Source: Guyparkeria sp. SCN-R1
Lineage (GTDB): Bacteria; Pseudomonadota; Gammaproteobacteria; Halothiobacillales; Halothiobacillaceae
NCBI RefSeq assembly: GCF_003932495.1
Contig: NZ_QZMT01000012.1
Location: 1-64,000 of the forward strand
DNA length: 64,000 nt
Reading direction: 5' to 3'
The notes under the pieces are model-generated. The model ran no database searches and had not been told where the DNA came from. It saw nothing but the letters and a program-made list of their open reading frames with translations. This document shows, in pieces, positions 1 through 64,000 of the stretch (position 1 is the stretch's first letter; every line of letters begins with the position of its first letter). The position numbers and the translations under genes were made by a program.

Positions 1-55
1 TGGTATCAGATTGATGGGGTGAAGGTGCCCCATCAACCATTAAATCCGTATACCC
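1..55. other. Foreign-looking segment interrupting rluC (possible insertion-element end)
   Basis: The segment is clearly poorer in GC than its surroundings. It contains a perfect 9-bp inverted repeat, TTGATGGGG at 11-19 and CCCCATCAA at 28-36, around an 8-nt loop. It begins exactly where rluC homology stops. A subterminal hairpin next to a breakpoint is typical of insertion-sequence ends, and contigs often break in such repeats. No transposase or target duplication can be seen because the window ends here. An assembly artefact is an equal alternative. Confidence 0.35.
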
Positions 56-868
56 CACACGGATCTGATGCGTGCGTCCGGTATGCAGGGTGGCCGCCAT
101 CAGGCTGAGTGCCGGACCCCGATGGCTGGCGCCCAGGCGTTCGAAATCGGTGCGAGCGAACTTGCCACCGCGCGGATCGACCACCACTCGGTGGGCCCGG
201 CCTTCGCCCTGGTCCTTGCGCAGCGGGGCCGTGATGGTCTGGTGCGCGTCTCGCCAGTGGCCATGACAGAGGGCCAGGTAGCGTTTTTTGGCCGCGCCCT
301 CGGGGCGGAACTGCTCCTGGAGATCGAGCAGCGTCGTGCGCGACTTGGCCACCACGATCAGGCCGCTGGTTTCGCGATCGATGCGGTGGGCCAGCTCCAG
401 CATGTCGCTGTCCGGGCGGGCGGTGCGCAACAGCTCGATCAGGCCGAAATCGAAGCCACTGCCGGCATGCGCGGCCAGTCCGGCTGGCTTGTCGACTACC
501 AACAACGCCTCGTCCTCGTGGCGAACCAGGGTCTCGACGCGTTCGAGCCAGCCCGTCGGAATCCGGGCCGCGGGGCGTGCCGTATCGGGGTCGCCGCGCA
601 GGTCTCGCACCGGCGGGATGCGGACCACGTCACCGTCGCGCAGGCGTTGCATCGGCTTGGCGCGCTTCTTGTTCACCCGCACCTGGCCCTTGCGGATCAA
701 GCGGTAGACCAGCGCCCGCGGCTGCTTGTCGTGCTGGGCACCCAGCTCGCGCAGCAGGAAGTTATCGAGGCGCTGACCGTCACTGCGCGCATCGACCGTC
801 TCGAGGCGAACGCGTGGGCGATCGGTGGGGGCTTGTTCGGCGGTGGCTTGGCGATTCTCGGTTGTCAT
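1..868 (-). CDS. rluC: 23S rRNA pseudouridine synthase RluC, 5' part, apparently disrupted
   Basis: RluC makes pseudouridines in 23S rRNA. Translating the minus strand from the ATG at 868 gives an S4-type RNA-binding region (about residues 30-85, containing KGQVRVNKKRAKP) and then the RluA-family catalytic domain. HRIDRETSG carries the catalytic Asp at about residue 164, and TGRTHQIRV follows further on. Homology is normal up to Val271 (codon at 56-58). The family then expects a His and about 50-60 more residues, but the frame instead reads an unrelated lower-GC stretch, open to the window edge. The gene is therefore either interrupted by inserted DNA or chimeric at a contig end. It is divergent from rne, as in enterobacteria. 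Confidence 0.85.
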   Translation of the reverse strand, partial: MTTENRQATAEQAPTDRPRVRLETVDARSDGQRLDNFLLRELGAQHDKQPRALVYRLIRKGQVRVNKKRAKPMQRLRDGDVVRIPPVRDLRGDPDTARPAARIPTGWLERVETLVRHEDEALLVVDKPAGLAAHAGSGFDFGLIELLRTARPDSDMLELAHRIDRETSGLIVVAKSRTTLLDLQEQFRPEGAAKKRYLALCHGHWRDAHQTITAPLRKDQGEGRAHRVVVDPRGGKFARTDFERLGASHRGPALSLMAATLHTGRTHQIRVGYTDLMVDGAPSPHQSDT

Positions 869-1372
869 CGGCTCGGGTTTGCTGTCGGCGCAATTGAGAC
901 CGTGCGCTGGCGGGGTTGTGATAGTATCAGCGCACTGTGGCGAAAGTCAGGTGGTGTGGCACGTGCCGACCACCCGCGGCAGCCAGCGAGCGCTCGGATT
1001 CTTCATTTAAGCCGGCGACCCATGCCAGCCCATCCCGCTTGCCCACGATGCGGCCTCGCCAACACCATTGGCTTGGCCTCGACGGGCACGACCAGCCTCG
1101 GGCTGCCGCCCGCTCACAGTTGTCAAGAACGATCAACGGTTGTTACGTCCTGTACTCAATGCGCCTTTTCCGGTTCCTTTCCCTGCCGCTCTCCGTTCTG
1201 TATCGCCTCGTTGCGGTCGGACGGCAGGCGTCGTGTTCGCGTGTCTGCGCGGCTCGACGACTGGCGGGATGGTCGGCAATCGCGCGTCGGGACGTTCCTC
1301 TGAACTCAAGCCACCTGTCGCGCGCGGCCCGTTGCCAGCCGCGGCTTGTGCAGAAACGTCGAGATTTTTTCC
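869..1372 (+). promoter_or_regulatory. rluC/rne divergent region with long rne leader
   Basis: This is 504 bases without a convincing gene between the divergent starts of rluC and rne. If transcription starts just after the extended -10 at 919-927, the rne mRNA has an untranslated leader of about 440 nt. In E. coli a leader of about 360 nt lets RNase E cleave and autoregulate its own message. The same position and similar size suggest the same logic here (inference). The open frames through this stretch are not protein-like. Confidence 0.5.
919..927 (+). promoter_or_regulatory. Extended -10 promoter for rne
   Basis: TGATAGTAT is a TG-n extended -10 element followed by TAGTAT (922-927). There is no good -35 hexamer 17 bp upstream, which is tolerated in extended -10 promoters. 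The predicted start is about 934. The acnB promoter has the same form. Confidence 0.5.
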
Positions 1373-4195
1373 ATGAAACGAATGCTGATCAACGCAACGC
1401 ACTCCGAGGAGATCCGCGTTGCGCTCGTAGACGGGCAACGCCTCTATGACATCGACATAGAGACCCCGTCCCGGGAGCAAAAGAAGGCCAACATCTACAA
1501 GGCCACCATCACGCGCATCGAGCCCAGCCTCGAGGCCGTGTTCGTCAATTACGGTGCCAATCGCCACGGTTTCCTGCCCTTCAAGGAGATCTCGCCCGAG
1601 TACTTCGACCCCAAGGCGGTCGATGACAAGGGACGTCCGATCATCAAGGACGCGCTCAAGGAAGGACAGGAACTGATCGTCCAGGTCGAGAAGGAAGAGC
1701 GTGGCAACAAGGGCGCGGCCCTGACCACGCTGGTCAGCCTGGCCGGGCGCTACCTGGTGGTCATGCCCAACAACCCCAAGGCCGGCGGCGTCTCGCGCCG
1801 CATCGAAGGCGATGACCGCGCCGAGATCAAGGCCGCGCTGGCGCAGCTCAACGTGCCGGCGGGCATGGGTTTGATCGTGCGTACCGCCGGGGTGGGGCGT
1901 GATGTCGAAGAGCTCCAGTGGGACCTTGATTACCTCGTTCAGGTCTGGAGCGCGATCCACGAGGCGGCCGAGGGCCGTCCGGCACCCTTCCTGATCTACC
2001 AGGAAAGCAACCTCATCATCCGGGCGCTGCGCGACTACATGCGCAACGACATCGGCGAGATCCTGATCGACGAGCCGACGATCTACCAGCAGGCGATGGA
2101 CTTCGTCCAGATGGTCACGCCCAAGGTCGCCGAGAAGATCAAGCTCTACGACGATCCCACGCCGTTGTTCTCGCGCTACCAGATCGAGGCGCAGATCGAA
2201 TCGGCCTATCAGCGCAATGTCACGCTGCCCTCCGGCGGCGAACTGGTGTTCGACGTCGCCGAGGCGATGACCGCGGTCGACATCAACTCCGGGCGCAACA
2301 CCAAGGGCCAGGACATCGAGGACACTGCCTTCAACACCAACCTGGAGGCGGCCGAGGAGATCGCACGCCAGCTGCGCCTGCGGGATCTGGGCGGGTTGAT
2401 CGTGATCGATTTCATCGACATGGGCTCCTCCAAGCATCAGCGCGAGGTGGAAAACCGCCTGCGCGATTCCCTCAAGTACGACCGTGCCCGGGTGCAGACC
2501 AGCCGCATCTCGCGTTTCGGTCTGCTGGAGATGTCGCGTCAGCGCCTGCGTGCCTCGCTGGAGGAATCCAGTCAGCACATGTGCCCACGCTGCAACGGCC
2601 AGGGCGTTATTCGTTCCGTCGAATCGCTGTCGCTGGCGATCCTGCGCCTGCTGGTCGACGAGGCGATGAAGGACAACACCGGTCGCGTGATCGCGCAGGT
2701 GCCCATCGACGTGGCCACCTACCTGCTCAACGAGAAGCGTGACCAGATCAACGAGATCGAGCAGTCGAACAACGTCGACCTGCTCTTGATCCCGAACATC
2801 AACCTCGAGACGCCGCACTACGAGATCGAGCGCGTGCGCGCCGATGACAACGAGGCGCGGGCACGTGACGTGCAGCAGATGATCGAGCCGCTGAACGTCG
2901 AGACCCCGTCGCCGGAGCCGCGCCATCGCCAGGCGGAGAAGGCCGCGGTGCAGACCATTCCGCGCGCGGCCCAGCCGGCCGCGGAGAAGCCGGCAAAGGC
3001 GGCCGAGCCAGCGCCGGCAGCCGCAGCGACCCCGGCCGCCGAGAGCGCACCGTTGCGCCCGATCGCGAATGGCGCGGTTTCACTGCTGCGTCGCGTCGTG
3101 GGTCAGCTCTTCGGTGCCCGCGCCGACGAGGACGAAGGGACCGAAGCCGGTTCACGCAGGGCCAAGGGCAAGGCCTCTGGCAAGGGCGGCGAGACGTCCG
3201 GTGACCGGACCGGTCGCAAGGGCGGCGGTCGCCGTCAGTCCGGCGATCAAGGGGGCGATAAGGCCAAGTCCGCCCGTGAAGATTCCCAGGACAAGGACAA
3301 GGGTCAGGGCAAGGGCAAGTCGGGTAACCGACGTCGCCGTGGTCGCGGTCGTCGCGGCAGCGGTGGCAACCCGGCGCAGCAGGATGCTGGTCAGAAGCCC
3401 GAGCAGAAGAACGAGCAGCCGGCGGAGTCCAAGGCCGAGCCGAGCCGTGGCAAGCCGCCGACTGACGGCGAGGGCAAGAAGGACGGTGGCCAGTCCGGCC
3501 GCGGCGGCCCGGGTGGCTCCGGTGGCAAGGGGCGTGGTTGGGGTGACCGTGGCCCGAAGAGTGAGCCGCGTACCCCGCCACCGCTGGGCGAGCGTGAGCG
3601 CCAAATGGTCGAGCAGCAATTGGCCGCCCCGATCAGCGAAGGCAAGAGCCTGCCGCTGGACGTCTCGAAGAAGAAGGGCCTGGCCGAAGAACTGCCCCCC
3701 AACGCCGCCGTTCGACTGGAGGCCAGCGACCGGTTGGTCAAGGCGAGTGATGCCAAGACCGCCAAGGCAGCCGCACCCAAGGCCGTGCCCAGCAGTGCTG
3801 GCTCCGACGTGGCCACTGCGGAGATGACCGGTGCGGGCGCCTCGAGCCAGGTGGAGGCGAAAGCCCCGGAAAAGGTCTCTGACAAGGTCTCCGAGAGGCC
3901 GCAGGCACAGGTGGAGACACCGGTCGAGACGCCGAAGGCCACCGAGTCGAAGCCGGCTCGCGAGGAGTCGGTGGAGGCCGAGGCCAAGCCAGCGCCCGAG
4001 ACCGAGCCGTCGGCATCGAGCGTTGCGGATGTAAAAGCCGAGCCCGAGTCGACACCGACGAAGCCTGCGGCCGATCAACCGGCGGAAGAGACGCCGGCGG
4101 CCGAGGCCCCGGCGCCTGAGGTCGAAAAGGCGGATGCCTCCGAGCAGCAGGTCGGTGGTGAAACATCGGGCGACGAGGAAAAGCGCGAGCGCTGA
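1373..4195 (+). CDS. rne: Ribonuclease E
   Basis: RNase E is the essential endoribonuclease of mRNA decay and of rRNA and tRNA maturation, and the scaffold of the degradosome at the inner membrane. The 940-residue product starts at MKRMLINAT, aligning with E. coli; an in-frame upstream start at 1346 adds only nine unrelated residues. Visible elements are the S1 domain (about 35-125), catalytic Asp303 in VDINS and Asp346 in IDFID, and the zinc-link CPRC at 404-407, all at E. coli numbering. From about residue 530 the protein is low complexity: a Lys/Gly/Arg-rich block (about 600-720), likely RNA-binding, then an Ala/Glu/Pro-rich acidic tail. This matches the poorly conserved scaffold half. A terminator follows the stop. 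Confidence 0.97.
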
Positions 4196-4224
4196 TCCCC
4201 TCGCCATCTCGCCGGAAACAAGAA

Positions 4225-4259
4225 CGCCCCGCTTTTATCCAAGCGGGGCGTTTTCTTTT
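4225..4259 (+). terminator. Rho-independent terminator after rne, partly bidirectional
   Basis: A perfect 10-bp stem, CGCCCCGCTT (4225-4234) with AAGCGGGGCG (4241-4250), has a 6-nt loop and is followed by TTTTCTTTT. It lies between the convergent rne and phosphatase genes. The minus strand also has a moderate T-rich tail. Confidence 0.9.
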
Positions 4260-4319
4260 GCGGTTCTCCTATCGGCGTAGCAGGAGAGCGGACGAAGCAG
4301 GGCGCTGGGCTTGTCCGGT

Positions 4320-4811
4320 TTAGCCGAGGTGACGGCGACGGATGTCCTCGAGCAGGTTGCCGGCAGCCGCCTCGACCATATCGAGTACTTGTTCGAAGCC
4401 GTTGCCGCCACCGTAATACGGGTCCGGCACCTCGTCGAGGCCGTAGTCCGGTGCGTAGCTCATGAACAGGTGCGGCTTGTCACGCAGCGCGTCGTCGGCA
4501 AGTGACTGCAGGATCTCGAGGTTGGCCAGATCCATGGCGAGCACGTAGTCGTACTCGGCGATGTCCTCGGGGCGGACCTGACGAGCCGTGAGGTGGTCCA
4601 TGCGGTATTGGCGGGCCATCGCGGCACGCATGGCGCGCTCATCGGGCGGATTGCCGACGTGATAGGCGTGGGTGCCCGCCGAATCGATGCGGATGCGGTC
4701 GGCCAGCTCCGCCTGCTCGACCAGCCGCTCGAACACGGCGTGGGCGGTGGGTGAGCGGCAAATGTTGCCCATGCACACGAACAGAACGCTCGGGGCCTTG
4801 GTCTCCGTCAT
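4320..4811 (-). CDS. Low-molecular-weight protein tyrosine phosphatase
   Basis: A cytoplasmic phosphatase of 163 residues, normal for the family, that removes phosphate from phosphotyrosine. The active-site loop CX5R is near the N terminus (CMGNICRSP, Cys13 and Arg19), and the general-acid Asp is in the DPYYGG motif near residue 128. The start at 4811 is chosen because it has a GAGGT ribosome site and puts the P-loop at the usual place; a longer open frame upstream has no family match. There is no polysaccharide gene cluster beside it, so a Wzb-like role is not supported. The substrate is unknown. Confidence 0.9.
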   Translation of the reverse strand: MTETKAPSVLFVCMGNICRSPTAHAVFERLVEQAELADRIRIDSAGTHAYHVGNPPDERAMRAAMARQYRMDHLTARQVRPEDIAEYDYVLAMDLANLEILQSLADDALRDKPHLFMSYAPDYGLDEVPDPYYGGGNGFEQVLDMVEAAAGNLLEDIRRRHLG

Positions 4812-4999
4812 GTCGTACCTCGTCGGTTGAAAAGGGCGGGGCGGGCAGCCGGTACGGGCTGCCCGATCGATTGGCGCTAATGTAACCAAAATCCCGTTGC
4901 CTTGCTCGGCATGGACCGCATTTGCCTCGATGCTTCGCTTTCCCATCGACGAGGATTCAGGGGCTTGTCGTGATCGGCGCAAATCCCGGTGAGAGGGTG

Positions 5000-5027
5000 T
5001 TGACAGTCTCCGCCGTGCCGGTACAAT
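5000..5027 (+). promoter_or_regulatory. Promoter of tRNA-Ala
   Basis: A perfect -35 TTGACA (5000-5005), a 16-bp spacer, and TACAAT (5022-5027), followed by a GC-rich discriminator. This is typical of growth-rate-controlled stable RNA promoters. The predicted start is about 5034, some 15 nt before the mature tRNA. Confidence 0.8.
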
Positions 5028-5048
5028 GCGCGCATTCCTCAGGTACGA

Positions 5049-5124
5049 GGGGCCATAGCTCAGCTGGGAGAGCGCCTGCATGGCATGCAGGAGGTCGGCG
5101 GTTCGATCCCGCCTGGCTCCACCA
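5049..5124 (+). tRNA. tRNA-Ala (GGC anticodon)
   Basis: A 76-nt cloverleaf with encoded CCA. The acceptor GGGGCCA pairs with TGGCTCC with one G-T pair, the anticodon stem CCTGC/GCAGG holds loop ATGGCAT, and the T-arm contains GTTCGATCC. It has its own promoter and terminator, so it is a monocistronic unit. Confidence 0.97.
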
Positions 5125-5137
5125 AATATGAAGAAAA

Positions 5138-5173
5138 AGCCCGGATTCGCATCAAGCGAACCGGGCTTTTTTC
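5138..5173 (+). terminator. Terminator of tRNA-Ala
   Basis: AGCCCGG-A-TTCGC pairs with GCGAACCGGGCT with a single bulged A, followed by TTTTTT. It lies 13 nt downstream of the tRNA CCA end. Confidence 0.9.
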
Positions 5174-5306
5174 GTTGGCCGATACATGAAGGCCGTCGTG
5201 GCGAATGTCCTCGCGATGGCCAGCGCGGCCGAGGTGAGCCCCAAGCGAAGCTCGTGACGCGGTCGGTTGCCCGTCGGCAGGCCCACGCCTGCGTCGGACC
5301 GGAGGA

Positions 5307-6632
5307 TCACTGGTTGATCCAGTCCGGGATCGAAATGCGATAGATGTAGCGGTCCTGGCTGCCGACGAACAAGGTGTTGCCGATCACCACCGGGCCAGCA
5401 GGCGCCAACGCGGTGTTCTTCGCGTTGCTCAACGAGCCGCCCAGCTTGCGCGGCGGCAGTTCGCGACCGTTCTTGCGCTTGAGGGCATCGCCGCTTTCGG
5501 CATCCACCACGTATAGCAGGCCGCCTGTGTCGCCGAAAAAGACACGGCCGTCAGCAATGGCCGGAGCCCCCTTGACCTTGTGTTGAGCCGGATGCTCCCA
5601 CAGCTTCTCGCCGCTACTGACGTCGTAGGCGAATACCGATTTGGTATATGGACTGCCGACGTAGACGCGGCCATCAGCGATCGCGGGGCTGCCGGAGGTG
5701 TTGTTGTCCTGCTTGGGGCCACTGCCCAGCAGGTCTTTCCACAGCAATTTCCCGCTGGATGCGTCGAAGCCGTAGATGAAGTGCATAAAGCCCTTGCCCT
5801 TGTCTGGATACTGGGCACGCTCCTCTTTGGTGGCAGCGGCGTATGGCTTCACCGCGGTGATCACCACCACACCGTCCTTGCCGACCGCCGGCGGCACGTC
5901 CGTAAAACTGCCTTTCTCGTCATGGCGCCACGCGATCTTCTTGCGTTGCAGGTCGACACCCACTACCGAATCCAGCGCCCCGACATAGAGCATCCCGTCA
6001 TCGGTTACCGCCGGAGACGACATGCTGACCCAGCCCGGCAGTTTCAGTTTCCACGCCAGCTCGCCGGTTTCCGGGTCAATCGCCCGCAGGTTGGCCGCGC
6101 CGGTGGTGGCGTAGAGGAGGCCGTTCCACAATGCCGGCGTCGGCATGACCTCGCCCACCGTGGGATGGTTCCACAAGGTCCCGCCGGTTTCCGGGTCGAC
6201 CGCCATGACGCCGCTCGCCCCGGTGCCGCGGATGTCGGCGCTCTGGAAGGCGCGATTTCCGTATGCCACATAGACCCGCTTACCGTCGGTAACAGTCTCG
6301 GCGTGTACCCAATTGGGCGCGTGGCGGAACCCCGGATGGCTGTCGCTCCACAGGATCTTGCCGTCATCCACCGAGAACGCGAACAAGCCGCCGGTGGCAT
6401 GGTTGCCGACATACAGCCGACCGTCGACGATCACGGGGGCTGCACGCACCTGATCGCCGGTCCGGTAGTGTGCATCCGGCAGGGCGGTGTCTTCGCCGTT
6501 GTCGAATACCGCGTTGTGTTCAGGCCCCATTCGGTACTGGGTCCACTGCGTTGGACCAAACGCCATGACCGTGCCGGTCCAAGTGGCCAGAAACAGGCCC
6601 ACCGACCCGTACCTCAGCAGTGCTATCAACAT
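5307..6632 (-). CDS. Secreted PQQ-type beta-propeller repeat protein
   Basis: A 441-residue exported protein. A hydrophobic signal segment of about 25 residues ending near VMAFG is followed by repeated propeller blades of the PQQ/BamB type, with recurring units such as DPETGELAW and DASSGKLLW and many V.VG or VYVG strands. About seven or eight blades are likely. The start at 6632 has a strong AGGAGGTGG site. It lacks a lipobox Cys, so it is not obviously BamB itself; the calcium and PQQ ligands of dehydrogenases were not identified, so an enzymatic role is not claimed. It is monocistronic, and its upstream DNA has two marked palindromes. Confidence 0.85.
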   Translation of the reverse strand: MLIALLRYGSVGLFLATWTGTVMAFGPTQWTQYRMGPEHNAVFDNGEDTALPDAHYRTGDQVRAAPVIVDGRLYVGNHATGGLFAFSVDDGKILWSDSHPGFRHAPNWVHAETVTDGKRVYVAYGNRAFQSADIRGTGASGVMAVDPETGGTLWNHPTVGEVMPTPALWNGLLYATTGAANLRAIDPETGELAWKLKLPGWVSMSSPAVTDDGMLYVGALDSVVGVDLQRKKIAWRHDEKGSFTDVPPAVGKDGVVVITAVKPYAAATKEERAQYPDKGKGFMHFIYGFDASSGKLLWKDLLGSGPKQDNNTSGSPAIADGRVYVGSPYTKSVFAYDVSSGEKLWEHPAQHKVKGAPAIADGRVFFGDTGGLLYVVDAESGDALKRKNGRELPPRKLGGSLSNAKNTALAPAGPVVIGNTLFVGSQDRYIYRISIPDWINQ

Positions 6633-7058
6633 CCCCACCTCCTCGCAATTGCATGACTGTTGAAGATCCGCGGGCCTGCCCGTTGCCGGGGGCACCCCGG
6701 GCAACGACTGCCCGCCCTGGGTAATCCGCGATTACGTGACGGTGCACACGGTTCTGGCCAGTTTGGATATCGGTGTCGTTGCAGTCTTAGGACCGCGGCG
6801 GATCGGGTCTGTTCCGCCGTCAATAACAGCGTGAAGAATCGTTGCGGGAAGCATTCTTGTTGCAAATTCCAGCACTTGGAGCCGGGGGGCATGACGTAGA
6901 GAGCCGGAGCCTGGCCGAACCTCCGCTTGGCATGAATCCATGACCTTTTAATCTGGTAGGGGGCCGGGATCCGGCAAATATCAGAAAAATCCCGGGCTCG
7001 CGTTAGCGGCCCGGGATTTTTGCGTTTCGCCTGATTTCCCGCCTATGTAGCGGGATTC
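6633..7058 (-). promoter_or_regulatory. Upstream region of the propeller gene, with two palindromes
   Basis: 426 bases without a convincing gene. A hairpin at 6681-6706 pairs CGTTGCC with GGCAACG, with inner GGGG/CCCC pairing. A perfect palindrome with a 3-nt centre, GTAATC-CGC-GATTAC, lies at 6721-6735, about 90-100 bp upstream of the propeller start on the minus strand. The first could be a leader hairpin and the second a repressor or activator site. Both roles are inference; no regulator is adjacent. The right end holds the terminator of the next gene. Confidence 0.4.
6985..7021 (-). terminator. Terminator of the 7059-7553 gene
   Basis: An A-rich-flanked stem, AATCCCGGGC pairing with GCCCGGGATT, has a T-run on both strands. 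It sits about 38 nt beyond the stop codon of the minus-strand gene at 7059. It is symmetrical, so it would work from either side. Confidence 0.85.
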
Positions 7059-7553
7059 TCAGGGGAAGTTGACCGAGTGGCTCGTCTGACCACTGGTGGG
7101 GACTTGCAGGGTGAAATCGCGGTCATGTCCCTGATATCGGGTCGTGACGCTGTAACGCCCTGGTGGCAGGTCGATATAGATCATCGGACCGTCTGTCGTG
7201 GCCTCGAATCGAGTCTCACCATCGGTGGCGCGGATATTCACGTCCACCGACGAGACGAATGCGCCACGCTGACCCTTAGAGAACTGCAGGGCCACCGGAT
7301 AGGACGATCCGTGCTGCTTCAGCCAGGCGCGCTCTCCGGTACCCAAACCGCCAGTGAGGTAACGGATCCCGTTATGCTCATGCACGTCCACGGCACTTTC
7401 TGCCGTCTCGTCGATGCTGGCAGGCTGGCGTTCCTGTTCGGTGATCGGCTCCCAGCCGGGCTTTTTCCAGGGGTCGTCATCGGCCGCCCAAGCGGTTTGT
7501 GCGATCAGTGGCAGTGCCAGGGCGAGACTCAAGGCAAGGGTGGCTCTCGGCAT
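7059..7553 (-). CDS. Periplasmic protein with carboxypeptidase-regulatory-like fold
   Basis: A 164-residue product beginning with a clear signal peptide that ends at TAWA-A (about residue 22). The C-terminal half reads like a small beta-sandwich of the carboxypeptidase regulatory-like type: DVNIRATDGETRFEA followed by LPPGRYSVTTRYQG. The start at 7553 has an AGGAGGTG ribosome site; the in-frame upstream extension would mask the signal peptide. Function unknown. It is divergent from the CIA30 gene and has its own terminator. Confidence 0.75.
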   Translation of the reverse strand: MPRATLALSLALALPLIAQTAWAADDDPWKKPGWEPITEQERQPASIDETAESAVDVHEHNGIRYLTGGLGTGERAWLKQHGSSYPVALQFSKGQRGAFVSSVDVNIRATDGETRFEATTDGPMIYIDLPPGRYSVTTRYQGHDRDFTLQVPTSGQTSHSVNFP

Positions 7554-7621
7554 GGTGCACCTCCTCGGTTTTCCGTTCGGATCAATGTGCGGCTCTTGCA
7601 TCGGTGATCTAGTTTAGTCCA

Positions 7622-8113
7622 ATGACATCCATGACAAGTTTCCTCGACCCCGCCCAATCGGATCACTGGCATGCCGTCAACGATGGGGTGATGGGCGGTG
7701 TGTCCGCCGGTGCGTTTCATTTCGACGACGGTATCGGCGTGTTCAGCGGCGAGCTATCGCTGGAGCATGGCGGCGGGTTCGCTTCGGTGCGGCGAGCGGT
7801 GTCACCGGGAGTGCTCGCGGACAGCGGCGGGATTGCGATCCGGGTTCGTGGTGATGGTCGCCGCTATCAATGTCGGGTCGGGACGGAGGAAACGGCACCC
7901 GATATTTCCTACGCGACCGATTTCGACACGATTGATGGGCAATGGCTGGACGTCCACATGGCCTGGCAGGAGTTCGAAGCAGTGCGCCGCGGACACGCGG
8001 TGCCCAACGCGCCACACTTGTCGCCCGAACGGATCAATCGATTGGGCTTTCTTCTGGCGGATCGGCGGGCCGGGCCGTTTTGCCTCGAGATCGCGTCGAT
8101 CCGCGCAGCGTGA
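7622..8113 (+). CDS. CIA30-family protein
   Basis: 163 residues matching the family of complex I intermediate-associated protein 30: WHAVNDGVMGGVS near the N terminus and SPERINRLGFLLADRRAGPFCLEIASI at the C terminus, framing a galactose-binding-like beta-sandwich. No signal peptide is visible. In mitochondria the family helps assemble complex I; bacterial members are uncharacterised, and no nuo genes lie here, so no role is assigned. A nearby second ATG at 7631 is an alternative start because the ribosome site is weak. Confidence 0.8.
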   Translation: MTSMTSFLDPAQSDHWHAVNDGVMGGVSAGAFHFDDGIGVFSGELSLEHGGGFASVRRAVSPGVLADSGGIAIRVRGDGRRYQCRVGTEETAPDISYATDFDTIDGQWLDVHMAWQEFEAVRRGHAVPNAPHLSPERINRLGFLLADRRAGPFCLEIASIRAA

Positions 8114-8236
8114 GGCAGGGCGCGTATCCTTTTCCCACTTGGCCGCTTCCCACCGTTGATGTGCTTTCGATTGCCATCTAGGGCGTGCCGCTGATTTAAC
8201 CGGAAACGGTTTCGACTCCAATCGTAACGATGCCTG

Positions 8237-8968
8237 ATGTCAGGTAATACTGGGTCGGATCAACCCTCACCCTCGTCGGCAACACCGGCCAATCCCCAGG
8301 AGCGTATGCAGCGACGACGAATCCACCAACGCGTCACCCTGGTCATTCAGGTGATCATGCTGGCCGAACTGGCCTTTGCCTTGTGGGAAGGACTTTGGCT
8401 GACTGCTGCCATCACGGTGCTCATCCTGCTGCTGACCGTGGCGCCGGTGTTGATGTTCAAGCGCTTCGAGGTATTCATCCCCTCGGAGTTCAAGCTCCTG
8501 GCCACGGGGTTCATCTTCGCCTCGTTGTTTCTCGGCGAGGTGCAGGGCTACTACACCCGTTTCTGGTGGTGGGACCTGGTGCTGCACACGGCTTCCGGCT
8601 TCCTGCTCGGGATCTTCGGTTTCCTGCTGGTCTACATCCTGAACGAGAAGAAGAACCTCCGGTTTCACATGACCCCGGGGTTCGTGGCGTTTTTCGCCTT
8701 CATGTTCGCTGTTGGGGTGGGCGCACTCTGGGAAATATTCGAATTCGCCATGGACCAGATCGCGGGCACCAACATGCAGAAAGCGATGCTCGATGATCCG
8801 TCGGGGCTGACGGACACGATGCTTGACCTGGTGGTCGATACGGTCGGGGCCGCGGTGATCGCCGTGCTGGGTTACGGCTATCTCAGGGTGGCGGCGGGGA
8901 AGTCGTTTCTCGAGCAGTGGATCGCGGCGTTTCTTGATGGCAACCCGCGGCTGTTCAACCGACGCTGA
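8237..8968 (+). CDS. Integral membrane protein, YjdF/DUF2238-like
   Basis: 243 residues with a polar N terminus (about 1-30) and five or six membrane segments: around residues 33-50, 55-73, 85-105, 112-135, 148-170 and 195-215. The conserved family features are WWDLVLHTASG, GALWEIFEFAMDQ and GLTDTMLDLVVDTVGA, with charged and histidine residues inside or next to the helices. The function of this family is unknown. It stands alone between a plus-strand and a minus-strand gene. A small AACCG/CGGTT hairpin (8198-8211) precedes it. Confidence 0.8.
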   Translation: MSGNTGSDQPSPSSATPANPQERMQRRRIHQRVTLVIQVIMLAELAFALWEGLWLTAAITVLILLLTVAPVLMFKRFEVFIPSEFKLLATGFIFASLFLGEVQGYYTRFWWWDLVLHTASGFLLGIFGFLLVYILNEKKNLRFHMTPGFVAFFAFMFAVGVGALWEIFEFAMDQIAGTNMQKAMLDDPSGLTDTMLDLVVDTVGAAVIAVLGYGYLRVAAGKSFLEQWIAAFLDGNPRLFNRR

Positions 8969-9003
8969 GTCAGCGGATGCCCCAGACCGTGCGTGGCGCT
9001 CAC

Positions 9004-9909
9004 CTAGTCGTCGGGTGAAATCAGGGGCAACTCGCGTACGTTCCACTCGCGCAGCCCGGCATCGTGCACCCGCATGTTGCGGTAGCCAAGGCTGTAGAAC
9101 ATGGCGTAGTCGATGGCGGCTCCCGTGCCGCCCAGGCAGGTAATCAGCATCGGGGTCGACGGGTCGATGTCGTGCTGAACGAAGAACGGCTCGAGATCGG
9201 TGCGCTCGGTGTAGATCGTCCCGTCCTCGGATGTCCGGAGAAAATCCGCCCACGGCTGGCTGATGGTGTCTGGAATGCGTCCGTGGCGCGGATTGGCCGG
9301 GAACTTGTCCTCACCGGCGAAATGCGTAGCCGGTCGGCCGTCGATCACAGGGTAGTGTTCGCGGATGGCGTCGAGTTCCTCGGTTGAGATCTCCAGGGCG
9401 GGCAGGGGACGCGCGACGAAATCACCGGATTCCCCTGTCTCGCCCTCGTCCGATATCGGGCCGTCGGCCTGTTGCCACCCGTACCAGCCGCCATCGAGCA
9501 TCCCGACGTTGGTGTGCCCCAGGTAGTGCAACAACCAGAACAGGTAGTAGGCCCCCAGCACCTCGTTCATGTCGTTGCCCTTGTAATAGATGACGATGCC
9601 GTCGCCGTCGTTCACCCCCAGGTCGCGGAACATCGTCTGCAGGGTGTCGGCCGGCAGGTGCACCAGGGCCGCATCCGCGTCCTGCTCGCGCCAGACCGAC
9701 TTAGTGGTCAGGCGGGCGCCGGGGATATGGCCGTCGAACAGGAAGGAGGTCTCGTTCGAGACCTCGATGATCGACAGGTCGGGCGCCTCGAGGTGCTCGG
9801 CGAGCCAGGCCGGTTCGGCCAGTGGCGGCACGCTGATCGCCCAGGCGCCGGTGGCGGGGAAGGCCGTCAGCACTATCAGCAGTAAGGGGGTGAGCGGTCC
9901 TCGTTGCAT
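9004..9909 (-). CDS. Periplasmic two-domain rhodanese (thiosulfate sulfurtransferase type)
   Basis: A 301-residue exported protein: signal peptide (about 1-23, ending ATGAWA), an inactive N-terminal rhodanese domain, and a catalytic C-terminal domain with the active loop TCLGGTGAA, whose Cys carries the persulfide. DGRPATHFAGE and GYRNMRVHDAG are typical flanks. Known tandem rhodaneses move sulfane sulfur from thiosulfate or mercaptopyruvate to an acceptor. A periplasmic one suggests handling of inorganic sulfur compounds, in keeping with a sulfur-oxidiser (inference). The start at 9909 is chosen because the signal peptide begins there. Confidence 0.88.
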   Translation of the reverse strand: MQRGPLTPLLLIVLTAFPATGAWAISVPPLAEPAWLAEHLEAPDLSIIEVSNETSFLFDGHIPGARLTTKSVWREQDADAALVHLPADTLQTMFRDLGVNDGDGIVIYYKGNDMNEVLGAYYLFWLLHYLGHTNVGMLDGGWYGWQQADGPISDEGETGESGDFVARPLPALEISTEELDAIREHYPVIDGRPATHFAGEDKFPANPRHGRIPDTISQPWADFLRTSEDGTIYTERTDLEPFFVQHDIDPSTPMLITCLGGTGAAIDYAMFYSLGYRNMRVHDAGLREWNVRELPLISPDD

Positions 9910-10334
9910 GGAAGCTCCCGCGGATTTGACTGGGGTGAATGGGCTCGCGCTTTGGCCTCCGCGCACGCCCGAGGTTCCGTTGCCGGAACCCTGTCGGTCG
10001 CCGGTGGCGCAGCGGATGTTACAAGCCGCGAGGGTAGCAATGCAAACGGCCGTCATCGCCAGTGGCTTGGACCGGCCGGCGTGTGGATCGTCTGATCGCG
10101 TTGGCCGGTTGTGATGGCGATGTCCACCACCGCCCGGCCGAGGTGCCGGACGCGCAGTGGGACGAGGTCAGGGTGCAGTGCTGAGACCACGCCTATTTAT
10201 GCCTGGGCGCGGGGTCCGGCTGGCGCGTCGGCGGGGAGGCATACGACCACTGCTGCCGGCACACGGCCTTCGCTTCGAGTGGCGCAGAGGATTGTCGAAC
10301 GAGGCCCCGCTATGAGAGCGGGGGCGGCGGTCAC
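9910..10334. other. Gene-poor spacer
   Basis: 425 bases between two minus-strand genes. I see no convincing gene, promoter or terminator. A GC-rich hairpin, CCCCGC/GCGGGG, lies around 10303-10325 without a T-run. A 40-codon plus-strand frame at 10062-10184 has a composition resembling real coding sequence but no recognisable family. Confidence 0.4.
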
Positions 10335-10853
10335 TTACGGGCGACGGAACGATTCGCCGCCACACTTCGGACAGTGCGGCAGCGGGCCGAAGCTGTCGTG
10401 GTGCAGGATCTCGCCGCAGCTGGTGCACTCGAGGCGCTTGGGGCTGGTGACGTGCCCGGCCACCCACTCGCGGGGACGGGTGCGTTCGGCCTCGTTGCGG
10501 ATCTGCTCCAGGGTCACGTCGGTCTGGTCGGCGATCGACAGCAGTTTCGCGCCGACGTCGCCGGCCCAGTCGCGCAGGGTGTCGCGGATGCTCTCGCCTT
10601 CGCTGGCCAGGCTCTCGCGGGTGTGTTCCAGATCGTCCTTGACCGCCTCGACGATCTCGTGGCGAAAATCCTCGGTGTCCAGCGATGCGGCCTCTTCTTC
10701 GGCCAGCTGGGCGATCCGGGCACGGTCGGCCGGGCTCTGGCCGGGCTCGTCGAGCAGGCGGGCGTAGATCCGTTCGAGCAGTTGGTAGTAGCCGTGTCGC
10801 AGCGCCTCGTAGGTCTCGCTGTGGTCGCGATGCTCGTGTCCGGTTTCGGTCAT
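10335..10853 (-). CDS. Zinc-ribbon protein, YbeL/DUF1451 family
   Basis: 172 residues. The N-terminal two-thirds is a charged, helical, probably coiled-coil region; the C terminus is a four-cysteine zinc ribbon (LECTSCGEILHH and LPHCPKCGGESF). This is the layout of E. coli YbeL, which also lies divergent from leuS. The start at 10853 has GGAGG at proper spacing; the in-frame extension upstream is unlike the family. Function unknown. Confidence 0.85.
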   Translation of the reverse strand: MTETGHEHRDHSETYEALRHGYYQLLERIYARLLDEPGQSPADRARIAQLAEEEAASLDTEDFRHEIVEAVKDDLEHTRESLASEGESIRDTLRDWAGDVGAKLLSIADQTDVTLEQIRNEAERTRPREWVAGHVTSPKRLECTSCGEILHHDSFGPLPHCPKCGGESFRRP

Positions 10854-11138
10854 TCGATCTGGCCTCCGTGTTGAGGGCTGGTTGGCGGGGCAGGCTGCCC
10901 CGGAGCGCTTCGCTGGCAAACGATTCGTGCGGGCCGAACCGTGCAGGGGGTGGCTCCTTTCGGTATTCTAGTGCAATGGCCTGCCCCCGGTGGCGCTGTC
11001 GTGGAAAGATCGACGCCGCACCGGGGGCGCTGCCGTTGAATCCGCTCATTATCATCGTGGCCGAACGCCGGCCCCGAACGCAACGTGGCCCGGACGACCA
11101 TGGCCCCGCGTCCGGGCAGACGCACATAACCAAGGTAG

Positions 11139-13624
<2,486 letters not shown>

Positions 13625-13625
<1 letters not shown>

Positions 13626-14212
13626 TGGATACGACCCGGCTTAGGACGACCCGCTCGCACGCCGGCATGCGTGCCGTTCCCCGTGCCTTTTTCCTGGGGC
13701 TGGCCATGGCGGTAGCGGCGATGATGCTGGTCACCTCGGGCTGCGGCTACCAGTTGCGTGGCGTGACCGAGGTCGACCCGACCTTCGAGCGGGTGTACGT
13801 ATCGGGGTTGTCGAAATCGAACCCGGTCTATCGCTCGTTGGCGGCCGAGATCGACAACTCGGAGGCGGTGCTGGTCGACGATCGGCGTGACGCCACGGCC
13901 CGGTTGGTGGTCGAGAGCGATTCGGTCGAACAGCGCGCCTCGGTGGTCGACCCGAGCGCCGACGTGCGCCAGTACGAGTTGCTCCAGGAGCTGAGCTATC
14001 ACATCGAGTTGCCGGACGGCTCGCGCACGCCCAGCCGTGAGATCAGCCAGGCGCGCAACTACAACTACGATCCGACCGGGGTGCTGGCCTCCTCGAGCAA
14101 CGAGGGGCAGATCCGTCGCGAGCTGGGTGAGCTGGTGGGGCAGCTGCTGTTCTACCGCCTGCTCGCACCGATCGATCCCGACACCCTGATCGCGCCCGCC
14201 GACGGTCGCTGA
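13625..14212 (+). CDS. lptE: LPS-assembly lipoprotein LptE
   Basis: A 195-residue outer-membrane lipoprotein that plugs the LptD barrel during lipopolysaccharide insertion. The N terminus has an Arg-rich head, a hydrophobic stretch and a lipobox, VTSGC, followed by GYQLRG, the usual LptE opening. Sequence conservation in this family is low, but length and position between leuS and holA support the call. It is translationally coupled to leuS by a one-base overlap. A second Met fifteen residues in (MRAVPRAFF) is a possible alternative start with a more standard signal length. Confidence 0.9.
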
Positions 14213-14218
14213 GGCCAC

Positions 14219-15244
14219 GTGCTCGCCAAGCCACAGGAATTCGAGCAGCGTCTCGCCCGGGGCCTGGAATCCCTTTATGTCATCGGCGGCGATCAACCGT
14301 TGCTGGTCCAGGAAGCGCGGGATGGCATCGTTGCAAACGCCCGCGAAGCCGGCTGCGAGGAGCGACTGCGCTTCGAGGTGGATGGCAAGTTCGACTGGGG
14401 GGCGTTGGAGAGCCAGGGCGCGAGCCTGTCGCTGTTCGCCAGCCAGCGGATCATCGATCTGCGCATGCCGGGTGGCAAGCCGGGTAGGGTCGGTTCGAAA
14501 GCCTTGAGTACGCTCGCCGAGCGGGTCAAGGGGGGCGGCGAGTCGGATATCTGGATCGTCAGCCTGCCGCGGCTGGACAACCAGCTGCAGAAAAGCGCCT
14601 GGTTCAAGGCGCTGGCCGGCGCGGGGCTGGCGGTACGGTTCAACGACGTGCCGCTGGCGCAGTTGCCGGCCTGGATCACCCGGCGCGCCGCCACGCACGG
14701 CGTGCGCCTGGAGCGGGACGCCGCCGAGCTGATCGCCGGGCGCGTGGAGGGCAACCTGTTGGCCGCCGCCCAGGAAATCGAGAAGCTCGCGTTGATGGAC
14801 CTCGAGGGGCCGGTCGATGCCGCCCGGGTCGCCCAGGGCTTGGCCAACCAGTCGCGAGTCGATACCTTCGCATTGAGCGACGCGGTGCTGGATGCCGACC
14901 GTCAGCGCGGCCTGTACCTGCTCTCGCGCCTGCGCGCCGAGGGCACCGAGCCGCTCTTGATCCTGTGGGTGATCGCGCGCGACCTGCGCGCGCTGGTGGC
15001 GCTGGCCGGCAACGACCAGGCGGGTTTCAAGAAGACCCGGATTCCGGCGTTCCTCGCGCGTCGCTACCAGGCACGAGCCCGTGCGATGCCGCCCGGAAAC
15101 TGGCAGCGCCTGCTTGCCGGTTGTGCGGAGGTGGATCGCTGCATCAAGGGCCTGGGCGAGGGCTGCAACACCGCGGACGGCGGCGGCCGGGTCTGGGCCT
15201 TGCTCGACCGGGTAATGTTGCACGCGACCCGCCCGGGACGTTGA
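14219..15244 (+). CDS. holA: DNA polymerase III subunit delta
   Basis: Delta is the clamp-opening subunit of the replicative clamp loader. 341 residues, close to the 343 of E. coli, with GTG start six bases after lptE. The N-terminal AAA+-like region has YVIGGDQPLLVQEARD; the typical EGNLLAAAQEIEKLAL and C-terminal collar segment LLILWVIARDLR are present. As expected for delta there is no functional Walker A. Probably co-transcribed with leuS and lptE. Confidence 0.95.
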   Translation: MLAKPQEFEQRLARGLESLYVIGGDQPLLVQEARDGIVANAREAGCEERLRFEVDGKFDWGALESQGASLSLFASQRIIDLRMPGGKPGRVGSKALSTLAERVKGGGESDIWIVSLPRLDNQLQKSAWFKALAGAGLAVRFNDVPLAQLPAWITRRAATHGVRLERDAAELIAGRVEGNLLAAAQEIEKLALMDLEGPVDAARVAQGLANQSRVDTFALSDAVLDADRQRGLYLLSRLRAEGTEPLLILWVIARDLRALVALAGNDQAGFKKTRIPAFLARRYQARARAMPPGNWQRLLAGCAEVDRCIKGLGEGCNTADGGGRVWALLDRVMLHATRPGR

Positions 15245-15352
15245 GTCTCGTGGCTGGCCTAATGGGTGGCCCGGGCCAGCGGCTCGAGCCGTAACCGAAT
15301 CCATGACGAGTGCGCCACGGCGGCTCGTCTCGAACTTAGGAGAGAGCTACCG

Positions 15353-16621
15353 ATGGCCAATGACAAGAGCGTCACCGAGACCATTCAGGCGATGGGGCAA
15401 GCGGCTCGCCGCGCGGCACGAGCGCTGTCCCGTGTCGACACGCAAAAGAAGAACGCCGCCTTGCTGGCGATCGCCGACCAGCTGGTTCAACACACCGGCA
15501 CCCTGATCGAGGCCAACAAGAAGGATCTCGATGCGGGTCGCGCCAACGGGCTTGACGAGGCGATGATCGACCGCCTTGCCTTCGATGCTGCCGGCATCGA
15601 GAAGATGGCTGAGGGCGTGCGCCAGATCGCCGCGCTGCCGGACCCGGTCGGCGAGATCACCGACACCGTCTTCCGCCCGTCGGGCATCCAGGTCGGGCGC
15701 ATGCGCGTGCCGCTGGGCGTGATCGGCATCATCTACGAGTCGCGGCCCAACGTGACCATCGACGCGGCGGCGCTGTGCCTGAAATCCGGCAACGCCACCA
15801 TCCTGCGCGGTGGCTCCGAGGCGATCCACAGCAACCAGGCCCTGGCCGCGTGCATCCGCGACGGGCTGGAGGCTGCCGGCCTGCCCGCCGAGACCGTGCA
15901 GATCGTCGGCACTACCGACCGCGAGGCGGTCACGGCGATGCTGCACAGCCCCGAGGCGCTCGACGTGATTATCCCGCGCGGCGGCAAGGGGCTGGTCGCG
16001 CTGGTCTCGCGCGAGGCGCGCATGCCGGTGATCAAGCACCTTGACGGCGTCTGTCACGTCTACATCGATCGGGATGCCGATCTGGACAAGGCCAAGGCGA
16101 TCGCGATCAATGCCAAGACGCATCGCTACGGCGTCTGCAACGCCATGGAGACACTCCTGGTCGATCAGTCGGTGGCCGAAACGGTATTGCCGGATCTGGC
16201 CAAGCGATTCGGCGAGCTCGACGTCGAACTGCGCGGCTGCGAGCGCTCGCGGGCGATCGTCTCGTCGATGACCGCGGCCACCGAGGCCGACTGGGGCGAG
16301 GAATACCTCGGCCCGATCCTCGCCGTCGCCGTGGTCGACGGGCTGGATGCAGCGATCGAGCACATCGAGACCTACGGCTCGCATCACACCGACTCGATCG
16401 TGACCGAGAACTACACCACCGCGCGGCGCTTCCTGCGCGAGGTCGATTCGGCCTCGGTGATGATCAACGCCTCGACGCGGTTTGCCGACGGCATGGAATA
16501 CGGCCTGGGTGCCGAGATTGGCATCTCGACCGACAAGATCCACGCCCGCGGCCCGGTGGGGCTCGAGGGGCTGACCTCGCAGAAGTTCATCGTGCTCGGC
16601 AACGGCGAGACGCGGCACTGA
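15353..16621 (+). CDS. proA: Glutamate-5-semialdehyde dehydrogenase (gamma-glutamyl phosphate reductase)
   Basis: Second enzyme of proline synthesis: reduces gamma-glutamyl phosphate with NADPH. 422 residues (E. coli 417), cytoplasmic. The aldehyde-dehydrogenase fold has the catalytic Cys in [10 protein letters not shown], and [14 protein letters not shown] in the nucleotide-binding region. The start at 15353 is preceded by AGGAGAGAG; an upstream in-frame start at 15266 would add an unrelated stretch. proB is not in the window. It is followed 10 bases later by nadD. Confidence 0.97.
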
Positions 16622-16631
16622 GCGCCACGCG

Positions 16632-17237
16632 ATGATAGGCGTATTCGGCGGCACCTTTGATCCGGTCCACATCGGTCATCTGCGTCTGGCGACCGAAGTG
16701 GCCGAGACGCTGGAGCTGTCCCGGGTGCACCTGGTGCCGGCGGCCATTCCGCCCCATCGGGGCGAGCCGCTCCTGGATCCGGCCACGCGCCTCGACCTGG
16801 TGGCGCAATCGATCGCCGACGAACCGCGATTCGTTCTCGATGACCGCGAGCACCGCCGGGCCGGGCCGTCCTACACGGCCGACACCCTGGCCGAGTTCGC
16901 CGCCGAGTACCCGGGCGAGCCGCTGGTATTGATGATGGGCATGGATGCCTTCAATGGCTTGCCGGGCTGGCACGAGGTCGAACGCATCCTCGATCTCGCG
17001 CACATCGCGGTCGCGACCCGGCCGGGCTCGGAGGCGACCGGCACGGCCGCCCGGTGGCTGGCCGAACGGCAGGTCGTCCCCGGCGCGCTGGCCGAGTCAC
17101 CAGTCGGCCGGATCGTGCCGGTGGCCATCACCCGGCTGGATATCTCAGCGACCACCCTGCGCGGGTTCATCGAACAGGGTCGCTCGCTGCGTTACCTCGT
17201 GCCCGAGCCCGTGGTCCGTCATTTCCGCCGTGGTTGA
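16632..17237 (+). CDS. nadD: Nicotinate-nucleotide adenylyltransferase
   Basis: Makes deamido-NAD from nicotinate mononucleotide and ATP, a step of NAD synthesis. 201 residues. The nucleotidyltransferase signature GGTFDPVHIGH is at the N terminus and the second motif ISATTLR near residue 180. The order proA-nadD-rsfS-rlmH is widespread in gammaproteobacteria. Confidence 0.96.
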   Translation: MIGVFGGTFDPVHIGHLRLATEVAETLELSRVHLVPAAIPPHRGEPLLDPATRLDLVAQSIADEPRFVLDDREHRRAGPSYTADTLAEFAAEYPGEPLVLMMGMDAFNGLPGWHEVERILDLAHIAVATRPGSEATGTAARWLAERQVVPGALAESPVGRIVPVAITRLDISATTLRGFIEQGRSLRYLVPEPVVRHFRRG

Positions 17238-17353
17238 CCGCATCCCCGGTTGCGCCGACCATTGCCCGTTTTCAACGCTGATTTCACTCCGATTTCATTT
17301 CGTTTTTAACTTCCATTGGTGGCCCGGTGCCGCCAGGCAACAGGTTTCCCAAC

Positions 17354-17767
17354 ATGAGCGCGAATCAACCGCCATCCACCCGCAACCAGCCGGTCGACCA
17401 GACCCCGCCGATGCCGGCCGAGGAGATCCTCAAGCACGCCGTCGAGGCACTTGAGGGGCTCAAAGCCGTCGACCTGGTCACCCTCGACGTGCGCGAACGC
17501 TGCAATTTCACCGACTACATGGTGTTCGCCTCCGGGACCTCCGATCGCCACCTGAAGGCGATGGCGCAGGAGGTGGTCAAGACCCTCAAGGACCACGGCA
17601 TGCGCCCGATGAACGTCGAGGGCGACGACACGCCGCAGACCGAATGGGTGCTGGTCGACTTCATCGACGTGATCGTCCATCTGATGATGCCCGAGACGCG
17701 CGCGCTGTATCAGCTCGAGAAGCTCTGGTCGGCGCCGGCCGCCGACCCGTCGGCCACGAAATCGTAA
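17354..17767 (+). CDS. rsfS: Ribosome silencing factor RsfS
   Basis: RsfS binds protein L14 on the free 50S subunit and blocks subunit joining in starvation. 137 residues from the chosen ATG at 17354. The conserved core starts at MPAEEILKHAVEALEG (about residue 20) and runs through LKAVDLVTLDV, FTDYMVFASGTSDRH and WVLVDFIDVIVHLM. The N-terminal 20 residues are poorly conserved, so the true start could be 17411. The upstream patch 17270-17320 is AT-rich with a repeated GATTTCA and may hold a promoter. Confidence 0.93.
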   Translation: MSANQPPSTRNQPVDQTPPMPAEEILKHAVEALEGLKAVDLVTLDVRERCNFTDYMVFASGTSDRHLKAMAQEVVKTLKDHGMRPMNVEGDDTPQTEWVLVDFIDVIVHLMMPETRALYQLEKLWSAPAADPSATKS

Positions 17768-17774
17768 TTTCGGG

Positions 17775-18245
17775 GTGCGGATCGAGCTGATCAGCGTCGG
17801 GCACAAGCTGCCCGGCTGGGCCGAGGAGGGAACGCAGGAATACCTCAAGCGCCTGCCCGCCGGCTGCCCGGTGCGCCTGACCGAGATCCCGGCCGCGCCG
17901 CGCGGCAAGAACGTCGACATCGATCGCGTCAAGACGATGGAGGCCGAACGCATCGAACGGGCGATCCCGAAAGGCGCGCGCGTGATCCTGTTCGACGAGC
18001 GCGGTCGCGACCAGGACACGCGCCAGTGGGCCGCCTCGCTGGGCGACTGGCTGGTCGAGGGACGTGACGTTGCGCTGGTCATCGGCGGGCCGGACGGTGT
18101 GGCCAAATCCCTGCGCCAGCGCGCCGACGAGACCTGGCGACTCTCGGCGTTGACCCTGCCGCACCCGTTGGTGCGCGTGCTGGTGGCCGAACAGATCTAT
18201 CGCGCTTGGTCACTCCACCAGAATCACCCTTATCACCGCGAGTGA
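17775..18245 (+). CDS. rlmH: 23S rRNA (pseudouridine1915-N3)-methyltransferase RlmH
   Basis: A SPOUT methyltransferase of 156 residues, as in E. coli (155), acting on the intact 70S ribosome at helix 69. The trefoil-knot motifs IGGPDGV and LPHPLVRVLVAEQIYRAW and the C terminus HPYHRE are complete. It begins with GTG, seven bases after rsfS. It is the last gene before the structured repeat at 18287. Confidence 0.96.
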   Translation: MRIELISVGHKLPGWAEEGTQEYLKRLPAGCPVRLTEIPAAPRGKNVDIDRVKTMEAERIERAIPKGARVILFDERGRDQDTRQWAASLGDWLVEGRDVALVIGGPDGVAKSLRQRADETWRLSALTLPHPLVRVLVAEQIYRAWSLHQNHPYHRE

Positions 18246-18568
18246 CGACCGGGAAACGCGACCCCACGGATCGGATCGAATCGCTTGGGAAACTCTGCAC
18301 GAATGGCATGCCACTCTGGCTAGGCGAGCCGTTCGTGATCAAGGCGCGTCGTCGCCGGCGTGCCGGTGGTCACGTCAAGACGACGCAACACCGAGCACGG
18401 GCGGCTCGACTGGTCCCACAGGGCGCGCCTTGAGCCGGGCATCTGCTGCGTTGTCGTCCTTGGAAAGAGAACGACTCTTCCGGCGGCGGACGAGCGCCTT
18501 GCACCTGCCCGGCTCAAGGCACGCAGAGCGGCATGCCATTCGTGCAGAGTTTTCCCTAGAATGAGGCG
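18246..18568. other. Spacer between rlmH and maf, mostly occupied by a repeat element
   Basis: 323 bases without a gene. Apart from about 40 bases after the rlmH stop, the spacer is the repeat element at 18287-18556. Only 12 bases separate that element from the maf ATG, so it either forms the maf leader or carries its promoter. Confidence 0.6.
18287..18556. repeat. Structured inverted-repeat element, copy A (about 270 bp)
   Basis: The termini are a near-perfect inverted repeat of 26-27 bp (18287-18312 and 18530-18556), beginning GGGAAACTCTGCACG, with one extra A on the right. Inside are two stem arms. Arm 1: CGAGCCG 18325-18331 with CGGCTCG 18402-18408, plus CGTG/CACG, enclosing an 8-bp inner stem 18346-18353 with 18379-18386. 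Arm 2: a perfect 15-bp stem 18427-18441 with 18506-18520, enclosing TCGTCC/GGACGA and a GGAA.GAG/CTCTTCC tip. Unpaired parts of arm 2 (read on the minus strand) include TGCAAGGCGC, GTCCGCCG, CAACGC and GCAGA, shared with copy B. It resembles a small non-autonomous mobile element. Confidence 0.85.
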
Positions 18569-19219
18569 ATGACACCCGATTCCGACTCGCGTCCCGCCTT
18601 GTGGTTGGCCAGCGGCTCGCCGCGCCGGCGGGAATTGCTCGAACAGGCCGGTTTCGTCATCGCCGGGCGGGCTCATCCGTCCGGACCGGTGGACGAGTCG
18701 CTCCTGCCGGGAGAGGTGGTCGATTCGGCCGTTCTTCGTCTCGCTCGGGCGAAACTTCATGCGGCGCTGGCCGCACCGTCGCTGCCGGCCGGTGCCGTGT
18801 TGCTGGCGGCCGACACCCTGGTGGCCGGCCCGGACGGACGACCGATGGGGAAACCTGTCGATGCGGCCGATGCCGAGGCCATGATTGCCACCTTGAGTGG
18901 ACAGTGGCATCGGGTGATCACTGCGGTCGCCGTGGGAGATGGTCAGGCCCAGCGTGACGCGGTGGTCGAATCCCGGCTGCGATTCGCTCGCCTGTCAGCG
19001 GAGACGATCCGTGCCTACGCGGCAACCGGCGAGCCGCTGGACAAGGCGGGCGGCTATGGTTTGCAGGGGCGCGCCGGCAGCTTCGTCGAGGCGATCGACG
19101 GCGATTGCAGCGCGGTCATCGGGCTGCCCTTGGCGGCCACGAGCCGACTGCTGGCGTCGTTCGACCTTCGGCCGGCCTGGATGGAGCGAGGCGACATGGA
19201 CCGGGGCGACACGGAATAA
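18569..19219 (+). CDS. Maf-family nucleoside triphosphate pyrophosphatase (YhdE-like)
   Basis: A 216-residue house-cleaning pyrophosphatase hydrolysing dTTP/UTP-type and modified nucleotides. Family motifs: ASGSPRRRELLEQAGF at the N terminus, ADTLV, GKPVDAADAEAMI, and DKAGGYGLQG. The pairing with rng, and yhdP downstream, matches the E. coli yhdE-rng-yhdP order, which supports the YhdE rather than the YceF branch. GAGG precedes the ATG. The acidic C-terminal tail beyond residue 205 is extra. Confidence 0.92.
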   Translation: MTPDSDSRPALWLASGSPRRRELLEQAGFVIAGRAHPSGPVDESLLPGEVVDSAVLRLARAKLHAALAAPSLPAGAVLLAADTLVAGPDGRPMGKPVDAADAEAMIATLSGQWHRVITAVAVGDGQAQRDAVVESRLRFARLSAETIRAYAATGEPLDKAGGYGLQGRAGSFVEAIDGDCSAVIGLPLAATSRLLASFDLRPAWMERGDMDRGDTE

Positions 19220-19235
19220 CAACGAGAATTTAGTC

Positions 19236-20723
19236 ATGAGCGAAGAAGTCCTGATCAACATCACCCCGCAGGAGACCCGCATCGCGATGGTCGAGAACGG
19301 GGTGCTCCAGGAGATCAACATCGAGCGCTCACGCTCGCGCGGGATGGTGGGCAACATCTACCGTGGTCGCGTGACCCGCGTGCTGCCGGGTATGGAAGCG
19401 GCCTTCATCGACATCGGCGAGGAGCGGGCCGCGTTTCTGCATGTCTCGGACGTCGAGCTGAGCCTGGCGGCCGAGACCGCAACCGAACTCGAGTCGGCGA
19501 CGCCTTCCATCGAGACGCTGCTGCGTACTGGCCAGAACCTGCTGGTGCAGGTGATCAAGGACCCGATCGGCACCAAGGGCGCCCGCCTGACCACCGAGAT
19601 CACCATCCCGTCACGCTATCTGGTCTACGTGCCCAACGGACGCAATATCGGCGTGTCCAGCCGGATCGAAGACAAGACCGAGCGCGACCGCCTGAAGACC
19701 GGCTTGGCCGAGCTGATCCTCGAGGAGGAGGGTTCGCTCGAGGGCGTTGGTGGGCTGATCCTGCGCACGGCGGCCGAGGGCGTCGAGGAAGAGCAGCTGC
19801 GCCACGACTACCGATTCCTGCGACGGCTGTGGAGTAACCTCGCCGAGCGTCGCCAGCAGATGACCGACCCGGGGCTGGTTTACGAGGATCTGCCGCTGGC
19901 GCTTAGGACGCTGCGGGACACGCTCGGCCAGTTCGTCGAGAAGATCCGTATCGATTCGCGCGAGACCTACCACCGGGCGATCGCCTTTGCCGAGGAGATG
20001 GTCCCGGACATCCTGCCGATCGTCGAGCACTACCCGGGCGAGCGGCCTATCTTCGAGCTTCACAACATCGAGGAAGAGATCCAGCGGGCGTTGGAGAAGC
20101 GTGTTGCGCTCAAGTCCGGCGGTTACATCGTCATCGACCAAACCGAGGCGATGACCACCATCGACGTCAACACCGGCGCGTTTGTCGGCCACAAGACGCT
20201 CGAGGAGACCATTTTCAAGACCAACCTCGAGGCGGCCGCGGCGATCGCGCGTCAGCTGCGCCTGCGCAATCTCGGTGGGATCATCATCATCGACTTCATC
20301 GACATGGCCGAGCCGGAGCACCGGGTCCAGGTGCACCAGGCACTCAACCGGGCGCTCGAGCGTGATCATGCGCGTACCAAGGTCTGCGATGTGTCCACGC
20401 TCGGCCTGGTGGAGATGACCCGCAAGCGCACCCGCGAGTCACTCGAGCACGTGCTCTGCGAGACCTGCCCGGTATGCGCGGGCCGTGGTTCGGTCAAGAC
20501 CGCCGAGACGGTCTGCTACGAGATCTTCCGTGAGGTCACCCGCGATGCGCGCCAGTACCGTCCAAAGTCGATGCTGGTGATTGCCAGCGCCTCGGTGATC
20601 GACCGCTTGCGCGAGGAGGATTCCACCTCGCTGGCCGAGTTGCAGGAATTCACCGACGTGCCCCTCAAGCTCCAGATTGACCTGCATTACCAGCCGGAGC
20701 AGTACGATATCGTTCTGATGTGA
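19236..20723 (+). CDS. rng: Ribonuclease G
   Basis: RNase G trims the 5' end of 16S rRNA and degrades some mRNAs. 495 residues (E. coli 489). It shares the catalytic half of RNase E: S1 domain near 35-120, catalytic Asp residues in TIDVNTG and IDFIDM, and the zinc-link CETCPVC near 408. The long scaffold tail of RNase E is absent. The ATG at 19236, 16 bases after maf, opens with SEEVLINITPQETRIA as in the family; the open frame extends much further upstream through maf but is not real coding there. Confidence 0.97.
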   Translation: MSEEVLINITPQETRIAMVENGVLQEINIERSRSRGMVGNIYRGRVTRVLPGMEAAFIDIGEERAAFLHVSDVELSLAAETATELESATPSIETLLRTGQNLLVQVIKDPIGTKGARLTTEITIPSRYLVYVPNGRNIGVSSRIEDKTERDRLKTGLAELILEEEGSLEGVGGLILRTAAEGVEEEQLRHDYRFLRRLWSNLAERRQQMTDPGLVYEDLPLALRTLRDTLGQFVEKIRIDSRETYHRAIAFAEEMVPDILPIVEHYPGERPIFELHNIEEEIQRALEKRVALKSGGYIVIDQTEAMTTIDVNTGAFVGHKTLEETIFKTNLEAAAAIARQLRLRNLGGIIIIDFIDMAEPEHRVQVHQALNRALERDHARTKVCDVSTLGLVEMTRKRTRESLEHVLCETCPVCAGRGSVKTAETVCYEIFREVTRDARQYRPKSMLVIASASVIDRLREEDSTSLAELQEFTDVPLKLQIDLHYQPEQYDIVLM

Positions 20724-20744
20724 TCGGGCACGCGGGAGAGGCCG

Positions 20745-23700
20745 GTGAGCGGTGAGAACAGCGTAAAACGCGAACGACGCCTGCGGCAGGTATTTCGACG
20801 CCTGCTGATGGCGGCTGCCGTGCTGCTCGTCCTGGTCGCCGCACTCAGTGCCGTCTCCCGCGCACTCTTGCCCTGGGTGGAGCGCTACCAGCCGGACTTC
20901 GAGGCGGTCGTCAGCGAGGCGTTCGACGTGCCGGTGCGTTTTGGCAGCCTGGATCTGCGCTGGCAGGGTTACCAGCCACAGGTGATCTTCCGCGACGTGC
21001 GCATTGATGCCGGCCCGCGTGCCGACGCCCTGAGCCTGGGCCTATCCTGGTGGCGCAGCCTGACCGAATGGCGCCTGGTGGCCGACAAGATCACCCTCGA
21101 TGCCCCCCGCTTCACCTTGATCCGTGACCGCGAAGGCTGGTCGGTGGCCGATCTTTCCCTGGAGGGCCGCGCCGGCGTGACCGGCCAGCGGATTTCCTGG
21201 GCCGAGGTGGAAGATCAGCTAGCTCGCCTCGGGCATCTGTCGGTGCGCGAGGCGGTGGTGGAGTTTCGCGATCCGAGTGGTCGTGACGATCGGCTAACCT
21301 TCAGCCTCGCCGCTGAACTCGACCGCGATCAGTGGCGTGGGTCGGGGGACGCCCGTCTGGCCGGGGTCAGTGACGAGCCGATGCGGTTTGCCGGCGAGGG
21401 CCGCTTCGGTGAGCAGAGCCGGGTGTCCCTGTTCCTGCAGGTGAGCGACTGGAAGCTCCCCCAGGTGCAACAGCGTCTTGATCGCTACGGCGGCCCCACT
21501 GTACGGCGCACGTTGGGAGGCTGTCCCGGCGACGGCAACCCGGCCCGCTGCGAGGTGGGTATGCCGCGCATCGACTCCGGTCGTCTCGACGGCCAACTGT
21601 GGCTCGACTGGCAGCAGACCCGATTGACCGATCTGACGGTGCAGGCGGACGTGCGCAATCTCGCCGTCACCCGCGAGCAGCTACTGCGCGAGGACGATGC
21701 CAGCCAGGCGTCACTGGATCGCGTTTCGGCGACGCTCGCCTGGGGGCGCGATGCCGAGGGATGGCATCTCGACGCCGAGGATGTGAAGGTCCGGCCCTCG
21801 CGCGAGGAGCCGTTGCCTACCGAGTTCGTTCGCATGCGCGCGATCGGCGACGAGCTCCTGTTTTCCACCGACCACGCCGATCTTGGCCACCTGGCCGTCT
21901 GGTTGGCCGCCGCGCCGTTGCCGACCGATTTTCTCGAATTGCTCGACCAGAACGTGCCGCGCGGTCAGGCCCGCGACGTGCGCCTGCGCTTCGTCGACGG
22001 TGAACTGGTCGAAGGCTTTCTCGACCTCGCTGGCTTCGGGAACACCACCGGCGTGCCGCTGAGACCGGTCATCGGTACCCGCGCGGGGCGTGGCGGTGCT
22101 GACCTCACCCTGTATCGACAGCCCGGCGGCTGGTTGGCCCGGATCGACCAACGGGATCTCGTCCTTGCCGTGCCGGGGATGTTCCGCGAACCGGTGAGCA
22201 TCGATCGGCTGCAGGGGGATCTTTATTGGTTGGACCCGGTTGACTCGCTCAGAGCCCGTGATCAAACCCCGGCCGGGCTGTCGCTGTTCAGTCCGAATCT
22301 GGTGTTGGATTCTCCCGGGCTGGGTGTGCGCGGGCGGTTTTTTTACCGGCAGGCCAGTGGCGAGCAGCCGGGCTATCTCGGAATTGACAGCGGTTTTACC
22401 GTTGACGACACGCGCCGAGCCCCAGGCTACCTGCCGCGCCACGTGATCGGTTCGGAGACGCTCGACTGGCTGGATGCCGCGCTCGAGGGAGATGGGGCGC
22501 AAGGTCGCATCGACGGAGGGCATTTCATCTTCCATGGTGACCCGGCTCGAGCGCCCTTTACCGACGGTGGGGGTTACTTCTCGATCGTGTTCGACTACCA
22601 CGACGTGACGTTGCCCTATCGACCGGGCTGGCCGGCGCTGACCGAGGCCGGCGGCAGCATGGCGTTCGTCAACAAGCAGTACCACGTCGATGTCGAGCGG
22701 GGGCAGGTTGGGCCGGTGCCGGTCGGCGATTCGCGCGTGAGCATTTTCGATCTCGACGAACCCAAGCTGCAGATAGCGGTCGACCGGCCGGTGGCGATCG
22801 ATGCGCTCCTAGAAGGCCTTGGACAGACCCCGTTGATCGACGCCGGGGCGCTGGCCGGATTCTCGGGGCGTGGCGAGGGGCAGTTCACGCTGGATGTGCT
22901 GATCGGCCTGACCTCGGGCTCACCGCCGCCCTCGGCGTCCGGGGCCTATCGGTTTGCCGGTCATCGGCTATCGGTCGCCGATGGTCGGTTCGTGTTCGAG
23001 GACGTCTCCGGTCCGCTGCGTTTCTCGGACACGCGCTTTACCGCCGATGCGCTTTCGGGACAGTTTCTCGGCGAGTCGTTCCGCGCACGCGTTAATCCCC
23101 TTGCCGACCGGGCCGCCACCCGAATCCAGGCCAATACCCGCTTTACGCCGACGGGGCTCTCGACGGTGCTGGGGGCGGCCGGCGAGACGCCGGTCGCGGG
23201 GGCGCTGATCGACAGCCTTGAAGGCAAGACGGACGTCGGCGTGCGCGTCGACATCCCTCACGGTGGGGGCGGTGGAGTCGGGATCCGGGTGGAAAGTGGT
23301 CTGGTCGGCTGGCGGAGCCGCCTCCCGGCCCCGCTGGAAAAGCCCGAGCCGATCAGTTGGCCGCTGACGGTCGACGTGGACGTGCGCAACGGGGGGCTGC
23401 GTGCGCTGTCCGCGCGTCTGGAGGGAACCCAGACCTGGCGTGCCGATTTGGGCTTCGATGAGGGCGGTTCGCTGGCGAAAAGCCAATTCGGCAACCGGCC
23501 TCAGGACGGCGAGTCGACCGGCGAGGGAGAGTCGGCGACACATCGTATCGGCCTGACCCTCGGCGAGCTGGCGGTCGATCCCTGGCTCGACTGGTGGGCA
23601 TCGGTCGAGTCGAGCGGTGGTTCGGGTAGCGGCAGCACCGAGCCTGGTGATACCTGGTGGGTCGACGCCCGCATCGATCGGCTTGTCTTCGGCGACTGGT

Positions 23701-24740
23701 GGCTTGACGGGGTGACCGCCGGCTGGTCGACCCGTGCCGATGGCTGGTGGCTGGGCATTTCGGGCGAGGAGAACCGGGGGGAGGTGCGTTTCGCGACCGG
23801 GCGTGCCACGGCCACTAGCACCTTGGAGGGGCGGTTTGACCGGCTGCGCTTGCACCGCGACGCGGCATCGAAGGACAGCGAGCCGGTGCCCCCACAGGCC
23901 TGGGGCCTGGCCACACTTCCGGCCGCGAGTTTCACTGTCGACGCCCTGACCGTCGACGAACTACGGCTCGGCCGGTTGAGCGTCGAGGCCCGGCCCGAGA
24001 ACAGTCATTACCGCATCGACCGGGTCGAGTGGCAGCCGGTCCCGAGCTTGACCGTCGCAGGGAGTGGTCGGGTCGAGGATGGTGTCAGCGAAGCCCCCCA
24101 GGGACAGCGGACGCGTCTGTCCCTATCTCTTGAGGGTGACGATCTTGGCGCGGCGATCGAGGCGATCAACGGCTATTCGCCCATCCAGGGCGGCGATGTC
24201 GAGGAGGGGCAGGTGACCATTGCCTGGCCGGGCAGTCCGACGAGTTTCCATGTCGGTCGGTCGGCCGGCAATGGTCGTTTCCTTCTCTCCGAGGGGCAGC
24301 TCAAGAGCATTGATCCCGGCGCTGGCCGATTGGTCGGGTTGATGAGCCTGGGGGCGTTGACCGATCGATTGCGTTTCGATTTCCGTGATGTGACCCGTGA
24401 AGGGCTGTACTTCGAGACACTGGCTGGGAATTGGCGTCTTGACCGCGGACGGTTGATCGTCGATCCGCTCGAACTGATCAACCCGTCGTTGAGCGCGCTG
24501 ATCGACGGCGAACTGCAGCTGGTCGATCGCCGCCTTGACCTGACGGCGCGCATCTATGCCGATTTCGGCATGCTACTGCCGCTGATCGGCACGGTCGCCG
24601 GTGGTCCGCTCGTCGGCGGGGCCGTACTGGCCCTGCAGGAGACCTTCCGGCAGTTGGACAAGGCCCCAGAGCCGTCGGTCACCTACCATATCGGGGGATC
24701 ATTCGAACAGCCCGAGGTCACGCGAGGGGGCACACCATGA
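20745..24740 (+). CDS. yhdP: YhdP-family AsmA-like envelope protein
   Basis: A very large protein (1331 residues, GTG start) with one N-terminal membrane helix (about residues 18-45) and a long periplasmic beta-rich body, ending in the AsmA-like C-terminal region (DPLELINPSLSALIDGELQLVDRRLDL, then a hydrophobic LIGTVAGGPLVGGAVLAL). E. coli YhdP works with TamB and YdbH in moving phospholipids to the outer membrane through a bridge-like groove. The order rng-yhdP is conserved. The next gene overlaps its stop by four bases. Confidence 0.92.
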   Translation: MSGENSVKRERRLRQVFRRLLMAAAVLLVLVAALSAVSRALLPWVERYQPDFEAVVSEAFDVPVRFGSLDLRWQGYQPQVIFRDVRIDAGPRADALSLGLSWWRSLTEWRLVADKITLDAPRFTLIRDREGWSVADLSLEGRAGVTGQRISWAEVEDQLARLGHLSVREAVVEFRDPSGRDDRLTFSLAAELDRDQWRGSGDARLAGVSDEPMRFAGEGRFGEQSRVSLFLQVSDWKLPQVQQRLDRYGGPTVRRTLGGCPGDGNPARCEVGMPRIDSGRLDGQLWLDWQQTRLTDLTVQADVRNLAVTREQLLREDDASQASLDRVSATLAWGRDAEGWHLDAEDVKVRPSREEPLPTEFVRMRAIGDELLFSTDHADLGHLAVWLAAAPLPTDFLELLDQNVPRGQARDVRLRFVDGELVEGFLDLAGFGNTTGVPLRPVIGTRAGRGGADLTLYRQPGGWLARIDQRDLVLAVPGMFREPVSIDRLQGDLYWLDPVDSLRARDQTPAGLSLFSPNLVLDSPGLGVRGRFFYRQASGEQPGYLGIDSGFTVDDTRRAPGYLPRHVIGSETLDWLDAALEGDGAQGRIDGGHFIFHGDPARAPFTDGGGYFSIVFDYHDVTLPYRPGWPALTEAGGSMAFVNKQYHVDVERGQVGPVPVGDSRVSIFDLDEPKLQIAVDRPVAIDALLEGLGQTPLIDAGALAGFSGRGEGQFTLDVLIGLTSGSPPPSASGAYRFAGHRLSVADGRFVFEDVSGPLRFSDTRFTADALSGQFLGESFRARVNPLADRAATRIQANTRFTPTGLSTVLGAAGETPVAGALIDSLEGKTDVGVRVDIPHGGGGGVGIRVESGLVGWRSRLPAPLEKPEPISWPLTVDVDVRNGGLRALSARLEGTQTWRADLGFDEGGSLAKSQFGNRPQDGESTGEGESATHRIGLTLGELAVDPWLDWWASVESSGGSGSGSTEPGDTWWVDARIDRLVFGDWWLDGVTAGWSTRADGWWLGISGEENRGEVRFATGRATATSTLEGRFDRLRLHRDAASKDSEPVPPQAWGLATLPAASFTVDALTVDELRLGRLSVEARPENSHYRIDRVEWQPVPSLTVAGSGRVEDGVSEAPQGQRTRLSLSLEGDDLGAAIEAINGYSPIQGGDVEEGQVTIAWPGSPTSFHVGRSAGNGRFLLSEGQLKSIDPGAGRLVGLMSLGALTDRLRFDFRDVTREGLYFETLAGNWRLDRGRLIVDPLELINPSLSALIDGELQLVDRRLDLTARIYADFGMLLPLIGTVAGGPLVGGAVLALQETFRQLDKAPEPSVTYHIGGSFEQPEVTRGGTP

Positions 24741-25585
24741 GCGAGCCGAAACCGACTGTCGCTGTCGTACAGATCAATGGTCGGGCCGACTGGAATGCCA
24801 ATCGCCCGGTCGTCGATCGATTGATCGCCGAGGCGGCGGACGGCGGCGCCGGCGTGGTCGTGCTGCCGGAAAACCTGCTCGCGATGCCATCCGACCCGCG
24901 CGAGCTGATTGCGATGGCCGCGACCGACACGCCGCGGGCGGTTCGGGATCTGTCGGCATGGGCGGCTCAGTGGGGCGTCTGGCTGGTCGCCGGCACCTTG
25001 CCGTTTGTCCCCGACGCTCCGGAGGACAACGATCGGGTCGCGGCGCGAACCCTGGTGATCGATGCCCAGGGCCAGGTGGTCGAGCACTACGACAAGATCC
25101 ATCTGTTCGATGTGGTGTTGCCGGATGGCGAGAGCTATCGTGAGTCGAACACCTTCGTCGCCGGCGATCGGTCGGTGGTCGTCGATACCCCGGCAGGGCG
25201 GTTGGGGCTGGCGACCTGCTTCGACCTGCGTTTCCCCGAGCTGTTCACTCATCTTGCGGCGGCCGGCGCGGACTGGTTCTGTCTGCCCTCCGCCTTTACC
25301 CGGCCGACCGGTGAGGCGCACTGGCACGTGCTGCTGCGGGCGCGCGCCATCGAGAATAGCGCCTGGGTGGTAGCCCCCGCGCAGGTCGGGCGCCATGCCG
25401 ACGGTCGCGAGACCTTCGGCCACAGCCTGGTCGTCGATCCCTGGGGGCGGGTGTTGGAGGATGCCGGCGAGCAGGCAGATTGCCTGCGGTTCGCCCAACT
25501 GGACTACCCCTGGCTTGGCGGTCTGCGCGAACGCTTTCCTGTGCGAGATCTGCATCGCCCGGACGTCTTTGCCACCAGGAATTGA
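24737..25585 (+). CDS. Carbon-nitrogen hydrolase, Nit1/deaminated-glutathione amidase-like
   Basis: A 282-residue nitrilase-superfamily amidase. The catalytic triad is visible: Glu in VVLPENLLA (about residue 44), Lys in YDKIHLFDV (about 115) and Cys in GLATCFDLRFPE (about 157). The pattern YDKIHLFDV with ATCFDLRFPE is that of the Nit1/YbeM branch, which repairs deaminated glutathione. This is the likely but unproven role. The start ATG overlaps the yhdP stop (ATGA), so the two are translationally coupled. Confidence 0.9.
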   Translation: MSEPKPTVAVVQINGRADWNANRPVVDRLIAEAADGGAGVVVLPENLLAMPSDPRELIAMAATDTPRAVRDLSAWAAQWGVWLVAGTLPFVPDAPEDNDRVAARTLVIDAQGQVVEHYDKIHLFDVVLPDGESYRESNTFVAGDRSVVVDTPAGRLGLATCFDLRFPELFTHLAAAGADWFCLPSAFTRPTGEAHWHVLLRARAIENSAWVVAPAQVGRHADGRETFGHSLVVDPWGRVLEDAGEQADCLRFAQLDYPWLGGLRERFPVRDLHRPDVFATRN

Positions 25586-25689
25586 CTTGCCTTTGCGACC
25601 ATGGCGCAAATCGCGCTTGGCCTTTACCATGGGGCCCTGATCCCCGCCCGGCCGTGCCGCCGGCGGCCACACCGAATAGTTGAGAAAAG

Positions 25690-26778
25690 ATGACCGTACA
25701 GACCGACGACCTGCGCATCGAGGAGATCCACCAGCTGACCCCACCCGAGGTCTTCCGGGCCGAGTACGTGCTCTCGGAACAGGGGGCGGAGACGGTCGAC
25801 CACGCGCGCCGGACCATCCAGAACATTCTCGATCGTCGTGACGATCGGTTGATGGTGGTGATGGGGCCATGCTCCATCCATGACGTCGACGCCGCGAGGG
25901 ACTATGCCGCCCGGTTGCGCGAGCTGGCCGAGGAGGTCAAGGAGGACGTCTTCCTGGTGATGCGGGTCTACTTCGAAAAGCCCCGGACCACCGTGGGCTG
26001 GAAGGGGCTGATCAACGATCCGGATCTGGACGGCAGCTTCAACATCAACAAGGGACTGGGCGTGGCCCGTCACCTGCTGGTCGACCTGGCCGAGATGGGT
26101 GTGCCGACGGCCACCGAATACCTCGACCTGATCAGCCCGCAGTACATCTCGGACTCCATCTCCTGGGGTGCGATCGGGGCGCGGACCACCGAATCGCAGG
26201 TCCACCGTGAACTGGCTTCGGGGCTTTCCTGCCCCGTCGGCTTCAAGAACGGTACCGATGGCGGCCTGCGCGTGGCACTCGACGCGATCCGCGCCTCGGC
26301 CCGCCCGCACCACTTCCTGTCGGTGACCAAGGCGGGTCGCTCGGCGATCTTCGCCACCAGCGGCAACCCCGATTGCCACATCATTCTCCGTGGTGGGCGC
26401 AGCACCAACTACGATGCCGCGAGTGTCAGCGAGGCGCTCGAGCAGCTTCGTCAGACCGAAATGCCCGAGCGGCTGATGATCGACTTCTCTCACGCCAACA
26501 GTCAGAAGCAGCATGCCCGCCAGATCCAGGTGGCCGAGGATGTTGCCGGGCAAATCGCAGGCGGAAATGCCGGCATCGTTGGCGCGATGATCGAAAGCCA
26601 CCTGATTGCCGGTCGCCAGGACGTGGTCTCCGGCAAGCCGCTGACCTACGGCCAGAGCATTACGGACGCGTGTATCGGATGGGATGACAGCCGGGCCGTT
26701 ATCCATCGTCTGGCCGAGGCGGTGCGAATCCGTCGCGCTGGTGGTGGAGTACTCGACGAGTTGCCGGACCATGGCTGA
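25690..26778 (+). CDS. 3-deoxy-7-phosphoheptulonate synthase (class I DAHP synthase)
   Basis: First enzyme of the shikimate pathway, condensing phosphoenolpyruvate and erythrose 4-phosphate. 362 residues of the AroF/G/H class: VMGPCSIHD, EKPRTTVGWKG, PVGFKNGTDG, KAGRSAIFAT and LRGG are all present. Which aromatic amino acid inhibits it cannot be told by eye. The upstream spacer has an inverted TTGCG/CGCAA around 25593-25608 that might be an operator (speculative). Its 3' end overlaps the next gene by eight bases. Confidence 0.95.
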   Translation: MTVQTDDLRIEEIHQLTPPEVFRAEYVLSEQGAETVDHARRTIQNILDRRDDRLMVVMGPCSIHDVDAARDYAARLRELAEEVKEDVFLVMRVYFEKPRTTVGWKGLINDPDLDGSFNINKGLGVARHLLVDLAEMGVPTATEYLDLISPQYISDSISWGAIGARTTESQVHRELASGLSCPVGFKNGTDGGLRVALDAIRASARPHHFLSVTKAGRSAIFATSGNPDCHIILRGGRSTNYDAASVSEALEQLRQTEMPERLMIDFSHANSQKQHARQIQVAEDVAGQIAGGNAGIVGAMIESHLIAGRQDVVSGKPLTYGQSITDACIGWDDSRAVIHRLAEAVRIRRAGGGVLDELPDHG

Positions 26779-28480
26779 TCAGGCGATCGGTCGCCATCTT
26801 GTCGTCAGCGTTTGGCAACGCGCCGGTGCCGGCGTGCTGCTGGGTTGCGCCCTGCCGTTGCTGGGTTGGACGACCGTCTCGCAGGCGGCCGTCTCGCCAG
26901 AGATCGAGACGCTGATCGAGTCGGTCGATGACCATGCCATGGCCATCGAGCAACTGACGGTGGCGCCGGCCGGGGCATGGGTGGTTCGATCACTGACGGT
27001 CGAATCTCTCGAGCAACTCGATCAGGCCGAGTCGTCAGCCCTCCGCCGGGCGGCGCCCGAAGAGGGCGGTCGGCTCTGGATCGGCGGCTTGCCGGCGGAC
27101 CTCGACGGCGACTCCCTGCGCGTGGCCGGGCCGGTGGTCGATAGCGAGGCCGGCGTTCGTCTCGAGCGTGAGATCACACGTGAGACACCGCGTTATCAGC
27201 GCCTGTCCAACCGCCTGAAAGAGGTGCAGGCCGAGGCCCGCGGGCTGGCGGTCGAGTTGGAAGAGAACACGTTGCGCCGCCGGATCGCCCGCGATCAACT
27301 GGCGGCCTTGTCGCCCACCGGTGAGGATCTCGCCGGGCTGTGGCGTGATAACGGCCCGGTGGATGAGTTGATGTCGCGACTGACCGACGAGCGTCGAGTG
27401 CTGCTCGATCGTCAGGCGTCGTTTGACGAGGATATCGACGCGTTGCGCACCGCTCTCGACGAGTTGGCCGGGCAGGCGCCCGGTTGGCGGATCGGGGTGG
27501 CGCTCGATCAAGCCGATCTCGAGCCGGGCGATGAGGCATTGCGCCTGGAGTATCGTGTCGAGAACGCGGGCTGGGAGCCGATCTACCGTGCGCGGCTCGA
27601 TACCACCGAGCAGCTGGTGGATTGGCGTATGACCGCCCGGGTGCACCAGCAGACGGGCGAGGATTGGCCGGCCGTGCCGATGACCCTGGTCACCAGTGAT
27701 CAGCGCCGTTTCTACCCCGTGCCGGAGCTCTCGCCGCTGACCATCGGGTTTATCGACCCGGACGAGGGTGCGCCGATTCGACCGATGGCCCAGAGCTCGC
27801 TGATGCGGGCCGACGCGGCCGGCCTTGCCGAGGCGGGACGCGTCGAAGACGAGACCGGCTTTGCCACGCGAATCGCCGTGAACAAGCCGGCGGCGATTCC
27901 CAGCGGCGAGGGCGGGGTGAGCCTGGTAGTGCTGGAACAGCCGCTCGACGCCGAGATCTCGTTGCGGGTCGCCCCGCAAACCGATCGAGATGCGGTGGTG
28001 GTCGGCCGCTTCGTCCCCAATATCGTCAATCCATTGCCGGCCGGTCAGTGGGAAGTCCACCGGGACGGCCAGCAACAGTCGAGCCTCTCCCGGCCAGCCC
28101 TCAAGCCCGACGAGCCGGTCGAGCTGAGCTTCGGCGTCGACCCCCGGCTGGTCGTCGACTACCAGGCCCCGCCGGACGAGCGAGCGGGTCATGGGCTAAT
28201 CGGCAAGTTCCACCAGATCGAACGCCGCCGTGAGGTCACTGTCACCAGCCGGCACCAGGCGGCCGTGCCGGTGGTGGTGCTGATGCGGATGCCCACACCG
28301 CTGGATGCCGATATCGTGGTGGAGCCGCTGGCGGAAACCGACACGCCGGCCGAACGCCAGTTCGACGACCAGAAGGGGGTCTGGGCCTACGAGCGCAAGC
28401 TGTCGCCCGACGAGCCCTGGCAAATCGATTTCGGCTACCGAGTGCGCTGGCCTGAAGGCAAGCAGATCTCGCCGTTCTGA
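26771..28480 (+). CDS. DUF4139 (mucoidy inhibitor MuiA-like) envelope protein
   Basis: 569 residues from the ATG at 26771, which overlaps the DAHP synthase stop. An N-terminal hydrophobic segment (about 20-45, likely a signal peptide ending TVSQA-A) is followed by an N-terminal domain with VRSLTVE and LWIGGLP, a coiled-coil (about 140-225, RYQRLSNRLKEVQAEARGL), and the C-terminal DUF4139 domain with YRVENAGWEPIYRARLD and VHQQTGEDW. MuiA-like proteins are poorly understood. The link to the DAHP synthase gene appears to be one of transcription only. Confidence 0.85.
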   Translation: MADQAIGRHLVVSVWQRAGAGVLLGCALPLLGWTTVSQAAVSPEIETLIESVDDHAMAIEQLTVAPAGAWVVRSLTVESLEQLDQAESSALRRAAPEEGGRLWIGGLPADLDGDSLRVAGPVVDSEAGVRLEREITRETPRYQRLSNRLKEVQAEARGLAVELEENTLRRRIARDQLAALSPTGEDLAGLWRDNGPVDELMSRLTDERRVLLDRQASFDEDIDALRTALDELAGQAPGWRIGVALDQADLEPGDEALRLEYRVENAGWEPIYRARLDTTEQLVDWRMTARVHQQTGEDWPAVPMTLVTSDQRRFYPVPELSPLTIGFIDPDEGAPIRPMAQSSLMRADAAGLAEAGRVEDETGFATRIAVNKPAAIPSGEGGVSLVVLEQPLDAEISLRVAPQTDRDAVVVGRFVPNIVNPLPAGQWEVHRDGQQQSSLSRPALKPDEPVELSFGVDPRLVVDYQAPPDERAGHGLIGKFHQIERRREVTVTSRHQAAVPVVVLMRMPTPLDADIVVEPLAETDTPAERQFDDQKGVWAYERKLSPDEPWQIDFGYRVRWPEGKQISPF

Positions 28481-28580
28481 AGTACCCGACATGACCGGCC
28501 CGTGTCGATGCGTCGGCGGATCGGGTCGGTTCGCTATTACCGACTAAACCTCAATCCACGGAAAAGGACCCACCACGAAC

Positions 28581-29213
28581 ATGCTTGATCTCGTTCTGGC
28601 CGGCGGCGGCATGATGCTGCCCATCATCATCGCCTCTGTGATCGCCATGGCGATCATCTTCGAGCGTCTCTACACCCTGCGCCGCGGGCGCATTATGGGC
28701 GGCGACCCGGTCGGAATGGTCCGCTCCTGGCAAGGCCACGGCGGCATCACGGCAGCGCGGCTCGACGAGCTGAGTCGGGTGTCGCCGCTGGGCCGCATCC
28801 TCGCAGAGGGTCTGGCCGGGAGCCATTCGGCCGAGAGCATGCGTGTGCGCATCGAGGATGCCGGCCGGCATGTCGCCCACCAGATGGAGCGCTATCTCAA
28901 CACGCTGGGCACAATCGCGTTGATCGCCCCGCTGCTCGGTCTGCTCGGGACGGTGATCGGCATTATCGATGTGTTCCAGGCAATTACTTCCCACAGCGGG
29001 GCCGGCGCGGTCGCCCCGGAGCTGCTGGCCGGCGGCATCGCCAAGGCCCTGATCACCACCGCTGCCGGCATCATGGTCGCGGTGCCGGCCTTCATCTTCC
29101 ACCGCTATTTCCGTGGCCTGATCGACGAGCTGGTGATCGACATGGAAGCCGAGGCGATTCGCCTGGTCGACATGATCCACCCGGCGGGGATGGGCCGGAG
29201 GCAGGCGGCATGA
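28581..29213 (+). CDS. exbB: MotA/TolQ/ExbB proton-channel protein
   Basis: A 210-residue inner-membrane protein with three helices (about 8-28, 110-135, 150-175). The family signature TLGTIALIAPLLGLLGTVIGII is split over the second helix, and ALITTAAGIMVAVPAF over the third. With ExbD it forms a channel that turns proton flow into mechanical energy. It heads a block of overlapping genes ending in kdsB, so its partner is probably an envelope process linked to LPS rather than TonB; no tonB is present. Confidence 0.93.
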   Translation: MLDLVLAGGGMMLPIIIASVIAMAIIFERLYTLRRGRIMGGDPVGMVRSWQGHGGITAARLDELSRVSPLGRILAEGLAGSHSAESMRVRIEDAGRHVAHQMERYLNTLGTIALIAPLLGLLGTVIGIIDVFQAITSHSGAGAVAPELLAGGIAKALITTAAGIMVAVPAFIFHRYFRGLIDELVIDMEAEAIRLVDMIHPAGMGRRQAA

Positions 29214-29611
29214 ATTTCCGTCAGCGACCGCGCGAACCGCTCGAACTCAACCTGATTCCGTTGATTGACGTGGTCTTCATGCTGTTGATCTTCTTCATGC
29301 TGACCACGACGTTCGTCCACGACCGCACTCTCAAGGTGGACTTGCCGGTGTCCGAATCGGGCAGCAGCGAACGCGCCGAACTGAAGAATCACGTCATCGA
29401 ACTCGATGCCCGCGGTGAGATCGCCATCGACGGCACACGCGTCTCCGAGCAGGACTTGCCGCGTGTGCTGGCCGAGATTGCCAATGACGGTCGACCGGTG
29501 GTGCTTTGGGCGGATGCCAACGTGGTCAACCAGCGGGTGGTGACGGTGCTTGATCAGGCCCGTCGCGCCGGCGTCGAGAAGATCGGCATGGGGACGACAC
29601 CGCCACGATGA
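29210..29611 (+). CDS. exbD: ExbD/TolR biopolymer transport protein
   Basis: 133 residues: short cytoplasmic N terminus, one membrane helix (about 15-37) containing the essential Asp in LNLIPLIDVVFMLLIFFML, and a periplasmic domain. The start overlaps the exbB stop by four bases (ATGA) and its own stop overlaps msbA in the same way. The stoichiometric channel with ExbB is therefore likely made together. Confidence 0.94.
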   Translation: MNFRQRPREPLELNLIPLIDVVFMLLIFFMLTTTFVHDRTLKVDLPVSESGSSERAELKNHVIELDARGEIAIDGTRVSEQDLPRVLAEIANDGRPVVLWADANVVNQRVVTVLDQARRAGVEKIGMGTTPPR

Positions 29612-31404
29612 ATCCCGATTCGCTGAATCAGAGAGCTCACGCCGCGGCCGGCTGGGAAACCTACCGGCGTCTGCTCAACTACACCTGGCGTTACATGCGG
29701 GTGCTGGTGATTGCGATCATCGGCATGGTGGTCGCGGGGCTCTCCGAGGTGGGTTTTGCCGCGCTGATGAAGCCGCTGCTCGACGGCAGCTTCGTCGAGC
29801 GCGACCCGACCCTGGTCACCTGGATGCCGCTGGCCTTGTTGGGGGTGTTCGTCTTCCGGGTGATCGGCGAATTCGCCTCGAATTACGGCATGGCCTGGGT
29901 GGGGCGCTCGGTGATCCGTGATCTGCGCCACGATACCTTCGCCCAGGTATTGCACCTCCCGCCGCGCTACTTCGACCGGGTGCCGTCGACCGAGGTGCTC
30001 ACCCGGCTGAACTACCAGAGCGAGCAGGTTTCCGAGGCCGCCTCCAAGGCGCTCACCATCCTGATCCGCGACAGCGTGACCGTGATCGGGCTGCTGGTGT
30101 GGATGCTGTATCTCTCCTGGCAGCTGACGCTGTTCATCCTGGTCCTGCTGCCCATCCTGGTGGGCATGGTGGCCGGTATCTCGCGCGCCTTCCGTCGTTA
30201 CGCCCGGCGCATCCAGGAGTCGATGGGCAAGGTCTCGCACGTTGCCGAGGAGACGATCAGCGGCCATCGCGTGGTCAAGCTCTACGGGGGCGAGGACTAC
30301 GAGAGCGCCCGCTTCGATCGCCAGAACCAGTACAACTTCCGTGCCTTCATGAAGATGCAGGCGGTGCAGGCCGCTTCGTCTCCCTTGACCCAGTTCGTGC
30401 TCGCCATCGGCGTAGCCGGCGTGGTCTGGTTCGCCACCAGTGGTGATCGCATGGACGACATCACGGTCGGCACCTTCGTCTCGTTCATCACCGCGCTGGC
30501 GATGACGCTTGCGCCGGCCAAGCGCCTGATCAACCTCAACGCCATCATCCAGAAGGGCATCGCCGCCGGCGAGAGCCTGTTTGCCTTGCTCGACGAGCCG
30601 CGGGAATCCGAATCGGGCACCCGGTCGGTCGACCGGGTGACGGGCCGGATCGCGATGGAGGATGTCTGGTTGAGCTACCGTGAGCCGGCCCCGGCCGAGC
30701 GGAATGACCCCGATTGGGTGTTGCGCGGCGTGTCACTCGAGATCACTGCGGGCGAGACCGTGGCCTTCGTCGGTCAATCCGGGGCGGGCAAGTCGAGCCT
30801 GATGGGGGCCTTGCCGCGTTTCGTCGAGATTCAGCAGGGCGCGATTCGGTTGGACGAGTATCGCCACGACGAGCTGCCGCTGGCCGACCTGCGTCGACAG
30901 TTCGCCTACGTCTCGCAGGAGACCGTGCTGTTTAACACCACCATCGCGGCGAACATCGGTTATGCCGACGGGTCGGACTTCGACATGGACCGGGTGCGCG
31001 AGGCGGCCAAGGCCGCGTTTGCCGAGGAGTTCATCGACCAACTGGCCGAGGGCTTCGAGACCAACATCGGCGAGAACGGGGTGCTGCTCTCCGGCGGCCA
31101 GCGTCAACGGATCGCGATTGCCCGGGCGCTGTACCGCGATGCCCCGATCCTGCTGCTCGACGAGGCCACCTCGGCGCTCGATACCCGTTCGGAAGGCTTT
31201 ATCCAGCGGGCGCTCGAAAACCTCACCCGCGGGCGGACCACGCTGGTCATTGCCCACCGCCTGTCGACCATCGAGCACGCCGATCGCATCGTGGTCATGG
31301 AGGGTGGCCGGATCGTCGAGCAGGGACGTCACGACGAACTGCTGGCCGCCGATGGCGCCTATGCCGGCCTGTACCGGCTGCAATTCGCCGATCAGACCGA
31401 CTGA
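29608..31404 (+). CDS. msbA: Lipid A export ATP-binding/permease protein MsbA
   Basis: An ABC exporter half-transporter that flips core-lipid A across the inner membrane. 598 residues: six membrane helices in about the first 330, then the nucleotide-binding domain with Walker A GQSGAGKSS (about 388), signature LSGGQRQR (about 494), Walker B ILLLDEATSALD and the H-loop IAHRLS. Coupled to exbD by overlap and to lpxK by a one-base overlap (TGATG). msbA-lpxK is a near-universal gammaproteobacterial pair. Confidence 0.97.
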   Translation: MNPDSLNQRAHAAAGWETYRRLLNYTWRYMRVLVIAIIGMVVAGLSEVGFAALMKPLLDGSFVERDPTLVTWMPLALLGVFVFRVIGEFASNYGMAWVGRSVIRDLRHDTFAQVLHLPPRYFDRVPSTEVLTRLNYQSEQVSEAASKALTILIRDSVTVIGLLVWMLYLSWQLTLFILVLLPILVGMVAGISRAFRRYARRIQESMGKVSHVAEETISGHRVVKLYGGEDYESARFDRQNQYNFRAFMKMQAVQAASSPLTQFVLAIGVAGVVWFATSGDRMDDITVGTFVSFITALAMTLAPAKRLINLNAIIQKGIAAGESLFALLDEPRESESGTRSVDRVTGRIAMEDVWLSYREPAPAERNDPDWVLRGVSLEITAGETVAFVGQSGAGKSSLMGALPRFVEIQQGAIRLDEYRHDELPLADLRRQFAYVSQETVLFNTTIAANIGYADGSDFDMDRVREAAKAAFAEEFIDQLAEGFETNIGENGVLLSGGQRQRIAIARALYRDAPILLLDEATSALDTRSEGFIQRALENLTRGRTTLVIAHRLSTIEHADRIVVMEGGRIVEQGRHDELLAADGAYAGLYRLQFADQTD

Positions 31405-32396
31405 TGCGTTACCCCGATTTCTGGCAACGACGCGGCCTGCTGGCCCGGGCGCTCTGGCCCCTGGGTCGGATGGTCTGTGCCGAGGCCGCCCGACGACGTC
31501 GTCGGGCGTCTGGCCGGGTCCCGGAATGCCCGGTGATCGTGGTCGGCAACTTGACGGTCGGCGGCACGGGCAAGACACCGGTGGTAATCGCGCTGGTCGA
31601 GGCATTGCGTGCCGCGGGCCACACCCCCGGCGTGATCAGTCGAGGGTTCGGCGTCAAGGTGGGTATCGAGCCGGTCGATCTTGCCGAGGCAGTCGATCCG
31701 TCGAGCTGTGGGGACGAGCCCTGGCTGATCCATCGACGGACCCACGCACCAGTGGTGGTTCACCCGTACCGACGCGAGGCCGCCCGACAGCTAAAGGCCC
31801 GCTACCCGGAGGTCGACGTGATCGTCAGCGATGACGGGCTGCAGCACCACCGGTTGGCGCGCACGATCGAATGGGTGGTGGTCGATGGCCAGCGCGGGCT
31901 CGGAAACCGCTGGTGCCTGCCTGCCGGCCCGTTGCGCGAATCACCCGCGGTGCTCGACGAGGTCGATGCGGTGCTGGTCAACGGAGACGAGCCGTCCCGT
32001 CACGGGGCGGGCACACGCGGGGTACCCGCCTGGCGAATCGATTTCCGCCCGCAGGGTCTGGTCGACCTGTTCGATCGTACCGAACACCCGATCACGGACC
32101 TGGCCGGGCAAGCGTTCATCGCGCTCGCCGGCATCGGCAACCCGGCACGTTTCTTCGGCATGCTCGAGGCGCAGGGGGCGGTGATCGAGACCCATCCGCT
32201 GGATGATCACGCCGCGCCGACAGGGGCGCAGGCCCGCGCGTGGCTGGCCGATGGCCGCCCGGTTGTCATGACGGAGAAGGATGCGGTCAAATGGCCCGAG
32301 ATACCAACGCGCGCCGGGCAGGTGCTGGTCGTGCGGGGCGGCGTCGATCTGCCGCCGGCGCTGCTCGAGAATACCCTGAAAAGGCTGCAATCATGA
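31404..32396 (+). CDS. lpxK: Tetraacyldisaccharide 4'-kinase LpxK
   Basis: Phosphorylates the 4' position of the lipid A precursor. 330 residues, membrane-associated through an N-terminal amphipathic region; P-loop [15 protein letters not shown] at about residues 46-60, [10 protein letters not shown] and [12 protein letters not shown] conserved. Confidence 0.96.
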
Positions 32397-32460
32397 TGTC
32401 CCCGGTGCGACCGGCTGCACGCCGGCACCGCCCCGACCACTCCACAAGGTGAAACCGTCG

Positions 32461-32682
32461 ATGGACAAGAAGCTGCTCGATATCCTGGTGTGTCCCGTGA
32501 CCAAGGGGCCGCTGATCTACGACAAGCCGAACGGCGAGCTGATCTCGCTTTCGGCCCATCTTGCTTACCCGATCCGTGACGGCATCCCCGTGATGCTTGA
32601 GGACGAGGCCCGCCGGCTGTCCGATGAGGAATACCAGGCCTGGCGCAAGAAACATCCGGCCAATGGAGAGACGGGCTCATGA
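32461..32682 (+). CDS. Trm112/YcaR-family small protein lacking most zinc cysteines
   Basis: 73 residues. Opens with [18 protein letters not shown] and continues to [17 protein letters not shown], as in YcaR between lpxK and kdsB in E. coli. The usual CPVC pair is reduced to one Cys (CPVT) and the second Cys pair is also missing, so it probably does not bind zinc. Start chosen at 32461 because it aligns with the family; AAGGTG precedes it. The stop overlaps kdsB (ATGA). Its cellular role in bacteria is unclear. Confidence 0.9.
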
Positions 32683-33449
32683 TGGCCGAGAACGACTGGA
32701 TCATCATCCCGGCGCGGCATGACTCCAGCCGCCTGCCGGGCAAGCCGCTGGCGGACATCGGTGGTCGACCGATGATCCACTGGGTCTACGAGCGCGCCGT
32801 GGCGGCCGGTGGCGAAAACGTGGTCATCGCCACCGACGACGAACGCATCCAGGAGGCCTCGAGTGAGATTGGCGCGCGTGCAGTGCTGACCAGCGAGGGC
32901 CATGAGTCCGGCACCGACCGGTTGGCCGAGGTGATCGATCACCTCGAGCTTCCCGACGACACGGTAGTGGTGAACCTGCAGGGTGACGAGCCGATGATGC
33001 CTCCCGTCCTACTCGCTCAGGTGGCCAATTTGTTGCGTGCCAAGCCCGAGGCGGCAATGGCGACCCTGATGGTGCCGATCACCGGGCGCGACGAGTTCCT
33101 CTCGCCCGACGCGGTCAAGGTGGTCGCCAACGAGCGCGCCGAGGCGATGTACTTCTCGCGCGCGCCGATACCGTTTCACCGCGATGGGGTGCCCGAATCG
33201 GGCGAGGCGGGCCTGTTCGGTTTCCGTCACTTGGGCTTGTACGCCTACCGGGCCGGGTTCCTGCGGCGCTTCGTTGCGACGGGTAGCCCGGAGATCGAGC
33301 GACTGGAAAAGCTTGAGCAGCTGCGCGCCCTGTCGATGGGTGAGACCATCGCCATCGAGATTGCCGAGGTTACGCCGCCTGCCGGGGTGGATACCCACGC
33401 GGATCTCGAGCGGGTACGTCGGTTGATGGCCGAGGACGGGGCGGGCTGA
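32679..33449 (+). CDS. kdsB: 3-deoxy-manno-octulosonate cytidylyltransferase
   Basis: Activates Kdo as CMP-Kdo for LPS inner core assembly. 256 residues: [16 protein letters not shown] at the N terminus, [10 protein letters not shown] for metal and sugar binding, and HLGLYAYR near residue 185. Two adjacent Met codons (32679 and 32682) are equally possible starts. Last gene of the exbB-kdsB operon. Confidence 0.96.
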
Positions 33450-33450
33450 G

Positions 33451-33642
33451 TCAGTCGGCCGGTTCGTCGTCAGCTGGCTTGGCGCGGGGCGACTTGCGCT
33501 TGAGATAGATGAAGCCGGCTATGCCCCAGCCGACCAGGAACAGCACGCCGGCGCCGTGACCCAGCCAGAGGGTGGCGGCCATGATGCTGCCCAGAACCAG
33601 GGTGATGATCAGGAATTCGAGTGTGCTGCGCTGGATGACCAT
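33451..33642 (-). CDS. Small two-helix membrane protein
   Basis: 63 residues with two predicted membrane helices (about 10-27 and 30-47) and a basic then acidic tail (KRKSPRAKPADDEPAD). It begins five bases after the stop of the cupin gene on the same strand, so the two are probably one transcript. Its 3' end abuts kdsB convergently. No family recognised. Confidence 0.65.
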   Translation of the reverse strand: MVIQRSTLEFLIITLVLGSIMAATLWLGHGAGVLFLVGWGIAGFIYLKRKSPRAKPADDEPAD

Positions 33643-33647
33643 GTCGT

Positions 33648-34073
33648 TCAGGTGGTGCCGTCGCTGGAGTCGGGGGTGTCGAGGAATTCGGTATCCTCGT
33701 CGGAATAGGCCGGTTGGCAAATGCACAACAGCCGCAGCGGGACGTCGCTTCTGGTCTCGATCCGGTGCGGCTGGCCGGGGGCAATCCGGATGATATCACC
33801 CGGCACCACCGCCAGCCGCTCGTCGCCCAGTTCCAGCACACCGGCGCCGTCGAGGATCTGGTAGACCTCCTCGGCGATGGGGTGGCGGTGCAGCCGGGTC
33901 GCGCGTCCCGGTTCCACGGTCGCCTCCGCCACGCTCAGGCGTTCGATGGCGTGACGGGACGGATGCAACAGTTCGCGCACGGCCGAGCCATCGGGAGCCG
34001 TGATCGGCTCAATGCGGCTGCGGTGGTTGAGGTAGCTCGAGCGGTCAGGCTCCGAACGCCGGCGCTTTGCCAT
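33648..34073 (-). CDS. Single-domain cupin protein
   Basis: 141 residues with a conserved RmlC-type cupin barrel: motif 1 ATRLHRHPIAEEVYQILDG (two His and a Glu as metal ligands) and motif 2 region PGDIIRIAPGQPHRIE. The N terminus is basic. An AAGGAG ribosome site fits the ATG at 34073. Cupins of this size are often mannose-6-phosphate isomerase-like or small metabolite-binding proteins; no substrate can be given. Confidence 0.85.
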   Translation of the reverse strand: MAKRRRSEPDRSSYLNHRSRIEPITAPDGSAVRELLHPSRHAIERLSVAEATVEPGRATRLHRHPIAEEVYQILDGAGVLELGDERLAVVPGDIIRIAPGQPHRIETRSDVPLRLLCICQPAYSDEDTEFLDTPDSSDGTT

Positions 34074-34114
34074 CGCAGGCTCTCCTTTCCGAATACATTG
34101 AACAAGGGCAGATC

Positions 34115-34471
34115 ATGACAGAAATCTCCTCCAATCTCCCCGAGACCGGGCCGGAGTCGCTCGACGACGAAACGCTCTACGCGGAGCTCGTCGGACAAAC
34201 CGCCCGGATCGAGTGGGCGGAGCTCGAACGCTTCTTTGCCAAGGGTCAGATCCTGAAGATTGCGCCAACGCTGGATCTCGTCGACGTCGCCATGGCGGTG
34301 GTCCGGGACCGTGCCGAATCGGTCGGTGCCTGGCAGGAGGCCGGCGAGATCGAGGCCCTCGACACCGACACCGCGCGACGTTGGGCGGCGGGCGAGTCGA
34401 CCCTGTGGGCCGTGGTCACTCCGCCGTGGATCCTGGTTCAGGAGGTAGATGGGGCGCCTACTCGGCACTGA
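34115..34471 (+). CDS. DUF2288-family protein
   Basis: 118 residues from the ATG at 34115 (AAGGGCAG upstream). Contains LYAELVGQTARIEWAELERFFAKGQ and LDLVDVAMAVVRDR, typical of the small cytoplasmic DUF2288 family of unknown function. Divergent from the cupin gene with only 41 bases between them, so the promoters must overlap the start regions. Confidence 0.75.
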   Translation: MTEISSNLPETGPESLDDETLYAELVGQTARIEWAELERFFAKGQILKIAPTLDLVDVAMAVVRDRAESVGAWQEAGEIEALDTDTARRWAAGESTLWAVVTPPWILVQEVDGAPTRH

Positions 34472-34867
34472 GGCGTTCTATCCGATTGGCATTCGACGGC
34501 CATGTGGACTACAAGTTAGCCGGCTAAGGAAACTCTGCGCGGTTCGATGACGTCTCTGCGGAACCTCCAAGGGCTCAGATGCAAGGCGCAAGTCCGCCGT
34601 GAAGGGCCGTCGCCCTTTACAAGGTCTGCAACGCCGCAGATGGGCCCTTGGAGGTCCGCCCGGACGGGGCTTGCGGGTTTGTCCGCACTCGGCGTTGCCG
34701 TCCCTCGACGGGCAACGAGCCCGTCTTCGGTCCGGCGCCTGGATTGCGAACAAACCCGCGAGCCAGAGATGCCATCGAACCGTGCAGAGTTTCCTCAACA
34801 AATTCTTTTGCCGGCCCCGGATTCGATTACGTGCCGGTGTCGGCGGTCATAACGTCTTCGAGGTTCC
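34472..34867. other. Spacer upstream of the ene-reductase, mostly a repeat element
   Basis: 396 bases without a gene. Repeat copy B (34528-34794) takes up two-thirds. The 73 bases between it and the ene-reductase start are AT-richer (AACAAATTCTTTTG) and may hold the promoter, although no clear hexamer pair is seen. Confidence 0.5.
34528..34794. repeat. Structured inverted-repeat element, copy B (about 267 bp)
   Basis: Terminal inverted repeats of 31 bp (34528-34558 and 34764-34794) match at 28 positions and begin GGAAACTCTGC. Arm 2-type: 15-bp stem 34563-34577 with 34641-34655 (one G-T pair), core GATGCAAGGCGC and GTCCGCCG, tip AAGGGC/GCCCTT, then AAGG, CAACGC and GCAGA. Arm 1-type: GCGGGTTTGT 34673-34682 with ACAAACCCGC 34750-34759, plus CGCA/TGCG. 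The arms occur in the opposite order to copy A, so the element is inverted relative to it. Left flank CTAA; no exact target duplication remains. Confidence 0.85.
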
Positions 34868-35965
34868 ATGAGTCAGGATTCCGTGTTGCTTACCCCGGTC
34901 ACCCTTGGTGGCCTGTCCCTGCCCAACCGCGTCATCATGGCGCCGCTGACCCGTTGTCGAGCAACCGTGCCGGGCAATGTCCCCAACGAGATGATGCGCA
35001 CCTACTACCGGCAACGTGCCGGGGCCGGTCTGATCATCAACGAGGCCACCCAGGTCGTTCCGGAAGGGCAGGGGTATCCGGCCACGCCCGGCATCCACAG
35101 CGACGAGCAGCAGGCCGGCTGGGAGATGATTACCCGGGCCGTGCATGACGCGGGCGGGCGCATCGTCCTGCAGCTTTGGCACGTCGGGCGGGTCTCGCAC
35201 TCTGACTTCCAGCCTGGCAACAAGCTGCCGGTGGCGCCGTCGGCAATCGCTATCGACGGCGAGGGTTACGTGCCATCGGGTGAGAAGAAACCCTTCGAGA
35301 CGCCGCGTGCGCTCGAAACCGAGGAAATCCCCGAACTGGTCGAGGCGTACGCCCGGGCCACCGAGCGTGCGCTGGCCGCCGGTTTCGACGGGGTGGAGGT
35401 TCATGCGGCCAACGGGTATCTGATCGACGAGTTCCTGCGCGACGGCACCAACAAGCGTACCGATCGCTATGGTGGCTCGCTGGAAAACCGCATGCGCCTG
35501 TTGCGCGAGGTGCTCTCGGCAGTGATCCGGGTCGCGGGCGCCGAGCGCACCGGCGTACGCATCTCGCCGTTGCAGCCGTTCAACGGCATGTACGACAGCG
35601 ATCCTTGGGGCACCTTCTCCTACGTGGTGCGCGAGCTCAATGCCTTCGGACTGGCCTACCTGCACATTGCCGGGATGGGCGAGGACGCCCCGGGCGAGGC
35701 GGGTCCCGCCTTTGATCTCGCCGATCTCGTGCCGCTGTTCGACGGGGCGGTGATCCGCAACTACCAGTACGACCAGTCACGCGCCGAGCGTGACGTCGAG
35801 CAGGGTCACGCCGCGGCCGTGGCCTTCGGCGTGCCATTTATCGCCAACCCGGACCTGGTCGAGCGTTTCCGCCGTGATGCGCCGCTCAATGAACCCGACA
35901 CCTCGACCTTCTACGGTGGAGGAGAAAAGGGGTACATCGATTACCCCACCCTGGATCAGGCGTAA
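34868..35965 (+). CDS. Old Yellow Enzyme-family ene-reductase (NemA-like)
   Basis: A 365-residue FMN-dependent TIM-barrel enzyme reducing activated C=C bonds or nitro compounds with NAD(P)H. Typical features: LPNRVIMAPLTRCRA for FMN binding, LQLWHVGRVSH, the active-site His-Asn pair in EVHAANGYLIDEFLRDG, and the NRYGGSLENR-like sequence DRYGGSLENRMRLL. The physiological substrate is unknown; related enzymes protect against electrophiles. Next gene starts 76 bases later on the same strand and may share its transcript. Confidence 0.93.
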   Translation: MSQDSVLLTPVTLGGLSLPNRVIMAPLTRCRATVPGNVPNEMMRTYYRQRAGAGLIINEATQVVPEGQGYPATPGIHSDEQQAGWEMITRAVHDAGGRIVLQLWHVGRVSHSDFQPGNKLPVAPSAIAIDGEGYVPSGEKKPFETPRALETEEIPELVEAYARATERALAAGFDGVEVHAANGYLIDEFLRDGTNKRTDRYGGSLENRMRLLREVLSAVIRVAGAERTGVRISPLQPFNGMYDSDPWGTFSYVVRELNAFGLAYLHIAGMGEDAPGEAGPAFDLADLVPLFDGAVIRNYQYDQSRAERDVEQGHAAAVAFGVPFIANPDLVERFRRDAPLNEPDTSTFYGGGEKGYIDYPTLDQA

Positions 35966-36041
35966 GCCGATCCGAAAGAAGATCGGGCCGACAGAGCCCG
36001 AAACGACAACAACCACCAGACCAACGCAAGAGGGGATTCCC

Positions 36042-36551
36042 ATGCAATTCACGAAGAACGCGATTCGTCATGCGGTAGTCGCGACCGGGCTCGCCCTGGC
36101 CGGCAATGCCGCCATGGCCGCTTCCGACCAGCCGGCGACCATCAGTGTCGACCGCCTGTCGATGGAGATGGCTCTGAAGGCCGCCCAGGCCACGATGGAG
36201 GCCTGCCGGGACGAGGGCATCCAGGTTGGCGTGACGGTGGTTGACCGTGGCGGTAACGAGCAGGTCGTGCTGCGCGACGTGCTTGCGCCGGACCTGACGC
36301 TGCGCATCTCCAAGCTCAAGGCCTACACCGCCATGTCGTTCAACTCGGCCACCTCGGCGATCGAGGATCGCGGTGCCGGTGCCCTGGGTCACGTGCCGGG
36401 CCTGATGTTCGGTGCCGGTGGCGTGACCATTGAGGCCGGCGGCAAGAGCTATGGCGCGATCGGTGTCTCGGGCGCACCCTCCGGCGAGACCGACGAGATG
36501 TGCGCGCGCAAGGGCGCCGAAGCGGTGGCCATGGAACTCGAGTTCCTCTGA
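36042..36551 (+). CDS. Exported GlcG/HbpS-like heme-binding family protein
   Basis: 169 residues with a signal peptide (about 1-24, cleavage near AAMA-A) and a GlcG/HbpS domain: VTVVDRGGNEQVVLRDVLAP, SKLKAYTAMSFN, GAIGVSGAPSGETDEMCARKGAEA. HbpS binds heme and senses oxidative stress in Streptomyces; others are of unknown function, so the heme link is by family only. AAGAGGGG precedes the ATG at 36042. A strong terminator follows. Confidence 0.88.
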   Translation: MQFTKNAIRHAVVATGLALAGNAAMAASDQPATISVDRLSMEMALKAAQATMEACRDEGIQVGVTVVDRGGNEQVVLRDVLAPDLTLRISKLKAYTAMSFNSATSAIEDRGAGALGHVPGLMFGAGGVTIEAGGKSYGAIGVSGAPSGETDEMCARKGAEAVAMELEFL

Positions 36552-36598
36552 TCAGCCTGCCGATAGCCACGCCATCACGTGGTGTGTGACGTCCTGCT

Positions 36599-36625
36599 GG
36601 CCCGGCATCGCCGGGCCTTTTTCGT
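36599..36625 (+). terminator. Terminator after the GlcG/HbpS-like gene
   Basis: A perfect 8-bp stem, GGCCCGGC and GCCGGGCC, with a 3-nt ATC loop and TTTTT tail. Confidence 0.9.
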
Positions 36626-36760
36626 TTGACCCGTTGGGCGAGTGGCACCGCGGCCGGTGAGCGAGGGCTTCATTGCCGGGTCACCCGCGCCTGCCTGGGC
36701 CGCGTATCAAGGGCTTAGCCCGGCAGGGCGCTCATGGCCGCATTTTTATGGCCCCGGGTG

Positions 36761-36789
36761 TTGACGCACCCCGGGTGGATCATTAATAT
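36761..36789 (+). promoter_or_regulatory. Promoter of the four-tRNA array
   Basis: TTGACG (36761-36766), a 17-bp spacer and TAATAT (36784-36789), followed by a GC-rich discriminator. The start would be about 36796, 18 nt before tRNA-Asn. Confidence 0.8.
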
Positions 36790-36813
36790 GCCGCCCCACG
36801 TCGAGAGACGTAT

Positions 36814-36889
<76 letters not shown>

Positions 36890-36891
36890 AA

Positions 36892-36968
<77 letters not shown>

Positions 36969-36973
36969 ATCAG

Positions 36974-37049
36974 GTCCCCATCGTCTAGAGGCCTAGGACA
37001 CCGCCCTTTCACGGCGGTAACAGGGGTTCGAATCCCCTTGGGGACGCCA
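36974..37049 (+). tRNA. tRNA-Glu (TTC anticodon), first copy
   Basis: 76 nt with CCA. Acceptor GTCCCCA/TGGGGAC; anticodon stem CCGCC/GGCGG with loop CTTTCAC. Identical to the second copy at 37145. Confidence 0.97.
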
Positions 37050-37144
37050 TATGGTCGGGCAGTGCGTGTCACGCGTGCTGCCCTACTTGTTGGTCACCTT
37101 GAAACGTGATCAATTGGTCGGGTAGGCTCCGACCTTTCAACTAG

Positions 37145-37220
37145 GTCCCCATCGTCTAGAGGCCTAGGACACCGCCCTTTCACGGCGGTAACAGGGGTTC
37201 GAATCCCCTTGGGGACGCCA
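37145..37220 (+). tRNA. tRNA-Glu (TTC anticodon), second identical copy
   Basis: Identical to the copy at 36974-37049 over all 76 nt. The 95-nt spacer between them contains a GGGCAG.../...CTGCCC hairpin and no promoter that I can see, so it is probably processed from the same transcript. The terminator follows six bases after the CCA. Confidence 0.97.
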
Positions 37221-37225
37221 CACAA

Positions 37226-37264
37226 CGAAAAAGCCCGCGCGGATGATCCGCGCGGGCTTTTTCG
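37226..37264 (+). terminator. Bidirectional terminator of the tRNA array and the facing gene
   Basis: An almost perfect 39-bp palindrome: AAAAAGCCCGCGCGGA, loop TGA, then the reverse complement ending CTTTTTCG. T-runs exist on both strands, serving the tRNAs from the left and the minus-strand gene at 37296 from the right. Confidence 0.95.
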
Positions 37265-37295
37265 TTTCCTGGGTTTTTCTTTTCCGGGGTTTGGA

Positions 37296-37577
37296 TCAGC
37301 GGCCGCCGCCTACCCCGGGGTTGCCGCCACCCACGCCGGCACCGGCCCCCGGGGCAACAGTCGTCGGTGAGCCGTCCAGCTTGCCGTAGGCGCCCTGGTC
37401 CATCACGCCGAGCATTTCGTCTTCGCCCGGGGTGTCCTCGCTCTGTTCCAGATTCTCGTCGTGGTATTGCATCAGCAGGTCGTCTTCCGGAGTGGCCCAG
37501 GGGTTGGCGTGTCCGGCATGGGCGGCACCGGTCACCAGGAAAGTCCCAAGAAGGGTGGTAAGGAGGGTTGATCGCAT
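37296..37577 (-). CDS. Small secreted protein with glycine-rich tail
   Basis: 93 residues: signal peptide (about 1-21, GAAHA-G), an acidic middle (TPEDDLLMQYHDENLEQSEDTPGEDE) and a Gly/Ala/Val-rich tail (APGAGAGVGGGNPGVGGG). GAGG lies upstream of the ATG at 37577. No family recognised. It is flanked by the shared terminator and by an unusually AT-rich upstream patch. Confidence 0.7.
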   Translation of the reverse strand: MRSTLLTTLLGTFLVTGAAHAGHANPWATPEDDLLMQYHDENLEQSEDTPGEDEMLGVMDQGAYGKLDGSPTTVAPGAGAGVGGGNPGVGGGR

Positions 37578-37620
37578 GGGAAAACCTCGTCGATCTAGAT
37601 ATGGCTTTGCCGCCCGTGAA

Positions 37621-37735
37621 CAGGCGAACTAAATGGTCCGACCCATAAACAAATAAATTGTTCCATAAGATAAACACATAGCGTGGGTATCGAAACCGGC
37701 TCGGCAGTCGGCGATGAGGACTGCTTTACTCGATG
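37621..37735. promoter_or_regulatory. AT-rich divergent regulatory patch
   Basis: A stretch far richer in A and T than the rest of the window, between a small secreted protein gene (minus) and the LigD-like pair (plus). It contains the inverted repeat AACAA-ATAAA-TTGTT at 37648-37662. It probably holds the divergent promoters; no confident -35/-10 pair is assigned. Confidence 0.4.
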
Positions 37736-37776
37736 CGGCCAATGCGAACGTCCACCATCGAGAGGGGTGCCATGCC

Positions 37777-38295
37777 ATGGGCACACGTACCGAAGACAAG
37801 CCGCGCGACTTCGTCATCCAGTGGCATGACGCGAGCCAGCGCCATTTCGATGTGCGTCTGGAGGTCGATGGGGTGCTCAAGTCCTGGGCCGTGCCCAAGG
37901 GGCCGTCGACCGATCCGTCCGAAAAGCGTCTGGCCATCGAGGTCGAGGATCACGCGCTCGACTACGCCGATTTCGAGGGAGTGATCCCGGAGGGCGATTA
38001 CGGCGCGGGAACGGTGATGGTCTGGGATCGCGGTACGTACCGAAACCTCGACGAAGGGCAATCGGTGGCCGACGGGCTCAGGCAGGGCCTGATCGAGGTG
38101 TGGCTCGACGGCGAGAAGATCCATGGCGGTTACGCGTTCAAGCGCATTCAGGGCGGTGACAAGCCGCAGTGGTTGCTGATCAAGATGCGTGACGAGGCGG
38201 CTGATGCCCGCCGCAACCCGGTGTCCACCGAGACGCGATCGGTCAAGAGCGATCGGACGCTGGACGAGATTCGGCAGCAAGAGACGTCGGCATGA
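37777..38295 (+). CDS. Stand-alone LigD-type 3'-phosphoesterase
   Basis: 172 residues forming just the phosphoesterase (PE) domain of LigD: FVIQWHDASQRHFDVRLEVDG carries the conserved His and Asp residues, followed by LKSWAVPKGPSTDPSEKRLA and GVIPEGDYGAGTV. The family trims 3' ribonucleotides and phosphates from DNA ends before joining. Start at 37777 (MGTRTEDK), since it begins the conserved sequence; an ATG at 37772 is out of frame. It overlaps the polymerase gene by four bases. No ligase domain or Ku gene lies in the window. Confidence 0.92.
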   Translation: MGTRTEDKPRDFVIQWHDASQRHFDVRLEVDGVLKSWAVPKGPSTDPSEKRLAIEVEDHALDYADFEGVIPEGDYGAGTVMVWDRGTYRNLDEGQSVADGLRQGLIEVWLDGEKIHGGYAFKRIQGGDKPQWLLIKMRDEAADARRNPVSTETRSVKSDRTLDEIRQQETSA

Positions 38296-39182
38296 CTGCG
38301 CCGAGCGAAGTTTCCCGCCCTGACAAGATCCTCTATCCCGATGCGGGATGGACCAAGGCGGACATCGTGGGCTATTACCGTCGGGTGGCCGAGTACATGC
38401 TGCCGCACCTCGAAGGCCGCCCGCTGACATTGCACCGCTTTCCCGATGGCATCGACCGCGACGGGTTCTTTCAACAGGCACGGGCCGAGCATTTCGGCGA
38501 TCGGGTCGGTAGTCTGCGGATCCGTCACGACGAGCCGACCGGATCGGTCGAGCACATGCTCTGCGAGGATGCCGACTGCCTGGCCTTTCTCGCCAACCAG
38601 GGAACACTCACCTTCCACCGCTGGGCGGCCCGACGCGGGACGATCGGCCGGCCGGACTTGATGATCTTCGATCTCGACCCGCCCGACGGCGACATGGGAT
38701 TGCTGAAACGCGCCGCACGACGGGTTGCCGCGCTCATGCGCGACTGCCAGCTCTCGCCGTTCGTGATGACCACCGGCTCCTCCGGCCTGCACGTGGTCGC
38801 GCCACTCGAGCCCCTCTCGGATTTCGATGCGGTACGCGATCTGGCCGCGCGGATAGCCGAGCGCCTAGTTGCCGAGCATCCCGACGAGTTCACCACCGAG
38901 CAGCGTATCGAGGCCCGCGACGGGCGCTTGTATCTCGACGTGATGCGCAATGCCTTCGGTCAGACGGCCGTGGCACCGTATTCCCTTCGGGCTCGCCCCG
39001 GCGCGCCCGTGGCCACACCACTCGATTGGGTCGAACTCGATAAGGGTGACTTGCGTCCGGACGGTTACACGCTCGAGAACCTCTTCCGCCGCCTGGGCCA
39101 AAAAGGCGATCCCTGGGCGCGGATGTTCGAGCAGGCGATCGACCTGCCGGAGGCCCGGAAGGCGTTTGATGCGGTGAAGTAA
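38292..39182 (+). CDS. Stand-alone LigD-type primase-polymerase
   Basis: 296 residues of the archaeo-eukaryotic primase fold as in the LigD polymerase domain. The catalytic carboxylates are in MIFDLDPPDGD; TTGSSGLHVVAPL and YLDVMRNAFGQTAVAPYSLRARPGAPVATPLDW complete the active site. In full LigD this domain adds nucleotides at breaks, preferring ribonucleotides. Here it is its own gene, coupled to the phosphoesterase by overlap (ATGA). The two would give end-processing without joining unless a ligase is elsewhere. Confidence 0.93.
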   Translation: MTAPSEVSRPDKILYPDAGWTKADIVGYYRRVAEYMLPHLEGRPLTLHRFPDGIDRDGFFQQARAEHFGDRVGSLRIRHDEPTGSVEHMLCEDADCLAFLANQGTLTFHRWAARRGTIGRPDLMIFDLDPPDGDMGLLKRAARRVAALMRDCQLSPFVMTTGSSGLHVVAPLEPLSDFDAVRDLAARIAERLVAEHPDEFTTEQRIEARDGRLYLDVMRNAFGQTAVAPYSLRARPGAPVATPLDWVELDKGDLRPDGYTLENLFRRLGQKGDPWARMFEQAIDLPEARKAFDAVK

Positions 39183-39188
39183 GCCCGA

Positions 39189-39857
39189 TCAGTCGTTGAT
39201 CGAATGGGCGTCGGGGGGCGGGACCTGCTGGCATTCACGGGTCTCGCCGTCACGCGTGAAGCGGCCCTCGGTGCCCTTGCCCCAGAACGTCATCTCGCCG
39301 TCTTCGTCACGGTAGCGCGAGCCTGACGCGCTTTCCTCGCGCTGCATCAAGACGGTCTCGTCATCCACGCTGAGTCGGATCTGGCCACGACGGATGACGT
39401 CGAAGACCACTGATTGGCCTTGGCAGTCGAAATGGTAGGTCCGCGTGATCGGCTCGAGCATCATCGCCAGCGTGCGGCCCTGCGCGTCGCGCAACAGCAG
39501 ACGCTCGCCGTCGGTGTCCCACTCCCGGGTATGTTCGAGTGCCTGGAGAAAGGCTGCTTCCTGCTCCATTTGCGAGTCCGAGCAGCTTTTGCGCGTGACG
39601 GCAAGCTCGCCATAGCCGTCATCGGCCAGCGGGCGACGGTACTGGTTGCAACCGGCGACTCCGCTGAGATTTCCCTCGGTGTCGACCACCAGGTCGGTGA
39701 TGGACGGGTCGATACTGTCCAGCCCGGCGACGTTCGCCAGGCGCCAGTGCGTGTCGCTCGGCGGGGTGGGCGCGGCTTGCGCCATTGGGGCAAGCAGACC
39801 GGCCGCTAGGCCGAAGGCGAGGGCGCGAGCGCCGCGCGTCGAAACTACGTTTCCCAT
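39189..39857 (-). CDS. Periplasmic META-domain plus MliC-like protein
   Basis: 222 residues: signal peptide (about 1-28, MAQA-A), a META/DUF306-like domain (DTHWRLANVAGLDSI ... VAGCNQYRRP ... KSCSDSQMEQEAAFLQAL), and a C-terminal MliC-like domain with FDCQGQSVVFDV, YRDEDGEMTFWGKGTEGRFTRDG and a final Cys in RECQQ. MliC proteins inhibit C-type lysozyme; META domains occur in stress-induced envelope proteins. The combination suggests cell-wall protection (inference). AAGGAG precedes the ATG. Confidence 0.82.
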   Translation of the reverse strand: MGNVVSTRGARALAFGLAAGLLAPMAQAAPTPPSDTHWRLANVAGLDSIDPSITDLVVDTEGNLSGVAGCNQYRRPLADDGYGELAVTRKSCSDSQMEQEAAFLQALEHTREWDTDGERLLLRDAQGRTLAMMLEPITRTYHFDCQGQSVVFDVIRRGQIRLSVDDETVLMQREESASGSRYRDEDGEMTFWGKGTEGRFTRDGETRECQQVPPPDAHSIND

Positions 39858-39906
39858 GGGGCGTGACTCCTTGTCGGGCGGTAAGTGGTTGTGGGCGGGA
39901 ATGGAA

Positions 39907-40206
39907 CTAGCCCTGCTGCGACTGGATGAAATCGTTCAGGGCGACGGCCGTATCCCGGGGCAGTTGCCGTTGAAGATCGGGGTGCAGTCCGCGGCCCGAC
40001 TCCCCGGTGATCGGCTGGGTCCAGGTCGGCTGGGTCATCGAGCGGGGGCGGCCGAGGTAATCGACCTGAAACGCATCGGCGCTGCCCTCGGCGCGCATGA
40101 TCAGCGCCGGCGGCTCGTCGTGGATCTCGATAACCGTGCCGCGCTGGTCGCCGATCTGGATTTCGCGCCCGATCAGGGGTTCGAGCAGGGTGAGAATCGT
40201 GTTCAT
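39907..40206 (-). CDS. Small conserved-looking hypothetical protein
   Basis: 99 residues from the ATG at 40206: MNTILTLLEPLIGREIQIGDQRGTVIEIHDE followed by a short basic segment and DTAVALNDFIQSQQG. The composition is that of a small soluble beta-rich protein; no signal peptide or membrane segment. The ribosome site is weak (CGGATG), so the start is not certain; upstream in-frame sequence to 40395 is unlike protein. Function unknown. Confidence 0.6.
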   Translation of the reverse strand: MNTILTLLEPLIGREIQIGDQRGTVIEIHDEPPALIMRAEGSADAFQVDYLGRPRSMTQPTWTQPITGESGRGLHPDLQRQLPRDTAVALNDFIQSQQG

Positions 40207-40372
40207 GGCATCCGTCGGCCGGGCGAGCGTGCTCGCCGAAATGTAGGCTAGTCTTGAGATTCTGGATAACCCACCCGTCTGCCGAGCGGCTTTGACGCAA
40301 GCCGCCTGTCGGCGGTTCGGATAGGTTGTGCCAGTCTGATTAATCCGAGGATGGTAGCAGGAGCCACCACCA

Positions 40373-40978
40373 ATGCGTTTTGACCTGTTGGCCAATGAGA
40401 CCCTGTACCGGGGTTTTTTCTCCCTGCAGCGTTACCGGCTGCGCTTCGAATACTTCGATGGCAGCTGGTCGGAGCCGATCGAGCGCGAGATTTTCGAGCG
40501 TGGCCACGCGGTTGCCGTGCTGCCCTACGACCCCGAGCGGGGCGAGGTGGTGCTGATCGAGCAGTTCCGTCCCGGGGCGCTCGATGCCCCGGCCGGTCCG
40601 TGGTTGGCCGAGATCGTCGCGGGCATGATCGAGCCGGGCGAGTCGGCCGAGGACGTCGCCCGCCGCGAATCGGACGAGGAGGCCGGGCTCGCGATCGACG
40701 AGTTGTATCCGCTGACCCGGTATTGGGTCAGCCCGGGCGGTAGCACCGAGAGCATCTACCTGTTCTTGGCGCGAGTGAACACCGGGCAGATCGATCGCGA
40801 TGGCGATGGTTTGGTCGATGGGCGGTTCGGTCTCGACCACGAGCACGAGGACATTCGTGTGCGGGTGGTACCGATCGAGCAGGCGCTGGCCGACGTCGAG
40901 GGCGGGCGGATCGTGGCCGCCGCGCCGGTGATCGCCTTGCTCTGGCTCGACCGGTTGCGGTTGCAGGGAAAGCTGTGA
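40373..40978 (+). CDS. nudF: ADP-ribose pyrophosphatase, Nudix NudF type
   Basis: 201 residues. The Nudix box is GMIEPGESAEDVARRESDEEAGL, with its REXXEEXG core intact, and FRPGALDAPAGPWLAEIVAG preceding it is typical of the ADP-ribose group. Hydrolyses ADP-ribose to AMP and ribose 5-phosphate. AGGAGCC before the ATG. Confidence 0.93.
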   Translation: MRFDLLANETLYRGFFSLQRYRLRFEYFDGSWSEPIEREIFERGHAVAVLPYDPERGEVVLIEQFRPGALDAPAGPWLAEIVAGMIEPGESAEDVARRESDEEAGLAIDELYPLTRYWVSPGGSTESIYLFLARVNTGQIDRDGDGLVDGRFGLDHEHEDIRVRVVPIEQALADVEGGRIVAAAPVIALLWLDRLRLQGKL

Positions 40979-41010
40979 AGTGTCATTGGGCCGAAGGAGA
41001 GCGCCGGATT

Positions 41011-41019
41011 TGATAGAAT
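41011..41019 (+). promoter_or_regulatory. Extended -10 promoter for acnB
   Basis: TGATAGAAT, an extended -10 like that proposed for rne, with no good -35. The start would be near 41026, giving a leader of about 230 nt that contains the whole inverted-repeat element at 41084-41219. Confidence 0.5.
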
Positions 41020-41083
41020 CCCGCGTCTTCGAATCATTGCGATCGGCCGGTTGGGCCGGCTCGAATACACACGAACAACACAA

Positions 41084-41219
41084 GGAACCTCGAAAAACCG
41101 TTCACGAGTCGCCCCAGCACAAGGAGCCGCGGAGCGAGGAACGAGACATATCGCCAGCTAGGCGAGGAGCGAGCACGCGACGTAGCAATCGCGCGGCACA
41201 GCCGGTTTTTCGAGGTTCC
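41084..41219. repeat. Inverted-repeat element C (136 bp) in the acnB leader
   Basis: Perfect 17-bp terminal inverted repeats, GGAACCTCGAAAAACCG at 41084-41100 and its complement at 41203-41219. Inside is a small hairpin TCGCC-AGCTA-GGCGA (41151-41165) and several purine-rich GAGCGAG repeats. The ends share GGAA-N-CTC with the larger elements at 18287 and 34528, but the interior does not align well, so it may be a related or a distinct family. Confidence 0.75.
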
Positions 41220-41254
41220 CCGAATTCATGATCACAAGCCGTTGAGGATCACCC

Positions 41255-43837
41255 ATGCTTGAAGCCTATCGCGAACACAAGGCCGAACGTGCCGAGCAGG
41301 ACATTCCGCCGCTGGCACTGACTGCCGAGCAGACCGCCGAACTGATCGAGCTGATCAAGAACCCGCCGGCGGACGTGGAGCACGACGAGCTCAAGTACCT
41401 GCTTTCCCAGCGCGTCCCGCCGGGCGTGGACAAGGCCGCCTACGTCAAGGCCGCCTTCCTGGCCGATTTGGCCCACGGCCGTGCTGACTCCCCGCTGCTC
41501 GATCGCCACGAGGCGGTCGAATTGCTGGGCACGATGATGGGTGGCTACAACGTCGATCCGCTGATCGAGCTGCTCGATGATGAGGTCGTGGGCGACGACG
41601 CCGTCAAGGCGCTCTCCAAGCTGGTGATGGTCTACGACTCCTTCCGTGACGTCGAGGACAAGTACCGCGAGGGCAGCAAGAATGCCGGCCGGGTGCTCGA
41701 CTCCTGGGCCAACGCCGACTGGTTCGAGGCCAAGCCGGCCTTGGAGGACGAGATCGAGGTGATCGTCCTCAAGGTGCCGGGCGAGACCAACACCGACGAC
41801 CTCTCCCCGGCCCAGGAGGCCTGGAGCCGTCCGGACATCCCGCTGCACGCCCGTTCGATGCTCCAGTCGAAGATGCCCGAGGCGCTGGACACCATCAAGA
41901 AGCTGAAAGAGTCCGGCCACAAGATCGCCTACGTGGGCGACGTGGTCGGCACCGGCTCCTCGCGCAAATCCGCGATCAACTCGGTGCAGTGGCACATCGG
42001 CCGTGACATCCCGCACGTGCCCAACAAGCGCACTGGCGGCGTGGTGCTCGGCGGCAAGATCGCGCCGATCTTCTTCAACACCGCCGAGGACTCGGGCGCG
42101 TTCCCGATCGAGTGCGACGTCGACTCGATGGAGACCGGTGACGTCCTCACCATCCGTCCGTTCAAGGGTGAGATCCTCAAGAACGGCGAGGTGATCACCA
42201 CCTTCAACATGCGCCCGAGCACGCTGCCCGACGAGGTGCGCGCCGGTGGCCGCATCCCGCTGATCGTTGGTCGCGGCCTGACCGGCAAGGCACGCGAATC
42301 GCTCAAGATGGAGCCGTCCGACGTGTTCCTGCGCGCCGAGCAGCCGGCGGACACCGGCAAGGGCTTCACGCTGGCACAGAAGATGGTCGGCCGTGCCTGC
42401 GGTGTCGAGGGCGTGCGCCCGGGCACCTACTGCGAGCCGAAGATGACCACCGTCGGCAGCCAGGACACTACCGGCGCGATGACCCGCGACGAGCTCAAGG
42501 AACTGGCCTGCCTGGGCTTCTCGGCCGATCTCGTCATGCAGTCGTTCTGCCACACCGCCGCCTACCCGCGGCCGGTGGACATCGCCCTACAGCACGAACT
42601 GCCGGAATTCATCTCCACCCGCGGCGGCGTTTCCCTGCGAGCAGGCGACGGCGTGATCCACTCCTGGCTCAACCGCATGATCCTGCCGGATACCGTGGGT
42701 ACCGGCGGCGACTCGCATACCCGCTTCCCGTTGGGCATCTCCTTCCCGGCGGGCTCCGGCCTGGTGGCGTTCGCCGCCGCGCTGGGCGTGATGCCGCTGG
42801 ACATGCCGGAATCCGTGTTGGTCCGCTTTAAGGGTGAGATGCAGCCGGGCATCACCCTGCGTGACCTGGTCAACGCGATTCCCTACAAGGCGATCCAGAG
42901 TGGCCAGCTGACCGTCGAGAAGAAGGGCAAGCAGAACGTTTTCAATGGCCGCGTACTCGAGATCGAGGGCCTGCCGGATCTGAAGGTCGAGCAGGCCTTC
43001 GAGTTCGCCGACGCCTCGGCCGAGCGCTCGGCCAATGGCTGTACCGTTCACCTCGGGCCCGAGCCGATCAAGGAATTCCTCAAGAGCAACATCACGCTGC
43101 TCGAGTGGATGATCAGCCAGGGTTACGAGGACAAGCGCACCTTGGGCCGTCGCATCGAGGCCATGCAGGAATGGCTCGACAATCCCGAACTCCTGGAGCC
43201 GGACGCGGATGCCGAGTACGCCGAGATCATCGAGATCGATCTCAATGAGATCACCGAGCCGCTGCTGGCCTGCCCGAACGACCCGGACGACATCAAGCCG
43301 CTGTCCGAGGTCGCCGGCGACGAGGTCCAGGAGGTGTTCATCGGTTCGTGCATGACCAACATCGGCCACTACCGTGCGGCCGGCAAGGTGCTCGAGTCCT
43401 ACGGTGGCTCGGTGCCGACCCGCCTGTGGATCGCCCCGCCGACCCGCATGGACCAGCACCAGCTTTCCGAAGAGGGTTACTACAACATCTTCGGCCGTGC
43501 GGGTGCCCGCATCGAGATGGCTGGGTGTTCGCTGTGCATGGGCAACCAGGCCCGGGTGGCCGACGGGGCGACGGTGATGTCGACCTCGACGCGCAACTTC
43601 CCCAACCGCATGGGCAAGGACGCGCGCGTCTACCTGGGGTCGGCCGAGCTCTCCGCGGTGACCGCGATCCTCGGCAAGCTGCCGTCGGTCGAGGAGTACC
43701 AGGAATACGTTGCCCACCTGGCCACGATGTCGGCAGAGATCTACCGTTACCTCAATTTCAACGAGATCGAGGAGTACCAGGAAGAGGCCACCAAGGGGCT
43801 GCAGATGCTCAAGGACATCCCGGTGGTCACTGTCTGA
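41255..43837 (+). CDS. acnB: Aconitate hydratase B
   Basis: TCA-cycle aconitase interconverting citrate and isocitrate, and an iron-dependent RNA-binding protein when its cluster is lost. 860 residues (E. coli 865). N-terminal HEAT-like domain (about 1-160), then the swivel domain placed ahead of the three-domain core as in all AcnB. Cluster ligands are in [14 protein letters not shown] (Cys about 698) and GCSLCMGNQ (about 757 and 760). The stop is followed by a terminator. The hairpin element in its leader may affect expression. Confidence 0.97.
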
Positions 43838-43892
43838 CCAAACGACTTCCTCCAACCGGCTCGTCGCGTGGTTGGAAAATGGAGCTTCCCGA

Positions 43893-43948
43893 CCGGGCAG
43901 TGCGGTGATCGATTACGATCGGTTGCCGGCTGCCCGGTTTTTGTTTTG
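43893..43948 (+). terminator. Terminator after acnB
   Basis: CCGGGCAG (43893-43900) pairs with CTGCCCGG (43930-43937), enclosing a smaller CGATTACGATCG-type hairpin, followed by TTTTTGTTTTG. Confidence 0.85.
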
Positions 43949-44261
43949 CTAGGGAAGTTTCCAGGTTGCCAATGGGCGGGTTTAGTCCCGGGCTCGTTTT
44001 GCCAAGTTTGAATTCACTCGCCACCCAAACTAGATTGTTATGTCACCCGGTGGTGGGTTTGTCGCGCGGGCCGAGTGCCAATGTGGCAAAGGAACTGCTG
44101 ACTCGGTTGTAGCTGTTGCGCTTTGTTCTACTTCCACGGTGCAGGTGTGAGGCGGCGACGTTGATTCTGTCTCAACCTGGCGCCTGTGGGGATGAGCAAT
44201 CGGGACGTACCATGCAACTGAGTTAGCGGGCAAGTCAGGCGTTCTCCATGAGAGGTGTCGG
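43949..44261 (+). other. Lower-GC upstream region of cfa
   Basis: 313 bases with clearly lower GC than the flanking genes and no gene that I can support. AGTTTG and CAAACT (around 44004-44032) could pair. It may contain the cfa promoter and a long leader; in E. coli, cfa has two promoters and its leader is targeted by small RNAs, but no equivalent site is identified here. Confidence 0.35.
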
Positions 44262-45425
44262 ATGAGTAGGCGAATGACCATGGAGGTGGAGTCTGCCGGT
44301 GATCAGGTGATCGCGCCGGACTCCCGGTTCGCGCAACTGTTGGCGAGGGCCGACATCCGTGTCGACGGCGATCATTCTTGGGACATTCGCATCCGTGATC
44401 CACGGGCGGTCGATCGCATCCTCGGTTGGGGCAACCTCGGTTTGGGTGAGGCGTTCATGGCCGGCTGGGTGGAGATCGACCGGGTCGACGAATTCGTCGA
44501 TCGCGTGTTGCGGGCCGAGTTGACCCGCGAGGTCGGCCGATCCCCGCGCCTGTGGTGGCCTGCACTCAAGGCGAGGCTGCTCAATTGCCAGACGCGGTCA
44601 CGCTGCTGGGAAGTAGGCGAGCATCACTACGATCTTGGCAACGACTTCTACCGCGACATGCTTGACCCCCGCATGACCTACACCTGTGGGTTCTGGGGCG
44701 ACGGCGCCGAGACGCTAGCCGAGGCCCAGGAGCACAAGCTCGACATCATCTGTCGCAAGCTCGATCTCAAGCCCGGCCAGCGGGTGCTCGACATCGGCTG
44801 CGGGTGGGGCAGTTTCATGATCTACGCCGCCGAGAACTACGGCGTGGAATGCGTGGGCCTGACCATCTCGAAGGAGCAGGCTGCCTTTGGGCGGGATCTG
44901 GCGGGCGATCTGCCAGTGGAGTTCCGGCTAATGGACTATCGCGATGTCGACGAGCCCTTCGATCATGTCGTCTCGGTGGGCATGTTCGAGCATGTCGGCC
45001 GACACAACTACGACGAATACATGCAAGTCGCCCGTCGCTGCCTCAAGCCCGACGGGCTTTTTTTGCTGCACACGATCGGCACCAATCGTGAAGGCTCGCC
45101 GCCGGACCCTTGGGTCGGCAAGTACATCTTTCCCAACGGCGAGCTGCCGGCCATGCAGCAGGTCATCGACGCCTGCGAGGGGCGCTTCGTGGTCGAGGAC
45201 ATGCACAACTTCGGCGCCGATTACGATCACACCCTGATGGCCTGGTACGAGAACTTCGAGCGGGCCTGGCCAAAGTGGCGCGAGGAGTATGGCGAGACGT
45301 TCGGCCGGATGTGGAAATACTACCTGCAGTCCTGTGCCGGCGGATTTCGTGCCCGTCGGATTCAGTTGTGGCAGTTCGTCCTGTCCCCGACCGGGGCCCG
45401 TGGCGGTTATCGCCGCCCGGTGTGA
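44262..45425 (+). CDS. cfa: Cyclopropane-fatty-acyl-phospholipid synthase
   Basis: Methylates unsaturated acyl chains of membrane lipids with S-adenosylmethionine, hardening the membrane against acid and osmotic stress. 387 residues. HHYDLGNDFYRDMLDPRMTYTCGFW, SAM motif VLDIGCGWGSF (about 179-190), EHVGRHNYDEY and the C-terminal HNFGADYDHTLMAWYENF are all present. GAGAGGTG precedes the ATG. Confidence 0.95.
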   Translation: MSRRMTMEVESAGDQVIAPDSRFAQLLARADIRVDGDHSWDIRIRDPRAVDRILGWGNLGLGEAFMAGWVEIDRVDEFVDRVLRAELTREVGRSPRLWWPALKARLLNCQTRSRCWEVGEHHYDLGNDFYRDMLDPRMTYTCGFWGDGAETLAEAQEHKLDIICRKLDLKPGQRVLDIGCGWGSFMIYAAENYGVECVGLTISKEQAAFGRDLAGDLPVEFRLMDYRDVDEPFDHVVSVGMFEHVGRHNYDEYMQVARRCLKPDGLFLLHTIGTNREGSPPDPWVGKYIFPNGELPAMQQVIDACEGRFVVEDMHNFGADYDHTLMAWYENFERAWPKWREEYGETFGRMWKYYLQSCAGGFRARRIQLWQFVLSPTGARGGYRRPV

Positions 45426-45458
45426 CTCGCGCGCCGGCAGTCCTGGCGACGGCCAACC

Positions 45459-45707
45459 TCAACCATTTCGTGCGCCGATCACGACCATGGTGACCAGCAG
45501 CGCCAACACCAGGCCGATGATGACCGCCAGGTCGCGCCAGTAGCGCCAGTCCTCGCGGGGGTGGCGGGAAAACGACCAGCCTTGCCGGCGTGGGGGAAGC
45601 GTCGCGGGCCGAGGCGGTGCCGGGCGATCGGCAGGCCGTTTGCGCCGGCGGCGCAGCGCGAGCAGGAGCATGGCGACAGCCACCAGGACGATCAGCAACA
45701 GGTCCAT
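45459..45707 (-). CDS. Small membrane protein with two terminal helices
   Basis: 82 residues: helix (about 2-18), a strongly basic Arg/Pro-rich linker (RRRRKRPADRPAPPRP), then WRYWRDLAVIIGLVLALLVTMVVIG as a second helix. It follows the orphan GspE-like gene on the same strand after 9 bases and may be co-transcribed. No family recognised. Confidence 0.65.
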   Translation of the reverse strand: MDLLLIVLVAVAMLLLALRRRRKRPADRPAPPRPATLPPRRQGWSFSRHPREDWRYWRDLAVIIGLVLALLVTMVVIGARNG

Positions 45708-45716
45708 GGTGCCCCT

Positions 45717-47504
45717 CTAGTGGTCGTTGCCGTTTTCGGGACCACCGAGGTCCTCGAGGCGTACCCGGTAGGCTTCTTCCAGTGAGGTAATCCCCGCACG
45801 CGCCATTTCCAGGCCGTGGAGCGTCAGAGTGCGCATTCCCTTGTCCACGGCCAGCTGGCGTAGTTCCTCGGTGGTGATGCCGTGGGCGATGTGGTTAGCC
45901 AGGTCCCGGTCGACCACGATCAGCTCGTAGGCCATGGTGCGACCGACATAGCCGGTCTGGTCGCAATGATCGCAGCCCGTCGAGTGCCAGAACGTCTCGT
46001 TTTCGTCCACGCCCATGGTCTCGCGCACCAACGGTTCGGGATGGTGCTTTTTCTTGCAGTGCGAGCAGAGGATGCGCACCAGTCGCTGGGCCAGTACGCC
46101 CATGACCGTCGAGCTGACGAGATAGGGGGCGACACCCAGGTCCACCAGGCGAGTGACCGCGCTGGGCGCGTCGTTGGTGTGCAGGGTGGAGAAGACCAGG
46201 TGACCGGTCAGTGCGGCCTTCACGCCACTCTCGGCCGTCTCCAGGTCACGCATCTCGCCGATCATGATCACGTCCGGGTCATGGCGCAGGATGTTGCGCA
46301 GCGCGCGGCCGAACGTATAGCCGATACCGGCATGCACCTGCACCTGGTCGATGCCGTCCATGTCGTACTCGACCGGGTCCTCGACCGTGATGATGTGCGG
46401 GTCGCCGGCCTTCACCTCCTGGAGCAGCGAATAGAGCGTGGTGGTCTTGCCCGAGCCGGTAGGCCCGGTGACCAGGATCATGCCCTGGGCGCGGGCGATC
46501 AGGTTACGGATGATGCGCTCGTCGCTCTTGGAAAAGCCTAGCGCGTTCAAGGGCTTCAAGCCCATGTTCTTGTTCAGGATGCGGATGACCACGCTCTCGC
46601 CATTGAACGTCGGCATCACGGAGATACGCAGGTCCACTTCCTGCTTGCCCATGTGCACGCGGGCGTGGCCATCCTGGGGCAGGCGGTGTTCGGCGATGTT
46701 CATGCGGCCAAGGATCTTGATGCGTGCGACCACCGCCAACAGTTGGGTCTTCTCGATCGAGCGGATCGTCTGCAGGGCCCCGTCGAGGCGAAACCGGACC
46801 AACACGTTGTCGCGCCGTGGCAGGAAATGGATATCCGAGGCCCCTCGGCTGATCGCCTGCATCAAGAGCGTGTTGACCATCTTGACCACCGGTGCGCTGG
46901 TGGCCTGGTTCTCGATCTCGGGTTCATTGGTCGGCGATCGAGCCTCGCCTTCGCGGCCCAGTAACGCCTCGCGATCCTCGCCGACCGACTCGACGCGGTA
47001 GGCGCGGTTGATCGCGCTGGCGATCTGGTGCGCCGAGGCCAGCACCGGCTCGATGCCCAGCCCGGTGTAGAAACGCAGGATGGAGAGCAACTCCTGGTCG
47101 GTCGGCCGCGCCGAGGCGATCACCAGCACCGAGTTGCGTCGTGCCAGCGGCAGCACGTTCAGGCGCAGTGCCATCTCGTAGGGAATCAGCGCGGCGACCT
47201 CCGGCGGCGGCACGAACGCCCCCAGGTTCACCTGAGGGATGCCCAGCTGCGAGCACAGGGCCTGCTCGAGTTGCTCGGCCGAGATGATCTTGCGCTCGAC
47301 CAGCCAGTCGCCCAGGTGCGTGGCCGGATGGTGGCGCAACGATTCCAGGGCGCTTTCCAGTGCCTCGCGGCTCAGCGCGCCACGCTGCACCAGCACCTCG
47401 CCCAGCCGCTGGACGCGGGCATTGCGTGCCGAGTGCAGTGCCTGGTTGATGTCCGTCTCGCTGCCGATGCGCATCACCGGCATGGCCTGGGCCGTTTCCG
47501 TCAT
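45717..47504 (-). CDS. GspE/PilB-type secretion ATPase, orphan
   Basis: 595 residues. N-terminal MshE/GspE N domain (about 40-150, LGDWLVERKIISAEQLEQALCSQLGIP), then the hexameric ATPase: Walker A GPTGSGKTTT (about 347), the Asp box, Walker B IMIGEMRDLETAE, the His box STLHTND, and a zinc finger with CSHC (about 480) and CDHC (about 510). The start at 47504 has GAGGT. Such ATPases drive type IV pili or type II secretion, but no other pilus or secretion gene is nearby apart from a small membrane protein just downstream. PilB, GspE and MshE roles cannot be separated by eye. Confidence 0.92.
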   Translation of the reverse strand: MTETAQAMPVMRIGSETDINQALHSARNARVQRLGEVLVQRGALSREALESALESLRHHPATHLGDWLVERKIISAEQLEQALCSQLGIPQVNLGAFVPPPEVAALIPYEMALRLNVLPLARRNSVLVIASARPTDQELLSILRFYTGLGIEPVLASAHQIASAINRAYRVESVGEDREALLGREGEARSPTNEPEIENQATSAPVVKMVNTLLMQAISRGASDIHFLPRRDNVLVRFRLDGALQTIRSIEKTQLLAVVARIKILGRMNIAEHRLPQDGHARVHMGKQEVDLRISVMPTFNGESVVIRILNKNMGLKPLNALGFSKSDERIIRNLIARAQGMILVTGPTGSGKTTTLYSLLQEVKAGDPHIITVEDPVEYDMDGIDQVQVHAGIGYTFGRALRNILRHDPDVIMIGEMRDLETAESGVKAALTGHLVFSTLHTNDAPSAVTRLVDLGVAPYLVSSTVMGVLAQRLVRILCSHCKKKHHPEPLVRETMGVDENETFWHSTGCDHCDQTGYVGRTMAYELIVVDRDLANHIAHGITTEELRQLAVDKGMRTLTLHGLEMARAGITSLEEAYRVRLEDLGGPENGNDH

Positions 47505-47651
47505 CGTTTTACCTCGTTGCGTGATGGGTGGATCATCGCATACCGCAGCCCATATCCGCAGGCCTCGAGCCCCGGCGTGATAGGCTGCCGGTCCCGATTT
47601 CCGCCCCATACTCACCCCTCGATGCCCACCACTATTCCCCGACCCTAGCCG

Positions 47652-48113
47652 ATGAGCGACCAGCTGCCATTCTGGCGCGAGAAGCGCCTGACCGAGATGA
47701 CACCGTCCGAGTGGGAATCCCTTTGCGACGGCTGTGCCAAGTGCTGTCTCGAGAAGGTGGAAGACGAGGGCGGCGACGTCTACTACACGGACGTGGCCTG
47801 CCACCTGCTGGACGCCGGTACCTGCCAGTGCACGGACTACCTCAATCGCCAGACCCGCGTGCCCGGTTGCGTCTGGCTGCGCCCCGAGGACGTCGAGGAA
47901 TTCGATTGGCTGCCGCCCACCTGCGCCTACCGGCGCATCGCGGAGGGGCGTGACCTGCCGCCCTGGCACCCGCTGCTCACCGGTGATCCCGCCAGCACCA
48001 TGAAAAGCGGTTACTCGGTCGCCGGGCGGGCCGTGATCGCCGAGAACGCGGACCGTGACTCGATCGACTGGGAGGCCCACGTGGTCGACTGGCCGCTCGA
48101 AGAGAGTGACTAG
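47652..48113 (+). CDS. YcgN-family cysteine-cluster protein
   Basis: 153 residues, UPF0260/YcgN type. Conserved cysteines occur in [25 protein letters not shown] and VPGCVWLRP; they may bind zinc or an iron-sulfur cluster. Function unknown. Its 3' end overlaps the convergent copper ATPase gene by four bases. Confidence 0.9.
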
Positions 48114-50431
48114 TCCAGCTTGATCACCCGCAACCGCAGGGCGTTGCCGATCACGCTCACCGACGAAAACGACATCGCGGCCGCGGCGATGATCGGCGAG
48201 AGCAGCACGCCGAAGACCGGGTAGAGCAGGCCGGCGGCGATCGGGATGCCGGCCGTGTTGTAGGCGAAGGCGAAGAATAGGTTCTGGCGGATGTTGCGCA
48301 TGGTCGCCTTCGACAGCCGGTGCGCCTGTACCAGCCCGTCGAGATCGCCGCGCAGCAACGTGATCCCGGCGCTCTCGATGGCCACGTCCGTGCCGCTGCC
48401 CATGGCGATGCCGACGTCGGCGGCGGCCAGGGCGGGGGCATCGTTCACCCCGTCGCCGGCCATCGCAACGACCCGCCCTTCCGAGCGCATCCGTTCGACC
48501 ACTTCGCTCTTGCCCTCCGGCAGGACATTGGCGCGCACCTGGTCGATGTCGAGTTGTCGGGCGACGGCGCGGGCGGTCTCCTCGGAATCGCCGGTGAGCA
48601 TGACCACCTCGAGTCCGGCCCGCTGCAGACGGTGAACGGCATCGGCGGTCGACTCGCGGATCGGGTCGGCGATCGCCAGCAGCCCGGCGGGCTGACCGTC
48701 GACGGCCACGCTGATCACGGTCGCGCCCTCATGGCGCCACGACGTCGCCGACCCCTCCAGCGTTTTCGTGTCGATGTCGTGGCCCTCCATGAGGGTCCGG
48801 TTGCCGACCAGCACCGTTTTCCCGTCCACGCGGCCGGTAACCCCCTTGCCGTTCTCGGCATCGAAGTCGGAGGCCTCGGGCAGGTCGAGCCCGCGTTCGC
48901 GAGCCTCGGCGACGATCGCCTCGGCCAGGGGATGCTCGCTGCCTTGTTCGAGCCCCGCGACCAGGCGCAGCAGCTCGTCCTCCCCCAGCTCGCCGGTAGC
49001 CTGGATGCGGGTCACGCGCGGGCGGCCTTCGGTGAGCGTGCCGGTCTTGTCGATCACCACCGTGTCGACCTGTTCGAGGCGTTGCAGGGATTCGGCATCA
49101 CGGATCAACACCCCGGCGCGCGCACCGCGACCGACACCGACCATGATCGACATCGGGGTGGCGAGCCCCAGCGCGCAGGGGCAGGCGATGATCAGCACGC
49201 TGACCGCCGCGATCAGGGCGTAGGCCATGGGTGGCTCGGGACCGACCACCGACCAGATGACGAAGGCAACCACCGCCGCGGCGATGACGCTGGGCACGAA
49301 CCAGGCAGCCACGCGGTCAGCCAGCCCCTGGATGGGCGCGCGACTGCGTTGGGCCTTGGCCACCATCTGCACGATGCGCGAGAGCATCGTGTCGCGCCCG
49401 ACCTTGTCGGCACGCATCACGAAGCTGCCCTGGCCATTGATGCTGCCGCCGATGACGGTGTCGCCTGCCTTGCGGGTCACCGCCATCGGCTCGCCGGTGA
49501 TCATCGACTCGTCGATATTGGAGCGACCCTCGAGGATCTCGCCGTCCAGCGGCACGCGATCGCCGGGGCGCACCCGCAGGTGATCGCCGATCTCGACCTC
49601 GTCGAGCGACACGTCCTCCTCGCCACTGTCGGTGATGCGCCGGGCGGTGGTCGGGGCCAGGTCGAGCAGGGCGCGAATGGCCCCGGAGGTCTTCTCGCGG
49701 GCGCGCAGTTCGAGGACCTGGCCCAGCAGGACCAGTACCGTGATCATCGCCGCGGCCTCGAAATAGACTGCGACCGAGCCGTCGGACTGGCGGAAGGCAT
49801 CCGGGAAGATGCCGGGCGCGGCCGTGGCGACCAGGCTATAGGCCCACGCCACGCCGGTGCCCAGCGCGATCAGGGTGAACATGTTGAGCTGGCGGTCGAC
49901 CACCGATCGCCAGCCGCGCACGAAGAACGGTTTGCCGGCCCACAGGACCACCGGGGTGGCCAGCAGCAACTGGAGCCAGTGGTTCACCTGCGGGGCGATC
50001 CAGCGATCGATGCCGAGGAAGTGGCCACCCATGGCCATGAGGAACAGCGGCAGGGTCAGCAGCGCGCCGATCCAGAACCGCCGGGTCATGTCGATCAGTT
50101 CCGGGTTGGGGCCATCGTCGCGGCTGACGGTCTCCGGTTCCAGTGCCATGCCGCAGATCGGACAGCTCCCCGGGCCCTGCTGACGGATCTCGGGGTGCAT
50201 CGGGCAGGTGTAGATGGCCTCCGGGTCCTCGGCGGCCGAATCGTCCGATGGGTCATCGCCGGACAGGTAGCGCTCGGGGTCGTCCTCGAAGCGCTCCCGG
50301 CAGTGGGCCGAGCAGAAGTGGAAGGTCTCGCCGTGATACTCGCTGCGATGCTCGCTCGTCGCCGGATCGACCTGCATGCCACAGACCGGGTCGGTGACGG
50401 GCTCGTGGCGTTGGTTTGTCGACTCGCTCAT
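48110..50431 (-). CDS. copA: Copper-translocating P1B-type ATPase
   Basis: 773 residues. N-terminal YHS domain (about 14-55, DPVCGMQVD and [20 protein letters not shown]), a metal-binding zinc-ribbon-like motif (YTCPMHPEI ... [12 protein letters not shown]), then eight membrane helices with ACPCALG as the transmembrane metal site (about 415), phosphorylation motif DKTGT (about 460), SEHPLAEAI and [10 protein letters not shown]. The usual GMxCxxC ferredoxin-like domains are absent. Exports Cu(I) from the cytoplasm. No copper regulator is adjacent, and no clear CueR site was identified upstream. Confidence 0.92.
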
Positions 50432-50532
50432 CGGGGCCTACCTCGAATGGATGGGAGACGGCTGTCTCGTTCGAGCCTAGACCCTCAATCTATTTCATGC
50501 ACGGGCAGACGCAGTCACCCGCGTGCACGGGG

Positions 50533-50964
50533 TCAGCGCTTGAGCTTGTCCCTGAGGCATTCCATGAGCTTGGCCTCGTCCGGCGGGCCGCCGTTCTGCT
50601 GGGCCTGCCAGAGCGCCTCGCCGAGGCAGTCGATCATCTCGTGCTCGGCCTCGAGCGGATCGGCCTTCTTCAGGGACAGCTCCGAATGCACCGAGCGGAT
50701 GCCGGCCGGGCGGTCGGTCTGCACCATCTCGCGCAGGGAGAGGTGCATGCTCATGTGCAGGAACGGGTTGGTCACGCCCATCTCCGGCGGCCAGTCGGCC
50801 TCCAAGGCGAACTCGGGCTGGTCGAGCAGCGAGTGGTACTCGGGATGATCGCGGATCACCTCGAAGATCATCTGCTCGATCGGCGCCAGGGGCTTTTTCT
50901 GCTTGCCCTTGGTCCAGGCATCGATGAAGGGCTGGCGCATACGGCGGCGGTCACTGGAGTACAT
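50533..50964 (-). CDS. DUF1841-family protein
   Basis: 143 residues from MYSSDRRRMRQPF at 50964. Contains APIEQMIFEVIRDHPEYHSLL and GVTNPFLHMSMHLSLREMVQTDRPAGIR, typical of DUF1841, often found beside nth. No signal peptide. Function unknown. Five bases separate it from nth upstream on the same strand, so the two are probably one transcript. Confidence 0.85.
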   Translation of the reverse strand: MYSSDRRRMRQPFIDAWTKGKQKKPLAPIEQMIFEVIRDHPEYHSLLDQPEFALEADWPPEMGVTNPFLHMSMHLSLREMVQTDRPAGIRSVHSELSLKKADPLEAEHEMIDCLGEALWQAQQNGGPPDEAKLMECLRDKLKR

Positions 50965-50969
50965 GGCAG

Positions 50970-51692
50970 TCAGGCCTCGGTGGGTTCGGTAGCGTAGCGG
51001 GCGATCAGTTCGGGGCTGCATTCCTCGGTCTTGTCGCGGAAATCGCACAAGTCACAGACGATACAGGCCCCGCAGTCGGGGCGGCGCGCCTTGCAGACGT
51101 AGCGGCCATGCAGGATCAGCCAGTGGTGGGCATCAAGCTGGTATTCCTTCGGGATGACCTTGAGGAGTCGGTCCTCGACGGCGCGCACGGTCTTGCCCTT
51201 GGCCAGGCCGGTGCGGTTGGCGACGCGAAAGATGTGGGTATCGACCGCCATGGTCGGCTGGCGGAAGACGGTGTTGAGCACCACGTTGGCGGTCTTGCGG
51301 CCCACGCCGGGCAGTGCCTCGAGTGCCTCGCGATCATCGGGCACCTCGCCACCGTGCTTGTCGATCAGCTGTTGGCAAAGGGCGTAGACGTTCCTGGCCT
51401 TGGTCTTGTACAGGCCGATGGTGCGAATCGCGTCGGTGAGTTCATCGAGACCCAGGTCGAGAATCGCCTGTGGCGTGTCGGCGCGTTGGAATAGTGGCCG
51501 GGTCGCCTTGTTCACGCCGGCGTCGGTCGCCTGGGCGGACAGCACCACGGCAACCAGCAGTTCGAAGGGCGAGCGGTACTCGAGTTCGGTGGTCGGCTCG
51601 GGTCGCTGGCGCTGGAAACGGGCGAACATCTCGCGGCGGGTGCGGGGATTCATGACGGTCCGGTCACTCGCAAATCGGGTGGTGGGCTGCAT
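50970..51692 (-). CDS. nth: Endonuclease III
   Basis: DNA glycosylase/AP lyase for oxidised pyrimidines. The helix-hairpin-helix holds GVGRKTANVVL with the catalytic Lys, the catalytic Asp is in AVDTHIFRV, and the 4Fe-4S cluster ligands have the Cx6Cx2Cx5C spacing. Two starts are possible: 51692 (240 residues), which has a good GGAG site, and 51653 (227 residues), whose MNPRTRREM aligns with the E. coli start but lacks a ribosome site. I prefer 51692 on that basis. Confidence 0.94.
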   Translation of the reverse strand: MQPTTRFASDRTVMNPRTRREMFARFQRQRPEPTTELEYRSPFELLVAVVLSAQATDAGVNKATRPLFQRADTPQAILDLGLDELTDAIRTIGLYKTKARNVYALCQQLIDKHGGEVPDDREALEALPGVGRKTANVVLNTVFRQPTMAVDTHIFRVANRTGLAKGKTVRAVEDRLLKVIPKEYQLDAHHWLILHGRYVCKARRPDCGACIVCDLCDFRDKTEECSPELIARYATEPTEA

Positions 51693-51779
51693 GATAAACT
51701 CCGCGCCCTTGTCCGGGGAATGCCTGCAGACATCCCTCAGAAGAACTGCTAGACGGACACGCATTCGGGAGAGTCGATC

Positions 51780-52322
51780 GTGAACAAGCCATTGGGAATC
51801 GTTGGGGCAACCTGGGGCGTACTGGGTCTGTGCGCGCTGCTGCTCTGGGCGATCTACCGCCTGTCCTTCTACGCCATCGAGGCCTGGGCCGAACCCTGGG
51901 CCTGGTGGCACTGGGTGTTCTTTGCCGGCTGGATGGTGTTCATGATCTACAGCGAAGGCTACAAGGGATTCCAGAAGGGATTCTCGCCGCGGGTGGTCGC
52001 CCGGGCCGTTCACCTGTCGCACCACCCGGTCGCCTGGCATGTGCTGCTCGCTCCGCTTTACTGCATGGGCTACATCCACGCAACGAAGAAGCGACGCATC
52101 GTGGCCCTGTCGGTGACCGCCGGCGTGGTCATGCTGGTGCTGCTGGTCAGCCTGCTCCCCCAGCCGTGGCACGGGATCGTGGATATGGGTGTCGTCGCCG
52201 GGCTTGGCTACGGGGTGATCGCGATTCTCGCCTTTGCCCTCAAGGTTTTCGTGGGCCGGCCGCTCGATTGGCCCACGGACGTGCCGGGTGACGAGCACCG
52301 CAGTGAGCCCCAGGCGGGATAA
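51780..52322 (+). CDS. Multi-pass membrane protein of unknown function
   Basis: 180 residues with GTG start and four membrane helices (about 8-28, 42-60, 108-128, 140-160). Contains WWHWVFFAGWMVFMIYSEGYKGFQKGFSPRVVARA and HHPVAWHVLLAPLYCMGYIHATKKRR. Acidic hydrophilic C-terminal tail. Twelve bases before the adenosyltransferase, so the two are probably co-transcribed; a link to cobalamin is not otherwise supported. A TGATAAACT extended -10-like element is at 51692-51700. Confidence 0.75.
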   Translation: MNKPLGIVGATWGVLGLCALLLWAIYRLSFYAIEAWAEPWAWWHWVFFAGWMVFMIYSEGYKGFQKGFSPRVVARAVHLSHHPVAWHVLLAPLYCMGYIHATKKRRIVALSVTAGVVMLVLLVSLLPQPWHGIVDMGVVAGLGYGVIAILAFALKVFVGRPLDWPTDVPGDEHRSEPQAG

Positions 52323-52333
52323 GGCGGATCGGG

Positions 52334-52930
52334 ATGACGAGATCGGACGACGAGCGTAATCGACTCTCGCGGGTGGTCACCCGCACTGGCGATCAGGGGC
52401 AGACGGGGCTGGCCGATGGCAGTCGCCTGTCGAAGGACACCGCTACCATCGAACTGCTGGGTGAACTCGACGAGCTCAATGCCCGCCTGGGAAGCCTGAG
52501 CGTTTCGCTGACCGACGAGCCCGACAGGCTGGCGTTCGTCCGCGAGCAGCAGCAGGCGGTCTTTGACCTGGGCGGATTTGTCGCGATGGGGGGGATGGCC
52601 GCGTCGAGCCAGTTGCCGTCACTCGAACGCCTGGATGCCTGGATCGAGGCGGCCAATCGCGACCTGACGCCGCTCAAGGAATTCATCCTGCCGGGCGGCA
52701 CCGAGGCCATGGCGCGGGCGCACCTGGTTCGCACGGCGACCCGCCGTGTCGAGCGTCTGGCCTGGTCCTGGTGCCAAGAAGGTAAGCAGGAAGGTGATCA
52801 GGCCGACGAACGTGCCCTGTTGGCCACCTACCTGAACCGGCTGTCGGATGCCTGGTTCGTGTTCGCCCGGCTGCTCGATCGTGACGGTCAGCACACGGTC
52901 TACTGGCGTGGTGCGGCCGCCTCGGACTGA
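52334..52930 (+). CDS. Cob(I)yrinic acid a,c-diamide adenosyltransferase, PduO type
   Basis: Transfers the adenosyl group of ATP to cobalt to make adenosylcobalamin. 198 residues; N-terminal TRTGDQGQTGLADGSR binds ATP, ELLGELDELNARLG and VRTATRRVERLAW ... LLATYLNRLSDAWFVFARL are characteristic. Its 3' end overlaps the convergent YihY gene by 31 bases. Confidence 0.93.
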   Translation: MTRSDDERNRLSRVVTRTGDQGQTGLADGSRLSKDTATIELLGELDELNARLGSLSVSLTDEPDRLAFVREQQQAVFDLGGFVAMGGMAASSQLPSLERLDAWIEAANRDLTPLKEFILPGGTEAMARAHLVRTATRRVERLAWSWCQEGKQEGDQADERALLATYLNRLSDAWFVFARLLDRDGQHTVYWRGAAASD

Positions 52931-54276
52931 GTTGTATCGTCCGCGCGGTTGGATGCCGGCTCGGCGGGGCCCATTGTCGTTTCACCCATGTCCTCGTCCC
53001 ATTGCCGGCGGTGCTCGGCAAACCGCCCCAGTGCCGGGATGGCCTCGATCAATGCCGGAGGCAACTCGGGCGACTTGCCTTCAATCGCCCGTTCTACCGC
53101 CGCCAGCGTGATGCGCTCGCCCGGCCGGGCGGGCAGGAAGCAAGTCGTGTCGGCCGGCTCGGTGATGCGCAGCAGGTTGGCTTCCACCAGCTTTTCCAGC
53201 AACGGGTCGATCCAGACCTGGGCGAGCTCCCGGTAGTGCTCGATACGCCCCGCGAGCTGATCCCGGTCCGGGGGCAGCTTGCCGTCCTCGAAGCGACGCT
53301 CGATGTCGTCGAGCACCACGATCGCCGCCGCCAGTCGCGTCCCCGGGTGCACCGGCACGGGCTTTCCGAGCGTCAATCGATCGCTGTGCTGCCAGGCATA
53401 GCTGATGCCCGCGCCCACCAGCACGATCATCCAGGCAATCTGCAACCAGATCAGGAACAACACCAGTGAGGCGAAAGCTGAATACACGGCGGTGTAGCTG
53501 GTCGATCCGGCAATCAGTCCGCCGAACAACAACCCCAGCAGGTTCCAGAGAATCGCGGCTACCAACCCGCCGACCAACGCCGAGCTGGGCCGCACCCTGG
53601 TATTGGGGATGAACAGGTAGAGAAAGGCGAATGCGGCGGTCCAGACGGCTAGCGGGACGAGATAGCCCAGCCACTTGAGCAAGGTGGCCAGCACCGACAG
53701 CTCGGCAAACTCGCGAACGCCGGGGGCGGCAAGCAGGGTGGCGGTGAGGCTGCCGGCGGCGATCACCAGCACCGGGCCGACCATGAGCACCGACAGGTAA
53801 TTGGCGAAACGTGCCGACATCGAGCGCAACTGATGCACGTTCCAGATGCGGTTGAAGACCCGTTCGATCTTCTGCATCAGGGCGATGACCGTGAAGAAGA
53901 GCAGGGCGATGCCGACCGCACCCAGGACACCAACCCGGATATTGTCGACGAAATCGAGCAGGCGCAGCGTCAGTTCGTCGGCGGCGTCGCCCAGCGGCGC
54001 CATTATCGAGAGCAGGAACGGCTCGATGACTGAGGCCGAGCCGAAGGCCTTGAGCACCGAGAACGCCACCGCCAACAATGGCACCATCGAGAGCAGCGTC
54101 GTGTAGGACAGGCTCATCGCGTTGAGCTGTAGGTCGCCGCGTGACGCCGAGGACAGCACGCTCAGCATGGCGCGGGTAAGTCGCTGGGCCGTGCGGCCGA
54201 GTCGGGTGGCCGGGCGGTGATGCCAGATCCAGCGTTTGGCCGAGTCGAACCATTGGCGGGGCGTGAAGGGGATCAT
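52900..54276 (-). CDS. YihY/BrkB-family membrane protein
   Basis: 458 residues from the ATG at 54276 (a TTG codon just before extends the frame by one). A long N terminus precedes six membrane helices (about 35-290) with the family motif LNAMSLSYTTLLSMVPLLAVAFSVLKAFG and NLLGLLFGGLIAGSTSYTAVYSAFASLVLFLIWLQ; the C terminus from about 300 is soluble and helical. Formerly misnamed RNase BN; the function of the family is unsettled. The 3' end overlaps the adenosyltransferase gene. Confidence 0.9.
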   Translation of the reverse strand: MIPFTPRQWFDSAKRWIWHHRPATRLGRTAQRLTRAMLSVLSSASRGDLQLNAMSLSYTTLLSMVPLLAVAFSVLKAFGSASVIEPFLLSIMAPLGDAADELTLRLLDFVDNIRVGVLGAVGIALLFFTVIALMQKIERVFNRIWNVHQLRSMSARFANYLSVLMVGPVLVIAAGSLTATLLAAPGVREFAELSVLATLLKWLGYLVPLAVWTAAFAFLYLFIPNTRVRPSSALVGGLVAAILWNLLGLLFGGLIAGSTSYTAVYSAFASLVLFLIWLQIAWMIVLVGAGISYAWQHSDRLTLGKPVPVHPGTRLAAAIVVLDDIERRFEDGKLPPDRDQLAGRIEHYRELAQVWIDPLLEKLVEANLLRITEPADTTCFLPARPGERITLAAVERAIEGKSPELPPALIEAIPALGRFAEHRRQWDEDMGETTMGPAEPASNRADDTTQSEAAAPRQ

Positions 54277-54508
54277 CAATCAGCCGGGTCCTTTTCGTGG
54301 CTTGGTGGAGCGGTTCGTGGTCGGGCGGACGTCACAACGGCACGGGCCCTGTCACGGCAAGCCCCGTTGTCGCCTGAACGCGCCGGGACGGTCGGCATGG
54401 CGTGCCGGATCAATGCTTGTGGCACTTGCTGCGTTATCATGCTTGGCCCGGCGCCTTCATGACGCCGCTGCCGCCACGGCCTTACCGTTCGAGGGAGCTT
54501 AGCACCAG

Positions 54509-55369
54509 ATGGAAACCACACCGACGCTCACCGACGCCCCCGAGGTCCCGGTCGTCCTGGCCATTGCCGGACACGACCCCAGTGGTGGAGCCGGCATCCA
54601 TGCCGATATCGAGGCGATCGTCAGCCAGGGCGTGCATCCGGCCACGGCGATCACCGCGTTGACCGTGCAGGATACGGTCAACGTGCATGGTTTCGTGCCC
54701 AGCGACCCGAAGCTCGTGATCGACCAGTCGCTGGCGGTTCTCAAGGACATGCCGGTCGGCGCGATCAAGATCGGCATGCTCGGCACCGTCGAACTGGTCG
54801 AGGCCGTCGCCTCGGTGCTGGCGCGCTACCCGGATATCCCCGTGGTGCTCGACCCGGTGCTGGTCGCCGGCGGGGGCGGGTCGCTCGCCGAGAATGCCGT
54901 GGCCGCGGCGATCGTCGAGCACCTGTTCCCGCGAGCGACCATTGTGACACCCAACGCCCACGAGGCGCGGGTACTGGCGCCGGATGCGACTGACCGGGAC
55001 CAGCGCGGCCAGATGCTCTCGGCCCTTGGGGCGGAGTACGTCCTGCTCAAGGGCGGTGACGAGCCGGGCGAGAAGGTGGAGAACTGGCTATACGGCGTCG
55101 AGCCGCCGCGGCGATTCGTCTACGAGCGACTGGCGGGCCAGTTCCACGGCTCGGGCTGCACGCTGTCCTCGGCGATCGCCGGGCTGATCGCCCAGGGCAG
55201 TGACCCGGTCAACGCCGTCCACGAAGGACTCGAATACACCCACCAGACCCTGATGCATGCGGCGGCCATCGGCCGCGGCCAGCTGATCCCCCACCGGCTG
55301 TTCTGGGCCGACGATGAGGGTGGGACGGACATGAATGACGAACCGCCCGGCTCATCGCGGGTGCACTGA
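54509..55369 (+). CDS. thiD: Hydroxymethylpyrimidine/phosphomethylpyrimidine kinase
   Basis: Phosphorylates HMP and HMP-P in thiamine synthesis. 286 residues of the ribokinase fold: IAGHDPSGGAGIHADIEAI, VVLDPVLVAGGG, PNAHEARVL, and the anion-hole/catalytic GSGCTLSSAIAG. I saw no thiamine riboswitch in the 230-base upstream region. The C-terminal acidic tail is extra. Confidence 0.94.
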   Translation: METTPTLTDAPEVPVVLAIAGHDPSGGAGIHADIEAIVSQGVHPATAITALTVQDTVNVHGFVPSDPKLVIDQSLAVLKDMPVGAIKIGMLGTVELVEAVASVLARYPDIPVVLDPVLVAGGGGSLAENAVAAAIVEHLFPRATIVTPNAHEARVLAPDATDRDQRGQMLSALGAEYVLLKGGDEPGEKVENWLYGVEPPRRFVYERLAGQFHGSGCTLSSAIAGLIAQGSDPVNAVHEGLEYTHQTLMHAAAIGRGQLIPHRLFWADDEGGTDMNDEPPGSSRVH

Positions 55370-55389
55370 ACGCTGACGAAGAGGGTTTG

Positions 55390-55737
55390 ATGGAGAACGT
55401 TCGCCCCAGCACCGACATGATGCTGCGCCAACTCGACCAGATCGCCCACGAGCTTCAACAGGCCGGGCTCTGGTCGGATCAGCGACCCAGCGAGCAGGCG
55501 CTGGCCAGTCCTCATCCGTTCTGCTTCGACACCCTGGCGTTCGAGGAGTGGCTGCAGTGGAAATTCCTGCCGCAGATGAGTGACCTGCTCGAGCGGTTCG
55601 GCACGCCACCGGAAAACTGCTCGATGGCGCCGTTGGCCGAGCACCAGTTTGCCGAACTCGAGGAAGACACGGACCGCCTGCTGGCGGCGATCGCCGAGTT
55701 CGACAACATCGCTTGGCATTTCTTCAACGCCCGCTGA
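55390..55737 (+). CDS. YqcC-family protein
   Basis: 115 residues from the ATG at 55390. Contains LRQLDQIAHELQQAGLW and FCFDTLAFEEWLQWKFLPQMSDLLE, as in E. coli YqcC. Helical cytoplasmic protein of unknown function, often near truC in enterobacteria but here between thiD and metZ. Confidence 0.88.
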   Translation: MENVRPSTDMMLRQLDQIAHELQQAGLWSDQRPSEQALASPHPFCFDTLAFEEWLQWKFLPQMSDLLERFGTPPENCSMAPLAEHQFAELEEDTDRLLAAIAEFDNIAWHFFNAR

Positions 55738-55769
55738 TGGCGGGCAAGATCGACAAGACCGGATATCCC

Positions 55770-56972
55770 ATGACCGATTCGCACCGCCCCGATCCCCACT
55801 GGTCGCTCGCGACCCAGGCCATCCGCGTCGGTCACCATCCGACACCGGAGCGCGAGCACGGCGAGCCGATCTTCACCACATCGAGTTTTACGTTCGAGTC
55901 GGCCGAGCAGGCCGCGGCGCGCTTCGCCGGCGACGAGCCGGGCAACATCTACGCCCGCTTCACCAACCCCACCACGCGCATTTTCGAGGAGCGCCTGGCG
56001 GTGATGGAAGGCGGTGAGGATTGTGTTGCCACTGCCTCGGGCATGGCCGCGATCCTGACCACCTTCATGGCCCTGTGCGAGGCCGGTGACGAGGTGGTGA
56101 TCGCCCGCCAGGTCTTCGGCACCACCAAGGTGCTGTTCGACAAGTACCTGGCCAAGTTCGGCCTGGTGGTGCACTGGGTGGACCTGACCGACGGGTCGCA
56201 GTGGGAGGCCGCCGTCAACGAGCACACCCGCCTGTTGTTCATCGAGACACCGTCCAACCCGCTCACCGAGGTGGCCGACATCCGGTGGCTGGCCGATCTC
56301 GCCCACCGGTTCGATGCCGCACTGGTGGTGGACAACTGCTTCTGCACCCCGGCCCTGCAACGCCCGCTGAGCCTCGGCGCGGACATCGTCATCCACTCGG
56401 CGACCAAGTTCCTCGACGGGCAGGGGCGCGCAATCGGCGGGGCCGTGGTGGGTGATGCCGAACGGGTCGGCAAGGAAGTACGTGGCTTTCTGCGTACCTG
56501 CGGGCCAACCATGGCGCCGTTCAACGCCTGGATCTTCGCCAAGGGCCTGGAGACACTGAACCTGCGCATGGAGGCCCATAGCCGCCATGCGCGCGAGGTG
56601 GCCGACTGGCTGGTTGCCCACGAGCGGGTCGCCAAGGTGCATTTCCCGGGGCTTGCCGATCACCCGCAGGCGAAGATCATCGCCGCCCAGCAAACCGGTC
56701 CTGGGGCAATCGTCTCGTTCGTGGTCGAGGGCGGGCGCGAGAAGGCCTGGGAGGTGATCAACCGTACCCGCATGCTTTCGATCACCGCGAACCTCGGTGA
56801 CACCAAGACCACCATCACCCATCCGGCGAGCACCACGCACGGTCGATTGAGCCCCGAGGCACGCGCCGAGGCGGGGATCGACGAGGGATTGGTTCGCCTG
56901 TCGGTGGGGCTCGAGGATCCGCAGGACATTATCGCCGACCTGGCGCGCGGGCTGGGCGACGCCATCGATTGA
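55770..56972 (+). CDS. metZ: O-succinylhomoserine sulfhydrylase
   Basis: A PLP enzyme of 400 residues that makes homocysteine directly from O-succinylhomoserine and sulfide. IYARFTNPTTRIFEERLA, TASGMAAI, VVDNCFCTPALQRPLSLGADIVIHSATKFLDGQGR with the PLP Lys, and the C-terminal ITHPASTTHGRL are characteristic. The start at 55770 (MTDSHRPDPHW) is chosen because the family begins there. An O-acetylhomoserine preference cannot be excluded by eye. The direct sulfhydrylation route suits a sulfide-rich lifestyle (inference). Confidence 0.92.
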   Translation: MTDSHRPDPHWSLATQAIRVGHHPTPEREHGEPIFTTSSFTFESAEQAAARFAGDEPGNIYARFTNPTTRIFEERLAVMEGGEDCVATASGMAAILTTFMALCEAGDEVVIARQVFGTTKVLFDKYLAKFGLVVHWVDLTDGSQWEAAVNEHTRLLFIETPSNPLTEVADIRWLADLAHRFDAALVVDNCFCTPALQRPLSLGADIVIHSATKFLDGQGRAIGGAVVGDAERVGKEVRGFLRTCGPTMAPFNAWIFAKGLETLNLRMEAHSRHAREVADWLVAHERVAKVHFPGLADHPQAKIIAAQQTGPGAIVSFVVEGGREKAWEVINRTRMLSITANLGDTKTTITHPASTTHGRLSPEARAEAGIDEGLVRLSVGLEDPQDIIADLARGLGDAID

Positions 56973-56991
56973 TTACCGGCGCTTCCGCGTT

Positions 56992-57918
56992 CTACTGCAC
57001 CTGCACCAGGTCGCCGCGTTCGACCGAACCAGTTCCCTGATAGCGAACCGTGGCGTCGTTCTCGCCCAGGAAGGTGACCCGGGCCTCCCCCAGGTTTATC
57101 GGTTCGCGAACCGGTCCGGCAGTGATTTCCATGACAGGGCGAGTCAAGAGATTGACGCCGAGCGAGTCGGTCGGCACCCCCGGTTCGATGACGATCAAGC
57201 GATCGCTGGCGGCCAGACCGTCGGCGCGGCCGAGATCGATCCGCAGATCGGTGCCGCCGCCGCGACTTTCGGTGGACAGCACCCGGCCGACCAGGGGCCG
57301 GCATTCCAGCGTGTCGAGGACGTTCTGTGCGACCGTCTCGATCGCGGCATCCAACGACTGACCCCAATCGCTCTCCCAGAAACGCGTCGAGTCCGCCGCG
57401 ATCTCGGGTGAGAACGGTTTGCCGTTCGCCGTTGATAGATCGATTCTCCAGGCGTCCAGCCGCGCGCCCTGGGCGCCATCGTCCAGGGTGGCGGCCAGCT
57501 GTCCGCCCCGGGGCGCGTAGCGATCGGGCAGCAGGACGATCCCCGAGGGACGGCCCTCGGTACCGAGATCGCTCGCCACCAGGCGCAGGAAGTAGGGTGC
57601 GCCATGGCGGGAGAACGCGTCCATCGTCGGTTCGAGCCCACGGCTTCGAGTCGGTGAGATGACCTTGACCACCTGGTGTCCACCCTCTGCCAGCCGTCGT
57701 TCAAGCCGGTCGGCGATGGCCGCAGGCAGGCCGAGGATGTCGCCGGGTTCATGACCGATCTGCGCCTCGCTGATCACGATGCGATGGGACGCCGTGCACT
57801 CCTCGGCCTGCGCCGGCAGGGCGGCCGCCATGGCGAACAGCGACGGCAGCAGGGCGACGACAAACCGTCGCACTATGGGGGTCTTCCGGGTCGGGGAGGC
57901 AGTGATGGATTGTGGCAT
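56992..57918 (-). CDS. Periplasmic FlgT-like protein
   Basis: 308 residues from the ATG at 57918, with a signal peptide (about 15-42, LPAQA-E). The body resembles FlgT-type proteins: an N-terminal domain with an AIADRLERRLAEGG helix, a middle nucleotide-binding-like fold (FLRLVASDLG ... LDAWRIDLSTANGKPF ... FWESDWGQSLDAAIETVAQNVLDTLECRPLVGRV), and a C-terminal RIDLGRADGLAASDRLIV plus GDLVQVQ domain. FlgT forms the H-ring of sodium-driven flagella. No flagellar gene is near, so the assignment is tentative. Confidence 0.55.
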   Translation of the reverse strand: MPQSITASPTRKTPIVRRFVVALLPSLFAMAAALPAQAEECTASHRIVISEAQIGHEPGDILGLPAAIADRLERRLAEGGHQVVKVISPTRSRGLEPTMDAFSRHGAPYFLRLVASDLGTEGRPSGIVLLPDRYAPRGGQLAATLDDGAQGARLDAWRIDLSTANGKPFSPEIAADSTRFWESDWGQSLDAAIETVAQNVLDTLECRPLVGRVLSTESRGGGTDLRIDLGRADGLAASDRLIVIEPGVPTDSLGVNLLTRPVMEITAGPVREPINLGEARVTFLGENDATVRYQGTGSVERGDLVQVQ

Positions 57919-58074
57919 GGTGGCTGGCCTGTCGGCAGATGCGTGATGTGAGCCGGAATCGCGTCGCGTTTGGTGAGGCGTTCTCCGGATCGGTTCTGTC
58001 TGTTGAGAGTCGTTTAAAGCAATTGCCGTGCCATTGGCGGTGGTCGGTGAGGGGGAATTGAGTCCCGGCCGTGG

Positions 58075-58104
58075 TTCAGTCATCGGCTCTCAAACCGCTA
58101 TACT
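58075..58104 (+). promoter_or_regulatory. Candidate promoter of gltX
   Basis: TTCAGT (58075-58080), an 18-bp spacer, and TATACT (58099-58104), 77 bases before the gltX ATG. Confidence 0.45.
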
Positions 58105-58181
58105 CCCCAGCCAGTTTTCCTTACTTGTCCCTGTCGAATTATCGGCAGGAGAGGCACCGTCTTGCTCCCAACGAGGTATCG

Positions 58182-59585
58182 ATGACCGTTCGCACCCGTT
58201 TCGCCCCGTCGCCGACCGGCTATCTGCACATCGGCGGCGCTCGCACGGCCCTGTTCAGCTACCTGTTCGCCCGCCGCCACGGCGGCGAGTTCGTGCTGCG
58301 CGTGGAGGACACTGACCGCGAACGGTCCAATCCCGAATCGGTCAACGCGATTCTCGAGGGCATGACCTGGCTGGGGCTGGACTACGACGAAGGCCCGTTC
58401 TACCAGACCGAGCGCATGGACCGTTACCGAGAGGTGATCGATCAGCTGCTCGCCGAGGACAAGGCCTACTACTGCTACGCCACCCGCGAGGAGCTAGACG
58501 AGTTGCGCGAGGCGCAGATGAAGCGTGGCGAGAAGCCACGCTACGATCGTCGTTATCGGGATTTCACCGGCACGCCACCGGAAGGCGTCAAGCCGGTGGT
58601 GCGTTTCAAGAACCCGCTCGACGGGCTGGTGGTGGTCGAGGATGCCATCCGCGGCCGGGTCACGTTCCGTAACGACGAGCTCGACGACCTGATCATCGCG
58701 CGCGGCGACGGCACCCCGACCTACAACCTCACCGTGGTGGTCGACGACATGGACATGCAGATCACGCATGTCGTGCGCGGTGACGATCACCTCAACAACA
58801 CGCCACGCCAGATCAACCTCTACCGCGCGCTGGGGGTCGAGCCACCGTCATTCGCCCACCTGCCGATGATCCACGGCCCGGACGGGGCGAAGCTCTCCAA
58901 GCGCCACGGCGCAGTGAGCGTGGTGCAGTACCGCCACGACGGCTTTCTGCCCGAGGCGCTGCTCAACTACCTGGTGCGTCTGGGCTGGTCGCATGGCGAC
59001 GAGGAGATCTTCTCGCGCGCCGAGCTGGTCCAGCTGTTCGATCTGGTCGACGTCAATCATTCGGCCTCGAGCATTAACCCGGAAAAACTGCGCTGGCTAA
59101 ACCAGCACTACATGCGCGAGCTGCCGGTGGCCGACGTGGCCGCCGAGCTGCGCTGGCACCTCGGCCATCTTGGCATTGACCCGGACGAGCAGGGGCCGAA
59201 ACCGGCGGCGATCGTGCCGGCCTACGTCGATCGGGTGCACACGCTGGTCGAGATGGCCGAGGAGGCCAAGCCGTACTACCAGGATGCCGTCGAACCCGAT
59301 CCCAAGGCGATGGAAAAGCTGGACGCGTCGGCGGCGATGGTGGTCGACGCGCTCATCGTGGCCCTGGAGGATGATGCCGCCTGGGAAAGCAGCGAGACGC
59401 TCGAATCGACGGTCAAGGGCGTGGCAAAGACCCTCGACCTCAAGCTCGGCAAGGTCGGGCCGGTGCTGCGACTGGCCCTGCTGGGACATACGTCCTCGCC
59501 GAGTTTCGGGGTGATCCTCGAGCTGATGGGTCGCGTGCGCAGCCATCAGCGTCTCAACGCCTTCCGGGAACGGATCGGCGCTTGA
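58182..59585 (+). CDS. gltX: Glutamyl-tRNA synthetase
   Basis: Class I synthetase, 467 residues. HIGH-equivalent in FAPSPTGYLHIGGARTAL, VEDTDRERS, and the KMSKS-equivalent KLSKRHG at about 236. The ATG at 58182 has GAGG; an upstream in-frame start at 58071 lies before the promoter and adds unrelated residues. Followed after one base by a membrane PAS protein. Confidence 0.97.
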   Translation: MTVRTRFAPSPTGYLHIGGARTALFSYLFARRHGGEFVLRVEDTDRERSNPESVNAILEGMTWLGLDYDEGPFYQTERMDRYREVIDQLLAEDKAYYCYATREELDELREAQMKRGEKPRYDRRYRDFTGTPPEGVKPVVRFKNPLDGLVVVEDAIRGRVTFRNDELDDLIIARGDGTPTYNLTVVVDDMDMQITHVVRGDDHLNNTPRQINLYRALGVEPPSFAHLPMIHGPDGAKLSKRHGAVSVVQYRHDGFLPEALLNYLVRLGWSHGDEEIFSRAELVQLFDLVDVNHSASSINPEKLRWLNQHYMRELPVADVAAELRWHLGHLGIDPDEQGPKPAAIVPAYVDRVHTLVEMAEEAKPYYQDAVEPDPKAMEKLDASAAMVVDALIVALEDDAAWESSETLESTVKGVAKTLDLKLGKVGPVLRLALLGHTSSPSFGVILELMGRVRSHQRLNAFRERIGA

Positions 59586-59586
59586 T

Positions 59587-61758
59587 ATGAAGATCGGGGC
59601 CATGCGACCGGCGTTGCCAATCACGGTCGCGTACCTGCTGCTTGCCTCCCTGTGGATCTGGGTCACCCAGTGGCTGCTTGGACGGCTGGGCGGGGCCCAT
59701 TGGGAAATCTCCACGGCCGGGCTCGTTTTCGGCGAGATCTTCGTGCTGGTGACCGGGGCGGTGCTCTACGTACTGGTCGACCGCCTGACCGCGGCCCGCC
59801 AGGGCGTTGTCGATTTCGGTCACGAGCGGGCCCGTCCCCGCCAGGGCTGGCTTACCGCCATGCTGATCGCGCTGGTGCTGATCGCGGTCATGCAGATATT
59901 CATCGCGGCGGTCGCCGCCCGTCAGTACGCCCCCCTGCTGCTGGACAAGGCCCAGCGTGAAGTCGCCAACCTGGCGGCCATTCGCGCCATCGAACTGGAC
60001 AACTGGGTCGACGAACGTGACCAGCAGGTCGAGGCCGTTGCGCAGCGTCACGACTGGCTCAAGGAATGGGTCGCCAGACTGGATGAAGGCGAGGTCGACG
60101 GCTTCCCGGATGACCTGCGGCGGGGAAGTCTAATCGGCCGGTTTCGCTCGATCACCCTTCTGGACCCGGATCGCACCCCGCAGTTACAGACGGGGGCGAC
60201 CAACGTCGTCCCACCGGACATGCAGCATTTCGACCAGGCGGCCGTCACGGGCGAAGTCCGCACCGTGACGCGTTTCACCCGTGGTCGGGGCGGTGCCGAC
60301 CTGTTCTGGATTCTGCCGGTCTACGACGATCGCACGGCCGTCAGTCGAGGGCCGTGGTTCCTCATGTTCTGGACCCGGCTGAACACCGAGAGCCTGTTGT
60401 CGGATGCCGAGGATGGTGGTCTGCAGGTACGTGCCGGTGAGGGCCTGCGGACCCTGCTGATCAATGCGCCGGCCGACCCCTCCGCCGGCTCGGGTTTCTG
60501 GCCCATGCTGGTGCTCGACCCGAGGGACGAGTCCGCGACGGTCAGCGAGACGCCCGCGGCAATCGTCGACCGCCTGAGAACCGGTCTATCGGAAGCCGGG
60601 GAGGCGTCGGACTCCGAGGAGGGCGCCGAGGGCGGTAGCGGGGAGGGTGTGACCCGGATCGAGGGCGCCGACCGTGTCTACGCCACCGTCGCAGTCGAGC
60701 GACTGTCGTCCCGTCTGCTCGTGCTCCAGGACCGCCGCAAGGTGCTCGCGCCGGTGGATCAACTGGAAAAGTGGCTGAGCCTGACGGCCATGCTGTCGAC
60801 GCTCGGCCTGTTCGCCGCGCTCTTATTCCTGTGGCGCTTTCTGCGTGCACGCTACGCGGCCCGGAGCGTCAATGTCGTTCGCGAGCGTGACTTCTGGCAT
60901 CACGCCTGGCTGGACATGCCGGCGCTGGGCCTGATCGAAATCGAGCCACGTCGCTTGCACGTGATTGTCGCCAATCGGCAGGCCGCCGATTGGTTCGGTC
61001 AGGCCCGCGAGAACCTGGTGGGCGTACCGTTGTTCGATCTGTTCGAACCCAGCGATCCCGGCTCGCCGCTGGCCGGCGACCCGGAAACCGCCCTGCCGGC
61101 GTATTTCGCCCGCGGCGCGGTCGACCGGGTCGCCCTGGAAGGTCGGCTGCCGGGACAAGCAGCGGTTGGACCGATGTGGCTGGAGTTGCGTGTATTGCGT
61201 GACGGTGAGGGTGTACCACAGCGAATGATCGGCATGTTGCGCCCGGCGCGGGCGACCGACGACACCGCGCTGCGTGCACAGATCGATCACCTGACGGCCC
61301 GTTGCGCCGTCCTGCCGGCCTCCGAGCGCGAAGTGCTGGGCGCGTCACTGGCCGAGCAGCGAACCAGTCCGTTCCTCGACGTCCGCACGATTTCCCTGGT
61401 GACCGGTGAGATCCACGATCGGGCGACGCTGATCGCCTATCTTGAAACCCACCTGCCCGAGAGCCTTCGCCATCATCAGGCGTTGCTGCGTCCGCTGGCC
61501 GACGAACTGGGCCGGGTGTTGGTCAGTGGTGATGGGCGTTGGATGCACAGTGACGCCGGCGATTCGGCCGAGGTTGATGCCGGCGATGCCGCGATCATCA
61601 ATGCCGTCGGGCACAGCGTGGTGATGCTGCCCGAACCGGTGGGGGAGGAGGGCGTGGTCGCCGTGCGGCTCTACATCAGCCAGGATCGTTGGGAAATCAC
61701 GCCCGGCCTGTTCAGGGCAATCGAGCGGCTCCACCAGATCTGCACGGCGGTCGATTGA
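59587..61758 (+). CDS. Membrane-anchored PAS-domain sensor-like protein without recognisable output
   Basis: 723 residues. Three N-terminal helices (about 12-32, 45-65, 90-115), an extracytoplasmic sensor region (about 115-390) starting with a DNWVDERDQQVEAVAQRHDWL segment typical of Cache-type domains, a further helix (about 393-415), then a cytoplasmic PAS-like domain (about 435-560, AWLDMPALGLIEIEPRRLHVIVANRQAADWFG). Beyond 565 there is about 160 residues that match neither GGDEF, EAL, histidine kinase nor methyl-accepting motifs that I can recognise. One base after gltX; probably co-transcribed. Function unknown. Confidence 0.7.
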   Translation: MKIGAMRPALPITVAYLLLASLWIWVTQWLLGRLGGAHWEISTAGLVFGEIFVLVTGAVLYVLVDRLTAARQGVVDFGHERARPRQGWLTAMLIALVLIAVMQIFIAAVAARQYAPLLLDKAQREVANLAAIRAIELDNWVDERDQQVEAVAQRHDWLKEWVARLDEGEVDGFPDDLRRGSLIGRFRSITLLDPDRTPQLQTGATNVVPPDMQHFDQAAVTGEVRTVTRFTRGRGGADLFWILPVYDDRTAVSRGPWFLMFWTRLNTESLLSDAEDGGLQVRAGEGLRTLLINAPADPSAGSGFWPMLVLDPRDESATVSETPAAIVDRLRTGLSEAGEASDSEEGAEGGSGEGVTRIEGADRVYATVAVERLSSRLLVLQDRRKVLAPVDQLEKWLSLTAMLSTLGLFAALLFLWRFLRARYAARSVNVVRERDFWHHAWLDMPALGLIEIEPRRLHVIVANRQAADWFGQARENLVGVPLFDLFEPSDPGSPLAGDPETALPAYFARGAVDRVALEGRLPGQAAVGPMWLELRVLRDGEGVPQRMIGMLRPARATDDTALRAQIDHLTARCAVLPASEREVLGASLAEQRTSPFLDVRTISLVTGEIHDRATLIAYLETHLPESLRHHQALLRPLADELGRVLVSGDGRWMHSDAGDSAEVDAGDAAIINAVGHSVVMLPEPVGEEGVVAVRLYISQDRWEITPGLFRAIERLHQICTAVD

Positions 61759-61826
61759 TCCGGCCTGTCGCTCGGTACTGCCCCGGAGCGATAGCCCGCG
61801 ATACCCTTGAGAGATCACCCCAAACG

Positions 61827-61863
61827 AAAACGCCCCGTGTCGATTTGATCGGCACGGGGCGTT
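61827..61863 (-). terminator. Terminator of the mrp operon
   Basis: AACGCCCCGTG (61829-61839) pairs with CACGGGGCGTT (61853-61863) around a 13-nt loop. On the minus strand it is followed by TTTTCGTTT; the plus-strand tail is weak. It therefore serves mainly the operon ending at 61892. Confidence 0.85.
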
Positions 61864-61891
61864 CGTCGTTCGGGACGAGAGATTTGCGTGG

Positions 61892-62242
61892 CTATGGGCT
61901 GGGCGGCTCGTTGTTTTCCGGTGGCTTGCCGGCCGAGTCATGGCGCGGATTGTCGCCGGACAGTTCGCGGTGCATGCCGGCGCGCGCCATCAACAGGGCG
62001 CTGATCGGCGCGGTCAGGAACAGGAAGACCAGGATCAGGATCTCGTGGACCGAGAGGCTGCCGCGGCTGGAGAAGTACACCGCCGAGGCCAGCAGGATGC
62101 TGCCCACGCCCAGGGTGGATGCCTTGGTCGGGCCGTGCAGGCGCATGAAGAAGCTCGGCAGCTTGGCCAGGCCCAGCGAGCCCAGCAGCACGAACGCGGC
62201 GCCGAACAGGATCAGGAAACTGACGATGAGTTCGAAAAGCAT
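61892..62242 (-). CDS. mrpG: Multisubunit Na+/H+ antiporter subunit G
   Basis: 116 residues, three helices (about 3-25, 37-58, 66-88), with GLAKLPSFFMRLHGPTKASTLGVG, the standard MnhG/MrpG motif. Last gene of the mrpD-E-F-G run; 13 bases after mrpF. The hydrophilic tail beyond 90 is variable in the family. Confidence 0.93.
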   Translation of the reverse strand: MLFELIVSFLILFGAAFVLLGSLGLAKLPSFFMRLHGPTKASTLGVGSILLASAVYFSSRGSLSVHEILILVFLFLTAPISALLMARAGMHRELSGDNPRHDSAGKPPENNEPPSP

Positions 62243-62255
62243 GATGGCCTCCGGG

Positions 62256-62525
62256 CTATTCGACGATATCGCCGCGAATCAGGTACTTGCTCAAGGCCAC
62301 CGTCGTGATGAACCCCAGCACGGCGATCAGCAGCGCGGCCTCGAAGTTGATCGAGGTCTCGAACCAGATCCCCAACGCGATCAGCAGCGCGATGCCATTG
62401 ATCGACATGGTGTCGAGAGCGAGCACGCGGTCGGCCGGGTCCGGTCCCTTGAACAGGCGGTAGGTCGCCAGGCCCATCGCGATGACGATCAGGACCAGGG
62501 CAATACCGAGACTGACGTGGATCAT
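62256..62525 (-). CDS. mrpF: Multisubunit Na+/H+ antiporter subunit F
   Basis: 89 residues, three helices, with YRLFKGPDPADRVLALDTMSINGIALL typical of MnhF/MrpF. The start at 62525 overlaps the mrpE stop (ATGA); a longer upstream frame is spurious. Confidence 0.93.
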   Translation of the reverse strand: MIHVSLGIALVLIVIAMGLATYRLFKGPDPADRVLALDTMSINGIALLIALGIWFETSINFEAALLIAVLGFITTVALSKYLIRGDIVE

Positions 62526-63058
62526 GATTCCGTCCCCGGGGTTGATGAGGAACGCGCGGTGCGCTGGTCGGTCTGGCCGAAGATGCGCATCAGACGCGAC
62601 TCGTAGCGTTGCTTGATCTCGGCGATCTCCTCGGAGAGATCGTCGGCGTGCAGGGCATGCACCCACAGGCGGCTCTGATCGGGGCTGATGCGGCAAGAGA
62701 CCGTACCCGGCGTCAGCGTAATGGTCGCGGCGAGGATGCTCACCGGCAGCGCCCCCTGCAGGTCGAGTTCCATCTCGAACAGTTGCGAGCGCAACGCGCG
62801 GTTGGGGCCGAGTACCTGGCGGGCAACGACGAAATTGGCGCGGATGATGTCGACCACCACGATGCCCAGATAGCCCAGCAGGGCGACGGGGCTTTTCACC
62901 CCGGCGCGGATCTCCCAGAAGCGATGCGTAATCCAGGGGATCACCAGGGCGACGATGGCGCCCATCACGATCGAGGCGGGGTGAATGCTGTTGTTGATCA
63001 CCAGCCAACTGATCAACAGGACCAGGCTGAGCAGCGGTTGAGGCAGGATGCGACGCAT
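62522..63058 (-). CDS. mrpE: Multisubunit Na+/H+ antiporter subunit E
   Basis: 178 residues: two N-terminal helices and a cytoplasmic domain with ITLTPGTVSCRISPDQSRLWVHALHADD, the MnhE signature. It starts at 63058, immediately after the mrpD stop at 63059. Confidence 0.93.
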   Translation of the reverse strand: MRRILPQPLLSLVLLISWLVINNSIHPASIVMGAIVALVIPWITHRFWEIRAGVKSPVALLGYLGIVVVDIIRANFVVARQVLGPNRALRSQLFEMELDLQGALPVSILAATITLTPGTVSCRISPDQSRLWVHALHADDLSEEIAEIKQRYESRLMRIFGQTDQRTARSSSTPGTES

Positions 63059-64000
63059 TTAGTGTTTACCTCCCTCGTAATCCGGGTAATCCTGGCCGAA
63101 CTTGCCGGGGGCGGTCTCCGGCAACAGGATGCCGTCAGGCATCACCGCGTCCAGGTAGCCCGATGGCGTCGTGATCTGCACGGCGGTCGTCTCCAGCCAC
63201 TCCGACAGCGGTTGGGCACCCACGACCATCACGGTAGCGATCGCGAGCGGTGCGATGCTGAGGGCCAGACCCGGCATGGGCGTGCGCGCGTCACGCGGGG
63301 TGGAGTGAGCCGGGTGGCCCGGTGTGGCCTGCGACTGGTAGAACAGTCGGCTGCCCGTGCGTGCCAGGGCGATCACCATGATCAGGCCGCTGATCAGTAC
63401 CACGGCGAAGATCGGTGCCATCAGCGGGCTCTCGACCGCGGCGGCCAGGATCATCACCTTGCCGAAGAAGCCGGTCAGTGGTGGCAGGCCCGCCATGGCG
63501 ATCGCGTAGGCGAAGAATAGCGATCCCACCAGGACCGCGTGCGGCATGGGCGGCGCGGCCTCGATGCCGTCGCCTGCCTCGGGGCGGTGGCGCATCAGCA
63601 GACCGGCCAGCAGGAAGAACCCGGCGCTCAGCACCGTGGTGTGGATCCAGTAGTACAGCGCGCCGCTGATCGCGAGTTCGCGCTCCGAGCCGGTCACCAG
63701 GCCCAGGGCGATCAGGATCGTGCCGACCGAGGCGACGATCAGGTAGGCCACCTGGCGGCGGAGAATGCGCCCGGCTACCACGCCCAGTGCCGCGAGCAGC
63801 AGGGTGATCAGGCCCAACCACAATAGCCAGGGTGCGATCAGGGCGGTGGTCTCGACCAGCCCGCCGATGGAATTGCCCGAGAGCATCACCGAGTCGACCC
63901 GCAGCACCGAGTACAGCCCCACCTTGGTCATGATGGCGAACAGGGCGGCGACCGGGATCGAGGCGTGCCCGTAGGCGCCCGGCAGCCACAGGTAGAGCGG
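63059..64000 (-). CDS. mrpD: Multisubunit Na+/H+ antiporter subunit D, C-terminal part
   Basis: 314 codons are inside the window; the 5' end lies beyond it. Homologous to NuoN/NuoL-type proton-pumping membrane subunits: LWLPGAYGHASIPVAALFAIMTKVGLYSVLR carries the functional Lys, and FAYAIAMAGLPPLTGFFGKVMIL is the second conserved helix. About eight helices are present. With E, F and G it exports sodium against proton entry, supporting growth at high salt or pH. The preceding A/B/C subunits should lie to the right. Confidence 0.92.
   Translation of the reverse strand, partial: PLYLWLPGAYGHASIPVAALFAIMTKVGLYSVLRVDSVMLSGNSIGGLVETTALIAPWLLWLGLITLLLAALGVVAGRILRRQVAYLIVASVGTILIALGLVTGSERELAISGALYYWIHTTVLSAGFFLLAGLLMRHRPEAGDGIEAAPPMPHAVLVGSLFFAYAIAMAGLPPLTGFFGKVMILAAAVESPLMAPIFAVVLISGLIMVIALARTGSRLFYQSQATPGHPAHSTPRDARTPMPGLALSIAPLAIATVMVVGAQPLSEWLETTAVQITTPSGYLDAVMPDGILLPETAPGKFGQDYPDYEGGKH

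Follow-up and report, generated by a model that had tools for sequence, protein, structure and literature searches.

Two MITEs in a Guyparkeria genome carry a hairpin core that recurs across bacterial phyla, apparently as a folded single strand

A structured, non-coding repeat occurs twice in the window analysed here, a 64,000-nt stretch of the Guyparkeria sp. SCN-R1 genome, and it raises the question of what kind of element this is, how it moves, and for what its folded arms are kept. An earlier note on this DNA placed one copy at 18287-18556, 12 bp upstream of maf, and suggested a non-autonomous mobile element, a transposition substrate folded as single-stranded DNA (ssDNA), or a leader RNA for maf. 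Both copies are present, with exact limits, fixed on the sequence, of 18288-18555 for copy A, and with copy B at 34528-34794. Copy A is flanked by CTTG and CTAG and has rlmH (SPOUT methyltransferase, Pfam PF02590) on one side and on the other maf (Pfam Maf, PF02545), whose ATG is separated from the end of the element by 13 bp rather than 12. Copy B is flanked by CTAA and TCAA and is located ahead of an Oxidored_FMN gene. We consider it highly probable that copies A and B are MITEs moved by an IS5-type transposase, with interchangeable ends and a core that is a pan-bacterial single-strand hairpin module.

The full-length element is 264-269 nt long and consists, in order, of an end (31 bp), arm 1, a short GCCC-n-GGGC spacer, arm 2 in the opposite orientation, and the other end. 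In copy A, the left terminal inverted repeat (18288-18318, plus strand) begins with GGAAACTCTGC and is followed by the arm 2 hairpin module at 18321-18412 (core sense on the plus strand, ATCAAGGCGC...GCAACACCGAG), the arm 1 hairpin module at 18427-18520 (core sense on the minus strand) and the right terminal inverted repeat at 18525-18555 (minus strand), which has one extra A. Arm 1 of this copy is matched at 103.3 bits (E 1.3e-21) by R1, the covariance model that was derived from 14 arm 1 sequences. In copy B, comparison of the end sequences places the left terminal inverted repeat at 34528-34558 (plus strand) and the right at 34764-34794 (minus strand); between them lie the arm 1 hairpin module at 34563-34655 (core sense on the plus strand, R1 93.6 bits, E 3.3e-19) and, from the arm alignment, the arm 2 hairpin module at 34671-34761 (core sense on the minus strand). 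The terminal repeats of both copies are 31-32 nt long and 91-94% complementary. That the two copies keep the same plan, as had been claimed, is borne out by an element-sense alignment, in which stems change on both sides and loops are fixed. What had been missed is that arm 1 and arm 2 are one module of ~92 nt, repeated inverted. Its outer part is made of stem P1 (~15 bp), the bulge AAG, GCG/CGC and the opposite-strand bulge CAA, and its inner part of stem P3 (6-7 bp), an internal loop of GC[AC] versus AA, and an apical hairpin.

The likeness of the two copies is not due to chance, since exact GGAAACTCTGC sites number 28 in the 2.42-Mb genome versus 1 for a reversed control, and most are paired, 264-267 nt apart, as whole elements. 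The proposed covariance model search of the genome and its relatives was productive as well: R1 has 47 matches in this genome at E<=2.5e-13, with weaker ones besides, and is matched in 10 of the 11 genus genomes (7 to 92 copies each), in 19/27 family genomes, more sparsely in the sister genus, and in 92/369 class genomes. Most of the 30 copies whose gene context was read lie between called genes (26/30), and 3/30 overlap a called gene. The same genome also has truncated copies (68, 92 and 191 nt) whose ends are nearly intact. Elements with ends kept and arms lost were also seen at L013 1501-1592, L024 1501-1568, L028 1420-1511 and L255 1468-1515.

When the genus was searched with the joined flanks of copy A, an uninterrupted TTAG was found between rlmH and maf in five relatives; genome G001 reads ...GGTCGAATCGTTAGAATGAAACGATGACACC... 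at this position, and G003 and G004 likewise have TTAG. The filled site, the one insertion site compared, reads CTTG-element-CTAG, with the left target duplication at 18284-18287 (CTTG, where the ancestral target in relatives is TTAG) and the right at 18556-18559 (CTAG). The corresponding 4-mers of copy B are CTAA (34524-34527) and TCAA (34795-34798). Because the relatives keep the empty site, copy A is a clean insertion with target duplication and not a maf leader; the suggestion of a leader RNA, and with it that of a cis-regulatory leader, was rejected on maf genes of relatives that have no element upstream and on other copies that adjoin unrelated genes. The insertion target of copy A is TTAGAATG, just 5' of maf (window 18556-18565), and TAGAAT, a possible -10 box, is restored at the right border. 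Across 41 elements, the flanking 4-mer is YTAR in 18 cases on the left and 17 on the right and is identical on both sides in 9/41, the commonest pairs being CTAG/CTAG (5) and TTAG/TTAG (3). Judged by these flanks, insertion duplicates a 4-bp YTAR target, a behaviour shared with IS5-group elements and MITEPsy1. The earlier proposal of a non-autonomous mobile element is thus upheld by dispersed copies, 31-bp inverted ends, the YTAR duplication and the empty sites. The element, with the size, non-coding nature, dispersed copies and terminal inverted repeats of a MITE, is one by every criterion tested, and the novelty lies in its conserved cross-phylum core.

The fold of the arms is recorded in their substitutions. 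Among the 14 copies of arm 1, 96.8% of cells are paired and 17/34 pairs have changed on both sides, giving a covariation of 0.451 versus 0.188 (sd 0.016) in shuffled and <=0.112 in slid alignments; arm 2 gives 0.404 versus 0.166 shuffled, so that the early impression of covarying stems around fixed loops holds for both arms. The unpaired core of the arm is CAAGGCG / GC[AC]G / CAAG / CAACGC. A scan with the exact pattern TGCAAGGCGN{34,46}CAACGCNGCAGATG, which fixes part of the core by design, returned at least 119 stretches where our own estimate of chance expectation is about 0.4, and covariance model matches picked independently of this pattern carry the same core. Among the matches listed are Streptomyces, Lachnospiraceae, Faecalibacterium, Neisseria, Acidobacteria, Planctomycetes, Omnitrophota, Elusimicrobia, Desulfobacterales, Myxococcota, Verrucomicrobia, MAGs of Bacteroidota, and others. 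The core-bearing repeats mostly have inverted ends starting CTAG, TAGG or TAGT and are ~166, ~191 or ~267 nt long, in both single-arm and double-arm forms, with 16 to 67 copies per genome in the Omnitrophota, planctomycetes and deltaproteobacteria. In 78 distinct arms from many phyla, aligned by fitting to the covariance model, which favours the structure, 91.6% of cells are paired, double changes number 747 versus 247 shuffled, and covariation is 0.632 versus 0.150 shuffled and <=0.078 slid. Every Watson-Crick type is seen at the outer-stem pairs across these arms, and GCG/CGC, the AAG and CAA bulges and the CAAG/GCAG loop are almost invariant. These comparisons show one module, multicopy in about a dozen phyla, whose unpaired letters are kept while its stems are rewritten and its ends are unrelated or lack any long repeat; it is therefore the module that is inherited, whereas the ends seem to be exchangeable. 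A BLAST search of plasmids with copy B gave no match, and one with a Streptomyces copy hit 30 Streptomyces plasmids, with no mobile-element name among the features listed. Spread by viruses was set aside, with one match only in 2.9 million viral contigs.

The state in which the arm is folded can be read from its imperfect pairs, because a single-strand fold tolerates G-U but not A-C, and duplex DNA treats the two equally. In the arms of 41 elements from Guyparkeria and its family, G-U outnumbers A-C by 86 to 27 (p=2e-8), whereas those elements' terminal repeats have 47 and 41 (p=0.59). The bias recurs in dereplicated cross-phylum arms (95:11 and 36:11 at Watson-Crick-majority pairs), in Omnitrophota arms (53:15) and in a mixed planctomycete and deltaproteobacterial set (22:1), all of these being counts over copies that share ancestry, with shared positions counted, and the cross-phylum ones over model-fitted alignments. 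Since the excess of G-U is found in the arms and not in the ends, the comparison shows that what has been conserved in the arm is one strand of fixed polarity, folded on itself as RNA or ssDNA, and the terminal repeats are, on the same count, kept as duplex. The earlier view of selection on a folded form, as DNA cruciform or RNA, therefore stands as to the fold and falls as to a double-stranded cruciform (86:27).

In the mechanism that we propose, the exposed strand would fold and be bound by a putative widespread protein or machinery that aids the spread or persistence of the repeat, and, with the arms inverted, either DNA strand would carry one functional arm, as would a transcript entering from whichever side. 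To judge from the repeats themselves, the bound strand has about an even chance of being ssDNA, and the chance that it is RNA is appreciable and somewhat short of even. The orientation of TIR-less copies bears on this choice. In two Omnitrophota genomes, nearly all of the 40 copies read are extended beyond the element by 7-10 bp of pairing peculiar to each copy, and 16/40 face a tRNA gene within 2-13 nt (L371, L376, L341-L380). In all 16 cases the tRNA is located 3' of the core, as read on the core strand; 13 of these copies are antisense to their tRNA and 3 sense. A 17th tRNA, at a distance of 32 nt, is 5' of a copy that faces another tRNA, and at L371 and L376 a tRNA-Gly gene is sandwiched by two arms, both facing it.

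The strongest rival takes the module to act as RNA: the sense arm, transcribed from a host promoter, would bind RNA polymerase, the ribosome or an RNase and shield the host, as insulator, antiterminator or stabiliser. G-U makes up about 9% of paired cells, far above A-C, which keeps RNA a strong rival; frequent G-A mismatches beside the core, the intergenic position of most copies, and the A-tract/T-tract flanks of some lineages, like those of bidirectional terminators, also speak for it. Against it, single-arm copies have no sense preference relative to neighbouring genes (10 same, 15 opposite), and 13/16 Omnitrophota copies with a tRNA on their 3' side are antisense to that tRNA. A bias in orientation to host transcription, seen in a first count (31 opposite, 12 same), was dropped at 15:10 for one-arm copies alone. 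Since single-arm copies are not biased to gene sense and double-arm copies offer one hairpin per strand, we lean slightly to ssDNA, as exposed in replication or repair, and regard the shielding RNA as a tentative alternative with a sizeable minority of the probability.

It is also conceivable, although improbable, that the covariation is mutational, with hairpins perfected by replication template switching and only the ends selected, for transposition. Omnitrophota and planctomycete copies with copy-specific outer stems of 7-10 bp suit such a process, as does L376, where the far flank of the copy at 401-491 repeats the tRNA-Gly 3' end in inverted orientation, a footprint like that of a template switch. 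Template switching should, however, erase bulges, which are the best conserved part of the arm, and it cannot yield a bias of G-U over A-C that is present in the arms and absent from the ends. A purely mutational correction fails on these two points, the persisting bulges and the bias confined to arms. Because the outer stems in Omnitrophota are copy-specific, part of the stem covariation could nevertheless come from one hairpin arm being copied onto the other. Copy-specific inverted flanks of 7-10 bp outside TIR-less hairpins are also seen in L292-L318; flanks of this kind could arise by template switching at the foot of the hairpin.

Returning to the MITE reading, a ~266-nt unit with 31-bp inverted ends has inserted at YTAR with a 4-bp duplication and is dispersed by the tens through Guyparkeria genomes, its ends probably borrowed from whichever IS5-type element is present. 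No DDE_Tnp_1 (PF01609) gene was found in the whole Guyparkeria genome, and only 1/11 genomes of the genus has such a gene; the mobiliser is for this reason deduced from the ends, the target and other genomes. The sister genus has IS5-type insertion sequences (ISs) whose ends include GGAAGGTCTGATCAATT and GGGAACCTCTGATTGAAT and whose flanks are TTAA, CTAG or CTAA, their ends being like those of the MITE, not identical. In a Neisseria MAG, an 877-bp IS that begins with CTAGGGCTTCCTGACAATTA and encodes a transposase with DUF4096 and DDE_Tnp_1 (PF01609) is located precisely where a ~175-bp one-arm MITE ends in CTAG, and the two have 16 bp of end and CTAG in common. In Streptomyces and gammaproteobacterial genomes PF01609 ISs are present, none with the resident MITE's own ends, and in three Lachnospiraceae genomes the search for an autonomous partner gave lone ends and no transposase in the neighbouring ORFs read. 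On these ends and targets we infer that copies A and B were probably moved in trans by an IS5-type DDE transposase reading the ends. An arm was looked for in the Neisseria 877-bp IS and the other ISs scanned, and none was found, so the transposase should not need the core. A transposition substrate folded as ssDNA, as suggested earlier, is conceivable for the arms; the IS5-type partner in Neisseria has none.

Least probable of all, and very unlikely in our judgement, is that the arms are REP/REPIN-like and mobilised by a Y1 (RAYT/IS200-type) transposase on folded ssDNA: two inverted hairpins resemble a REPIN, the Guyparkeria genome has three Y1_Tnp matches and copy-rich genomes often carry Y1 genes, but none of the arm copies is close to the Y1 genes examined, some of which are bounded by another short repeat, genomes G003, G004, G012 and G020 have arms without Y1, the GTAG/CGTC foot is missing, and a 4-bp duplication with 31-bp ends suits a DDE transposase. 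RAYT/Y1 mobilisation was accordingly rejected on the distribution and on the different repeats flanking Y1 genes. At L245, L246 and L250, RAYT-like Y1 genes are flanked by runs of the short palindromic repeats GGACCGCGGAGTTGCACTCCGCG / GGCGAGTGCAACTCGCC, a separate REP-like family beside a glmS-like gene, and at L244, in the genome of copies A and B, a partly duplicated Y1 transposase gene is bounded by AAAAGGGGTCAGAACC-type repeats.

Among 4227 Rfam families none matched the element, whether in the window or at 16 loci of other lineages, and a search of the open-access literature by sequence strings and concepts found no description of the hairpin core, in agreement with the earlier failure to match it to a named family. 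At L108 2196-2292, the Faecalibacterium contig that holds an element copy also has a skipping-rope RNA (RF02924), unrelated in structure. MITEs are usually viewed as transient derivatives that arise by deletion from one insertion sequence and stay within a lineage. Integron attC sites are folded single strands with extrahelical bases, recognised by structure, and the arm is likewise a folded single strand with extrahelical bases; unlike attC, it has no GTTRRRY/RYYYAAC boxes, its conserved AAC stands opposite an unpaired AAG, and its copies are dispersed. With GTTRRRY missing opposite AAC in the aligned arms, the attC reading was rejected, and so was a bulge-helix-bulge reading, for which matching boxes or an enzyme are lacking. 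CORE-SINEs of animals, retrotransposons with a conserved central domain and interchangeable mobilising parts, offer an analogy only, being unrelated in sequence and mechanism. Correia/NEMIS and ERIC are small, folded, non-autonomous, intergenic repeats, each of which, like QMITE1/QMITE2, is to our knowledge found in one lineage. QMITE1/QMITE2 share the same four traits with the element (PMC5896051). As far as checked, its core is in none of these families. MITEPsy1 of Pseudomonas syringae, 100 nt long and judged to be derived from ISPsy2, resembles the element in its ends (GGAAGGTCTG.../GGAAACTCTG...), its 4-bp CTAG or YTAA/YTAR duplication and its movement in trans, but no conserved hairpin core is described for it (PMC3189936). 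REPs and REPINs with their RAYTs share with the element intergenic hairpins, often as inverted pairs, in many copies and many phyla (PMC3733652). REPs are, however, 20-40 bp with a GTAG or CGTC foot (PMC3733652), and the element has ~92-nt arms, four conserved unpaired motifs and, in most lineages, DDE-type ends; a 20-40 bp hairpin with such a foot beside a RAYT was not found, and identity with REP/REPIN was rejected.

We give roughly even odds to the fullest reading of these data, an undescribed pan-bacterial mobile module: a ~92-nt bulged hairpin of fixed single-strand polarity recognised by a conserved candidate partner present throughout Bacteria, repeatedly built into MITEs with different ends and either a single arm or an inverted pair, and placed in Omnitrophota next to tRNA genes, towards which its 3' side points. 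A MITE core kept over about a dozen phyla while stems and ends are replaced would imply an unnamed conserved partner, present in organisms as unlike as Streptomyces, gut Lachnospiraceae, Neisseria and Omnitrophota. The core may serve as a defined bait for this partner, and with the covariance model a common class of intergenic repeats can be annotated.
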